Origin: a virus
Reading direction: 5' to 3' (one strand)
Virus record (IMG/VR): IMGVR_UViG_3300041405_000255
Location: 1 to 42,168 of that record
DNA: 42,168 bases
Position numbers and translations under genes: made by a program. Shown here in pieces: positions 1 through 42,168 of the stretch (position 1 is the first letter of the stretch; each line of letters starts with the position of its first letter). The notes under the pieces are model-generated. The model did not search any database and was not told where the DNA came from. It saw nothing but the letters and a program-made list of their open reading frames with translations.

Positions 1-826
1 CGGTTTGCGCGCTGAGCAGCGTCGGCGCCTTGCGGCCCGGAATCAGCGCGGTGGTGATAACGATGTCCGCCTGCTTGGCGCGTTCGTGCACGGCCGCGGC
101 CTGGCGCTGCATCCAGCTGGCCGGCATCGGGCGAGCGTAACCGCCGACACCGACGGCGCATTCGCGCTCTTCATCGGTCTCGTAGGGCACGTCGACGAAC
201 TTGGCGCCGAGGGATTCGATCTGCTCTTTTACCGCAGGACGCACGTCAGACGCTTCGATCACCGCCCCCAGGCGCTTGGCGGTAGCGATGGCCTGCAAAC
301 CGGCCACACCGGCACCCAGAATCAGCACGCGCGCCGCTTTCACGGTGCCCGCAGCGGTCATCAGCATCGGCATGAAACGCGGGTAGTAGTGCGCGGCCAG
401 CAACACGGCTTTATAGCCGGCGATGTTGGCTTGCGACGACAGTACGTCCAGGCTCTGGGCGCGGGAGGTGCGCGGCGCGGCTTCCAGGGCAAAGGCGGTA
501 ATGCCGCATTCGGCCATTTTGGCGATGGTTTCATTGCTGAACGGATTGAGCATGCCCACCACTACGGTGCCGCTTTTGATCAGGGCGAGCTCGCTGTCGC
601 TGGGCGCGACCACCTTCAGAATCAGCTCGGCAGCAAACGCATCGTTGGCGCTGCCAATGCTTGCGCCTGCCGCTTCATAGGCACTGTCGACAACGCTGGC
701 ATTAATGCCGGCGCCGCTTTGTACAGTGACCTTATGGCCCTGGCCGATCAGCTTCTTGATGGTTTCCGGGGTTGCAGCAACCCGTGTTTCACCGGTCTGG
801 GTTTCGAGAGGAACACCAATGTGCAC
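1..826 (-). CDS. pntAA: NAD(P) transhydrogenase subunit alpha (PntAA), partial
   Basis: Catalytic NAD(H)-binding subunit of the membrane-bound, proton-translocating transhydrogenase that transfers hydride between NADH and NADP. The 275 visible residues start MHIGVPLETQTGETRVAATP and end in the conserved ADIVITTALIPGRKAP segment, both hallmarks of PntA; the dinucleotide-binding stretch VLILGAGVAGLQAIA is present at about residue 170. The start is a GTG at 824-826, chosen because a good ribosome site (AGGAGA) lies 6-7 bases before it. The C-terminal end is cut by the window edge; pntAB would be expected further left. It follows the AraC-type regulator by 72 bases on the same strand. Host gene, no sign of transfer. 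Confidence 0.93.
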   Translation of the reverse strand, partial: MHIGVPLETQTGETRVAATPETIKKLIGQGHKVTVQSGAGINASVVDSAYEAAGASIGSANDAFAAELILKVVAPSDSELALIKSGTVVVGMLNPFSNETIAKMAECGITAFALEAAPRTSRAQSLDVLSSQANIAGYKAVLLAAHYYPRFMPMLMTAAGTVKAARVLILGAGVAGLQAIATAKRLGAVIEASDVRPAVKEQIESLGAKFVDVPYETDEERECAVGVGGYARPMPASWMQRQAAAVHERAKQADIVITTALIPGRKAPTLLSAQT

Positions 827-898
827 GTCAAATCTCCTGCGTGATCTTATTGAGTAAACCCATGCACTACGGATGAATGGGGTGGCAGGGACGTCCTG

Positions 899-2020
899 TC
901 AGCACGATTGCGCCAAGTCGAAACGATCAATCATTCGAACACTGGCAAAAGTCGATTCGTTTCGTGCCTGGTCGAGCGCTGTCAGTGGTTTAGTTGATGA
1001 CTGCTGCGTAGTCGCAAGCGTTGCCGGTTTGCGACTCATGTCAGAGCCGGAACGCTCGTCGCTTGGTGGAACACCAAAGTACTCGCGATAGCACTTGGAA
1101 AAGTGTGGTGTGGACACGAAACCGCATACATACGCCAGCTCAATGATCGACAATGATGTTTGCTTAAGCAGTTGTCGCGCTCGAATAAGACGTAACCTTA
1201 AGTAGTAGCGTGACGGCGTACAGTGAAGGTATTTCTGAAATAGCCGTTCTAGCTGTCGACGTGACAGATCCACGTATTCTGCAAGGTTATCCAGGTCGAT
1301 CGGTTCCTCGAGATTGGCTTCCATCAACGCGACGATCTCCTGCAACTTAGGCTGATGAGTTCCCAGCACATGCCTGAGCGGAACCCGCTGATGGTCCTGT
1401 TCGTTGCGTATGCGCTCGTAAACAAACATCTCAGAGATGGCTGCGGATAATTCACGACCATGATCGCGACCAATCAGGTGCAGCATCATGTCCAGCGGCG
1501 CTGTTCCCCCGGAGCTTGTGAATCGGTTTCGGTCCAGGGTGAAGAGGCTCGCGCTGATGCTGACTCGTGGGAAAGCCTCCTGCATGGCGGCCAAAAATTC
1601 CCAATGCACGCTGCACTCGTAGCCGTCGAGCAGCCCGGCTTTGGCGAGCGCCCAGCTACCGGTGCACACACCTCCCAACCGTCTGGATTGACGCGCCAAT
1701 GCTTGCAGCCAGGTAATGTGCTCGCGGGTAATCACGTTCTGGATTCCAACACCACCGCACACGATTACAGTGTCCGCCACTAATGGATTGTTCCACGAAG
1801 CATCCGGAGTGATCGGCACGCCGTCACTGGCCCAGACAGGCTCTCCATCGGGGCTGAACGTATGCCAGCGATATAGCTCTCGTCCCGACAACTGATTGGC
1901 CATGCGCAGTGGCTCTACTGCGGACGCCAGGGAAATAAGTGTGAATTTATCCAGCAGCAGAAAACCAACGGATTGAGTCGTACCGTCGGACACGGTGGAG
2001 TTCGATGACATCGTGGTCAT
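899..2020 (-). CDS. GlxA/AraC-family transcriptional regulator, GbdR-like
   Basis: Transcription activator of the amidase-like AraC subfamily. A DJ-1/PfpI-like domain fills about residues 20-190 (SVGFLLLDKF, then the nucleophile-elbow-like GGVCTGSWALAKAG), and a C-terminal AraC double helix-turn-helix fills about 245-325 (SRRQLERLFQKY, GFVSTPHFSKCYREYFG). From memory it resembles the glycine-betaine regulator GbdR more than CdhR or ArgR; this is recognition, not alignment. About 50 residues extend past the usual AraC end. The reading frame is open upstream to a TTG at 2104, but the family N-terminus fits the ATG at 2020 (373 aa); the ATG at 2011 is also possible. It lies 97 bases after the permease gene on the same strand, so it may regulate it. 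Confidence 0.85.
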   Translation of the reverse strand: MTTMSSNSTVSDGTTQSVGFLLLDKFTLISLASAVEPLRMANQLSGRELYRWHTFSPDGEPVWASDGVPITPDASWNNPLVADTVIVCGGVGIQNVITREHITWLQALARQSRRLGGVCTGSWALAKAGLLDGYECSVHWEFLAAMQEAFPRVSISASLFTLDRNRFTSSGGTAPLDMMLHLIGRDHGRELSAAISEMFVYERIRNEQDHQRVPLRHVLGTHQPKLQEIVALMEANLEEPIDLDNLAEYVDLSRRQLERLFQKYLHCTPSRYYLRLRLIRARQLLKQTSLSIIELAYVCGFVSTPHFSKCYREYFGVPPSDERSGSDMSRKPATLATTQQSSTKPLTALDQARNESTFASVRMIDRFDLAQSC

Positions 2021-2117
2021 GTCCTCACAGAGAGCGATTACGGCCTGAGACGCAGGAGCTGGTAATACTCCCCAGCCTTGGCGTAGGGAGTAGGTTTGGC
2101 GCAAATGCCTCCTTGGT

Positions 2118-3518
2118 TTATCCCACTGACGTCACCCTGGCAGCCTGCGCAGGGTGACGGGACGTCACAAGGCCGATAAAGGAAATCGCCAGCGCCAGGC
2201 CAATGGTTGTGCTGACTTCGGTACGGTGCTCCGGGGTGATCATCATGACTGCCAGCGCTGCGCAAATGAACGCAATCACCAGCCACGTCAGCCATGGAAA
2301 CAGCCACATGCGAAAGGTCAGCTCAATGTTTTGCCGACGCAACATCCGGCGCATGCGCAGTTGCGACACCGCAATGGCCAGGTACACCAGCAAGGCAATC
2401 GCGCCGGAGCTGGCCAGCAGGAAGTTAAACAGCCCGGCGGGCATGAAGTAGCTCCACACGGTGATCGCCGCGCCCAGCACGGTGCTGGCGATGACTGCTG
2501 CACGCGGCACGCCCTCGGAGGAGGTCGCCTTCAGCGACTTCGGCGCATCGCCACGACGACCCAGCGAGTACAGCATGCGCGAAGCAATGTAGATCGAGGA
2601 GTTCATGCAGCTGGCCACGGCGATCAGCACCACCACGTCCACCATGAACTTGGCGTGGGGAATGTTCATGATTTCCAGTGCCCGCTGGTAGGAGCCTACC
2701 TGGGCGAGCAGCGGATCGTTCCAGGGCACCACGGAGATGACCACGAAAATCGACAACAGGTAGAACACGCCGATGCGCCAAATCACCGAACGCGTGGCCT
2801 TGGCAATGTTCTGCGAGGGATTGTCGGATTCGGCGGCGGCGATGGTGACCGCTTCAGTACCAATGAAGCTGAACATGATGGTGATGAAAGCGCCGACTAC
2901 CGCCGACAGGCCGTTGGGGGCAAATCCGCCATGCTCGGCCATCAGGCCGCTCAAGCCGCTGACTTCCCGATCGGGAACCCAGCCCATCAGCACGGCAAAA
3001 CCCACGCCGATGAAACCGATGATCGCCACCACCTTGGCCATGGCGAACCAGAATTCGAATTCGCCGTACTTGGAGACACTGAACAGATTGGTGATCACCA
3101 ACGCAATGATCGACACCAGGGCGAACAGCCAGGCATCGATCTGGGGAAACCACTGGTTCAACACATGGCCGGCGGCCAGTGCTTCGATAGGGATCACCAG
3201 TACCCAGAACCACCAGTACAGCCAACCGATGGTGAAGCCTGCCCAACGACCTATTGCCTGGTCGGCATAGGTGGAGAACGAGCCTGTGTCCGGGTTGGCC
3301 ACCGCCATTTCACCGAGCATACGCATGACCAGAACCACAAGCAGGCCTGAGAATAGGTAGGCCAGCAGGACGGCCGGGCCAGCAGCTGCAATGGCATGTC
3401 CTGAACCAACGAATAAACCGGCGCCGATAATCCCGGCGATTGACAGCATTGTTACGTGACGAGGCTTGAAGCCCTGTGCCAATTGGCCATTCGAATCCTT
3501 GGAGCTCGGGCTAATCAT
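2118..3518 (-). CDS. Amino acid permease, GABA permease (GabP/AAT) type
   Basis: Inner-membrane proton-coupled amino-acid transporter of the APC superfamily, 466 aa, with about twelve hydrophobic segments. The N-terminal hallmark SIAGIIGAGLFVGSGHAI (TM1, about residues 26-43), PAVLLAYLFSG in TM2 and the GTEAVTIAAAES segment near residue 220 are typical of GabP/AnsP-like carriers. The substrate cannot be read from sequence; GABA-like or other amino acids are likely. The ATG at 3518 has only a weak purine-rich leader. Upstream is a 600-base gap, so it has its own promoter; downstream the GlxA-type regulator follows on the same strand. Host gene. Confidence 0.88.
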   Translation of the reverse strand: MISPSSKDSNGQLAQGFKPRHVTMLSIAGIIGAGLFVGSGHAIAAAGPAVLLAYLFSGLLVVLVMRMLGEMAVANPDTGSFSTYADQAIGRWAGFTIGWLYWWFWVLVIPIEALAAGHVLNQWFPQIDAWLFALVSIIALVITNLFSVSKYGEFEFWFAMAKVVAIIGFIGVGFAVLMGWVPDREVSGLSGLMAEHGGFAPNGLSAVVGAFITIMFSFIGTEAVTIAAAESDNPSQNIAKATRSVIWRIGVFYLLSIFVVISVVPWNDPLLAQVGSYQRALEIMNIPHAKFMVDVVVLIAVASCMNSSIYIASRMLYSLGRRGDAPKSLKATSSEGVPRAAVIASTVLGAAITVWSYFMPAGLFNFLLASSGAIALLVYLAIAVSQLRMRRMLRRQNIELTFRMWLFPWLTWLVIAFICAALAVMMITPEHRTEVSTTIGLALAISFIGLVTSRHPAQAARVTSVG

Positions 3519-4096
3519 CGGGTTTTTTTTCTCTGCTGATCGACATTTAAGCGAAGTGATGGGGGCAACGGATCATCATCGTTTCCTGCTGCCGCTTCCT
3601 GAAAGTGGCACCCTTCAAACGCTGCCGTACTTATCAAACCCATCGTCGCGATGTGGTTATTTCCATGAAAAGAGGCGCCACCTTACCCGGCTTGTTCGAT
3701 AATTCAGTTACCTGTCCACGCCGCCTCCTTGCCTGATATCGACACGTGCCAATTTAGCGTTCACAGCGAATACCAATCGGTCACGAATTGGCCAGGTGGA
3801 ATCATTTTGTTTTTTTGAGGATTCTGCTAAAGCAGCAACGGATGGGGGTTGCCTGGAAGGTTTAAGCGGCCGAGAAGGTTTCGGGCCGAGGGCCGCGAGA
3901 TCTCTCCGGGAAGAGCGGATTGGATGATTACTGCCTGTCGCGACCGGCTAAATCCATAGCCGTTTACTGTCGGTCAAGAAGGTCAGTTGGCGACCTTTTT
4001 CCTGTAGCGGCGCTTTCAGCTTGGTCGAGGGGTTACCAAAAGGTTATGTAACGGCTCTGAAAAGCAGCACCGATTCCCAAACCCCAGAAACGACAA
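3519..4096. other. Host intergenic region without a recognisable gene
   Basis: Nearly 600 bases between the permease start and the tRNA-Ser relic. No reading frame here has convincing start signals or recognisable protein content. The permease promoter must lie in the left part, but no clear sigma-70 pair was found. Confidence 0.6.
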
Positions 4097-4116
4097 AGCC
4101 CTGAATAATCAGGGCT
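4097..4116 (-). terminator. Terminator of the interrupted tRNA-Ser gene
   Basis: Perfect 8-bp stem (AGCCCTGA / TCAGGGCT) around a 4-base loop; on the minus strand it is followed by TTTGTCGTTT. It lies 15 bases beyond the CCA end of the tRNA relic, as expected for the original host tRNA terminator. Confidence 0.75.
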
Positions 4117-4131
4117 CTATCGGTACAAATA

Positions 4132-4191
4132 TGGCGGAGGCGATGGGATTCGAACTCATGGACCTGTTACAGTCGACGGTTTTCAAGACCG
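4132..4191 (-). other. attL: 3' half of tRNA-Ser(UGA)
   Basis: Read on the minus strand, these 60 bases are a tRNA-Ser from the anticodon stem-loop (CGGTCTTGAAAACCG, anticodon TGA) through the long variable arm and T-loop (TTCGAAT) to the acceptor end GCCTCCGCCA. The sequence that should form the D arm and 5' acceptor strand is absent: past 4191 the DNA is unrelated. This is the displaced 3' fragment left when the prophage recombined into the gene; the restored tRNA is expected at the unseen right end. The T-stem has an A-C mismatch, consistent with drift in a non-functional copy. The integrase gene lies 124 bases away. Confidence 0.85.
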
Positions 4192-4315
4192 ATATTTAGA
4201 TTCAATCGGGCTGAGGCCTGTAGCGGTTTTCCGTTCCATTACTCCAAATTTTCCGCACCTCTACAGACCGCGAAATACAAGGGGGCCGCTTCGAGTTATG
4301 GAACGGTTTTTCAGG

Positions 4316-5365
4316 CTATTTTGAAGGTTTTGCGATGGCACCGATCCTGCGATAAACCCGCTCGGTGATGTCGCCCTTGGTATGCCCAAGCAGAAGGCTC
4401 GCATCGCCGACGTCTATGATTTCGGATGCGGCTTTTGGCCGGATATCCCGGAATTGAAACTCTACGATCCTTTCCGCCAGAAGCGTATCTCCAACCTCGA
4501 TAGCCCTAAGTCGTGCTTTCTCCCTGGCAAGATCCCAACGCTTCCTCAGCATGGTTGCGGTCATCCGTTTGCCATGCTGGCTCACGATCAGGTAACTCGA
4601 AACATGCCGGGCATTGCGCTCGGTGATCTTCGCAATCAGCTGCCCAAGGGTGTTTGCCGTGCCGCCGGTGTTGATCTGAATACGGAGTTTCTTGTGCGTC
4701 TTGTTCTGCTGGACCAGCAGATATCCCCCCTCAACATCGTCCTTTCTCATCATCAATACATCTGCCGGCCGTTGCCCGGTCAGATAGGCCAGGTCCATCG
4801 CGTCTTTCAGCTCCTGAGCTGCCTTCTTGTACACAGCATCCCAAACCACGTCATTCGCGTAATAGTCCCGCGGTGTCTCCTTGTTTTTGCGTACACCCTG
4901 GCACGGGTTTTCCTTCGTCGTCAGGCCCCATTCCCGCGCAATGTTGAAGACGTGGGACAGGGTCGCGATCTCGCGATTCGCTCGAACCTTCGCCGACCGT
5001 GCGTCACGGTATCCAGCAATTGTTGCGGGCGTGATTGAGTCGATCGGGGCGCTATCGAACATCGGGCGTAGCTGCCTGATCTCCGCCATGTTGTCTTTCT
5101 GTGTCCGCGCTGCCTTTTTTGGGATGACGTCGCGAATGTAGCGGTCAAAGATTCCTTTCATGGTGCGCAGGTCGAGGGGCTTTTCCTTGGCTTCGAGTTC
5201 GGCCCATTTGATTCTGGCTTTATCTAAGTCCTTGCCCAAGGGGATGTCCTTACCCGCCAGATCGCGGTAGTAGTACGCCGTCCAAACTTGACCGTTTTTC
5301 CGCGTACGAGACCGCTGGTACATCCGAGGGGGGAGGTGGTGGTATTCGGTCTTGCGGGGGCGCAT
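4316..5365 (-). CDS. Prophage integrase (tyrosine recombinase)
   Basis: Site-specific recombinase, 349 aa, next to attL and so very likely the enzyme that integrated this element into tRNA-Ser. An N-terminal arm-binding region and core-binding domain (about residues 65-160) precede the catalytic domain. Visible catalytic residues are R199 (TGQRPADVL), K222, R309 in FRDIR, H328 (LLLGHT) and the nucleophile Y338 (ERVYRR). Box II reads RDIR instead of the usual HDLR, so its first histidine is replaced by arginine; this occurs in some phage integrases. The start ATG at 5363-5365 is one base from the stop of the DUF4224 gene, indicating translational coupling. Confidence 0.95.
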   Translation of the reverse strand: MRPRKTEYHHLPPRMYQRSRTRKNGQVWTAYYYRDLAGKDIPLGKDLDKARIKWAELEAKEKPLDLRTMKGIFDRYIRDVIPKKAARTQKDNMAEIRQLRPMFDSAPIDSITPATIAGYRDARSAKVRANREIATLSHVFNIAREWGLTTKENPCQGVRKNKETPRDYYANDVVWDAVYKKAAQELKDAMDLAYLTGQRPADVLMMRKDDVEGGYLLVQQNKTHKKLRIQINTGGTANTLGQLIAKITERNARHVSSYLIVSQHGKRMTATMLRKRWDLAREKARLRAIEVGDTLLAERIVEFQFRDIRPKAASEIIDVGDASLLLGHTKGDITERVYRRIGAIAKPSK

Positions 5366-5366
5366 A

Positions 5367-5609
5367 TCAGTTCACTCGCGAGAAGTCGGGCGTCCATGCC
5401 GGCGCCGCAGGGGGAGGGTTTGGATCGGCGATAGCCGGGGAGATCATGCCCAGCTTCATGCGGGCGTACATCCGGCCAACCAGAGGCCGCTTGCCGCGAC
5501 TTTCAACGAACACCCACTGGCGATCAACCAGCCAGCGTCGTTGGTAGGCTCTTGCCTTGTAGCCTGTGAGTCCTGCCAGTTCTTCGTCGGAGAGGATTTC
5601 GGTTTCCAT
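5367..5609 (-). CDS. DUF4224 protein, excisionase-like
   Basis: Small 80-aa protein beginning METEILSDEELAGLTGYK, the signature of the DUF4224 family, typically found beside phage integrases; a role as recombination directionality factor is an inference from that position and size. The ATG at 5609 was chosen over an upstream start because GGAG lies 7 bases before it and the family begins here. A proline/alanine-rich tail follows. It ends one base before the integrase start, so the two are co-translated. Confidence 0.75.
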   Translation of the reverse strand: METEILSDEELAGLTGYKARAYQRRWLVDRQWVFVESRGKRPLVGRMYARMKLGMISPAIADPNPPPAAPAWTPDFSRVN

Positions 5610-5661
5610 GATGATGCTCCATGCCGCGCGTGGCGGCAGAAGGTGGTGAAGGGGAACGGAG

Positions 5662-6237
5662 TTACTGCTGGAGTTCGCGAGCGGCTGCGTCGTATTCGAG
5701 GGGATCGCTGTTTGGGTAACGCTCAATGATTTCAATCAGGCGCTCGCGCTCAGGATCAATAGGCCGCACTACCGATACTGGCGCGGGCTGCTCGTCTGGG
5801 TGAGGGGTGTAGAGCAGCGCTGCCTTGTATGCCGCACCCAGCGCATCATCCAGATCACCGCCGCCCTGCTTGCAAGTGTTGAAGGCGAGGAGCTGCTTGG
5901 CGCGTACGTCGTAGCTGCGCTCGACCGGCATCAAGGCGACTTGTTCGGGCTGGTGCTGCGCGGTTAGTTCATCAATCCGCTGATCCGCTGCGTTCAGGCG
6001 TAGCTGAAGGGCATCACGCTCGGCGCGGAGCTGGTTGTTCTCCTCCTGGGCCTGGTCAACAACCTGCTGCGCTTCATGCACATCGATCCAGTTGCCGGTG
6101 AAGTCTTCCAGCTTCTGGACGCCGTTGCCCGACGGCTTCAGCAGGAACATGTAGCGAGGTAGGGTGTTCAGCTTGTCCCAGAACTCCTTGCCCGGGCGCA
6201 GAGCGATGACTGTGTTGGATTGGTTTTCTGTGGGCAT
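5662..6237 (-). CDS. Hypothetical phage protein with central coiled coil
   Basis: 191 aa, not recognised. Residues about 55-95 have heptad-like spacing rich in Q, E, L and R (AQEENNQLRAERDALQLRLN), predicting a coiled coil; the C-terminal third carries acidic/charged helices (DPERERLIEIIERYPNSD). Start ATG at 6237 has GAGG 7 bases upstream. It lies 52 bases before the DUF4224 gene on the same strand and is divergent from the DUF2971 gene. Confidence 0.7.
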   Translation of the reverse strand: MPTENQSNTVIALRPGKEFWDKLNTLPRYMFLLKPSGNGVQKLEDFTGNWIDVHEAQQVVDQAQEENNQLRAERDALQLRLNAADQRIDELTAQHQPEQVALMPVERSYDVRAKQLLAFNTCKQGGGDLDDALGAAYKAALLYTPHPDEQPAPVSVVRPIDPERERLIEIIERYPNSDPLEYDAAARELQQ

Positions 6238-6291
6238 GGGGATACCTCGCCGGTATATTGGGATTTTGATCTTTGTCAGGTGAGGGAAGAC

Positions 6292-6969
6292 ATGACTGAT
6301 TCTGAAATGATGCGGGTTTACCATTTCTGCAACGAAAAGTACGGTCTGGAAAATATCAAAAAATCACGATTGAAAGTCGCAACTATAATGGATCTGAATG
6401 ATCCATTTGAAATGTTGTGCTATTCATCAAAAGATAGCGAGATCCGCAGGATAATTCGGAAATTCAAATCAGACGTTGCGGGAAAATTTGGGCTACTTTG
6501 CTTTAGTAAGTCTTTTTTAAGTCCAGTGCAGTGGGCCCACTACAGCGATAAACATAAAGGCATTTGCCTAGCATTTGACGTCCCAGTTGCCCGTTTGAGG
6601 ACGGTCGAATATCGATCTGGTCGGATAGAGTTTGATACGAATAAGTATGCCGAAATGTCAGCGCCGGATCGATCTAATTTTATGGAGCGGTTGTTTCATG
6701 TGAAACACTCTCAGTGGCGATATGAAAAAGAAGTTCGTCAGGTGTTTTTGTTGAGTAATACGGTGGAGGATGGTGATTATAAGTTTCGACCGTTTTCTGA
6801 TATTGGGACACTTAGTCAAGTTATAGTGGGTTGTAACTCCACAGTTAAGAGATCAGACGTTGAAGAAGCACTCGGACCTGAGCGTAACGAAGTTACTCGT
6901 TTTAAGGTACGTACTGCATTTAAGTCGTACAGTATAGTTAGAAATCGGGATGCAAGCCTTTGGGGGTAG
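6292..6969 (+). CDS. DUF2971 protein, AT-rich moron
   Basis: 225 aa. Family signatures are visible: YHFCNEKYGLENIKKSRL near the N-terminus, DLNDPFEM, GLLCFSKSFLSPVQWAHYSD (about 65-85), KGICLAFDV and HSQWRYEKEVRQVF (about 143-157), the pattern of DUF2971. Function is unknown; members are seen in accessory and defence-associated regions (general knowledge, no specific activity claimed). Start ATG at 6292 has GAGG 6 bases upstream. The gene is much more AT-rich than its neighbours and runs against the surrounding minus-strand arm, so it is probably a later insertion with its own promoter (moron). Confidence 0.8.
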   Translation: MTDSEMMRVYHFCNEKYGLENIKKSRLKVATIMDLNDPFEMLCYSSKDSEIRRIIRKFKSDVAGKFGLLCFSKSFLSPVQWAHYSDKHKGICLAFDVPVARLRTVEYRSGRIEFDTNKYAEMSAPDRSNFMERLFHVKHSQWRYEKEVRQVFLLSNTVEDGDYKFRPFSDIGTLSQVIVGCNSTVKRSDVEEALGPERNEVTRFKVRTAFKSYSIVRNRDASLWG

Positions 6970-6988
6970 CCCCGCTGACATCGCGGGG
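6970..6988. terminator. Hairpin between convergent genes
   Basis: CCCCGC (6970-6975) pairs with GCGGGG (6983-6988) directly after the DUF2971 stop. No strong T-run follows on either strand, so termination is only probable. Confidence 0.4.
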
Positions 6989-6996
6989 GGTATTGA

Positions 6997-9066
6997 TTAT
7001 GCGGCTTCGTCTTGACGTTCAATACTGCGCCATGGGTCATTGGCCCTAGCCAGAGCTGCCATAGGCGGTGGGCTGACGCTGTTGCCGCACATGTGGACTT
7101 GCTGGGTCTTTGTGAATGGTTTGCCGTCGGCTCCATGGCCAATAATGTAGTCGGCGGGAAAGCCCTGGGCCTTGTACAGCTCGGCCGGTTGCAGCATCCG
7201 CAGGCAGATGTCGACGATCACGTAGGGCGTGCCCTTGATGGTGACGGTGACCAAGCCCAGTCGATCTTTGGTAGTGATCGTTGGCGCTGGTTCGTCGGCG
7301 CTACTCACGTTCTCGGTGCCGTAATAGCTGATCAGAAATGCCGCGACCCGCAGCGCGCCGGCTTCGACCTCTGGTGAAAGCTGAAACTCGACCAGTGAGC
7401 TTTTGCCGCCCCCGCCTGCCGTGATGGTGGGGGCGGGCTCATCCACGGACTGGCCAACGCTGGCGCCAAACTGGCGCTCCATGAAGGCGGTGACCAGTCC
7501 ATGATGCGTACCGCCGGCGCTGATAGTGTGCAGCGGATCGGCGGCGTCGCGGGCATCACAGTTGCCGCGCAGGTGCACCAGGTTGGCGGTCACCAGTTGT
7601 TGCTGGCTGCCGGTATTGGTCACAGTGGTCATCGGGTCACCGATGCTTTTGGCGTCGGTGGTGTTGAAGCCACCATTCATCTGCGCCATGAACATCGTTG
7701 AGATCCCCATCGCAAGGGCGGCGCCGGCCGGGCGCTGGTAGTTGCTGCCGCTGGTGATGGTCGGCAGCGGTTCGTCGAGGGTCTTGCCTTCGTCCGCAAA
7801 CCGGAACTTCACTAGATGTGCCGCGGCGACTGAGTGTCCGCCGCTGGCAGTCACCGTGCCGAGCGGGTCAGCGGCAGACTTGCTACCGTTGCCCCAGCGT
7901 TGGACGCCGCCGGGCTTCCCTTCGCCATGCGCGGCGGTGACCATCACTGGGCTGATGAGTGTCAGCTCGCCACGATTCGCGCAGGTAACCGTCGGCAGCG
8001 GGGCGTGCGGGTCGTTGATTCGGTCGCTGCCTTGGTGCGTCGCTGGCGCGATGATTGGGCTGGCCATGGCGAACGAGCCGCCGCGTGGCCAGGAGGTGAC
8101 GGTGCGCAGCGGCTCATGCGCTGACTGCACGCTGTCCCCGGACCAATTTGCGATCGGCACGATGAACGGGTCAGCTGCATCGATAACGAATTTCTTCATG
8201 CCCTTGGCGATCCGGCGCAGGGTGGCCGATGCAAGCGGTTTTGGCCGGTCGAAGATGCTTTTGCTCGGGATCGTCCAGTCGATGCACTCGGCGGCGGTGC
8301 GCCACTTCTTCTGACCCTTTTGCGGATTCTTGGCGTGGGTCGGCGCTGGCCACACAATCGGCTCGCCGTCGCACCGGGCGATCATGAACAGGCGTTCGCG
8401 GCTGGTCGGTGCACCGTAGTCGCAGGCCTTCAGCACTTGCCATTCAACGACGTAACCCATGTGCTGCAGCTCGGCAACGAACACGGCCCAGGTCTGCCCT
8501 CGGCGCTTCGGGTCCGGAACCAGAAACTGCTTATGTACCGGAACTACCTCACCAGGTGCAGCAACACCGCCGCCCAACTTCACGACGCGGCCAGTGGCTT
8601 TGCAGCGTTTGGCGATCAGCGGCCCCCACTGAAGGATCTGTTTCACGTTCTCCAGGCTGATGACGCGGGGCTTCTTCTTGCCAGCCCACTTCAGGCCGAT
8701 CCACGACAGGTTCCGAATCTCCCGCTTACGCGGCTGGCCACCGGCGGCTTGGCTGTGGTGCGTGCAGTCTGGCGACATGTGGAACCAGCCAACTGTCTTG
8801 CCGCCGCACTCGGTATCCGGATCACCGTCGAACACGTCGGTGGTGTAGTGCACGGCACCCGGGTGATTCACGGTGTGCATGCTGATCGCCTGAGGGCTGT
8901 GATTCTTCGCGACATTCACTGCGCGACCCAGGCCCATTTCCAACCCGGTACCGGCACCGCCGCCACCACAGAAGAAGTCGACCACGATTTCATCGTCCTG
9001 AGTGCTGAAGCCGAGTCCATATTGAGTTTTGAAATCGAAGGGGTGTTTCTTCTGTTGTCCGGACAT
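6997..9066 (-). CDS. DNA (cytosine-5) methyltransferase with repeat-built middle domain
   Basis: Phage C5-cytosine methyltransferase, 689 aa, expected to modify phage DNA against restriction. Motif I is VVDFFCGGGGAGTGLEMG (residues 28-45); the catalytic cysteine motif is the PDC variant at 99-101 (SPDCTHHS); ENV lies at 139-141; the RERLFMIARC segment at 223-232 matches motif VIII; GNSV of motif X is at 661-664. Between motifs VIII and IX, where the target-recognition domain belongs, an eight-residue element of the type DEPLPTIT recurs eight times (starts near 317, 354, 399, 431, 477, 509, 542, 591). ATG at 9066 has AAGGA 6 bases upstream. There is no restriction partner nearby, so it is an orphan enzyme. 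Target sequence unknown. Confidence 0.93.
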   Translation of the reverse strand: MSGQQKKHPFDFKTQYGLGFSTQDDEIVVDFFCGGGGAGTGLEMGLGRAVNVAKNHSPQAISMHTVNHPGAVHYTTDVFDGDPDTECGGKTVGWFHMSPDCTHHSQAAGGQPRKREIRNLSWIGLKWAGKKKPRVISLENVKQILQWGPLIAKRCKATGRVVKLGGGVAAPGEVVPVHKQFLVPDPKRRGQTWAVFVAELQHMGYVVEWQVLKACDYGAPTSRERLFMIARCDGEPIVWPAPTHAKNPQKGQKKWRTAAECIDWTIPSKSIFDRPKPLASATLRRIAKGMKKFVIDAADPFIVPIANWSGDSVQSAHEPLRTVTSWPRGGSFAMASPIIAPATHQGSDRINDPHAPLPTVTCANRGELTLISPVMVTAAHGEGKPGGVQRWGNGSKSAADPLGTVTASGGHSVAAAHLVKFRFADEGKTLDEPLPTITSGSNYQRPAGAALAMGISTMFMAQMNGGFNTTDAKSIGDPMTTVTNTGSQQQLVTANLVHLRGNCDARDAADPLHTISAGGTHHGLVTAFMERQFGASVGQSVDEPAPTITAGGGGKSSLVEFQLSPEVEAGALRVAAFLISYYGTENVSSADEPAPTITTKDRLGLVTVTIKGTPYVIVDICLRMLQPAELYKAQGFPADYIIGHGADGKPFTKTQQVHMCGNSVSPPPMAALARANDPWRSIERQDEAA

Positions 9067-9136
9067 GAGTTATCCTTGGGGCTAGCACCCGTGGTTCGGA
9101 AAGTGGGATTATTTATTAAGCTGAAAGGAAAAAAGG

Positions 9137-9724
9137 ATGGATGCTGATATAGGGTTTGTGAGGCGCTGGGGGCGTCCTTTGAGCATCGGCTTATTTGGTT
9201 TGGCAGCTTTTGTTCTTGTTGTAGTTGGATTTTACGTAAGCATTTTTAATACTGGTCTTTCACACAAGTCAGATAGTTGGTCTGATGCCGGATCTTTTTT
9301 TGGTGGTCTGATTGGGCCAGGTATATCGCTAATTACGCTTATCGCTCTTCTTCGCACAATTGATCTTCAGCTTGAACAAAGCGCTCATTTCGTAGCCGAT
9401 GGTGTGAGCGCGAGGCTTGCCGAGTACAAAACCACTCAGCTTCAAATGCTGGATCAACAAATACTTATGTTTGAAAGAATGCTAGATAGATATGATCTTG
9501 AGGGGGAGAGGATTTTTAATCTCCCCAGAGTCGAGGGCAGCACTCGGGTTGCTGACCTAAAACAAGCTGACAAAAACATTCAAGAAACTGATGAGCAAGT
9601 TGGAAGACTTATAAAGCTCTCTGTGGAGATTTCTCTTAGTGAGTTTCAATCTATTGAGCAGCTTAGAGTGAAAATCAAGAAGGAATTGGAGTCCATCAAT
9701 CCTCATGTATACAAGATAAATTGA
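9137..9724 (+). CDS. Membrane protein resembling putative AbiC-type abortive infection proteins
   Basis: 195 aa with two membrane segments (about residues 16-36 and 54-71) and a long charged, helical cytoplasmic part with coiled-coil character. The stretch DAGSFFGGLIGPGISLITL followed by a leucine-rich helix and LQLEQS matches the pattern recalled for the putative phage abortive-infection (putAbiC) family; this is pattern recognition and needs a profile search. The gene is AT-rich, on the opposite strand to the neighbouring early genes, and stands alone, all typical of a moron expressed from the prophage. AAGGA lies 7 bases before the ATG. A plausible job is exclusion of other phages. Confidence 0.65.
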   Translation: MDADIGFVRRWGRPLSIGLFGLAAFVLVVVGFYVSIFNTGLSHKSDSWSDAGSFFGGLIGPGISLITLIALLRTIDLQLEQSAHFVADGVSARLAEYKTTQLQMLDQQILMFERMLDRYDLEGERIFNLPRVEGSTRVADLKQADKNIQETDEQVGRLIKLSVEISLSEFQSIEQLRVKIKKELESINPHVYKIN

Positions 9725-9733
9725 ACCGTTGTT

Positions 9734-10042
9734 TCAGATATCGGTGTCCGTCTTCGCAAACTGCTCAAGCTGTCTCGACCACTTATCAGTAACAACGATT
9801 TCAGGTCGCGACATACTGGCGTAACGGGCGGACTCTTCGGCTGGCCTGGCGGCGAGGTTGATCAGGAAGGTTGACACCGTCTCCTGCCATTCCTCGAAGT
9901 CGTGGCGCTCGCCCAGAACCTTGAGAGCATCATCAAGTGCCTTCGACACAATCAGCGACCGCTTCTCGGCACCGATCCGCTCCAGCAGCGCTTTCTCCTT
10001 GGCGCGCTTGTCCCGCTGAATATCCGAGTTGCACTTGGCCAT
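9734..10042 (-). CDS. Hypothetical phage protein, charged and helical
   Basis: 102 aa, not recognised. The N-terminal half is very rich in lysine, arginine and glutamate (RDKRAKEKALLERIG), the rest predicted helical. ATG at 10042 is preferred to one 15 bases upstream because GAGG lies 6 bases before it. It ends 10 bases from the end of the convergent AbiC-like gene and belongs to the left-arm minus-strand group. Confidence 0.65.
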   Translation of the reverse strand: MAKCNSDIQRDKRAKEKALLERIGAEKRSLIVSKALDDALKVLGERHDFEEWQETVSTFLINLAARPAEESARYASMSRPEIVVTDKWSRQLEQFAKTDTDI

Positions 10043-10123
10043 GGTCTGCCTCTTCAACTCCGTGGGCCGGTAGATCCAGCCATGTCTGTCGTCGGCGCTG
10101 TCGCACCTGGTTGTTGATTCGTC

Positions 10124-10585
10124 TCATGCAGCCCTCTGTTGACTCCAGACACCCGCGGCGTCAAACACCCGGGCGGCCTGTTCTTCAGTCAGCGATATCT
10201 CGGCGGGGATGGCGATCCAGCCTGACGCGACTCGATGATTCGGATTGCTCTCGGCGACCAGGGTTTTGTAGGTGTCCTCGATCACGTCTTCGAGGTGCGC
10301 GGCCAGATAGTTGCCTTGGGGAGCAACCTCTACTGATTTAGTGTAGCGGTGCCCTTGTTGATCGCGACACTGGACGCTGACATAGATCGTCCAGCGGTGG
10401 GCAATGTCGCAGACTGCTTCTGCCATGCGCTGCCCTGGCGGGATGCTCTTGCAGCTCTTTCTGTTGATCATCCCTTGGCGTCCGCTGGGGTCGATGTGGA
10501 CCACCGCGATGTGATTGGCATTGAGCAGTGCCCGGCTCGTTCGCTCTAACCGGGTACGCATATTATTGGGCTTTCGCTTTTTCAT
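10124..10585 (-). CDS. Hypothetical phage protein
   Basis: 153 aa, no family recognised. A basic N-terminus (MKKRKPNNMRTRLERTSR) is followed by a beta-rich middle (AVVHIDPSGRQGMI, WTIYVSVQCRDQQGHRYTKSVEV) and a helical C-terminus. Its ATG overlaps the stop of the preceding gene by four bases (ATGA), so the two are translated together. Confidence 0.7.
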   Translation of the reverse strand: MKKRKPNNMRTRLERTSRALLNANHIAVVHIDPSGRQGMINRKSCKSIPPGQRMAEAVCDIAHRWTIYVSVQCRDQQGHRYTKSVEVAPQGNYLAAHLEDVIEDTYKTLVAESNPNHRVASGWIAIPAEISLTEEQAARVFDAAGVWSQQRAA

Positions 10586-10854
10586 AGCGTCACCGCAATC
10601 TGGCGATTGGCCTTTGCTTCGAACTGCATGGCAAGGTCGTGAGCGGCCTTGTAGGTACCACGGAAGGCGTGAGTCTTGTCGGTGGTGCGGTCTTTAATCT
10701 GATACATGCCGAAGCTTCCGCCGGCGATTTGGTAGCGCACCGGTTTGGCTGGGGCACGTCGATCAATACGACTGTAGAACCCGGAGCGGGCGGCCTTTGT
10801 TCGTTGCAGCAGCTCACCGACTTCATCGAAGCGCTCTTGAAATGATGGATGCAT
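10582..10854 (-). CDS. Hypothetical phage protein
   Basis: 90 aa, not recognised; contains YQIAGGSFGMYQIKDRTTDK, a probable small beta sheet, then a helix ending in the C-terminus. GAGGG lies 7 bases before ATG 10854. Four-base overlap with the next gene. A terminator separates it from csrA upstream, so expression from the left promoter would need read-through or antitermination. Confidence 0.7.
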   Translation of the reverse strand: MHPSFQERFDEVGELLQRTKAARSGFYSRIDRRAPAKPVRYQIAGGSFGMYQIKDRTTDKTHAFRGTYKAAHDLAMQFEAKANRQIAVTL

Positions 10855-10955
10855 GGTTGATCCCTCGGAGTAGGTTAGGTGTATTCATCAGCACTCCGAC
10901 CACCTGCTGGTGGCCATTGGGCAGGGAAGGGTGCTGATTGATAAATTGCAGGCGT

Positions 10956-10980
10956 AAAAAAGCCCGATCGGAACCGGGCC
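10956..10980 (-). terminator. Terminator after csrA
   Basis: On the minus strand a GC stem (CCCGG / CCGGG type, 10962-10979) is followed by TTTTTT (10961-10956). Lies 25 bases past the csrA stop. Confidence 0.8.
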
Positions 10981-11004
10981 ATTGTTTGCGTCACAGAGGC
11001 TTGC

Positions 11005-11205
11005 TTAAGTGATCGCAGGTGTTGCCATCGAGGGCCTCGACAAACCCGCCTGAATGCGCTGCGTGATTTCTTCTCGATGCACCTGGACATCCTTTGGTGC
11101 GCTAGTTCCGATACGTACCTGTTTGCCGCTAACACCCAGCACCGTGATCGTGATGTTGTTGCCTATGTTGATGCTTTCGCCTTCTTTGCGAGTCAAAATC
11201 AGCAT
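11005..11205 (-). CDS. csrA: CsrA/RsmA-family RNA-binding translational regulator, phage-encoded
   Basis: 66 aa. [15 protein letters not shown] at the N-terminus, [20 protein letters not shown] in the middle and VHREEI (H43, R44) are the hallmarks of CsrA/RsmA, which as a homodimer binds GGA motifs in mRNA leaders and changes translation or stability. The key RNA-contact residues L4, R6 and R44 are kept; position 7 is K instead of R. The C-terminal tail differs from chromosomal RsmA. AAGGA lies 8 bases before the ATG. It is the third gene after the left early promoter, so it should be made on induction, or at low level in lysogens, and could interfere with the host Gac/Rsm network; that effect is inference. 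Confidence 0.95.
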
Positions 11206-11270
11206 TGTCCATTTCCTTGCGTGAGTGGGTTTCCCAATGCCGCCTTACAAGAAGCGGCATCAGTGAAACA

Positions 11271-11474
11271 TCACTGCATTACGCGGATTTCATTACGAGG
11301 AAACCACGCACCGTCAACCAGAACCATGCAGCCAACAAAGGCGGCGTAGCGGGTCTCTCGGTCAGTCTGGAAGCCGTAGTAGGAGCAAGTGGCCCGAGAG
11401 GCTACGTTGCTCAGCAACATGCAGCCGACGATCAGTGCCAGCAGGATCAGCAGAACCTTTGTCGCGTGCTTCAC
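11271..11474 (-). CDS. Small membrane-anchored or secreted protein
   Basis: 67 aa. Residues 5-22 (TKVLLILLALIVGCMLLS) form one hydrophobic segment, either a signal peptide or a membrane anchor; the cysteine at 18 within a lipobox-like IVGC makes lipoprotein processing conceivable. The rest is short, with two further cysteines. The start is GTG at 11474, overlapping the TGA of the TerB gene (GTGA), so it is translationally coupled. Function unknown. Confidence 0.7.
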   Translation of the reverse strand: MKHATKVLLILLALIVGCMLLSNVASRATCSYYGFQTDRETRYAAFVGCMVLVDGAWFPRNEIRVMQ

Positions 11475-11920
11475 GCCTCGATACCGTAGTCAGACAGGCG
11501 CAGACCGAAGTGCATGCCTATTTCCTTCAGCACCACCAACTCTGCTGGCTCGATCTGACCATCAGCCTGGGCAACGGCAAGAATGTTGACGAAAGCTTCC
11601 TCCGCGTCAGTTGGAACGTTTTTGATGTCGGCCAGTTCGCGCTTGATCGCCAATCGACCTACTTGGAAGTTGGCGTTCAACTGGCCTGTGAAGCGATTGA
11701 TGGTTTCGGTGATTTCGCTGCCGAAGTGCGTCAAATTGGGGTTGGAGCGAATCAGCTCATCCAGCTTGGAAACCTCGCTGGCTTCAATCTCACCATCAGC
11801 CGCAGCGACCAATAGGCCGCCACCGACAATGGCCTGCATCAAGTCGCGGTTAACGACCTTCTTCATTTCGGCCTGGGCATTGCCGACTTGTTTGCCGAAG
11901 AGTTTTTTCATTCCGAACAT
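11471..11920 (-). CDS. TerB-family protein
   Basis: 149 aa. Two helical repeats typical of TerB are visible: GGGLLVAAADGEIEASEV (about 33-50) and NILAVAQADGQIEPAELVVL (about 115-134), each with the acidic A-x-ADG-x-I-E metal-binding pattern. TerB-like proteins are linked to tellurite resistance, membrane stress and phage inhibition, but the mechanism is unclear. ATG at 11920 has GAGGA 6 bases upstream; an open frame continues to 12034 without good start signals. First gene of the left early operon, about 290 bases after the predicted transcription start. Confidence 0.85.
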   Translation of the reverse strand: MFGMKKLFGKQVGNAQAEMKKVVNRDLMQAIVGGGLLVAAADGEIEASEVSKLDELIRSNPNLTHFGSEITETINRFTGQLNANFQVGRLAIKRELADIKNVPTDAEEAFVNILAVAQADGQIEPAELVVLKEIGMHFGLRLSDYGIEA

Positions 11921-12160
11921 GGTGATTCCTCTGAGTGGGGTGACATCCCGCTGCACCCTGTCGCCAAGGTGCAGCAGCGATTCTGTGCGTCCTATTGCCG
12001 CCGGAGGGGCGGGGCGCATTGCTTGCCGGGTCATTCACACGGTTCTGGCGTTTCGCCATCGATCAGCCGTCCAGGTTGATCCTGTCGTGGGCAGGCTTTC
12101 GGGCCTGTCTGCTCGCCGGTCGCCGGTAGAGGCAATGCGGTTTGTTGTTTGTTGCGCTGA

Positions 12161-12171
12161 TTGTTAAAGAG
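12161..12171 (-). promoter_or_regulatory. boxA antitermination element in the left early leader
   Basis: Minus strand reads CTCTTTAACAA, matching the ribosomal-operon boxA element bound by NusB/NusE. It lies about 45 bases after the predicted start of the left transcript, inside a 290-base untranslated leader. A small hairpin (CAGGC / GCCTG around CCGAAA, 12092-12107) lies further down but too far away to be a standard boxB. Confidence 0.6.
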
Positions 12172-12217
12172 TGGCGCGGCTTTCGCTGCTGAGCCGGTTA
12201 TGTGTCGGCATGGGCAA

Positions 12218-12246
12218 AATATAGGTGTACACATAATCTGAGTCAA
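12218..12246 (-). promoter_or_regulatory. Left early promoter (PL-like)
   Basis: On the minus strand TTGACT (12246-12241), a 17-base spacer and TATATT (12223-12218) make a near-consensus sigma-70 promoter directed at terB, the small membrane gene and csrA. Confidence 0.8.
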
Positions 12247-12259
12247 TGGGTAAACCCAT
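12221..12259. promoter_or_regulatory. Left operator pair
   Basis: 12246-12259 is a perfect palindrome, ATGGGTAAACCCAT, touching the -35 of the left promoter. 12221-12234 reads ATAGGTGTACACAT, matching 10 of 12 half-site positions, and covers the spacer and part of the -10. Both resemble the three sites between repressor and cro, so the same repressor probably shuts this promoter. Confidence 0.7.
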
Positions 12260-12277
12260 AAAATTTCTTGTGGGCGT

Positions 12278-12301
12278 AAAAAAGCCCGCAAATCGCGGGC
12301 T
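12278..12301 (-). terminator. Terminator after the DUF1654 gene
   Basis: GCCCGC / GCGGGC stem (12284-12300) with TTTTTT on the minus strand (12283-12278), 5 bases past the stop of the DUF1654 gene. Confidence 0.85.
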
Positions 12302-12305
12302 CCTT

Positions 12306-12557
12306 CTATAGGTCGGCGTATTTCTGCCAGCCAATCTTCACGCTGTCTTCTTCTAAGCGCTCGACAGTGATCCCGTCAGTCTCCTCGAGTTCTTGGATCA
12401 CTCGTTCCCATGCTGCGGGGGATTCGTCGGCGCGTCTGGCAATCTTGATTGTCCGTACCTTTTGCACGTTTGGATCGGACACCAGGCGTTGAATACGACG
12501 GCCGACTTGTTCGTAGTTGTTAAGCGTGTGGGTAATGCCGGTAGCGCCATGATTCAT
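12306..12557 (-). CDS. DUF1654 family protein
   Basis: 83 aa. YEQVGRRIQRLVSDPNVQK, then ARRADESPAAWERVIQELE and ERLEEDSVKIGW follow the pattern of DUF1654, a small family found mainly in Pseudomonas genomes and their phages, with no known function. AAGGA lies 8 bases before ATG 12557. Terminators flank it on both sides, so it is a single-gene unit with its own promoter downstream of the repressor gene. Confidence 0.8.
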   Translation of the reverse strand: MNHGATGITHTLNNYEQVGRRIQRLVSDPNVQKVRTIKIARRADESPAAWERVIQELEETDGITVERLEEDSVKIGWQKYADL

Positions 12558-12658
12558 TCCTGTCTTCCTTTGTTTTTCATTATGGATAGACAGTATTTAG
12601 TTCCAGATAAGGCAGCAATCCGGAAAGAGCACGTTTGTACTCTTTCGGGTTTAGCTCG

Positions 12659-12683
12659 AAAAAAAGCCCGCTGAGTGCGGGCT
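12659..12683 (-). terminator. Terminator after the repressor gene
   Basis: GCCCGC (12666-12671) pairs with GCGGGC (12677-12682), with seven T on the minus strand. 33 bases past the repressor stop. Confidence 0.85.
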
Positions 12684-12715
12684 TGTTCATCACCTGAATA
12701 GCAGCGAGCGGCGTA

Positions 12716-13369
12716 CTAGAGCTTTCCGGTCATACGCACTGCTACTCCAATGATGCGGCAGTTTTCATCACACTCGACCATTTTATAAGCTGGGTTCAGC
12801 GGCTTCAGATAACGAATGCCGCCATCTTCCACCAGCTTCTTGAATGTCGCCTCGTTGCTCGCGGGCAATTTGGCAATAACAAGCTTGCCAGGTTTCACAT
12901 CAGCCTCGGTGTCTACCAGGATCATCATTCCTTCAGGAACGCTGACGCCTGCGGGGGCGGTCATAGAATCGCCTTTTACCTCAAGCCAAAAGGCAGGTCC
13001 TTTGGAGTCGTAGTCAGATACTTCATATCTGTCTGAAAAACCGTCGGGGTATGGCTGCACCGCTTCCTCCCAACACCCGGCTGAAACCCAGCTGATCACT
13101 GGATATCGATAAAGCATCTGAGGTTGAACCACGTCTTTTACGTTGGGCTGTTCGGTAGTGTCTGAAACCATCGGGCCAGACCCACTCTCAATCCAAATGG
13201 CGGAAACCCCACAAGCCTTCGCAATGGACGCGTTATAGGAGGAGCGTTGTGATCTCCCCCGTTCGAGATCAGAAATAGATGCCTGATCGATTCCCACGAG
13301 CTTTGCTAGCTCAGCTTGGGTAAACCCGGCGTGCCGTCGAGCGGCCTTGATTCGTTCTTTATATTCCAT
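12716..13369 (-). CDS. CI-type prophage repressor (HTH + S24 peptidase)
   Basis: 217 aa. An XRE helix-turn-helix occupies about residues 4-60 (FTQAELAKLVGIDQASISDLERGR), and a LexA/CI S24 self-cleavage domain about 90-215: cleavage pair A97-G98 (WVSAGCW), catalytic S135 (KGDSMTAP) and K177 (TFKKL). RecA-stimulated self-cleavage, hence SOS induction, follows from the family. The ATG at 13369 lacks a ribosome site and falls about where transcription from the predicted maintenance promoter would begin, so the mRNA may be leaderless, as for lambda cI. The frame is open beyond it but crosses the operators and cro. Divergent from cro. Confidence 0.93.
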   Translation of the reverse strand: MEYKERIKAARRHAGFTQAELAKLVGIDQASISDLERGRSQRSSYNASIAKACGVSAIWIESGSGPMVSDTTEQPNVKDVVQPQMLYRYPVISWVSAGCWEEAVQPYPDGFSDRYEVSDYDSKGPAFWLEVKGDSMTAPAGVSVPEGMMILVDTEADVKPGKLVIAKLPASNEATFKKLVEDGGIRYLKPLNPAYKMVECDENCRIIGVAVRMTGKL

Positions 13370-13375
13370 CTTTCG

Positions 13376-13405
13376 ATTATTACTGGCGAACCCATATCGT
13401 TGCAA
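13376..13405 (-). promoter_or_regulatory. Repressor maintenance promoter (PRM-like)
   Basis: Minus strand TTGCAA (13405-13400), an 18-base spacer and AATAAT (13381-13376). The expected start of transcription is at about 13369, the A of the repressor ATG. Confidence 0.55.
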
Positions 13406-13443
13406 AGTGGTATGCCCATGATCTACGATATGGGTATTCACAT
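13382..13443. promoter_or_regulatory. Three-site right operator region
   Basis: Three 14-bp sites fit ATGGGTNNACCCAT or its partial palindromes: 13382-13395 (ACTGGCGAACCCAT), 13406-13419 (AGTGGTATGCCCAT) and 13430-13443 (ATGGGTATTCACAT). Their centres are exactly 24 bp apart, as in lambda OR. The outer two place ACCCATATCGT and its exact reverse complement at the two ends of the switch. Confidence 0.75.
13400..13429 (+). promoter_or_regulatory. Right early promoter (PR-like)
   Basis: TTGCAA (13400-13405), 18-base spacer, TACGAT (13424-13429). The -35 hexamer is itself a palindrome and is the same one used by the divergent repressor promoter. Predicted start about 20 bases before the cro ATG. 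Confidence 0.5.
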
Positions 13444-13456
13444 AAGTGGGCGTAGT

Positions 13457-13672
13457 ATGAAGACCATTTTCAAAGACCTTGTTGCCTTCTTCGGGACGCA
13501 GGAGGCCACAGCAGAAAAGCTCAAAGTCGATCAAAGCACAGTTTCTGGCTGGGTCCGGGGTAAGCACGGAATGTCTCCTGTTATTGCCAAACGGGCAGAA
13601 GCCTTGACCGACGGGAACTTCAAAAAAGAGGACCTTTGCCCTGCTTTTCCATGGGCCGAAATGGTGGCTTGA
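13457..13672 (+). CDS. Cro-like regulator (YdaS/Cro family)
   Basis: 71 aa. The helix-turn-helix is TQEATAEKLKVDQSTVSGWVR (about 14-34), followed by SPVIAKRAEALTDG and a C-terminal PAFPW, the layout of phage Cro/YdaS proteins. It should bind the same operators as the repressor and favour lysis. ATG at 13457 has only a weak ribosome site (GTGGG); an upstream ATG would put the start inside the operators. First gene of the rightward operon. Confidence 0.85.
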   Translation: MKTIFKDLVAFFGTQEATAEKLKVDQSTVSGWVRGKHGMSPVIAKRAEALTDGNFKKEDLCPAFPWAEMVA

Positions 13673-13761
13673 ATCGACATTCGAATCGCTCCAGCCCCTT
13701 GAGAAATATTTTGATACCGGTAATGGCTTAACGCTACGCGAGACGAACTGAGGTTTTCGCA

Positions 13762-14193
13762 ATGGAACATTTCGAAAGAACACTGCATCGGGAAGTAAAG
13801 GCTGATGGCGGCACCGCCCTGGCAAAACGTATGGGCGTGAATGAGACCAGGTTGCTTGACTGCGCCAATCCGAATCGTGAGGCGCATCGGATGAATCTAG
13901 AGATGTTCGGCCAAGTGCTCACCCATCTCTCTGTCGAGTCCCGGGCGATTGTTCTCAACGCACTACTCGATGAGTTCGGGTACTCGCTGGTGGCGAAGGA
14001 AGTTACTGAGGTGAGAACCCTTCCTGCCGCGCTGGCACTTGTTGGAAAGGAGTTCGCGGATCTGACGGTCGCTGTACATAACGCGTTGGTAGATGGCCGT
14101 GTAACACAGATCGAGAAAGCGGGGATCTGTAAAGAAATCGCGCATGTCCGGCGCGAGGTTGACGCCATTGAGGCAGCAGTGAAGGTCGCCTAA
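13762..14193 (+). CDS. Phage regulatory protein, CII (CP76) family
   Basis: 143 aa. The N-terminal region (LHREVKADGGTALAKRMGVNETRLLDCANPNREAHRMNL split over residues 8-46) carries the helix-turn-helix and NPN-H-x-L pattern of the phage CII regulatory family; the second half is helical and probably mediates multimers. Such proteins activate lysogeny functions or modulate early transcription. GAGG lies 8 bases before the ATG. Second gene after the right promoter, in the cII position. Confidence 0.75.
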   Translation: MEHFERTLHREVKADGGTALAKRMGVNETRLLDCANPNREAHRMNLEMFGQVLTHLSVESRAIVLNALLDEFGYSLVAKEVTEVRTLPAALALVGKEFADLTVAVHNALVDGRVTQIEKAGICKEIAHVRREVDAIEAAVKVA

Positions 14194-14204
14194 ATCACAG
14201 GTAC

Positions 14205-14229
14205 AAAAAAGCCGACGGAGAAGGTCGGC
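14205..14229 (-). terminator. Minus-strand terminator inside the rightward operon
   Basis: GCCGAC (14211-14216) pairs with GTCGGC (14224-14229); the T-run is on the minus strand only (14210-14205). No minus-strand gene ends here, so it would stop an antisense transcript coming from the rha gene. Confidence 0.55.
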
Positions 14230-14257
14230 TGATTCGCAAAACTAGAGAGCGGCGATT

Positions 14258-14998
14258 ATGCACAGCCACATTGTCTTGAGCAATACCTCCGATGTCGTGA
14301 CACGTTTCAGTGAATCGCAAAGCGTGTCATGTCACACCATGTCTTCACGCGAGATCGCCGAGCTGACTGGCAGCACGCACGACAACGTCCTGAAAACAGT
14401 CCGGGGGCTCGTTACCAAGGGTGTCGTTTCGTCAAACGACACCCCCTACGTCCACCCACAAAACGGTCAGATCTATCGCGAGTTCTTGCTATCTCAACGT
14501 GACACCCTGGTGGTGGTCTCGGGCTACAGCGTCGAACTGCGCGCGAAAATTATTGATCGCTGGCAGGAACTCGAAGCCCAGTTCAGTCAATTTCAGATCC
14601 CGGCGACCTACGCCGAAGCGTTGCAGGCAGCCGCTGACCAAGCAAGAGACAACCAGTCGCTGCGATTGGTCATTTTCGATCAGGCACCAAAAGTTGCCGC
14701 GATCAAACGTCTGGCGGCGGCCGGTGGAGCAATCTGCATCACCGACACTGCCAAACAGTTACAGATCCAGCCTGCGAGGTTGTTCGCCTGGCTTGAGCAG
14801 CATCGTTGGATTTTCCGCCGCAAGGGCTCCAAACGCTGGGTTGCCTATCAGCCACGCATTACCGCCGGCTACATGACTCACAAAGTCACAGCCCTGAGGC
14901 CTGATCCGGAAACCGGCATCGAGCGAGCTGCATTCGACCCAATGGTCACTCCGAAAGGCCTTACCCGTCTTGCTGAGCTTTTGCAGGAGGCCAAGTAA
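14258..14998 (+). CDS. Rha-family antirepressor with KilAC-like C-terminus
   Basis: 246 aa. Residues about 28-115 form the Rha domain (MSSREIAELTGSTHDNVLKTVR, YREFLLSQRDTLVVVSGYS, RAKIIDRWQELE). The C-terminal part (about 150-240; DTAKQLQIQPARLFAWLEQHRWIFRR in pieces) is the phage antirepressor KilAC/ANT winged helix. Proteins of this design counter the repressor or interfere with host regulation. ATG at 14258 follows an AGAG purine run. The stop overlaps the next start (TAATG). Confidence 0.88.
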   Translation: MHSHIVLSNTSDVVTRFSESQSVSCHTMSSREIAELTGSTHDNVLKTVRGLVTKGVVSSNDTPYVHPQNGQIYREFLLSQRDTLVVVSGYSVELRAKIIDRWQELEAQFSQFQIPATYAEALQAAADQARDNQSLRLVIFDQAPKVAAIKRLAAAGGAICITDTAKQLQIQPARLFAWLEQHRWIFRRKGSKRWVAYQPRITAGYMTHKVTALRPDPETGIERAAFDPMVTPKGLTRLAELLQEAK

Positions 14999-15744
14999 TG
15001 GCCGGCGATTGGATCAAATTCGAACTCACCACCTTGGACAAGCCTGAGGTCTGCCAGATTGCTGACTTAGCCGACATCGACCCGGATGCGGTAGTGGGCA
15101 AATTGATGCGTGTATGGGGTTGGTTCGACCAGCAGACGGAAAACGGTAACGCTCCGAGCGTTAGCAAAAAGTTACTCGATCGGTTAGTGGGCGTTATCGG
15201 TTTTTGCGAACACATGAAGACGGTGGCATGGATGCATGAAGTAGATGGCGTTATCAGCCTGCCGCATTTCGAGCGTCACAACGGGAAAACCGCCAAAAAC
15301 CGGCTTCTCACAGCCAAAAGGGTAGCCAACCACAAAGCAGCTAACGCCAAAGGTAACGCTCCAAGCGTTAGCAATGCGTTACCTAAAGAAGATTTAGAGA
15401 AGAATAAAGATCAACACAACACTCTGGGCGCGAGTGATCGTTCGGCGGCAGTTGAGATGTCGCTTGAATGGGTACCTGATCAACAGCTCTTGCAGGCTTA
15501 CGCGCTACGGATGGCCCTACCGTTGACCGCGTTCACCCCGGAGGCCACGGCTGCTTTCGTTTGCCATTACACCGCAAGTGGTCGTTTCGAGACGCAAGCA
15601 GCCTGGGTCAGTCTGCTCGTGAAGTGGATCAAGCGCGATGTTGCCAAAACGGCCAGTTCCAACATTCGGCAATTTCCCGTGAAGCAGGTCAACGGCCCGG
15701 ATTTCGACGACACGACCTGGTCTGATGATCTGGGTGACTTGTGA
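14998..15744 (+). CDS. DnaT-like/O-like replication initiation protein
   Basis: 248 aa. The N-terminal 100 residues (WIKFELTTLDKPEVCQIADL, MRVWGWFDQQ) look like a winged-helix DNA-binding domain. The C-terminal part (EWVPDQQLLQAYALRMALPL, then AFVCHYTASGRFETQAAWVS, about 155-212) matches the DnaT primosomal domain that delivers the DnaB-loading complex. Between them is a low-complexity linker whose coding DNA contains repeated GCGTTA elements, so the gene seems to carry the origin it acts on, as lambda O does. AGGAGG precedes the ATG; TAATG overlap with rha and GTGATG overlap with the next gene. Confidence 0.82.
   Translation: MAGDWIKFELTTLDKPEVCQIADLADIDPDAVVGKLMRVWGWFDQQTENGNAPSVSKKLLDRLVGVIGFCEHMKTVAWMHEVDGVISLPHFERHNGKTAKNRLLTAKRVANHKAANAKGNAPSVSNALPKEDLEKNKDQHNTLGASDRSAAVEMSLEWVPDQQLLQAYALRMALPLTAFTPEATAAFVCHYTASGRFETQAAWVSLLVKWIKRDVAKTASSNIRQFPVKQVNGPDFDDTTWSDDLGDL
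15145..15420. other. Candidate phage replication origin (iterons plus AT-rich stretch)
   Basis: Within the O/DnaT-like gene, TAACGC or its complement GCGTTA occurs eight times (starts 15147, 15158, 15191, 15248, 15342, 15354, 15365, 15376). Two 23-bp copies, 15145-15167 and 15352-15374, differ at one base and each contains the inverted repeat AACGCT-N3-AGCGTT. The last four elements are 11-12 bp apart, one helical turn, and are followed by an AT-rich run at 15382-15420. This is the arrangement of lambda ori inside gene O. Confidence 0.6.
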
Positions 15745-16565
15745 TGAGCCAAGCCAAACGTGTCCCCCAGAGCGCCAACCAGTTGCTGAGCAAGATGGGC
15801 AACCTGCCGCCCGTGACGTTGGAGCGACCGAAACAATTGCCGCCTGGTACCGCTGACGTCGTTAACGCGCTGTTCAAGGAATTGCAGGCGATCTTCCCCG
15901 CGTGGAAGCAAGCATGGCCCGATGATGAAGCCCTACGCGCTGCAAAACGCAGCTGGGTCAAGGCTTTCATCGCCGCCGGGATCAATACTCTCGAGCAAAT
16001 TAGGTACGGCTTGCAGAACTGCCGACAGCACGGCGGCGATTTCGCGCCGAGCGTCGGCAAGTTTGTGAAGTGGTGTCAGCCAACGCCTGAAATGTTGGGC
16101 ATTCCTTCGCACGATAAGGCCTTTCGTGAAGCGCTGGTCAATTTGGACCCGAGCCGAGCATTTTCCCGCGAGTGGTCGCACCCGGCGGTACGTCATGCCG
16201 CCCTTCAATGCGAGATGCATAACCTGAACAGCTTAGTGTCCGAGAAGGCCAGCAAGGTCTTTGATCGCGCCTATGACATCACCATCCGGATGTTGGTCAG
16301 CGGACAGCCGCTCGAAGACATCGCCATTGGCATCAGCCACGACTCGCAAAAGCCCGAAACGCAACTCGCGGAAGAATACGGCGAGGCGCGGTTGTTGATA
16401 ACCATGTCGCGCCAGTCGATCCCGCTTGACGGCAAGGTCGCCCGCGTCCAGTTGCTGGCTCGTTTTGCCAGTGACCCGGGAAAACGCGAGCAGCAAAAAA
16501 ACTCGCTTCCACGTACCCGCTTGAACTCCCTCCCTGATCCATTCAATCCCACAGGTGGCTTCTGA
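15744..16565 (+). CDS. Replication protein P-like helicase loader
   Basis: 273 aa. The sequence resembles the lambda P family: an N-terminal segment ending in VVNALFKELQAIFPAWKQAWP, a conserved WVKAFIAAGINTLEQIRYGL, then GDFAPSVGKFVKWCQPTPE and a charged C-terminus. P proteins capture host DnaB helicase and bring it to the origin protein. The ATG at 15744 overlaps the previous stop (TGATG); a GTG three bases earlier is in the same frame. Directly downstream of the O-like gene, as in lambda. Confidence 0.8.
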   Translation: MSQAKRVPQSANQLLSKMGNLPPVTLERPKQLPPGTADVVNALFKELQAIFPAWKQAWPDDEALRAAKRSWVKAFIAAGINTLEQIRYGLQNCRQHGGDFAPSVGKFVKWCQPTPEMLGIPSHDKAFREALVNLDPSRAFSREWSHPAVRHAALQCEMHNLNSLVSEKASKVFDRAYDITIRMLVSGQPLEDIAIGISHDSQKPETQLAEEYGEARLLITMSRQSIPLDGKVARVQLLARFASDPGKREQQKNSLPRTRLNSLPDPFNPTGGF

Positions 16566-17065
16566 TGAATGCAGCCAAGCAACAAAACATGCTCGCCGGG
16601 CAATCGTCACTGGCCCGCAAGGTGTTCCAGGTCGTGCCAATCCAGGAGCGTTGGAGTGCCCACGACATTTTCAATTCGTTGATGGTTTCCGAAGCCACGG
16701 GGGCCCAGTTCCCGGCTGTCCGTCGCGGCTTGGGTGAGTTGAAGGAGGCAGGTCTCATTCGCGAACCCGTTAACGGGCATTTCCAGCGTACCGCTATCAC
16801 CATCAAATTCCCGAGAGAGCAGAGCATGTCAAAAGAAACCAAGCCGGCCGTCATTGCCATCAATAAAACCGAGGTCAGTGCTCTGGATACGTTGGCGGTG
16901 CTGTCTGGTGAGGTCATCAGCTTTGCCGAGGAGGTCGGACAGCGCATGAAAAAGGTGGCGGCACGTATCGAGGAGGTGGCGCTTTCCGTCGAGGCGGAGC
17001 GCGAGACCAACGCTGACGCACTCGAAAAATTCAAGCTGCTGCAATCTCTGCTGAAGGGGGGCTAA
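16565..17065 (+). CDS. Hypothetical phage protein, winged-helix plus coiled coil
   Basis: 166 aa. The first 80 residues (WSAHDIFNSLMVSEATGAQF, VRRGLGELKEAGLIRE) look like a winged helix; residues 95-165 are long charged helices (EEVGQRMKKVAARIEEVALS), probably a coiled coil. No family recognised. TGATG overlap with the P-like gene and TAATG overlap with the next, so it is part of the replication operon and probably binds DNA or a replication partner. Confidence 0.7.
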   Translation: MNAAKQQNMLAGQSSLARKVFQVVPIQERWSAHDIFNSLMVSEATGAQFPAVRRGLGELKEAGLIREPVNGHFQRTAITIKFPREQSMSKETKPAVIAINKTEVSALDTLAVLSGEVISFAEEVGQRMKKVAARIEEVALSVEAERETNADALEKFKLLQSLLKGG

Positions 17066-17304
17066 TGGGCAAGCGCATGGCGATCGGGTTGGATATACCT
17101 GATCGCCGCCTGGCTGTGCCGAACCCGGCGAACTATCGGTTCGCCGTATTCTGCTGTTCGTTCAAGATGGATATGGGCAGCACACCCGACCACGCTTTGG
17201 CGCTGTTCGTTGACCAGGCAATGGCCGAGCGCTACGGCGCCTGGATGTGGCCGACCACGTTTCAGGTCGTTGACCTGGAAGATCCTCTTGGAGCCCGTAA
17301 ATGA
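17065..17304 (+). CDS. Small hypothetical phage protein
   Basis: 79 aa, not recognised; contains RFAVFCCSFKMDMGSTPDHA and a tryptophan-rich WMWPTTFQVVDLED. Both ends overlap neighbouring genes (TAATG at the start, ATGA at the end), supporting a real translated gene in the operon. Confidence 0.65.
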   Translation: MGKRMAIGLDIPDRRLAVPNPANYRFAVFCCSFKMDMGSTPDHALALFVDQAMAERYGAWMWPTTFQVVDLEDPLGARK

Positions 17305-18629
17305 TGGCCTTGGCGAAGACCCTGACGGTAAAGCTGTCGGATGCCGAGATCGAACGCAATGCCAAGAAGCTGCATGTCCGAGATCTACGAGATGCCAGTC
17401 ACCCGGCATTGCACTTTCGCTTTGCAAAGAATCGATCCCGCGGCTCCTGGTACCTCCTCAGCAAACGCACCTGGCACCGCATCGGCGGCTTCCCTGATTT
17501 GAGCACCAAACAAGTGGTCACGGCATTGCCCTCGGTGCGTCTGCGGGTGGCCGCCAATGAAGGTTCGACGCTATCTAAGTGGGCCGCCACCGGCGAACTG
17601 TTGGAATGGTACGCCGAGCGTATGGCACGTGATCGCAGCCTTTCCAGCAAGCGCAAGAACACCACTGCCTCGGCCATCAGGCGTCATTTGATGCCACGCT
17701 TGGGTCATCTGCCGCTCAGCGATATCAACAAAGCCACACTCGACAGAGAGCTGGTCTGGCCGTTGCAGGAAAGCTACTCCACTGGCTATGTGCAGCTGGT
17801 GTTCAAGCTTCTCGTCCAGGCGCTGCAGCAAGCGTTCAAACTCGGTTGTATCGGCGCTAACCCTATGGCTGGGATCAAGTTCAGCGACTTCAGTAAGGCC
17901 AAGGTCGGGGCCAAGCCATGCCGATTGCGCGGCGTTCAGTTGCCGCAGCTACTGGAGCAATTGTTCCTCGTCATGTCGACTGCCCCTGCCGACGCCATGT
18001 TGGCGCTGATGATGCTCTGTCACGGCACGCGTATCGGTGAAACCCGGCAGACACGCTGGTCGCATATCAGTCTGACGGAGCGCGAGTGGTTTATCCCGGC
18101 CGAGCACACCAAAACCGGCGTCGAGCATCACCTGCCGCTGACGGACCAGGTGCGCGAGCTGCTGATTCGCTATCGCGACATTCAACAAACCAAGGGGTAT
18201 GACGGCCAATTCCTGTTCCCGGCGCGCCATGGCAAGGCTCTCAGTGAAGGGCAGGCCAGTGCTGCATTCACCCGGTTGGGGCAAGGTGAGTGGACCAGCC
18301 ACGACCTGCGCAAGTTGGCCCGCACCGGCTGGGCTGACCTCGGCATTGATCACCTGATCGGCGAACTACTGATCAACCACGCCATGGGCCACAACGTGAA
18401 GGTGTACATCCAGTCGAACGTCATGAGTCGCAAGCTCGATGCACTGGAGCAGTGGCACGCTCATCTAGACCAGAAGGGGTTTTCCCTGATTCACGGGTTG
18501 ACCGGTGTTAGATCCGGAGATTCCGGTAAACCTCTGGAGGCCTTACAGAACAAGGCCTGCGATGCCTTTCAAGAAACAACCACAGGAGAGGATTTAAAAC
18601 ATGCAGAAAGGGCAGGGGCTTGGCTTTAA
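17301..18629 (+). CDS. Second tyrosine recombinase in the replication operon
   Basis: 442 aa. Catalytic residues are visible: R244 (HGTRIGETR), K271 (HTKTGVEHHLPL), H334 and R337 (SHDLRKLARTGW), H360 (INHAMGH) and Y369 (KVYIQSN); core-binding domain about 90-190. Unlike the attL-proximal enzyme, it lacks an att site next to it and is buried in a polycistronic early operon, with ATG at 17301 overlapping the previous stop (a second in-frame ATG is at 17304). Its C-terminus extends about 70 residues past the tyrosine and its end overlaps the zinc-ribbon gene. Possible roles: multimer or concatemer resolution, DNA inversion, or remnant of another integrated element. Confidence 0.9.
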   Translation: MMALAKTLTVKLSDAEIERNAKKLHVRDLRDASHPALHFRFAKNRSRGSWYLLSKRTWHRIGGFPDLSTKQVVTALPSVRLRVAANEGSTLSKWAATGELLEWYAERMARDRSLSSKRKNTTASAIRRHLMPRLGHLPLSDINKATLDRELVWPLQESYSTGYVQLVFKLLVQALQQAFKLGCIGANPMAGIKFSDFSKAKVGAKPCRLRGVQLPQLLEQLFLVMSTAPADAMLALMMLCHGTRIGETRQTRWSHISLTEREWFIPAEHTKTGVEHHLPLTDQVRELLIRYRDIQQTKGYDGQFLFPARHGKALSEGQASAAFTRLGQGEWTSHDLRKLARTGWADLGIDHLIGELLINHAMGHNVKVYIQSNVMSRKLDALEQWHAHLDQKGFSLIHGLTGVRSGDSGKPLEALQNKACDAFQETTTGEDLKHAERAGAWL

Positions 18630-18921
18630 GAGGCAACGGATCGAGCTGGAGCCTTGCCCGACCTGCAAGGGCAAAGCAGTAGTGAAAGGGCTGTTTTATG
18701 AGTTGATTTGTACTGCTTGCAATGGCTCAGGTTGGGTTATTCGGGGCAGCAGGTTGGTGCTTTCTTCGGACGAGTTGGTGACTCAATTGAGCTTCAAATT
18801 GCAGCAGGCTCAGCGCGAAATTGAAGTGCTCCAGCAGGGGCCGTCGATTTCTGGCCCAGCCGAGTACTACCAACAGAACAACCGTCGCGGTGCCGGCGGA
18901 ACAAATTACACAGGGGATTGA
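18601..18921 (+). CDS. Small zinc-ribbon protein
   Basis: 106 aa. CPTC (about residue 18) and CTAC-NGSGW (about 37) form a DnaJ-type four-cysteine zinc site near the N-terminus; the middle is a helix (SFKLQQAQREIEVLQQ) and the tail is polar. No named family is certain; such ribbons often bind nucleic acid. The start overlaps the recombinase by 29 bases; AGAGGA lies 8 bases before the ATG. Confidence 0.7.
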   Translation: MQKGQGLGFKRQRIELEPCPTCKGKAVVKGLFYELICTACNGSGWVIRGSRLVLSSDELVTQLSFKLQQAQREIEVLQQGPSISGPAEYYQQNNRRGAGGTNYTGD

Positions 18922-18924
18922 GCC

Positions 18925-18972
18925 ATGGTTGTCCGGATGCTGATCAGCAAAGTGAAGAGGGCGGTAGCATGA
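18925..18972 (+). CDS. Possible 15-codon leader peptide
   Basis: ATG at 18925 opens MVVRMLISKVKRAVA and ends in a TGA that overlaps the next ATG (ATGA at 18969). AGGGG lies nearby upstream. Translation would carry ribosomes straight to the next start; whether it is expressed is unproven. Confidence 0.35.
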   Translation: MVVRMLISKVKRAVA

Positions 18973-19550
18973 AGATCAATTCCGCCCGCCAGGCATGGCA
19001 TGACTGCAACTACAACCCCGCTCCCGGTCAGACCTCTGATGCTGCCGTGCTGGGTGTTGTGGTGCAGAAAACTGAGCGCGGACCTACGGCTGATCATGCG
19101 ATCCATGCGACGTTAGCTGGCCAGGTTCAGTCTGCGATCGCCCGTCTTCACGACACGCTGCGTGCATTCGGCAACGCCATGTACGCAGCTGAACCTACCG
19201 ATGATGATCGGGAAGAGGCAGAAGAGGCCGTGTTCAATCTGGCGTGCAGCCGGGCGGCGCGCATGACTGCCGACAAGAGGGAGCGCGCCGAGTACGTGGC
19301 CAAGGGGGTATTCCGTCGTTATCGCTACATGCATCAGGGCGGCCAGTCGGCCAATGATGACCCGTTGATCAAGCCTGAACTATTCAGGTCTTGGATGAAT
19401 GCCGAGTATGGGATCAAGCTTCCATCCACGGCCTGGGGTCGAGATTGGGAGCCGTTTGTGCAGCTCTGCTTTGACGCTTGCTACGACATCGACGCGAAGG
19501 CTTTGGGCCCGATCGGGGGAGTGATTTACAAGATGAAAGAGGCTGCTTGA
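18969..19550 (+). CDS. Hypothetical phage protein, candidate late regulator by position
   Basis: 193 aa, family not recognised. Mostly helical, with a basic central stretch (RMTADKRERAEYVAKGVFRRYRYMHQGG) and a C-terminal tryptophan-containing segment (FRSWMNAEYGIKLPSTAWGR). GAGG precedes the ATG. It is the last gene of the early rightward operon, before a bidirectional terminator, which is where a Q-type late antiterminator sits in lambdoid phages; that assignment is by position only, no Q motif is visible. Confidence 0.6.
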   Translation: MKINSARQAWHDCNYNPAPGQTSDAAVLGVVVQKTERGPTADHAIHATLAGQVQSAIARLHDTLRAFGNAMYAAEPTDDDREEAEEAVFNLACSRAARMTADKRERAEYVAKGVFRRYRYMHQGGQSANDDPLIKPELFRSWMNAEYGIKLPSTAWGRDWEPFVQLCFDACYDIDAKALGPIGGVIYKMKEAA

Positions 19551-19624
19551 CTTCCCGCACGGCTGGCGGCAATATTTCGCCACTGTTAGAGTTTTGCCTA
19601 CGGCAACTTCCTCATAGATCAAAG

Positions 19625-19656
19625 AAAACCCCGCCTTCGAGCGGGGTTTTTTCGTT
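19625..19656. terminator. Bidirectional terminator
   Basis: Ten-base stem AAAACCCCGC (19625-19634) / GCGGGGTTTT (19641-19650), with T-rich tails in both directions. It ends both the early rightward operon and the leftward toxin-antitoxin operon. Confidence 0.9.
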
Positions 19657-19669
19657 TTCGGCTGCCCGA

Positions 19670-19996
19670 TTACAGATCCAGCAAATCACGATGAATTCCG
19701 AATGCTTGGGCAATCTTGTCGAGGGTGCCCTTGCGTGGTTTTGCTGCTTGCTCTTGTTGTGCGTATGCCGCCTGGGTAATGCCGATGCGCGAGGCCACTT
19801 CCGCCTGAGTAAGGTTCAGATGCTTGCGCCATGCGCCGACAGCGGTCAGGTCCTCTTTGACCATGTATCCAACCACCTCATTCGGAATCAAGTCCTCTTG
19901 CGGGTGGTTTGCAACATAGTCCGCGTAGGGGATGACGACAAAGGCGGGCGCTCCGTCTGGCCCGCTGATGATCTGAATGTTAGTAGGTGTGTTCAT
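19670..19996 (-). CDS. XRE-type antitoxin
   Basis: 108 aa. The C-terminal half is an XRE helix-turn-helix (WRKHLNLTQAEVASRIGITQ, about 56-75, then AQAFGIHRDLLDL). The N-terminal half (FVVIPYADYVANHP) is the toxin-binding part by analogy with HigA/RelB-like antitoxins. Its ATG lies 17 bases inside the end of the toxin gene. The antitoxin normally neutralises the toxin and represses the shared promoter. Confidence 0.88.
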   Translation of the reverse strand: MNTPTNIQIISGPDGAPAFVVIPYADYVANHPQEDLIPNEVVGYMVKEDLTAVGAWRKHLNLTQAEVASRIGITQAAYAQQEQAAKPRKGTLDKIAQAFGIHRDLLDL

Positions 19997-20234
19997 CGCG
20001 CTTTTTCACCTCTTCAATGTTTACGATCTTGACCCCTCCATCCCAGTCAAACATGACTCGGTAGTTTCCCACCCTGAGCCGGTACCCATACTGGTGTTTA
20101 ACGAGGGCTTTGACGTTGGTGACGTTGGGCATATGAGCGAGCGCCTGTGCCGCGTCATAAATCTTGCCTTTGTCGTCTTTATTAATCTTGGAGAGCTGTT
20201 TTACGGCTTTCCGGGTCCAGTTGATTGTATTCAT
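19980..20234 (-). CDS. RelE/ParE-family toxin
   Basis: 84 aa. Starts MNTINWTRKAVKQLSKINKD and contains ALVKHQYGYRLRVGNYRVMF and IVNIEEVKKRDEHTY, the typical RelE/ParE fold with the basic RLRVGNYRV strand and an R-x-x-x-Y C-terminus. RelE relatives cleave ribosome-bound mRNA; ParE relatives act on gyrase; the sequence alone does not settle which. GAGG precedes the ATG at 20234. Toxin-first order with overlapping antitoxin, as in higBA. It is read opposite to the surrounding lytic genes, so it is probably expressed in the lysogen. Confidence 0.88.
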   Translation of the reverse strand: MNTINWTRKAVKQLSKINKDDKGKIYDAAQALAHMPNVTNVKALVKHQYGYRLRVGNYRVMFDWDGGVKIVNIEEVKKRDEHTY

Positions 20235-20257
20235 GCTGCCTCGCAATCCATGACGAA

Positions 20258-20286
20258 AATATAAGTCATTTAATAAGTATTGTCGA
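20258..20286 (-). promoter_or_regulatory. Toxin-antitoxin promoter
   Basis: Minus strand TCGACA (20286-20281), 17-base spacer, TATATT (20263-20258), located 24 bases before the toxin ATG. The spacer is AT-rich. Confidence 0.7.
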
Positions 20287-20361
20287 GGGATTTGTTGGGT
20301 AATGCTTATTGGATTTGTTTTCGAACTGGCCGCTGCGCAATGGTCAGAAGCCAATTTATCG

Positions 20362-20386
20362 CCCCACCACGGTGCGGTTTTTTTTT
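20362..20386 (+). terminator. Terminator before the late genes (tR'-like)
   Basis: Imperfect GC-rich hairpin (20362-20377; CACC/GGTG inner stem, flanking CC/GG) followed by nine T. It lies 43 bases before the holin gene and after the early operon, where lambdoid late transcripts stop unless a Q protein is present. Confidence 0.65.
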
Positions 20387-20428
20387 GATTTTCTTCCGAG
20401 CCTCGGGAGGCAACAGAGACCTCTGAAT

Positions 20429-20749
20429 ATGCCGGATAAACCCGATACCTGGGCCATTGCATTCATGTGGCTGAGTCAGCATTCGCAAACTATTTGGGCG
20501 GCATTTTTGTCGTTGTGTATGACCGTGTTGCGTGTGTTCTACACGGGCGGCACTTGGAAAGACGCGCTGATTGAAGGTCCCATGTGTGTCTTGCTATCCC
20601 TGAGCATTATCTGGGGCTTCGAGCTGATGGGATTGTCGCCGTCACTAGCCCAGCCGGTAGGCATTTGGGTGGGCTTCCTCGGGGTGAAGAAAGTCGCCCT
20701 TTGGGCTGATCGAATTGCTGAAAGCAGGTTTCCCAAATCGGATTGCTAA
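20429..20749 (+). CDS. Holin, lambda-type (phage_holin_3 family)
   Basis: 106 aa. MPDKPDTWAIAFMWLSQHSQ opens the protein, then three membrane segments at about residues 22-42, 50-70 and 77-92, with a short charged C-terminus, the design of class I lambda-type holins that open the inner membrane for the endolysin. A longer frame from 20309 exists, but the family N-terminus begins at 20429. The ribosome site is weak and partly in a small hairpin (CAGAG/CTCTG), which could limit expression. No endolysin lies beside it. Confidence 0.88.
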   Translation: MPDKPDTWAIAFMWLSQHSQTIWAAFLSLCMTVLRVFYTGGTWKDALIEGPMCVLLSLSIIWGFELMGLSPSLAQPVGIWVGFLGVKKVALWADRIAESRFPKSDC

Positions 20750-21490
20750 ATGGTCAAAATCAAGATCACACCCGACATGCTGCCTGTCTCCGAGGCGCTG
20801 CTGGAGCTGGAGAAAAAGCACATTCCGCATGTGCTTGCTCTGACTGCGACCCGCTTGGCCCAACGGGTCAAGAAAGGCGAACTGGCCGTTATGGCACAGC
20901 GTCTGGATCGGCCAACCCGAACCACGATGAACAGCCTGTTCACTAAAATGGCCACCAAAAGCAAGCCGGCCGAGGTGTATTTCAAGGACTCTTGGACCTC
21001 GGGTATTCCCGCTGACACCTATCTTCAGCAGACCGTCCGGGGTGGCCCACGTCCGCATAAGCGCTTTGAAAAATCTCTAATCTCGAACGGCCTGATGAGG
21101 TCCGGTCAATACGCTATTCCCAGTCCGAATGTCCTCGATAGGCACGGCAACGTCTCGCGCGGCCTGATGAACAAAATCTTATCTGGTCTTGGAGCAGCAG
21201 AGAGCCGGCGCGGCTACAAAGCCAATGCCACCAGCAGCAAACGCAGTAAGGCCAAGGGCAATGCCCAGCGTTACTTCGCAGGGGCTGTCGATGGGACGGA
21301 GGGGGTATGGGAACGCAAAGAAACCGCGTTCGGCGATGCGGTCCGGCCGGTGTTTGTGTTCAGCCGCAGCGCGCCGGTGTACCGCACGATCTTCCCGTTC
21401 TTCAAGATCGCCAACAACATCTGCAAGGCCCACTACGGCGCTGAGTTCCGCGGTGCATTTGCCGATGCAATGGCCACTGCCAAACCCTGA
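20750..21490 (+). CDS. Hypothetical virion-associated protein
   Basis: 246 aa, not confidently recognised. Lysine-rich N-terminus (MVKIKITPDMLPVSEALLEL), repeated basic stretches (SRRGYKANATSSKRSKAKGN) and an aromatic C-terminus (VYRTIFPFFKIANNI). The C-terminal pattern recalls gpZ/HK97 gp10-like tail-completion proteins, but the similarity is weak. It starts directly after the holin stop and precedes the terminase genes. Confidence 0.6.
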   Translation: MVKIKITPDMLPVSEALLELEKKHIPHVLALTATRLAQRVKKGELAVMAQRLDRPTRTTMNSLFTKMATKSKPAEVYFKDSWTSGIPADTYLQQTVRGGPRPHKRFEKSLISNGLMRSGQYAIPSPNVLDRHGNVSRGLMNKILSGLGAAESRRGYKANATSSKRSKAKGNAQRYFAGAVDGTEGVWERKETAFGDAVRPVFVFSRSAPVYRTIFPFFKIANNICKAHYGAEFRGAFADAMATAKP

Positions 21491-21549
21491 CAGATCGCAA
21501 GAAAGGCTGTTTCTGTGCCTGTATTGCTTGACTTGTTTGCCCCGCACGA

Positions 21550-21610
21550 ATTTAACGGGTCCTCCCGAGGGGGTGGGGGCTAGGGGGTAATTCGGGCCCC
21601 GCTGCTTCGC
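21550..21610. other. Candidate cos site
   Basis: A non-coding 160-base gap before the small terminase gene contains a very G-rich strand-asymmetric stretch between GGGTCCTCCC (21558) and TTCGGGCCCC (21591-21600). Lambda-type terminases cut at cos just upstream of their small-subunit gene; the position fits and nothing else explains the segment. Exact cut positions cannot be read. Confidence 0.45.
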
Positions 21611-21651
21611 TACATATGACCCATTTTTGAATCGAGGTTGTTGTTTAGTCC

Positions 21652-22206
21652 ATGGCCAATCCGACCATCTCCCGCGAGCCTCATTGGCTGAACAAGTCGC
21701 GCATGGCTACCAGCCTCGGCATCACGACTCAGGCCTTTGATAAATGGGGCGTGCAGCCTGTTGCGAAGATCGGCCGCGATGTCTTCTACGACGTCCGGTC
21801 GGTACTGGATAACCGGCTCAAGCACCAGGTGACAAAAGACCAACCTGTCGACGACAACGGTGATCCGATCGATCCGCTCATTGAATACAAACAGGCGCAG
21901 CAAAAACTGCGACTGACAACTGAGCAGGCGGACGCTCAGGAAATGCGCAACAAGGTGAAGGCCAAGAAGCTGGTACCGGTTGATTTTTGCTTGTTCGCAT
22001 TGTCTCGCCTGAGCGCAAAGCTCGGGTCAACCCTCGACACCGTGCACTTGAAGGTTAAGCGCAAGTGCCCCGACATCGAGGTGCGTCACCTTGAGGCGAT
22101 CCAGCGCGAAGTCGCCGTGACGCGTAATGATGCGGTCGGCTTGGCTGATCTTTTGCCGGAGTTGCTTGATGAGTTTGTCGACACCTTGGATGAGGGCGCT
22201 GGTTGA
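21652..22206 (+). CDS. Terminase small subunit (Nu1/DUF1441-like)
   Basis: 184 aa. N-terminal winged helix (HWLNKSRMATSLGITTQAFDKWG) binding DNA near cos, a linker, and a coiled-coil assembly part (IEYKQAQQKLRLTTEQADAQ) ending in an acidic tail that would contact the large subunit. Size and layout match Nu1-like subunits paired with GpA-type terminases. The ribosome site is weak. The end overlaps the large-subunit start. Confidence 0.85.
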   Translation: MANPTISREPHWLNKSRMATSLGITTQAFDKWGVQPVAKIGRDVFYDVRSVLDNRLKHQVTKDQPVDDNGDPIDPLIEYKQAQQKLRLTTEQADAQEMRNKVKAKKLVPVDFCLFALSRLSAKLGSTLDTVHLKVKRKCPDIEVRHLEAIQREVAVTRNDAVGLADLLPELLDEFVDTLDEGAG

Positions 22207-24250
22207 GGGTGTCCGCAAGGGACTCGCCGGGCTCTACAAAGAGCCGCCGCGAACAGCGGTTGAATGGGCCGATGAGCATTTCTATCTGTCGTCCGAGTCG
22301 TCCTATCAGGAAGGCGATTGGACGACGGCACCGTTTCAGGTCGCGATTCTCAATGCGATGGGCAACGACCTGATCCGTGAAGTCAACGTGCTGAAATCGG
22401 CACGGGTTGGCTACACCAAAATGCTGGTGGCCAACATGGGCTACAAGGTCCAGCACAAGAAGCGCAACGTTATCGTCTGGTGCCCAACCGATGGCGATGC
22501 TGATGGCATGATGAAGCGGCACATCGAAACGATGATTCGTGACAGCCCCGTGGTACGCGCCTTGGCGCCTTGGTATGGGGTGAAACATCGCGACAACACG
22601 CTGGATGAAAAGCGCTTCGATAACGCCAAAATGCTGTGGTGCCTAGGTGGCACGGCGGCGAAAAACTACCGGGAGAAAAGCCCGGATGAAGTGATTTATG
22701 ACGAGCTGTCGAAGTTCAACGCGGACATCGAGGGCGAGGGGGCCCCGACCATTCTTGGCGACAAGCGCCTGGAAGGTGCCACGTTCAAAAAGTCCATACG
22801 CGGATCGACCCCGACGACAGTGGTGGTCGCTGACGACAATGAGGAAACCTCGGGGGAGGGTTGCCAGATCACGCGGGCGGCCAACGATTCCCCGCACTTT
22901 CTGCGCTTCAACATCAAGTGTCCGTGCTGCGGTACCGAGCAATACCTAAAGTGGGGTGACCCTGCTACGCCGTTCGGTATCAAGTGGGCGGTGGATGAGC
23001 TGGGGCAGGTAACCAAGGCCTGGTACCTGTGCGAGTCCGGCCATGGCTGTACCTTCGAATACCACGAAATGGTCGCGGCATCGGTCAACGGCCGCTACAT
23101 CTGCGAGCGGACCGGTATCTGGACGCGTGATGGCATGGACTGGTTCACTGATGTGGACACTTCAATGCCGTCGCCGCGTTCGGTGACTTTCCATATCTGG
23201 ACGGTGTACTCGGAGTTTGTGACCTGGGCCGAAGTGGTCACGGAATGGCTCAAGATCAAGAAAGACCGGGGCAAGCTCAAAACCTTCGTCAACACCACGC
23301 TGGGCGAAGCTTGGGAAGAGGACCAAGGTGAGCAGTTGGAGTGGCAGCAGTTGCACGCGCGCCGGGAGATCTACCCGCAAGTGCCGGCCAAAGCGGTTGC
23401 CCTGTTCGGCGGCATTGATACCCAAGATGACCGCTATGAAGGCCGCGTCTGGGCGTTTGGTGCAGGTGAGGAAGCGTGGCTGGTCCATAAGTTCGTGCTG
23501 CAAGGTGACCCGGGAAGCATCGAGCTAAGGGCCAAGGTCGGCGTCGAGATCCACAAGACCTTCACCCGGGCGGATGGCACGGTGATGGGCGTCGAGCGTT
23601 GGTGTTGGGACCAAGGTGGTCACTACTGCGATGAAGTGCGTGAGGAATGCATCAAACACGGTACCCAATGGGTGATCCCTGTGTTCGGTGCATCGACCTA
23701 CGGTAAGCCGATTGCGACCTGGCCGCGTAAGAAAACCAAGGTCAAAGGCGGACGTGTCTACCTGGTCGAAGTGGGGACCGACAATGCTAAAGAGCTGATT
23801 TATGGCCGCCTCAGGATGCAGCCGGACGGTTCAGGTGCGCCTGTGCCAGGCTGTATCCACCTGCCTGCCAACGAGATGATTTGCGGCGAAGACGAATTGC
23901 GGCAACTGACTGCCGAGCGCCGCAAGTGGGTGATCGTCAAACACCAACGCGTCCAGCGCTGGGACGCCGGCGGGCGACGAAACGAAGCGCTCGATTGCCT
24001 GGTGTACGCCTTGGCGGCGTTGCGCATAACGCAGCAGCGCTTTGGCATGAATCTCGACCTGCTCGCACAGCAGTTGCCGTCAGGCACCTGGGTTGTGCCG
24101 ATGAGTCACGAGCAGGAAAACAAACGGGCCACCGTTGCCGCTCTGACACCCGCCACGGTGTCGGTGCCTGAGGTAGAGCCTGAAAAATCATCCGACCAGC
24201 CCGCCGAGTCGGGTGGCTGGCTTAATACAGGACAAGGCGCATGGCTATAA
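22169..24250 (+). CDS. Terminase large subunit, lambda GpA type
   Basis: 693 aa, close in length and sequence pattern to lambda gpA. ATPase region: Walker-A-like SARVGYTK (residues 77-84), PTDGDAD, CLGGTAAKNYREKS, Walker B VIYDEL with D178 and E179. A four-cysteine cluster (CPCCG at about 251) follows, then the nuclease domain beginning GGIDTQDDRYEGRVW and ending RNEALDCLVYALAALRI. It packages DNA into the prohead and cuts cos. ATG at 22169 was chosen because GGAG lies 7 bases before it; 22190 is the alternative. It overlaps the small subunit by 38 bases. Confidence 0.95.
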   Translation: MSLSTPWMRALVEGVRKGLAGLYKEPPRTAVEWADEHFYLSSESSYQEGDWTTAPFQVAILNAMGNDLIREVNVLKSARVGYTKMLVANMGYKVQHKKRNVIVWCPTDGDADGMMKRHIETMIRDSPVVRALAPWYGVKHRDNTLDEKRFDNAKMLWCLGGTAAKNYREKSPDEVIYDELSKFNADIEGEGAPTILGDKRLEGATFKKSIRGSTPTTVVVADDNEETSGEGCQITRAANDSPHFLRFNIKCPCCGTEQYLKWGDPATPFGIKWAVDELGQVTKAWYLCESGHGCTFEYHEMVAASVNGRYICERTGIWTRDGMDWFTDVDTSMPSPRSVTFHIWTVYSEFVTWAEVVTEWLKIKKDRGKLKTFVNTTLGEAWEEDQGEQLEWQQLHARREIYPQVPAKAVALFGGIDTQDDRYEGRVWAFGAGEEAWLVHKFVLQGDPGSIELRAKVGVEIHKTFTRADGTVMGVERWCWDQGGHYCDEVREECIKHGTQWVIPVFGASTYGKPIATWPRKKTKVKGGRVYLVEVGTDNAKELIYGRLRMQPDGSGAPVPGCIHLPANEMICGEDELRQLTAERRKWVIVKHQRVQRWDAGGRRNEALDCLVYALAALRITQQRFGMNLDLLAQQLPSGTWVVPMSHEQENKRATVAALTPATVSVPEVEPEKSSDQPAESGGWLNTGQGAWL

Positions 24251-24453
24251 CCGCTCAAGACATGGTGGATCGCTATCTGGAGGCCGAACTGGCCATCCTG
24301 CAGGGCAAGGAAATCCTCTTTAACGGTCGCAAGCTGATCATGGATGACCTGGAGGAGATCCGCGCTGGTCGGTTGGAATGGGAGCGCCGAGTGCGAGCAC
24401 AACAGGCTGCGGCGGCAGGGCAGCCACTGTACGCCTTGGCGACATTCCGATGA
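24241..24453 (+). CDS. Head-tail joining protein gpW (lambda type)
   Basis: 70 aa: DMVDRYLEAELAILQGKEIL and GRKLIMDDLEEIRAGRLEWE are the typical gpW sequence. In lambda gpW is the connector adaptor placed after packaging. ATG overlaps the terminase stop and the stop overlaps the portal ATG (ATGA). Not to be confused with the baseplate gpW further right. Confidence 0.9.
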   Translation: MAITAQDMVDRYLEAELAILQGKEILFNGRKLIMDDLEEIRAGRLEWERRVRAQQAAAAGQPLYALATFR

Positions 24454-26000
24454 ATATGCTGGATCGCGTGCTGGCCCCGGTGTTCCCCGGGTTGGTAGCG
24501 GAGCGCCTGCGTGCCCGTAGCACGATCATGGCCTTTGAAGCGGCGCAGGCGACCCGCACCCACCAAGCCAAAAAACAATCGGCCAGCGCGGACCGCTCGC
24601 TGCAGCGTTCGGCGCGCTCTTTGCGAGAGCAGTGTCGCAAGTTGGACGAAGACCACGACATCGTCACCGGCTTGTTTGATCGCCTGGAAGAGCGAGTGGT
24701 GGGCGGCATGGGCATTGCGGTCGAGCCGTTTCCCTTGAGTTACGCCGGGGAAGTGCATTTGGAGTTTGCTGCGCAGATCAAGGCTCGCTGGGCCGAGTGG
24801 TCGTTGCGCCCGGAAACGTCCGGCGAGCTGTCCCGACCGCAGATGGAGCGGCAGGTGTGCCGAACTTGGCTGCGTGATGGCGAAGCCTTGGCGCAGAAGC
24901 TCAAGGGGCGTGTGCCCAGCTATGAGCATTTGAGCGTGGTGCCTTTCGCTTTGGAGTTGCTGGAGCCGGATTACCTGCCGTGGGAATACAACGATGAAGC
25001 CAAGGGCATTGTGCAGGGGATCGAGCGCAATCAGTGGCGGCGGGTCCGGGCCTATCACCTGGTCAAGCATCACCCCGGGCATGCCGCCGGTTTCCAGCTG
25101 ACATTGACCACCAAGCGCGTCCCGGTCGAACAGATGATTCACATCGCGCACCGTAAGCGCATCGGTCAAAACCGCGGCCAACCCTTGCTGCATGCCGTGC
25201 TGATTCGCTTGGCGGACATCAAGGATTACGAGGAAAGCGAACGGGTTGCCGCACGTATCAGTGCGGCACTGGCCATGTACATCAAAAAAGGCACACCGGA
25301 CGACTACACCACGCCATCGGCGGTGAATGGTCAGGCTGCCGCTGCTCGCAGCATTCCCATCGGTCCGGGCATGGTGTTCGACGGCCTGCTGCCCGGCGAG
25401 GACGTCGGCATGATCGAAAGCAATCGGCCCAACCCTTTTCTGGAAGGCTTCCGCAACGGTCAGCTCAAGGCCGTGGCCGCCGGTACCCGTGGCACCTACT
25501 CCAGTGTTGCCCGCAGTTACGACGGCACCTATTCCGCACAGCGTCAGGAGCTGGTCGAGGGGCAGGCAGGTTATGACCTGCTGCAGCACGAATTTATCGA
25601 CTACTGGAGCCGTCCGGTCTATCGCGAATGGCTGCACATGGCGATTGCCAGCGGGGTGATCAAGGTGCCGGTCGACGTTGATCCGGACACGGTGTTTGGC
25701 GCGATCTACCAAGGGCCGGTGATGCCTTGGATCAACCCGATCCATGAGGCCAATGCCTGGAAAATTCTGGTCGAGGCCGGCTTTTCCGATGAATCGGAAG
25801 TGGCGCGGGCGCGGCAGCGCAATCCGCAGGAACTCAAGCGTTCCCGGGCTTCGGAAATCAAAACCAACCGGGAACAGGGACTGGTCTTCAGTTCGGACTT
25901 CTATCACGAGACCTATGGAAAAACGCAAAGCAATGAACAGCAAAATAAAACGAAGCCTGCCGATGATGAGGCCGAGGGCCTCGATAACCCCGACGAATAA
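24450..26000 (+). CDS. Portal protein, lambda gpB type
   Basis: 516 aa, the usual length. MNMLDRVLAPVFPG start; RSLREQCRKLDEDHDIVTGL and GIAVEPF near residues 50-95; WLRDGEALAQKL at about 145; GHAAGFQLTLTTKRVPVEQM near 210; C-terminus with acidic tail. Portal dodecamer through which DNA enters. The ATG overlaps the gpW stop; the last 68 bases overlap the protease-capsid gene. Confidence 0.93.
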   Translation: MNMLDRVLAPVFPGLVAERLRARSTIMAFEAAQATRTHQAKKQSASADRSLQRSARSLREQCRKLDEDHDIVTGLFDRLEERVVGGMGIAVEPFPLSYAGEVHLEFAAQIKARWAEWSLRPETSGELSRPQMERQVCRTWLRDGEALAQKLKGRVPSYEHLSVVPFALELLEPDYLPWEYNDEAKGIVQGIERNQWRRVRAYHLVKHHPGHAAGFQLTLTTKRVPVEQMIHIAHRKRIGQNRGQPLLHAVLIRLADIKDYEESERVAARISAALAMYIKKGTPDDYTTPSAVNGQAAAARSIPIGPGMVFDGLLPGEDVGMIESNRPNPFLEGFRNGQLKAVAAGTRGTYSSVARSYDGTYSAQRQELVEGQAGYDLLQHEFIDYWSRPVYREWLHMAIASGVIKVPVDVDPDTVFGAIYQGPVMPWINPIHEANAWKILVEAGFSDESEVARARQRNPQELKRSRASEIKTNREQGLVFSSDFYHETYGKTQSNEQQNKTKPADDEAEGLDNPDE

Positions 26001-28035
26001 GCCCGGTGAAAGCTGGTACTCGCTCCGTGCGGCGCAGCAGCGCGGGGTGGTCGAGGTGATGCTGTACGACGAGATCGGCGCGTGGGGCATTACCGCCAAA
26101 CAGTTCGCCCGCGATTTGGCCGCCATCGGCGATGTGTCTCAGATCAACCTGCACATTCACTCGCCGGGCGGCGACGTGTTTGAAGGGACCACCATGTACA
26201 ACCTGCTGCGCGGCCATTCGGCGCGGGTGGTGGTGTACATCGACGGTCTCGCCGCTTCGATGGCCAGCGTGATTGCCATGGCCGGGGATGAAATCAACAT
26301 GCCGGCCAACGCCATGATGATGATTCACAAGCCATGGGGTGGTCAGGTAGGTGATGCCGACGCCATGCGCGAGTACGCCGATCTACTCGACAAGGTCGAG
26401 AGCACGCTGATTCAGGCGTATACGCGCAAGTCGGGCAAGGCGATCGAGGACATTCAGGCGCTGCTCAAGGCTGAAACCTGGATGGATGGCAACGAAGCGG
26501 TGGCGGCCGGTTTCGCTGACAACGTGCTTGACCCCTTCAAGGCGGCCGCTCAACTCACTTCAAAACGCATGCAGGAGTTCACCAACATGCCTACCTCGGC
26601 ACAAAATCTGTTCAATCCACGCGCTTCCGCTCCAACCCCGGCACCGGCTCCAATCCCAGCTCCAGCCCCGACCCCAACGCCGGCTGTCGATCCGGCGCCG
26701 GTCGCGCTGACCCTGGATCAGATGCGCGCCCAGGTCATGGCAGCGGATGGTGCTCGCCGCACGGCAATCAATGCCGCGTTCTGTGGCTCGCTGGTCACCA
26801 GCCACACCGAACTGCTCAACACCTGCCTCAATGACCTGAGCTGCACGGCCGAGATGGCGCGTGAGAAACTGCTGGTCGCGCTGGGTTCTACCACCACCCC
26901 AACGGGTGGACCTCACCACCATGGCCACATCAGCAACGGCAACCTGGTCGGCGATTCGGTGCGCGCCTCGCTGGCCGGTCGTTTGGGTCAGGCGGAAAAC
27001 CAGAAAGACAACGCCTATAACCACATGAGCCTGCGCGAACTGGCCCGTGCCTCGTTGCATGATCGCGGCATTCTGGTGGCCACTCTTGATCCGATGGCCA
27101 TGGTCGGCTTGGCGTTCACCCATGATTCCAGCGACTTCGGCAACATCCTGGTGGACAGCGCCGCCAAGTCGGTCCTGCTCGGCTGGGACGAGGCGCCGGA
27201 AACCTATCACCTGTGGACCAAAAAGGGCCGCTTGAGTGACTTCAAGGTGGCGTCCCGGGTCGGCATGGGGGCGTTTCCGAGCCTGCGTGAAGTTCGCCCA
27301 GGGGCTGAATACAAGTACATCACCACCAGTGACCGTGGCGAAAAAATCCGCCTGGCCACATACGGTGAAATGTTCAGCATCACCCGGCAGGCGATCATCA
27401 ACGACGACCTCGACCAGTTAAGCACGGTGCCTTACAACATGGGTCTGGCCGCGCGCGGCACCATCGGCGATCTGGTCTATGACACGCTGATCCATTCGCC
27501 GGTGATGAGCGACGGCAAAGCGCTGTTCGATGCCGAGCGCAACAACCTGTTCTCCGGTACCGGTGCCAATATGTCGATTGAGGCGCTGAGCAAGGCCAAG
27601 ACCGCCATGGCCTTGCAGAAAACCGAGGTCGAGGGTGGCAAGGCCCGCACCCTGAACATTCGTCCGGCGTTTGTCCTGGTGCCGGTGGCGCTGGAAGACA
27701 AGACCAACCAACTGATCCGCTCGGCGTCGGTGCCTGGCGTCGACACTAATGCTGGCATCGACAACCCGATCCGCAATTTCGCCACGGTGATCGCCGAGCC
27801 ACGCCTGGACGATGATTCGCCGGTCACCTGGTATGAGGCCGCCCGCCAAGGTGCTGACACCATCGAAGTTGCTTACCTGGACGGCGTTGAACAGCCCTAC
27901 ATGGAGCAGCAGCAGGGCTTCACCATTGATGGTGTGACGAGCAAGGTGCGGATCGATGCCGGGGTCGCGGCGCTGGATTATCGCGGTCTGAACAAGTCAG
28001 TCGGTGTCGTGCCACTTGCGAAAGCCAACCGTTAA
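25933..28035 (+). CDS. ClpP-like prohead protease fused to major capsid protein
   Basis: About 700 aa. Residues 25-205 are a ClpP-type serine protease (HIHSPGGDVFEGTTMYNLL, catalytic S109 in GLAASMAS, H132 in MMMIHKPWGG). A proline/alanine linker (about 231-258, repeated PAPAP) leads to an HK97-fold major capsid protein (about 260-700; VATLDPMAMVGLAFTHDSSD, YITTSDRGEKIRLATYGEMF, ending SVGVVPLAKANR). Separate protease and capsid genes are usual; this fusion type is known in other phages and implies self-processing during capsid maturation. The start is uncertain: 25933 is used, 25915 is also possible, and neither has a strong ribosome site. It overlaps the portal gene. Confidence 0.9.
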   Translation: MNSKIKRSLPMMRPRASITPTNKPGESWYSLRAAQQRGVVEVMLYDEIGAWGITAKQFARDLAAIGDVSQINLHIHSPGGDVFEGTTMYNLLRGHSARVVVYIDGLAASMASVIAMAGDEINMPANAMMMIHKPWGGQVGDADAMREYADLLDKVESTLIQAYTRKSGKAIEDIQALLKAETWMDGNEAVAAGFADNVLDPFKAAAQLTSKRMQEFTNMPTSAQNLFNPRASAPTPAPAPIPAPAPTPTPAVDPAPVALTLDQMRAQVMAADGARRTAINAAFCGSLVTSHTELLNTCLNDLSCTAEMAREKLLVALGSTTTPTGGPHHHGHISNGNLVGDSVRASLAGRLGQAENQKDNAYNHMSLRELARASLHDRGILVATLDPMAMVGLAFTHDSSDFGNILVDSAAKSVLLGWDEAPETYHLWTKKGRLSDFKVASRVGMGAFPSLREVRPGAEYKYITTSDRGEKIRLATYGEMFSITRQAIINDDLDQLSTVPYNMGLAARGTIGDLVYDTLIHSPVMSDGKALFDAERNNLFSGTGANMSIEALSKAKTAMALQKTEVEGGKARTLNIRPAFVLVPVALEDKTNQLIRSASVPGVDTNAGIDNPIRNFATVIAEPRLDDDSPVTWYEAARQGADTIEVAYLDGVEQPYMEQQQGFTIDGVTSKVRIDAGVAALDYRGLNKSVGVVPLAKANR

Positions 28036-28056
28036 CGGTTGAAGAATCCCCTAAAC

Positions 28057-28075
28057 ACCCCGCCGCGAGCGGGGT
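28057..28075 (+). terminator. Hairpin after the capsid gene
   Basis: ACCCCGC (28057-28063) / GCGGGGT (28069-28075), followed by a broken T-run (TTTGTTGTTT). Partial terminator, which may lower expression of genes beyond the abundant capsid. Confidence 0.6.
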
Positions 28076-28103
28076 TTGTTGTTTCTGTGCAGGAGAAATG
28101 CGC

Positions 28104-28424
28104 ATGTCCAAAAATTATTCGGGTCCCGGCAGCACGCTGACTTTTGTGGCGCCAGACGGTGGCGCGACGGCGGGGGTGCCGTTGGTGCTGGTTGATACGG
28201 TGGTCATCCCGATCGCCAGTGGCGTGGCGGGTGATGTCCTGGTCGGCCATCTCGACGGTGTCTGGCGCCTGTCTGCCGATGCAGCGCTGCTGCAGGGGCA
28301 AAAGGTGGCTCTGCAAGCCGGCGTGCTGGTTGATCCGCTCACGGCCACTGGTGACACGGTGCCCTTCGGCAAGCTGATGAGTGCTCCGGTCGGCGGTATT
28401 GCCGAAGCGTTGTTGATTCAGTGA
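28104..28424 (+). CDS. Capsid cement/decoration protein, DUF2190
   Basis: 106 aa. FVAPDGGATAGVPLVLVDTVVIPI, IASGVAGDVLVGHLDGVW and KVALQAGVLVDPLTAT follow the DUF2190 beta-rich cement protein pattern; it stabilises the mature capsid, the role of lambda gpD. ATG at 28104 has AGGAG 8 bases upstream; an ATG at 28098 is too close. The stop overlaps the next start (GTGA). Confidence 0.85.
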   Translation: MSKNYSGPGSTLTFVAPDGGATAGVPLVLVDTVVIPIASGVAGDVLVGHLDGVWRLSADAALLQGQKVALQAGVLVDPLTATGDTVPFGKLMSAPVGGIAEALLIQ

Positions 28425-28786
28425 CCACGCTGGGCCGCTTTCGTGACGTCACAGCCCGGATGGATGCAGTACTGGTCGATCGCCTCGGCGATCGCGCCAT
28501 CAAGCCGGACGGCCTACCGTTGTCCGGTGCGTTCTTCTCGCCCTTTGTCGGTGCGGATGTCGGCGGTAAATCGAAAAGCGTGCGCCTGGGCAATGCCATC
28601 GTGACGGATAACGTTCTGGCGCCCACCTTCACCGCTCGCGTGGTGGAGGCGGTGGGCATCGAGAAAGACTCCTTTCTTACCATCGATCTACCGGCGGAGC
28701 AGGGCGGTGGTCGCTACAAGGTCAGCAAGCGCGAGCCGGACGGCGCCGGTATGGTCACTTTCATACTGAGTTTGAACAATGGATGA
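28421..28786 (+). CDS. Head-tail joining protein, FII-like
   Basis: 121 aa, GTG start overlapping the cement gene stop. The beta-rich sequence, with SGAFFSPFVGADVGG, then RVVEAVGIEKDSFLTIDLP and YKVSKREPDGAGMVTFIL, resembles in layout lambda gpFII-type tail-attachment proteins. Assignment rests mostly on position after the capsid and cement genes. Confidence 0.6.
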   Translation: MTTLGRFRDVTARMDAVLVDRLGDRAIKPDGLPLSGAFFSPFVGADVGGKSKSVRLGNAIVTDNVLAPTFTARVVEAVGIEKDSFLTIDLPAEQGGGRYKVSKREPDGAGMVTFILSLNNG

Positions 28787-29330
28787 GCTGACGACCTTAC
28801 ACAATGCGATCGAGGCGACATTCCGCGCCGGCTTGCCGTCGGTGGTGAGCGTCGAGGCGTTTCCCGAGCTGAATGCTGAAGTCGGTCTGCCGGCGGTGTT
28901 GTTCGCCCTGACGGAAATCGGCGAAGCACCCGACAATGGCAGCGGCAAAACTTCCCTGAGCGGCCGCTTTCAGGTGTGCATCATGGTCGATTCCACCATC
29001 AGCAAAGCGGCCTTGCAGGCCGCCATTCTGGCCGCCGAGATCAGCAAGATTTTGCGTGGGCAGTATTGGGGGCTGGACTTTGTCGAAGAGGTGCAGGACG
29101 TACGTGCATTCCCGGACGACTCGATGCCGGAGCTGGCGCAATTTGTGGTGTGGATCGTTGAGTGGAAGCAGATATTCCAGATCGGTGAAACCGAATGGTT
29201 ATGGCCAGTCGAGCCGCCGGGTTCTCTGTACCTGAACGTCGATGGATGCACCGGTACCGGCAATGAAGATCACTACTTTCAACCGGAGGATCTGGCATGG
29301 GATACGCCAGCGCCGAACACGACCGGATGA
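28779..29330 (+). CDS. Probable tail-completion/neck protein
   Basis: 183 aa, no certain family. N-terminal part (TLHNAIEATFRAGLPSVVSV) and a central LSGRFQVCIMVDSTISKAAL, then AFPDDSMPELAQFVVWIVEW, suggest a mixed alpha/beta tail-terminator fold (lambda gpU or Mu gp37 type). It overlaps the preceding gene by 8 bases and the gpV gene by 34 bases. The order between head joiner and baseplate supports a neck role. Confidence 0.55.
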   Translation: MDELTTLHNAIEATFRAGLPSVVSVEAFPELNAEVGLPAVLFALTEIGEAPDNGSGKTSLSGRFQVCIMVDSTISKAALQAAILAAEISKILRGQYWGLDFVEEVQDVRAFPDDSMPELAQFVVWIVEWKQIFQIGETEWLWPVEPPGSLYLNVDGCTGTGNEDHYFQPEDLAWDTPAPNTTG

Positions 29331-29857
29331 TCGCCGCCATGCTGCTGCCCTGCGTGGTGGTCGGCGTCGATTTGATGGCCGGGCGGGTGCGGGTCAAGGC
29401 CGGGACCTGGGTCAGTGCCTGGGTGCGCTGGCATAGCCTGGCCGCCGGTAAGGCACGTCATTGGCGTGCGCCGAGTACGGGGGAGCAGGGCGTGCTGTTC
29501 AGCCCCAGCGGTGATCCGGCCATGGGCACCTTTATCCCGGGGTTGTATGGCAACGCCGGGACGCCACCGGACAACCGCGATCACGTCGAGGCCTGGCATT
29601 TCGACGATGGTGGCTCGCTGGTCTACGACTGGCAAGCCGGCAGCTACTGCATCGATTTGCCCGACGGCAGCCGCGCGACCATCACGGTCGGTGGCTCGCA
29701 GTTTGAAGTGACGCCGGAACAAGTGCGGGTGACGGCCAGCCAAATCACCCTGGCGGGTGAGGTGGCTATCGACGGATCGCTGAGCGTGTCCGGCGACATC
29801 ACCGGCGCTGGCACGATCATGGATGCCGGGGGCAACAGCAGCAACCACTCGCATTGA
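29297..29857 (+). CDS. Baseplate assembly protein V (tail spike, P2 gpV)
   Basis: 186 aa. An OB-fold (about residues 12-90; VGVDLMAGRVRVKAGTWVSAWVRWHS) and a repetitive beta-prism tail (about 120-175) end in SNHSH, the H-x-H tip that binds iron in P2-type membrane-piercing spikes. Shorter than P2 gpV (211 aa). GGAGG lies 7 bases before the ATG. First gene of the P2-order tail module. Confidence 0.92.
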   Translation: MGYASAEHDRMIAAMLLPCVVVGVDLMAGRVRVKAGTWVSAWVRWHSLAAGKARHWRAPSTGEQGVLFSPSGDPAMGTFIPGLYGNAGTPPDNRDHVEAWHFDDGGSLVYDWQAGSYCIDLPDGSRATITVGGSQFEVTPEQVRVTASQITLAGEVAIDGSLSVSGDITGAGTIMDAGGNSSNHSH

Positions 29858-29875
29858 GTTCACATTCACCTTCAG

Positions 29876-29896
29876 CCCGCCGCGTGCGGGTTTTTT
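29876..29896 (+). terminator. Intrinsic terminator after gpV
   Basis: CCCGC-CGCGT-GCGGG followed by six T. The 15-base hairpin is identical to that after gpX at 40497. Confidence 0.75.
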
Positions 29897-29914
29897 CATG
29901 CCTGGAGAAAAACC

Positions 29915-30136
29915 ATGACGAGTAAAACCAAGGAAGCTTCAGCTGCCAGTGAGGCGCCCGCGCCGGCCACGCTGAGCGTCTTTCGCGACACGCTGTACAC
30001 CTCGCGGGTGCTGATCCTGCTGGATGCCGAGCGCACCCTGAAAGTCGAAAAGGGCCAGGTTGCGGTGGCCTCGGATGACACGGTGGCGATCGAGTATTTG
30101 CACGGTCGCAAGGATTTTGTCGCGGTCGAGGGCTGA
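29915..30136 (+). CDS. Small hypothetical tail-region protein
   Basis: 73 aa. An alanine/serine/proline-rich N-terminus (KEASAASEAPAPAT) precedes a beta-rich part (RVLILLDAERTLKVEKGQVA). GGAG lies 7 bases before the ATG. It sits between gpV and baseplate gpW, where P2 has no gene; function unknown. Confidence 0.7.
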   Translation: MTSKTKEASAASEAPAPATLSVFRDTLYTSRVLILLDAERTLKVEKGQVAVASDDTVAIEYLHGRKDFVAVEG

Positions 30137-30140
30137 TCCC

Positions 30141-30476
30141 ATGATCGGGATGATCGGACTGGACCGCCGCACTGGCCAGCTCATTTCCGGCCTCGATCAC
30201 CTGCGCCAGTCCATCGAGGACATCTTGTCCACGCCCTTGGGCAGCCGGCGCATGCGGCCGGAGTACGGCAGCAAACTGCGGCGCTTTGTCGACCTGCCGG
30301 TCAATGACGGCTGGAAAAGTGCCGTGCAAGCGGAAGTGGCCAGCACGCTCGGGCGTTGGGAACCTCGCTTGAAACTAGGGCGGGTGCGCGCCGTGGCCAT
30401 CCTCGACGGGCGTATCACCTTTGAGCTGACCGGGCAGTACCTGGGCAGTGACGTCACTTTGGAGGTGTCCGCATGA
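30141..30476 (+). CDS. Baseplate protein W (gp25-like)
   Basis: 111 aa. GLDRRTGQLISGLDHLRQSI, then ILSTPLGSRRMRPEYGSKLR and FVDLPVN are the gp25/gpW wedge signature. Baseplate wedge component that connects sheath and baseplate. GAGG lies 9 bases before the ATG; ATGA overlap with gpJ. Confidence 0.92.
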   Translation: MIGMIGLDRRTGQLISGLDHLRQSIEDILSTPLGSRRMRPEYGSKLRRFVDLPVNDGWKSAVQAEVASTLGRWEPRLKLGRVRAVAILDGRITFELTGQYLGSDVTLEVSA

Positions 30477-31351
30477 CCATGGAACTGGCGGCCCTGCCGC
30501 CGCCGCAAGTGCTCGAAGACCTCGACTTTGAAGAGGTCTACCAGGAGAAGCTGGAAGCCTTCCGCCTGAGCATGGGCGATAACTGGAGCGCGGAGCTGGA
30601 AAGCGACCCGGTACTCAAGCTGATCGAGCAGGCCGCGTATGGCGCCTTACAGAACCGGGCGCGAGTCAACGACGCGGGCAAGGCTTTGCTGTTGGCCCAT
30701 GCCGAGCGGGCCGACCTCGATCACCTGGCCGCCAACGTCAACCTGCAACGCCTGGTGATTCAGGCGGGAGATCCGAGCACTGTGCCGCCGACACCGCAGG
30801 TGCTCGAAGAGGACGATGCCCTGCGCGAGCGGGTGCAGCTGTCGTATGAGGGGTTGACCACGGCGGGGCCGCGTAACAGCTACATCTTGCATGCGCGCAA
30901 CGCCTCGGGCCTGGTGGCCGATGCCACGGCGGAAAGTCCGTCACCGGCCGTGGTGGTGGTCACCGTGCTCAGCCTGGATGGCAGTGGCGCTGCCTCGCCG
31001 GAATTGCTCGAGCAGGTCCAACTGCACCTGAATGACGAAGACGTGCGGCCGGTGGCCGACCGACTCACGGTGCAGAGCGCCGTGGTCATCAATTACCAAA
31101 TCGAAGCGGTGTTGTACCCGCAGGCACCGGGGCCGGAAAACGAAGCCTACCTGGCCGAAAGCCAGAAACGCCTGAGCGAGTGGATCAACCCGCGTCGCCG
31201 TCTCGGTCTGGAGGTGGCGCGCTCGGGGATCGATGCGCAATTGCACGTTCCCGGCATCGCCCGGGTTGAGTTGCTGGGTTGGACCGACATCAAACCGACC
31301 AAGGCCGAGGCGGCGTATTGCACCGGCTACAGCGTGACGCTGGGGGCCTGA
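30473..31351 (+). CDS. Baseplate protein J
   Basis: 292 aa, close to P2 gpJ (302). LPPPQVLEDLDFEEVYQEKL at the N-terminus, AERADLDHLAANVNLQRL, the core SPSPAVVVVTVLSLDGSGAA and RLGLEVARSGIDAQLHVPGI are typical of baseplate J-like proteins forming the wedge ring. Overlaps gpW; gpI follows one base later. Confidence 0.93.
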   Translation: MTMELAALPPPQVLEDLDFEEVYQEKLEAFRLSMGDNWSAELESDPVLKLIEQAAYGALQNRARVNDAGKALLLAHAERADLDHLAANVNLQRLVIQAGDPSTVPPTPQVLEEDDALRERVQLSYEGLTTAGPRNSYILHARNASGLVADATAESPSPAVVVVTVLSLDGSGAASPELLEQVQLHLNDEDVRPVADRLTVQSAVVINYQIEAVLYPQAPGPENEAYLAESQKRLSEWINPRRRLGLEVARSGIDAQLHVPGIARVELLGWTDIKPTKAEAAYCTGYSVTLGA

Positions 31352-31352
31352 C

Positions 31353-31964
31353 ATGAGCACTCAGTTACCGCTCAACAGCACGCCGCTGGAGCTGGCCGTG
31401 GAAGCGGCCAATTACGAGAACACGCTGATTCCGCTGCGCAGTTTGTACAACGCTGACACCTGCCCGGAACACCTGTTGCCGTATCTGGCGTCGGCCTGGT
31501 CGGTGGACCGCTGGAACAACAACTGGACCCAGGAGGCCAAACGCACGGCAATCCGTTCGGCGTACGACGTGCATGCGCGTAAAGGCACCATCGGCGCGCT
31601 GCGCCGGGTGGTCGAACCTTTGGGCTACCTGATCGACGTCGTGGAATGGTTCGACACCGTGCCGGAAGGTGAGCCGGGTACGTTCGCTCTGGAGGTCGGC
31701 CTGAATGACTCGGGCATCACCGAGGAGCTGTACGAGGAGCTGGCGTGGTTGATCGACGATGCCCGCCCGGTCAGCCGGCACATGACCAACCTGGCGCTCA
31801 GCCTGCAGACCGAGGGGGTGCTGGGCATTGCCGTGTGCGTGCAAGAAGGTGAAGAGATCGACGTGTACCCACCGGCCCCGCAAGACATCGACGTGACCGG
31901 CACTTTTGGCCCGGCGCTCTGCGTCGATGAAACCGATACTTTGGACGTTTATCCCTATGATTGA
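31353..31964 (+). CDS. Tail protein I
   Basis: 203 aa. LPLNSTPLELAVEAANYENT, then CPEHLLPYLASAWSVDRWNN and RKGTIGALRRVVEPLGYLID are the tail protein I signature; the wedge element that holds fibres. Its last 8 bases overlap the fibre gene. Confidence 0.92.
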   Translation: MSTQLPLNSTPLELAVEAANYENTLIPLRSLYNADTCPEHLLPYLASAWSVDRWNNNWTQEAKRTAIRSAYDVHARKGTIGALRRVVEPLGYLIDVVEWFDTVPEGEPGTFALEVGLNDSGITEELYEELAWLIDDARPVSRHMTNLALSLQTEGVLGIAVCVQEGEEIDVYPPAPQDIDVTGTFGPALCVDETDTLDVYPYD

Positions 31965-34266
31965 TAAAACCAGTCAGTTTTTTGCCATTCTCACGGCGGT
32001 CGGTGAAGCCAAGCACGCCAATGCCATCGCCATGGGCCTGGACTGGATGTTCACCGAGATGGGCCTGGGCGATGCCAACGGCACCGACCCGATTCCTGAT
32101 CGCCTGCAGACCCAGTTGATCAACGAATGGCGCCGGGCGCCGATCAACCAGATCCGGGTCGATCCGGCCAATCCCAACACGGTGATCACTGAGCAGATCA
32201 TTCCGCCGGAAGTGGGTGGTGAGTGGATTCGCGAGATCGGCCTGTACGACGTCGACGGCGACCTGGTGGCAGTGGCCAACTGCGCGCCCAGCTATAAACC
32301 GTTGCTGGACCAAGGCAGTGGCAAGACCCAGGTCGTACGGATGAACTTCATCGTCAGCAGCTCGGCGAACATCGTGCTGAAGATTGACCCGGCGGTGGTG
32401 CTGGCCACGCGTGAATATGTCGACCTGGCTATCAGTGAGGCGCTGGCCAAGCTGGATCACAAACAGTCAGCGCGGGTGGCGGCCACGATTCCCATCACCC
32501 TGAGCAATGTGCAGACCATCGATGACGTGGCCGTGGTCGTTGGTGACCGGGTGCTGGTGACCGCCCAGGCAGAAGCCCAGAACAACGGCCTGTATGTTGT
32601 CAGCGCCGAAGGCTGGGCGCGGGCCGCCGATGCCGACAACAGCCTGGAAGTGACCCCAGGGTTGTTCATCCACGTCGAGCAGGGCACGACCAATGGCGAC
32701 AGCCTCTGGCAGTTGGTCACCGACGCGCCGATCACCCTCGGCACCACCGGTTTGCAGTTTGAAATGATCGCGGGCGGCAGTGGGATCGGTGTGGGCACGT
32801 TTCGCAGTGTCACCGTCGATGCCCTCGGACGTGTGGTCGCCGGTACCAACCCGACTACCCTGGCCGGCTACGGCATCACCGATGCCCTGGCCGTCAGCGA
32901 AAACCTGGGCGATGTTGCGGATGTGGTCGAGGCTCGCAATAACCTCGGGCTGGGCACCGCCGCGACCGCTGCTGTGCAGCTCCATCTGCACGATGGAACG
33001 CCTGATGCGCTGATGAAGGTCGGAGCGTTCGGCTGGGGCGGGGCCGCCTATGCAGTCAGTGATGTGGACATCGGTGGCCTGAACGCGGTGACGGCCCTCT
33101 ATTTCGTCAGCAATGGCGCGGGAGGGCCAGGTGGCGCGCCCTTTGAGGGTTGGGTTCGCGTCTCGGCGATTACACCAGGTCAATACGCCTTTCAGGAGAT
33201 TTATGGGAATGCCGACCACACCCTAAACCGCCGGGCCTTGACTGCCGGTGTTTGGGGCGAATGGGAAAGCACTTGGGACACTACCAATCTGGTTAAACAA
33301 ACCTCTCCCCAAGATGACACCCCAGGTCATGTATTGCTCACGGGGGCGTATGGCTGGGGGCAGGGGGGGATTGTCCTTCCCGACGGCACTGATCTAAACA
33401 CAATCACCACTGTGGGCATTTACCGGGTGAACACCAGCCTGAACATGCCTGCCGGCGGTCAATTCTCCCCCATGCTGGTTGCAGTCAGTCAAGACACCCT
33501 CTGGCAACAAATCACCAGCTATAACTCCGGTACAACCTATACCCGAGGCGCAGTTCAGACCCCAGAGGGATATGAATTCAGTGAGTGGGTAACGGGTTGG
33601 AACACTAGCAACTTTGACCCTGCTGCGTACCAGGCGGCACTGGGTTTCACTCCCGTGCAGCAAGGCGGTGGTGCGGGTCAGGAGTCGAATAAGGTCTACA
33701 TTGGTTATCGACCCGCCTCGAGCGACGTGGGGTTACAGGTTGATGCAACCGACTTCGGGAAGATCTGGACCGAAAGCAATTTTGATCCTGCTTCCATATT
33801 TGCCGTCCCTGTCGGCGTGCCGTTTCCATGGCCGACCACTACGCCACCCGAGAAATGCGTTTTGATGGGGGGGCAGCCGTTCAATGTCGAGTGGTACCCG
33901 GCATTGGCCGCCGTGTATCCCAGCGGCTTCCTGCCAGACATGCGCGCCGAGTCGATTCGTGGTCTGGATGGCGGGCGTGGAATCGACCCCGACTCTGGGC
34001 GCGCCGTGTTGAGCCTTCAACTCGACACGCTACAAAACATGACGGGTGAACTCAGGCTACAGGACGATGATTCGATGTTGCTGGTGAATACCGCGACCGG
34101 CGTATTTACGGCTACGGGCTACATGACGAGTGATATACCCGCTGCACCTCGAGTCAGTACAACGGGCAACATGTCTGTAACTTTCAATCCTTCAGCCGTC
34201 GCCCGTGTGAGTACGGAAACCCGCATGCGCAACGTGGCTTACAACTACATCTGCAGGATGTATTGA
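31957..34266 (+). CDS. Tail fibre protein H
   Basis: 769 aa, receptor-binding fibre. Residues 1-165 are the baseplate-attachment domain of P2-type fibres (KTSQFFAILTAVGEAKHANA, GGEWIREIGLYDVDGDLVAV). A beta module follows (about 170-270; TIDDVAVVVGDRVLVTAQAE), then a fibre repeat (ATLAGYGITDAL type, near 305) and a collar-like end (VPFPWPTTTPPEKCVLMGGQ, FLPDMRAESIRGLDGGRGID), finishing NVAYNYICRMY. The coding sequence from about 33000 on has visibly different base and codon use from the conserved head, as expected where host-range tips are exchanged. Confidence 0.92.
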   Translation: MIDKTSQFFAILTAVGEAKHANAIAMGLDWMFTEMGLGDANGTDPIPDRLQTQLINEWRRAPINQIRVDPANPNTVITEQIIPPEVGGEWIREIGLYDVDGDLVAVANCAPSYKPLLDQGSGKTQVVRMNFIVSSSANIVLKIDPAVVLATREYVDLAISEALAKLDHKQSARVAATIPITLSNVQTIDDVAVVVGDRVLVTAQAEAQNNGLYVVSAEGWARAADADNSLEVTPGLFIHVEQGTTNGDSLWQLVTDAPITLGTTGLQFEMIAGGSGIGVGTFRSVTVDALGRVVAGTNPTTLAGYGITDALAVSENLGDVADVVEARNNLGLGTAATAAVQLHLHDGTPDALMKVGAFGWGGAAYAVSDVDIGGLNAVTALYFVSNGAGGPGGAPFEGWVRVSAITPGQYAFQEIYGNADHTLNRRALTAGVWGEWESTWDTTNLVKQTSPQDDTPGHVLLTGAYGWGQGGIVLPDGTDLNTITTVGIYRVNTSLNMPAGGQFSPMLVAVSQDTLWQQITSYNSGTTYTRGAVQTPEGYEFSEWVTGWNTSNFDPAAYQAALGFTPVQQGGGAGQESNKVYIGYRPASSDVGLQVDATDFGKIWTESNFDPASIFAVPVGVPFPWPTTTPPEKCVLMGGQPFNVEWYPALAAVYPSGFLPDMRAESIRGLDGGRGIDPDSGRAVLSLQLDTLQNMTGELRLQDDDSMLLVNTATGVFTATGYMTSDIPAAPRVSTTGNMSVTFNPSAVARVSTETRMRNVAYNYICRMY

Positions 34267-34853
34267 TGACTACTTTAGTGAACGGTTTTTTTGATGAGAG
34301 TCGGTGGATCGAGGTTTACACGTTCAGCGAAACCACTGGTGAATACCTCGGCCAAAACGAAACGTATGTCAGCTGTGGTTGCGGCCTCCCGGCGGGCGCC
34401 ACGTTAGAGGAACCGCCCCAAGCCGGGGATGGTGAGGTGGTCGTCTGGAGGGACGAGGCGTGGGTGGTGGTGCCCGACAACCGTGGCGTGGTTTACCGCA
34501 CCACTGACGGTGCCGAGGTGACGCATTCAATGCCGGGGGAGTTACCGGCTGAGCTCACGGATTTGCCCCGACCGAGTGCGGCTTATATCTGGGATGGTCT
34601 CGTTTGGGTGCTCGATGCCGCACGCGACCTGGCGCTTCAGAACCGCCGAGAGCAGTCGTGGATCGAAAACGAACTGCATTGGGCGGGCAGAGAGATCGAC
34701 AAGCATCTGGATGCTGACCCGGCCGCGTTCAATACTGAGCTCGCCTGGCGCACCTACCGCAATGAACTGCGGGCCTGGCCAACTTCGCCAGACTTTCCAA
34801 GCAGTGATAAACGACCGTTAAAGCCGGACGGACTGACCCGCATCGCGTCCTGA
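34266..34853 (+). CDS. Tail fibre assembly protein (gpG-like)
   Basis: 195 aa. N-terminal variable part, then PSAAYIWDGLVWVLDAARDL and a C-terminal helical region with WRTYRNELRAWPTSPDFPSS, the classic end of tail fibre assembly chaperones. It helps the fibre trimerise. ATG at 34266 overlaps the fibre stop (TGATG). Confidence 0.88.
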   Translation: MTTLVNGFFDESRWIEVYTFSETTGEYLGQNETYVSCGCGLPAGATLEEPPQAGDGEVVVWRDEAWVVVPDNRGVVYRTTDGAEVTHSMPGELPAELTDLPRPSAAYIWDGLVWVLDAARDLALQNRREQSWIENELHWAGREIDKHLDADPAAFNTELAWRTYRNELRAWPTSPDFPSSDKRPLKPDGLTRIAS

Positions 34854-34882
34854 CGCCCCGCATTGCCGGGGCGTTTTCTTTT
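34853..34882 (+). terminator. Terminator after the fibre genes
   Basis: Eight-base stem ACGCCCCG (34853-34860) / CGGGGCGT (34867-34874) with a T-rich tail (TTTTCTTTTCC). Confidence 0.85.
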
Positions 34883-34913
34883 CCTTTATTGCACTTCACC
34901 GCACATCCCCACG

Positions 34914-34936
34914 GCCTCGCTGATGCGGGGCTTTTT
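34914..34936 (+). terminator. Second terminator before the sheath gene
   Basis: GCCTCGC (34914-34920) pairs with GCGGGGC (34925-34931, one G-T pair), followed by five T. Twenty bases before the sheath start. Confidence 0.7.
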
Positions 34937-34956
34937 CGTTTCTGGAGCATCACTCT

Positions 34957-36120
34957 ATGAGTTTCTTTCACGGCGTCACCGTGACCCTGGTGGACACCGG
35001 CGCCCGGCATATCGCCACCCCGTCCGCGTCGATCATCGGCCTGTGCAACACCTTCACCGTTGGGCCGCCGGCGACCGCGGCGGCCAACGAACTGCTGCTG
35101 ATCACCCGCGAAAGCGAAGCGGTGGCGGCCTGGGGCCCGGACGCCGCGATCACCCAGGACTGCAAGGCCATTTTCAAGCGGTCCAAGGCGGTTATTGTCG
35201 CCGTCGGTGTGCCGCTGTTGGAGGATCCGGCTGAGCAGCTGTCAGCGATCATCGGCGGGGTTTGGGCCGACGGCAGCCGTACCGGCATGCAGGCGTTGCT
35301 CAACGGTAAAAGCAAGTTCAACGCCCAGCCACGGCTGTTGGTGACGCCGGGGTACTCGGCGACGCTGGCGGTCGCCACCGAGCTGGTCGCGCTGGGCGAC
35401 AAGATGCGGGCGATGGCCATCCTCGACGGGCCGAACACCACCGACGAAGCCGCGATCGCCTATGCCGAAAATTTCGGCAGCAAACACGCCTACATGGTCG
35501 ACCCGGGCGTGCAGTTCTGGGACACCGGAACCAGCGCTACCGTCAACGCACCAGCCTCGGCCTGGACCGCTGGCCTGTTTGCCTGGACCGATGCCACCTA
35601 CGGTTTCTGGGCCTCGCCGTCGAACAAGGAGTTTGTCGGCATCACCGGCACCACGCGCCCGATCGAGTTTCTCGACGGCGATGCGTCCTGCCGGGCCAAC
35701 GTGCTGAACAACGCCAACATCACCACCATCATCCGTGATGACGGTTATCGGTTGTGGGGCAACCGCACACTGTCCAGTGACCCGAAATGGAAGTTCGTCA
35801 CCCGTGTGCGCACGCTGGATATCGTCATGGACGCCATCCTCTACGCGCACAAGTGGGCCGTCGACCGCTCGATCACCGCGACCTACGTCAAGGACGTGAC
35901 CGAAGGCCTGCAGGCGTTCATGCGCGACCTGAAGAATCAGGGCGCGATCATCAACTTTGAGGTCTATGCCGACGAAGAGCTGAACACCTCCAGCGAACTC
36001 AGCGACGGCAAGGTGTACTGGAACATCCGGTTCACCGATGTGCCGCCGGCCGAAAACCCGAACTTCCGCGTGGAGGTGACCGATCAGTGGATCACTGAAG
36101 TGCTGGACACCGCTGCCTAA
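34957..36120 (+). CDS. Tail sheath protein FI
   Basis: 387 aa, near P2 gpFI (396). FFHGVTVTLVDTGARHIATP, SIIGLCNTF, and the C-terminal WAVDRSITATYVKDVTEGLQ and VEVTDQWITEVLD are contractile-sheath signatures. The sheath contracts to drive the tube through the envelope. GGAG lies 9 bases before the ATG. First gene of the sheath-tube pair. Confidence 0.95.
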   Translation: MSFFHGVTVTLVDTGARHIATPSASIIGLCNTFTVGPPATAAANELLLITRESEAVAAWGPDAAITQDCKAIFKRSKAVIVAVGVPLLEDPAEQLSAIIGGVWADGSRTGMQALLNGKSKFNAQPRLLVTPGYSATLAVATELVALGDKMRAMAILDGPNTTDEAAIAYAENFGSKHAYMVDPGVQFWDTGTSATVNAPASAWTAGLFAWTDATYGFWASPSNKEFVGITGTTRPIEFLDGDASCRANVLNNANITTIIRDDGYRLWGNRTLSSDPKWKFVTRVRTLDIVMDAILYAHKWAVDRSITATYVKDVTEGLQAFMRDLKNQGAIINFEVYADEELNTSSELSDGKVYWNIRFTDVPPAENPNFRVEVTDQWITEVLDTAA

Positions 36121-36132
36121 GGAGGCCGTTTT

Positions 36133-36636
36133 ATGATTCCGGAAGTGCTCTACAACACCAACCTGTTCGTCGACGGTATCAGCCTGCAAGGCGATGTCCC
36201 GAGCCTGACCCTGCCCAAGTTGACCCTCAAGACTGACGAATACCGCGCGGGCGGCATGGACGCGGCGGTCGAACTCGACATGGGTATGGAGAAACTGGAA
36301 GCCAGCTTCCTCACCAATGGTGTGCGCCGCGAGGTGCTGAAGTTCTTCGGCCAGTCCGATTTGACCGGGTTCAACGCCTCATTCCGCGGTGCCTTTAAGG
36401 GCCAGAAAGGTGTGGTCAAGTCGGTGGTCGCCACCCTGCGTGGCAGCCTCAAGGAAGTCGATCCGGGGGACTGGAAACCGGGTGAAAAAGGCGAGTTCAA
36501 GTACGCCGTCGCCGTGACTTATTACAAGCTGGAGATCGACGGCAGCGTGATGTTTGAAATCGATCCCCTCAACTCGATCCGCGTCATCGATGGCGTCGAC
36601 CAACTGGCCGCCGTGCGGTCCGCCCTAGGCATGTAA
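36133..36636 (+). CDS. Major tail tube protein FII
   Basis: 167 aa. IPEVLYNTNLFVDGISLQGD, KTDEYRAGGMDAAVELDMGM and YYKLEIDGSVMFEIDPLNSI are characteristic of P2 gpFII, the inner tube subunit. AAGGAGG precedes the ATG. P2 gpFII is 172 aa. Confidence 0.95.
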   Translation: MIPEVLYNTNLFVDGISLQGDVPSLTLPKLTLKTDEYRAGGMDAAVELDMGMEKLEASFLTNGVRREVLKFFGQSDLTGFNASFRGAFKGQKGVVKSVVATLRGSLKEVDPGDWKPGEKGEFKYAVAVTYYKLEIDGSVMFEIDPLNSIRVIDGVDQLAAVRSALGM

Positions 36637-36647
36637 GGAGCACCATC

Positions 36648-36956
36648 ATGAGCAACGCAAAAGACAATGTTCTGCCCAAGTGGCTACAACTGGGCGATGG
36701 CATCGCCACCGTCATCTTATCCAAACCGAGCGAGGCCAATGGCATCAAGGTCGACAAGCTGACCCTGCGCGAGCCGACGGTGCGCGAGATGCGCGCCGCG
36801 ACCCTGCAGGGCGGAAGCAACGAAGAAGAACAGGAAATGGTCTTGTTCTGCAGCCTGGCAAGTATCGGCCGCGCGGATTTGGAGGGGCTGCTGATGCGTG
36901 ATTACCGTCGTCTGCAGACCGCCTATTTTCGTCTGGGAGCAGACGACGGGGTTTAA
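36648..36956 (+). CDS. Tail assembly chaperone E
   Basis: 102 aa. TVILSKPSEANGIKVDKLTL, REPTVREMRAATLQG and a helical C-terminus fit the P2 gpE / Mu gp41-type tail assembly chaperone. In P2 this protein and a frameshifted E+E' fusion bind the tape measure before tube assembly. A start in another frame follows in the overlap. Confidence 0.85.
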   Translation: MSNAKDNVLPKWLQLGDGIATVILSKPSEANGIKVDKLTLREPTVREMRAATLQGGSNEEEQEMVLFCSLASIGRADLEGLLMRDYRRLQTAYFRLGADDGV

Positions 36957-37068
36957 CCCCCGCCTGCAAAAGGCCCTGGCTAAACGCTTGGCCGTCGAGC
37001 TGAATTTTTCGGCGGCCGAGATCCAGGGTCTGTCGTTTTCCGAGATGGTCTGGTGGCTCACGGACTGA
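36898..37068 (+). CDS. Tail assembly protein E' (frameshift extension or GTG-initiated)
   Basis: Open from 36895 to the TGA at 37066-37068, in the +1 frame relative to E; too short to be obvious. It encodes FVWEQTTGFNPRLQKALAKR and ends SFSEMVWWLTD, with the short helical tail typical of the GpE'-type extension. It can be reached by a +1 (or -2) shift near TTT-C at 36927-36930 or at GGGG, 36948-36951, just before the E stop, or by independent starting at GTG 36898 with GGAGGGG 12 bases upstream. The 62-base overlap with E and the conserved location favour a programmed shift, as in other phage tails. Confidence 0.65.
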   Translation: MITVVCRPPIFVWEQTTGFNPRLQKALAKRLAVELNFSAAEIQGLSFSEMVWWLTD

Positions 37069-37098
37069 GCCTAATTCCCGCTCCCACAGGTAATCCCC

Positions 37099-39435
37099 AT
37101 GTCGAACAAACTCTCGCTTGGGCTGGTGATTGGCGGCGCCGTCGATTCATCCCTCGGCGCCGCCTTCAAGAACGTCAGCGGCGAAATGAAAAAGCTCGAG
37201 GCGCAAACCACGCGCGCCAAGGGTTTGCAGAAAGTCATCGGCGAGACCATACGCCTGCGTGATGAATGGAAAAAAGCCCACGACAGCGGCGCGGCCAATG
37301 CCGGCGCGCTGCTCAAAAAACTGGAGGCCAATAACACCAGTCTGCGCAAGCAGGGGATTGAAGTCGGCCGACTGCGTCAGGAGTACTTGGCGCTGGGCAA
37401 GGTGGTGCGCAGCGCCGAGTTCAAGGCCAAAGGGATGGGTCAGGTCGAGGAGGGGCGGGAAAGTTTACGTAGCGGTTTTGGCACGGCGGTGGCCGGCACC
37501 ACCCTGGCTGCGGTGCCGACCAAAGTCAGTGCGGATTTTCAGGCGATCATTCGTGACATCGCGATCAAGTCCGGTACCGCCAATACTCAACAGGAAGTAA
37601 ATACCGCCCGCGACATTGTGCAGACTTCGAAAGACACCGGCATGGCCAACACCCAGGTGGCCGAGCTGGTGAACCAACTGGTCGGTGGCGGCATGGATCT
37701 GACCGAAGCGCTGAAGTACGCCCCGGTGGCGGCCAAGTTTGCGGTCGGGCAGGGCGCGTCGGGCGCCGACACGGCAAAGATGATTCTGGCGATGCAGAAC
37801 AACGCCAAGATCACCGACCCGAAAAAAATGGAACAGGCCTTGGCATCGGTCGCGTTGCTGGGCCAACAAGGCAGCTTCGAAGCGGCCGACATGGCCAAGT
37901 GGTTTCCGGAACTACTGGCGCAGATGGCCGGCAGCGGCATCACCGGTCAGGATGCGGTGACCCAGTTGGGCGCCATGCTGCAGGTGCAGATCAAGAGCGC
38001 CGGCAGTGCCGATGAGGCGGCGAACAACCTGAAAAACTGGATCGCGAAAATCGGTTCAGGGGAAACAGTCAAAGGTTATGCCGATGCCGGGATCGACTAT
38101 CAGGGCTCGATGAACGCCGCCATTGGCAAGGGCCTGTCGACCTTTGAAGCCAGTTTTGAACTGGCGCGCCGGTACGTGGAAAAGACCGACCCGAAGAAGG
38201 CCAAACAGCTGGGTCAGGGCCTGACCCAGATCAACCAGGAGACCGACCCGGCCAAGGCGCAAGCGATGGCCGATGCCCTGGCCGCGACCCTGCGCACCGG
38301 CGACGTGTTTGCCGACATGCAGGTCAAGACCGCGCTGATGGCCTACACCCAGAACAAAAAGCTGTATGCGGACCTGAAAAGGGATGCCGCGGACCCCAAT
38401 GGCCAGCGCAAGGACATACTCGACAAAAACCTGAGCGAGCGGCGCGAAGCCTCGTCACAACGCTGGGCCGAAACCGGCCAGGCGTTCAACGATTCGCTGC
38501 GGGCTATCGGGGATGCCCTGCGTCCGGCGACGGATGCGCTGGCCACCGGGATTGGCGCGGCAGCCCGTGGCTTGACCGCCTTGTCTGAGGAGACGCCCAA
38601 GGCGGTGCTGGGCCTGGCGGCACTCACTGCAGGTGCGTTGGTATTGGGCAAAGCCTGGGCCGCGCTGAAAATCGGTCGGGGGCTGGCCAACATCGCGCGC
38701 GGTTCGGCCGCCGACCGATCCAACATCGTGCAGCAGGTGTTCGTGACCAACGCAAAGGACGGTGACGACGACGGGCTGGATCGCGATCCAGGTCGAAAGG
38801 GAAAAGGTTCTGCCAATCGACTTTCCCGTGGCGTGAAAGCGGGCGGGGCGCTGGCGATGGCTGCTGCCGGCTACCAGGTGGTGGACACTTACCTGAACGC
38901 CACCACCCGCGATGAAAAGGCTGAAGGTTACGGCGGGGCGGCGGGTAGCTTGGCCGGTGGCCTGGCGGGCGCAGCGGCCGGCGCGGCCATCGGTTCGATC
39001 ATCCCACTGATCGGAACCGCGATTGGCGGAGTGATCGGTGGCATGGTCGGCGCGTGGGGCGGCGGTGACGTGGGCGCGACCATGGGCAAGGCCTTGTTTG
39101 GCGGGCCGGACACGCCAGCCAAAGCACCGATCGGCATCTTGCCCATGGCCGCCGGCCAAGGGGTGGGCGCGGTCGTGCGTGCGATGGAAAACGCCCCCGC
39201 CGCGCCGACCACGGCGGCGGCATTGATGTCGAGCACGGCGGCAAAAACACCCGAATGGCCGAAGGTCGATCAGCAATTCACCTTCGCCCCGGCCCCGGTT
39301 TTTCAGGTGCATGGCGATGTGAAAGACCCGGCGCAGTTCGTTCAGGAAATGATGCCGTACCTGCGGCGCCAGTTTGACGACTTCGCCCGGGAGGCGCGTG
39401 ACCGCCAGTTGTTTGATGCGCCCCATGTGGGCTAA
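37099..39435 (+). CDS. Tail tape measure protein
   Basis: 778 aa. Heptad-rich helices at the N-terminus (FKNVSGEMKKLEAQTTRAKG), the conserved core SADFQAIIRDIAIKSGTANT and KWFPELLAQMAGSGITG (about 140-280), and a hydrophobic glycine/alanine stretch (about 620-690; GLAGAAAGAAIGSIIPLIGT) able to enter a membrane. Its length sets tail length: at about 1.5 angstrom per residue it predicts a tail of roughly 115 nm. Follows E/E' as in P2. Confidence 0.93.
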   Translation: MSNKLSLGLVIGGAVDSSLGAAFKNVSGEMKKLEAQTTRAKGLQKVIGETIRLRDEWKKAHDSGAANAGALLKKLEANNTSLRKQGIEVGRLRQEYLALGKVVRSAEFKAKGMGQVEEGRESLRSGFGTAVAGTTLAAVPTKVSADFQAIIRDIAIKSGTANTQQEVNTARDIVQTSKDTGMANTQVAELVNQLVGGGMDLTEALKYAPVAAKFAVGQGASGADTAKMILAMQNNAKITDPKKMEQALASVALLGQQGSFEAADMAKWFPELLAQMAGSGITGQDAVTQLGAMLQVQIKSAGSADEAANNLKNWIAKIGSGETVKGYADAGIDYQGSMNAAIGKGLSTFEASFELARRYVEKTDPKKAKQLGQGLTQINQETDPAKAQAMADALAATLRTGDVFADMQVKTALMAYTQNKKLYADLKRDAADPNGQRKDILDKNLSERREASSQRWAETGQAFNDSLRAIGDALRPATDALATGIGAAARGLTALSEETPKAVLGLAALTAGALVLGKAWAALKIGRGLANIARGSAADRSNIVQQVFVTNAKDGDDDGLDRDPGRKGKGSANRLSRGVKAGGALAMAAAGYQVVDTYLNATTRDEKAEGYGGAAGSLAGGLAGAAAGAAIGSIIPLIGTAIGGVIGGMVGAWGGGDVGATMGKALFGGPDTPAKAPIGILPMAAGQGVGAVVRAMENAPAAPTTAAALMSSTAAKTPEWPKVDQQFTFAPAPVFQVHGDVKDPAQFVQEMMPYLRRQFDDFAREARDRQLFDAPHVG

Positions 39436-39444
39436 GGAAGTGTT

Positions 39445-40302
39445 ATGGCGGATGAAAAAACCTACCTGGAGCACCTGCAGGGTGGCCTGAAGTACATGGT
39501 CGACGCCGGCGAAGCCGGCCGCACGGACATCGAGTCAATGACCGGACCCATGAATGGCGCGCTCAATGAAATCAGCGGGGCGGCCGATGCGCTGGAAGGC
39601 TTGCCCTTTCTCAGCGAGGACCTGAGCGACAAGACCCGCCGCCTGCAAAGTGCAATCAATTCGGCGCAAGTCAAGATCGGCAAGGTGGCCAGCTACTACA
39701 ACCAGACCCAGCGCGCACTGGCCCAGTTTGATGAGCATTTTTCCGCGTTGACTGAGCAGATTGGCCGCTTTGGCGCGGCGTTCAACAAGGTCGCCGGCAA
39801 GGCCAATGCCGCGTTGGGCAACATCTTTCCCACGGAATGGTTTGCCGGCGACATGTCGCCGATTCCCGACGCGGTGAAGCCATTCCCGCACCTGCTGATC
39901 CTCTACCCGCTGAAAGCCAATGAGCGTCCGTACTACTTCAACCTGGACACCGCGGCGTTTGACGAACTGCGCCGGCAGACGGCGTTTCGCTGGGCCGCGC
40001 AGGAACGCCTGACCCGGCTCCCGGCACAGCAGGCGGTGGGCCTGGGTGAGGAGAAAATCACCATCAAGGGCGCGATCTACCCGAGCTTCAAAGGTGGGCT
40101 GAAGCAGCTGGATAGGCTGCGCAGCATCGGTGCCAAGTTGCTGCCGCTGAACCTCACCACCGGTTACGGCGAAGTGCTGGGCAACTGGTGTCTGACCAAT
40201 ATCGACGAGGAACAAAGCGCGTTACTGCCTGGGGCAATCCCGCGCAAGCAGGGCTTTTCATTGGAGTTTGTCCGTTATGGCGATGACCTGCAGAACAGCT
40301 GA
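39445..40302 (+). CDS. Tail protein U with an N-terminal extension
   Basis: 285 aa against 159 for P2 gpU. The C-terminal half (about 145-285; PHLLILYPLKANERPYYFNL, then FRWAAQERLTRLPAQQAVGL and RKQGFSLEFVRYGDD) is the P2 gpU family. The first 140 residues are an extra helical segment with repeated small and charged residues (SAINSAQVKIGKVASYYNQT) that could pack as a coiled coil at the tail tip or terminator. Frame is continuous, so this is a fusion, not a missing stop. TTATG-type start 9 bases after the tape-measure stop. Confidence 0.85.
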   Translation: MADEKTYLEHLQGGLKYMVDAGEAGRTDIESMTGPMNGALNEISGAADALEGLPFLSEDLSDKTRRLQSAINSAQVKIGKVASYYNQTQRALAQFDEHFSALTEQIGRFGAAFNKVAGKANAALGNIFPTEWFAGDMSPIPDAVKPFPHLLILYPLKANERPYYFNLDTAAFDELRRQTAFRWAAQERLTRLPAQQAVGLGEEKITIKGAIYPSFKGGLKQLDRLRSIGAKLLPLNLTTGYGEVLGNWCLTNIDEEQSALLPGAIPRKQGFSLEFVRYGDDLQNS

Positions 40303-40483
40303 TGGGGATCTGCTCGATACCCTGTGCCACCACTATTACGGTCATCTGAACCGCAGCGTCGAGGCGGTGCTGGCCGCCAATCAGGGCCTGGCCGATGAGC
40401 CGCAACCATTCCGGGCCGGCGTGCTGATCACGCTGCCGGACCTGGTGGTCGAGACTGACAGTGTCATTTCGTTGTGGGATTGA
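40277..40483 (+). CDS. Tail protein X
   Basis: 68 aa, the gpX family with a LysM-like fold: ADGDLLDTLCHHYYGHLNRS, then VLAANQGLADEPQPFRAGVL and ITLPDL. Baseplate hub element. ATG at 40277 has GGAG 10 bases upstream; an in-frame TTG lies at 40268. It overlaps gpU by 26 bases. Confidence 0.9.
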   Translation: MAMTCRTADGDLLDTLCHHYYGHLNRSVEAVLAANQGLADEPQPFRAGVLITLPDLVVETDSVISLWD

Positions 40484-40496
40484 TCCCGTTACCCAA

Positions 40497-40517
40497 CCCG
40501 CCGCGTGCGGGCTTTTT
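40497..40517 (+). terminator. Intrinsic terminator after gpX
   Basis: CCCGC-CGCGT-GCGGG then C and five T; same hairpin as at 29876. Confidence 0.75.
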
Positions 40518-40535
40518 CTTGTCTGAGGTGCCGAC

Positions 40536-41570
40536 ATGCAACCACTTTTCCGCATCGTCGCCGACGGTGCCGACATCACCACCTTGATCAATGATCGGCT
40601 GGTGTCACTGCAGCTCTCCGATCGGCCCGGTATGGCCTCGGATTCGTTTGAGCTGCGCATTGATGACCGTGACGGCGCGGTGTCGCTGCCCGTGCGTGGC
40701 GCGAGCATCGAGGTCTACCTGGGTTATGCCGGCGCCGACCTGACGCGCATGGGCCGCTACACCGTGGACGAGGTGGCGGTTTCCGGCCCGCCGGACACGC
40801 TGGTGATCAGCGGCAAGGCCAGCGACATGCGCGGCAGCGGCAAGACCACGCGCAGCGGCAGTTGGGAGGACGTCAGCCTGGCGCAGATTGTCGGTGACGT
40901 GGCCGCGCGCAATGGCTGGCAGCCGTCGTGCCCGGTCGACACCCGCGTGCCGCGTATGGACCAACTGAATGAATCCGACTTCAATTTCATCACCCGGGTG
41001 GCCAAAAAACACGACTGCACCGCCAAGGTGGCCGACGGCAAGCTGCTGGTCCTGCCGCGCCAGGGCGGGCAGAGCGCGAGCGGCAAGGCCTTGACTGTGA
41101 TCACCCTGCAGCGCAGTGACGTGACCCGCTGGCAGTTTCGCTTGAGCGACCGCAGCGCCCATCAAGGGGTCAGCACCCAGTATCAGGATCCGGGCAGCGG
41201 TGAATTGTTGGTCTCGCACCTGGACAATCCCAACGTGCCCGAAGGCATGCCACCGGTGCACACCGATCGCCATATCTACCCGGACCGCACGGCAGCCGAT
41301 GAGGCCGCCAAGGCACGTCTGGCCGCCTTCAACCGATCCACCGCCTCCGTGCGCCTCGACTTGCCGGGCCGGACCGACCTGTTTGCCGAAAGCATGATCG
41401 AGGCGCTGGGCTTCAAGCGTGGGCTCGATGGTGAGTACCTGGTGGAGTCGGTCGATCACACCTTCACCCCTTCCGGGTGGACGGTGTCGGTCGAGTGCAA
41501 TGGTGGCAAGGAGGGTAAGGCCAAGGCCTCCGGCAAGCCGCAGAAAGTCGTGCTTGAAGTGCTGGATTGA
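40536..41570 (+). CDS. Baseplate hub / late control protein D
   Basis: 344 aa, P2 gpD family (late control gene D). PLFRIVADGADITTLINDRL at the N-terminus, the middle MRGSGKTTRSGSWEDVSLAQ, then NFITRVAKKHDCTAKVADGK and VESVDHTFTPSGWTVSVECN near the end. In P2 the protein is the central hub that holds the spike. GAGG lies 7 bases before the ATG. Last gene of the P2-order tail module. Confidence 0.93.
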   Translation: MQPLFRIVADGADITTLINDRLVSLQLSDRPGMASDSFELRIDDRDGAVSLPVRGASIEVYLGYAGADLTRMGRYTVDEVAVSGPPDTLVISGKASDMRGSGKTTRSGSWEDVSLAQIVGDVAARNGWQPSCPVDTRVPRMDQLNESDFNFITRVAKKHDCTAKVADGKLLVLPRQGGQSASGKALTVITLQRSDVTRWQFRLSDRSAHQGVSTQYQDPGSGELLVSHLDNPNVPEGMPPVHTDRHIYPDRTAADEAAKARLAAFNRSTASVRLDLPGRTDLFAESMIEALGFKRGLDGEYLVESVDHTFTPSGWTVSVECNGGKEGKAKASGKPQKVVLEVLD

Positions 41571-41630
41571 TTGCCCGGGCGTGTGAGTCGCCCCGAGTCA
41601 AAGAGGGTTTAACACCGAATTAAAAGGAGC

Positions 41631-41664
41631 GGCCAGTCTGGATGCGTCAACATCCAGGCTGGCC
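41631..41664. other. Long imperfect hairpin in the gpD-dam gap
   Basis: GGCCAG-T-CTGGATG (41631-41644) pairs with CATCCAG-G-CTGGCC (41651-41664) around CGTCAA: 13 pairs with one mismatch. No T-run follows, so it is not a simple terminator; it may protect or regulate RNA or be a protein-binding site. Confidence 0.5.
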
Positions 41665-41739
41665 ACCGTCCCCGCAGATTGTCCCTGCAAGTCCCGCCAT
41701 GGCTCCTGCTCTGTGCACAAAGCAGAGAGAGCCTAGCAC

Positions 41740-41755
41740 CTGTTTATTTATACAG
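41740..41755 (+). promoter_or_regulatory. LexA (SOS) box
   Basis: CTGTTTATTTATACAG: CTG-N10-CAG with an AT-rich centre, an excellent match to the gammaproteobacterial LexA consensus. It sits 17 bases before the adenine methylase ATG, so that gene and those after it should be damage-inducible. Confidence 0.85.
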
Positions 41756-41772
41756 TAAAGGTCTTGCTATCC

Positions 41773-42168
41773 ATGTCTACCCCTATCATTCCTTGGATGG
41801 GCGGCAAACGCCGCCTGGCCGACCGTCTCATCCCACTCTTCCCGCCCCACGAGTGCTACGTCGAAGTCTTTGCCGGCGGTGCTGCGTTGTACTTCATGCG
41901 GCCCCAGGCGGCACCCGTGGAAGTGCTCAACGACATCAACGGCGACCTGGTCACGTTGTACCGCGTGGTACAAAACCACCTCGAAGAGTTCGTGCGCCAG
42001 TTCAAGTGGGCGCTCAGTTCGCGTCAGGTGTTCGAGTGGCAGAAAATGACCCGCGTCGAAACCCTTACCGACATCCAGCGTGCCGCTCGATTTTTTTACC
42101 TGCAGCACCATGCCTTCGCCGGCAAGGTCTCCGGGCAGACCTTCGGTACCGCTACCACCACCCCGGCC
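41773..42168 (+). CDS. D12-class DNA adenine methyltransferase (Dam-like), partial
   Basis: First 132 residues visible; the rest, including the catalytic DPPY motif, is beyond the window. PIIPWMGGKRRLADRLIPLF (GGK pocket), EVFAGGAALYFMRP (AdoMet-binding F-x-G-G/A) and LNDINGDLVTLYRVVQNHL identify the D12 N6-adenine methylase family, whose members usually methylate GATC-like sites. Its position after the tail genes and behind a LexA box differs from the repressor-controlled phage operons, so it starts a separate SOS unit, perhaps with lysis genes downstream. The ribosome site is poor (AAGG 12 bases upstream). Confidence 0.9.
   Translation, partial: MSTPIIPWMGGKRRLADRLIPLFPPHECYVEVFAGGAALYFMRPQAAPVEVLNDINGDLVTLYRVVQNHLEEFVRQFKWALSSRQVFEWQKMTRVETLTDIQRAARFFYLQHHAFAGKVSGQTFGTATTTPA

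Follow-up and report, generated by a model that had tools for sequence, protein, structure and literature searches.

Why should a phage replication gene carry the same six-letter DNA word again and again within its coding sequence, and what reads it? The question is raised by a stretch of viral DNA of 42,168 nucleotides (IMG/VR record IMGVR_UViG_3300041405_000255, hereafter the window), in which copies of GCGTTA and its complement TAACGC crowd into the gene of a putative replication initiator.

An iteron array within the initiator gene

The features concerned are as follows.

14998 to 15744 (+): replication initiation gene (PHROG 2509, Pfam DnaT), 248 aa, with an N-terminal MAGDWIK domain, a linker and a C-terminal DnaT domain
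15147 to 15152 (-): iteron 1, cluster 1, shared by 236 of 288 genes (gene nt 150)
15158 to 15163 (+): iteron 2, cluster 1, forming a palindrome with iteron 1 (172 of 288 genes)
15171 to 15175 (+): degenerate GTTAC element lying between iterons 2 and 3, in 11-bp phase, including the TTA codon of Leu59
15191 to 15196 (+): iteron 3, cluster 1 (135 of 288 genes), including the GTT codon of Val66
15248 to 15253 (+): a rarely shared, possibly incidental GCGTTA copy (15 of 288 genes)
15342 to 15347 (-): iteron 4, cluster 2, a GCGTTA/TAACGC site
15354 to 15359 (-): iteron 5, cluster 2, likewise
15365 to 15370 (+): iteron 6, cluster 2, likewise, forming a palindrome with iteron 5
15376 to 15381 (+): iteron 7, cluster 2, likewise, adjoining the A-rich tract
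15380 to 15425 (+): A-rich and purine-rich tract, proposed unwinding element, 70% A+T, with purine and AGA bias in relatives

The original prediction described this array correctly. Eight GCGTTA/TAACGC elements do lie within 235 bp (15147–15381), all inside the gene; two nearly identical 23-bp copies, GGTAACGCTCC[G/A]AGCGTTAGCAA, begin at 15145 and 15352, each containing the inverted repeat TAACGCT-N3-AGCGTTA and encoding the duplicated peptide GNAPSVS; the last four elements follow one another at 12, 11 and 11 bp; and the run behind them is indeed AT-rich, at 70% A+T, where the gene has 47% and the window 41.5%. The 23-bp repeat can be extended to 34 bp at 85% identity. An additional GTTAC core at 15171–15175 (AAAAAGTTAC) had been overlooked; its Leu59 codon is kept as TTA in 83 of the 90 relatives that have leucine at this position.

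Over the whole window the word occurs 17 times against 13 expected by chance, and it is therefore only the clustering that is unusual. Among all hexamers of the window, GCGTTA reaches the highest count in any 235-bp span, namely eight; the runners-up reach six and are GC-rich words present in 90–97 copies. When the codons of the gene were shuffled 5,000 times with the protein preserved, the mean was 1.9 copies and the maximum six, so that eight was never reached. The GC skew of the window was uninformative, showing no turning point at the repeat site.

The repeats recur in relatives

Homologues were gathered by protein similarity to the initiator and to its N-terminal domain, not by the repeats, from a genome scan, virus scans and a search of phage records, which gave 567 loci and 415 distinct genes. 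For the first 176 distinct N-terminal domains, the density of GCGTTA was 7.1 per kb within the gene and 0.45 per kb in the flanking DNA. The original prediction had named two findings that would speak against it, an equal frequency of the word elsewhere in the phage and homologous genes that are devoid of repeats yet replicate normally. As far as the sequences tell, neither was found, since the word is concentrated in the gene and almost every homologue keeps spaced repeats. A set of 14 distinct N-terminal domains at first taken for relatives without repeats, on the count of GCGTTA, was dropped as such, nearly all of them carrying another spelling of the iteron.

A search independent of any motif, for hexamers repeated at 10–13 or 21–24 bp, found at least two spaced pairs in 395 of the 415 genes, compared with 24 of 415 after codon shuffling; three genes remain weak in repeats at the final cut. 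Spacing is strictly phased: among 134 representatives, 523 of 524 neighbour spacings of 40 bp or less equal 11–12, 22–24 or 33–35 bp. The repeats form two clusters, or one in a single branch, that of the MRxNLWDDPR type, which lacks cluster 1; two clusters are therefore not always needed. The first cluster occupies about nt 54–102 of epsilon15-type genes and nt 149–196 of genes of the window type, so that the peptides encoded there are not homologous and the DNA layout alone is shared. Judged from these sequences, hundreds of related phages have this layout in common.

Conservation acts on the DNA

The suggestion that selection acts on the DNA rather than on the protein holds up well: protein-preserving shuffles lose the repeats, and synonymous sites are frozen. 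At four-fold degenerate sites of the 134 representatives, the mean entropy is 0.59 inside iterons and 1.61 outside (p=9e-4), and individual codons hardly vary (Gly50 is GGT in 98 of 98 genes, Val55 is GTT in 97 of 98 and Val66 is GTT in 93 of 94). Moreover, iterons occur in all three reading phases, where they encode NA, SV/GV, AL or VT.

These data bear directly on the idea that the repeats merely reflect a duplicated NAPSVS motif, retained for the sake of the protein. The peptide is duplicated in the window, and the peptides of the first cluster are conserved in close relatives, as such an explanation would have it. Yet codon shuffles that leave the protein intact remove the repeats, synonymous positions are fixed, a single DNA word is read in three phases, and in other branches of the family the first cluster falls elsewhere in the protein. 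The explanation was rejected on the shuffles and the reading phases, and we regard it as extremely improbable.

The repeats travel with the N-terminal domain

Two further features are needed here.

14998 to 15345 (+): codons of the N-terminal domain (residues 1–116), proposed to bind iterons on the basis of an AlphaFold2 model and of co-occurrence with the repeats
15741 to 16565 (+): lambda P-like helicase loader gene (Pfam Phage_lambda_P, E=1.2e-34; PHROG 109)

The initiator belongs to the PHROG 2509 replication initiation family (E=6.6e-73, residues 1–245), and its residues 153–221 match Pfam DnaT (PF17948, E=8.5e-12). The likeness to DnaT is confined to this one domain, the full DnaT model scoring 21 against a cut-off of 201. 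A Pfam scan of the initiator returned the DnaT domain alone, with no match to Phage_rep_O, and the N-terminal domain had no Pfam match in the window protein or in the sampled relatives. AlphaFold2 predicts this domain with a pLDDT of 87.5 as a helical fold with a two-stranded hairpin and a long last helix. A sequence search of the PDB with the domain gave no match; Foldseek found only weak PDB matches, to regulators of the MarR/CRP type (best E 0.14), and six matches in BFVD at E<=0.001, including a 'replisome organizer' and a 'primosomal protein 1'.

Which part of the protein goes with the iterons can be read from relatives in which the parts have been exchanged. The C-terminal part of 24 sampled relatives matched DnaT in nine cases and Phg_2220_C in two, with nothing convincing in the rest. 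The loader encoded downstream is P in the window and in Pseudomonas phage VW-6S, DnaC-like in Rac (ydaV), PAN70, phiPSA1 and Cobetia Carin1, and unannotated in epsilon15 and SPN1S. The iterons stay while C-terminal domains and loaders vary. Conversely, two proteins with a DnaT C terminus behind other N-terminal domains (L030 and L366) have no GCGTTA array. Because iterons persist in relatives with no recognizable DnaT domain and are missing from these two DnaT proteins, the DnaT domain was rejected as the iteron reader. On this pattern of co-occurrence, the repeats travel with the N-terminal MAGDWIK domain and not with the DnaT domain. Of the original proposal, a lambda-ori-like origin with a DnaT-type initiator, the iteron origin inside the initiator gene is thus strongly supported, whereas the repeats are linked not to the DnaT domain but to the N-terminal one. 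The distinction separates the presumptive origin-reading part of an initiator usually annotated as 'hypothetical' or 'primosomal protein I' from its interchangeable helicase-recruiting part.

Iteron spelling covaries with one face of a helix

One segment of the N-terminal domain deserves closer attention.

15292 to 15354 (+): codons of the terminal helix (residues 99–119), proposed recognition helix, in which N101, T105, V109 and H112 covary with iteron spelling

At least five spellings of the iteron occur among relatives: where GCGTTA is absent, the same arrangement is built from GCGTGAC, GCGTCAC, TGTCACA or GCGGACA. Of the 337 genes of the window (FE) and epsilon15 types that have two clusters, 336 spell the iteron identically in both; in the remaining one, L035, GTGAC is paired with GTCAC, its reverse complement. 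When GTTAC proteins are compared with GGAC proteins, the normalized mutual information between residue and spelling is 0.98, 1.0, 1.0 and 0.70 at positions 101, 105, 109 and 112, compared with 0.16–0.30 at positions 103, 106, 107, 110 and 111. Similar values are obtained inside the single body subfamily MRxNLWDDPR (0.96, 1.0, 1.0 and 0.85 versus 0.11–0.31). Position 104 is intermediate (0.44–0.73), and position 115, at 0.61–0.66, is partly encoded by the iterons themselves. Residues 101, 105, 109 and 112 constitute one face of the predicted helix.

On a tree of the domain body from which the helix was left out, the spelling changes 11 times, and at least three of these changes fall on well-supported branches. 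In none of 68 proteins are helix type and spelling discordant. A sign test of the spelling switches was not significant on the well-supported branches alone, where such switches are few. Since the helix is encoded right beside cluster 2, helix and iterons can be passed on together, and exchange of a single stretch of DNA could account for part of the covariation. Hitch-hiking alone is nevertheless unlikely, given that the covarying residues share one face and that the first cluster, which lies farther away, agrees in spelling. Helix 99–119, as modelled, is probably the recognition helix. We further consider it reasonably probable, if well short of certain, that MAGDWIK is a widespread iteron-binding domain in which residues 101, 105, 109 and 112 set the spelling (T105 and V109 for GTTAC; D or E105 and K109 for GGAC), and that helix and iterons form an exchangeable specificity cassette, whose swapping between phages is tied neither to the domain body nor to the helicase adaptor at the C terminus.

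The sites might alternatively bind a host protein, such as a DnaA- or IHF-like factor, instead of the initiator, and it is general knowledge that iteron origins often use host factors as well. The spelling, however, changes with the helix of the phage protein. Examples from Pseudomonas, Yersinia and Escherichia (L001–L021, L033, L355 and L356) share GCGTTAC, whereas the enteric phages epsilon15/SPN1S and TL-2011b differ in theirs. We therefore judge binding by a host protein in place of the initiator to be very unlikely. Since the spelling switches with four helix residues, the specificity of initiator for origin is directly testable with natural protein pairs, and the switch suggests how co-resident prophages might avoid firing each other's origins.

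A few loci depart from this scheme. L560 has T105 and V109 with mixed GTCAC/GTTAC sites, and L339 and its close relatives have G105 and Q109 with GTTAC, both at odds with a simple helix code. In L031 (4001–4717) the iterons read GCGTGAC, yet the degenerate element of cluster 1, AAAAAGTTAC, stays GTTAC, and another role for this site is therefore possible.

A purine-rich tract follows cluster 2

In relatives of every iteron type, the tract behind cluster 2 consists of 71–84% purine and 40–57% A. Arginine is encoded by AGA in 89% of 334 arginine codons of the tract versus 8% of 2,973 elsewhere in the same genes. In many relatives the tract has a 5-bp period, (AGAGA)n, which may be a distinct element for single-strand binding or unwinding. 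The periodic form is found whatever the spelling at gene nt ~370–440 (L023, L029, L118, L278, L349, L357 and L358), where it encodes EEKRREEK with AGA arginines; a weaker form of it is present in the window at 15381–15417.

A probable replication origin

The repeats, their conservation at the DNA level, their link to the N-terminal domain and their covariation with one helix face are seen directly. Because phased repeats lie in the gene, with a purine tract adjoining them and a P-like loader gene next door, we assign a probability of roughly 0.87 to the reading that the segment is a phage replication origin inside its own initiator gene, whose N-terminal domain would bind the iterons, open the tract and have DnaB loaded. 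For binding, opening and loading, we infer a mechanism by analogy with lambda O and P (PMC7466680). The N-terminal domain would recognize a 7–8 bp iteron, GCGTTAC(C), with paired molecules probably occupying the TAACGCT-N3-AGCGTTA palindromes and the neighbouring sites one helical turn apart. The two clusters, separated by ~200 bp, would be assembled into a single nucleoprotein complex capable of opening the A- and purine-rich tract beside cluster 2. Single-stranded DNA would next be bound by the DnaT-like C-terminal domain, which would also recruit the lambda P-like loader with the host helicase DnaB. Specificity would reside in the four covarying residues of the terminal helix.

An autoregulatory role is also conceivable for intragenic repeats with short palindromes, and the initiator gene stands within an operon-like run of genes; the array might thus be a set of operators through which the initiator or another regulator represses this gene, with the origin elsewhere. 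Against this, the sites span ~150 to 385 nt inside the gene and are followed, before the helicase loader gene, by the A- and purine-rich tract, as in lambda ori, and no hexamer array elsewhere in the phage is so densely clustered. We consider operators in place of an origin unlikely, while autoregulation in addition to the origin role is possible.

Comparison with known origins

Origins with iterons inside a gene are already known from lambda. Like lambda ori in gene O, including its variants with four and six iterons in Stx phages (PMC7466680), the array here lies within the initiator gene, beside an AT-rich tract and upstream of a P-like loader gene, and lambda O is similarly modular, with a DNA-binding N-terminal and a helicase-recruiting C-terminal part. 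On the other hand, the initiator here is not an O protein by the Phage_rep_O model. Lambda has four 19-bp iterons that are imperfect inverted repeats, whereas the sites described here are half-sites of 7–8 bp in mixed orientation, 11–12 bp apart, with a 17-bp palindrome formed by opposed pairs only. Unlike in lambda, most of them fall into two clusters ~200 bp apart, and the tract is purine- and A-rich, with the 5-bp period in many relatives.

The Rac prophage offers a closer parallel. Its YdaU has the same N-terminal domain, and ydaU carries seven GCGTTA in the same layout, although the C-terminal part differs and the loader is the DnaC-like ydaV instead of P. Rac is reported to have an origin, oriJ, that is active (PMC3945230), which together with the seven GCGTTA in ydaU fits the origin reading; the accessible papers did not say where oriJ lies with respect to ydaU. 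The initiation proteins of epsilon15, SPN1S and phiPSA1 share the N-domain family and the two-cluster layout and differ in having GCGGACA, the more upstream first cluster, and D105 with K109 in the helix. Origins of Gram-negative PICIs (PMC6092414) likewise combine two iteron sets with an AT-rich region, but lie 3' of rep with the AT-rich region between the sets, whereas here both sets are in the gene and the tract comes after the second.

In the accessible papers surveyed on iterons with YdaU, DnaT, oriJ or epsilon15, we found no account of this origin. What is new is a putative lambda-ori-like origin whose initiator family is distinct from O and has Rac YdaU and epsilon15 among its members, together with multiple iteron spellings that agree between clusters and, in the sequences compared, follow residues 101, 105, 109 and 112. 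Sequence comparison thereby places a probable origin in a very large set of temperate phages and prophages of Pseudomonas, Xanthomonas, Escherichia, Salmonella, Klebsiella, Vibrio and other hosts.

Other genes of the window

Several further genes of the window are worth recording.

6997 to 9066 (-): large C-5 cytosine DNA methylase gene
11005 to 11205 (-): phage-encoded homologue of CsrA, a global RNA-binding regulator (Pfam CsrA, E=7e-24)
11471 to 12034 (-): TerB-domain protein of the early region (E=6e-10)
17301 to 18629 (+): integrase
19670 to 20462 (-): probable toxin–antitoxin pair, an HTH_3 protein and a ParE-type toxin

As in phage VW-6S, the integrase is encoded downstream of the replication genes and not beside the repressor. 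C-5 methylase genes adjoin the initiator gene in epsilon15 and in Vibrio phage L359.
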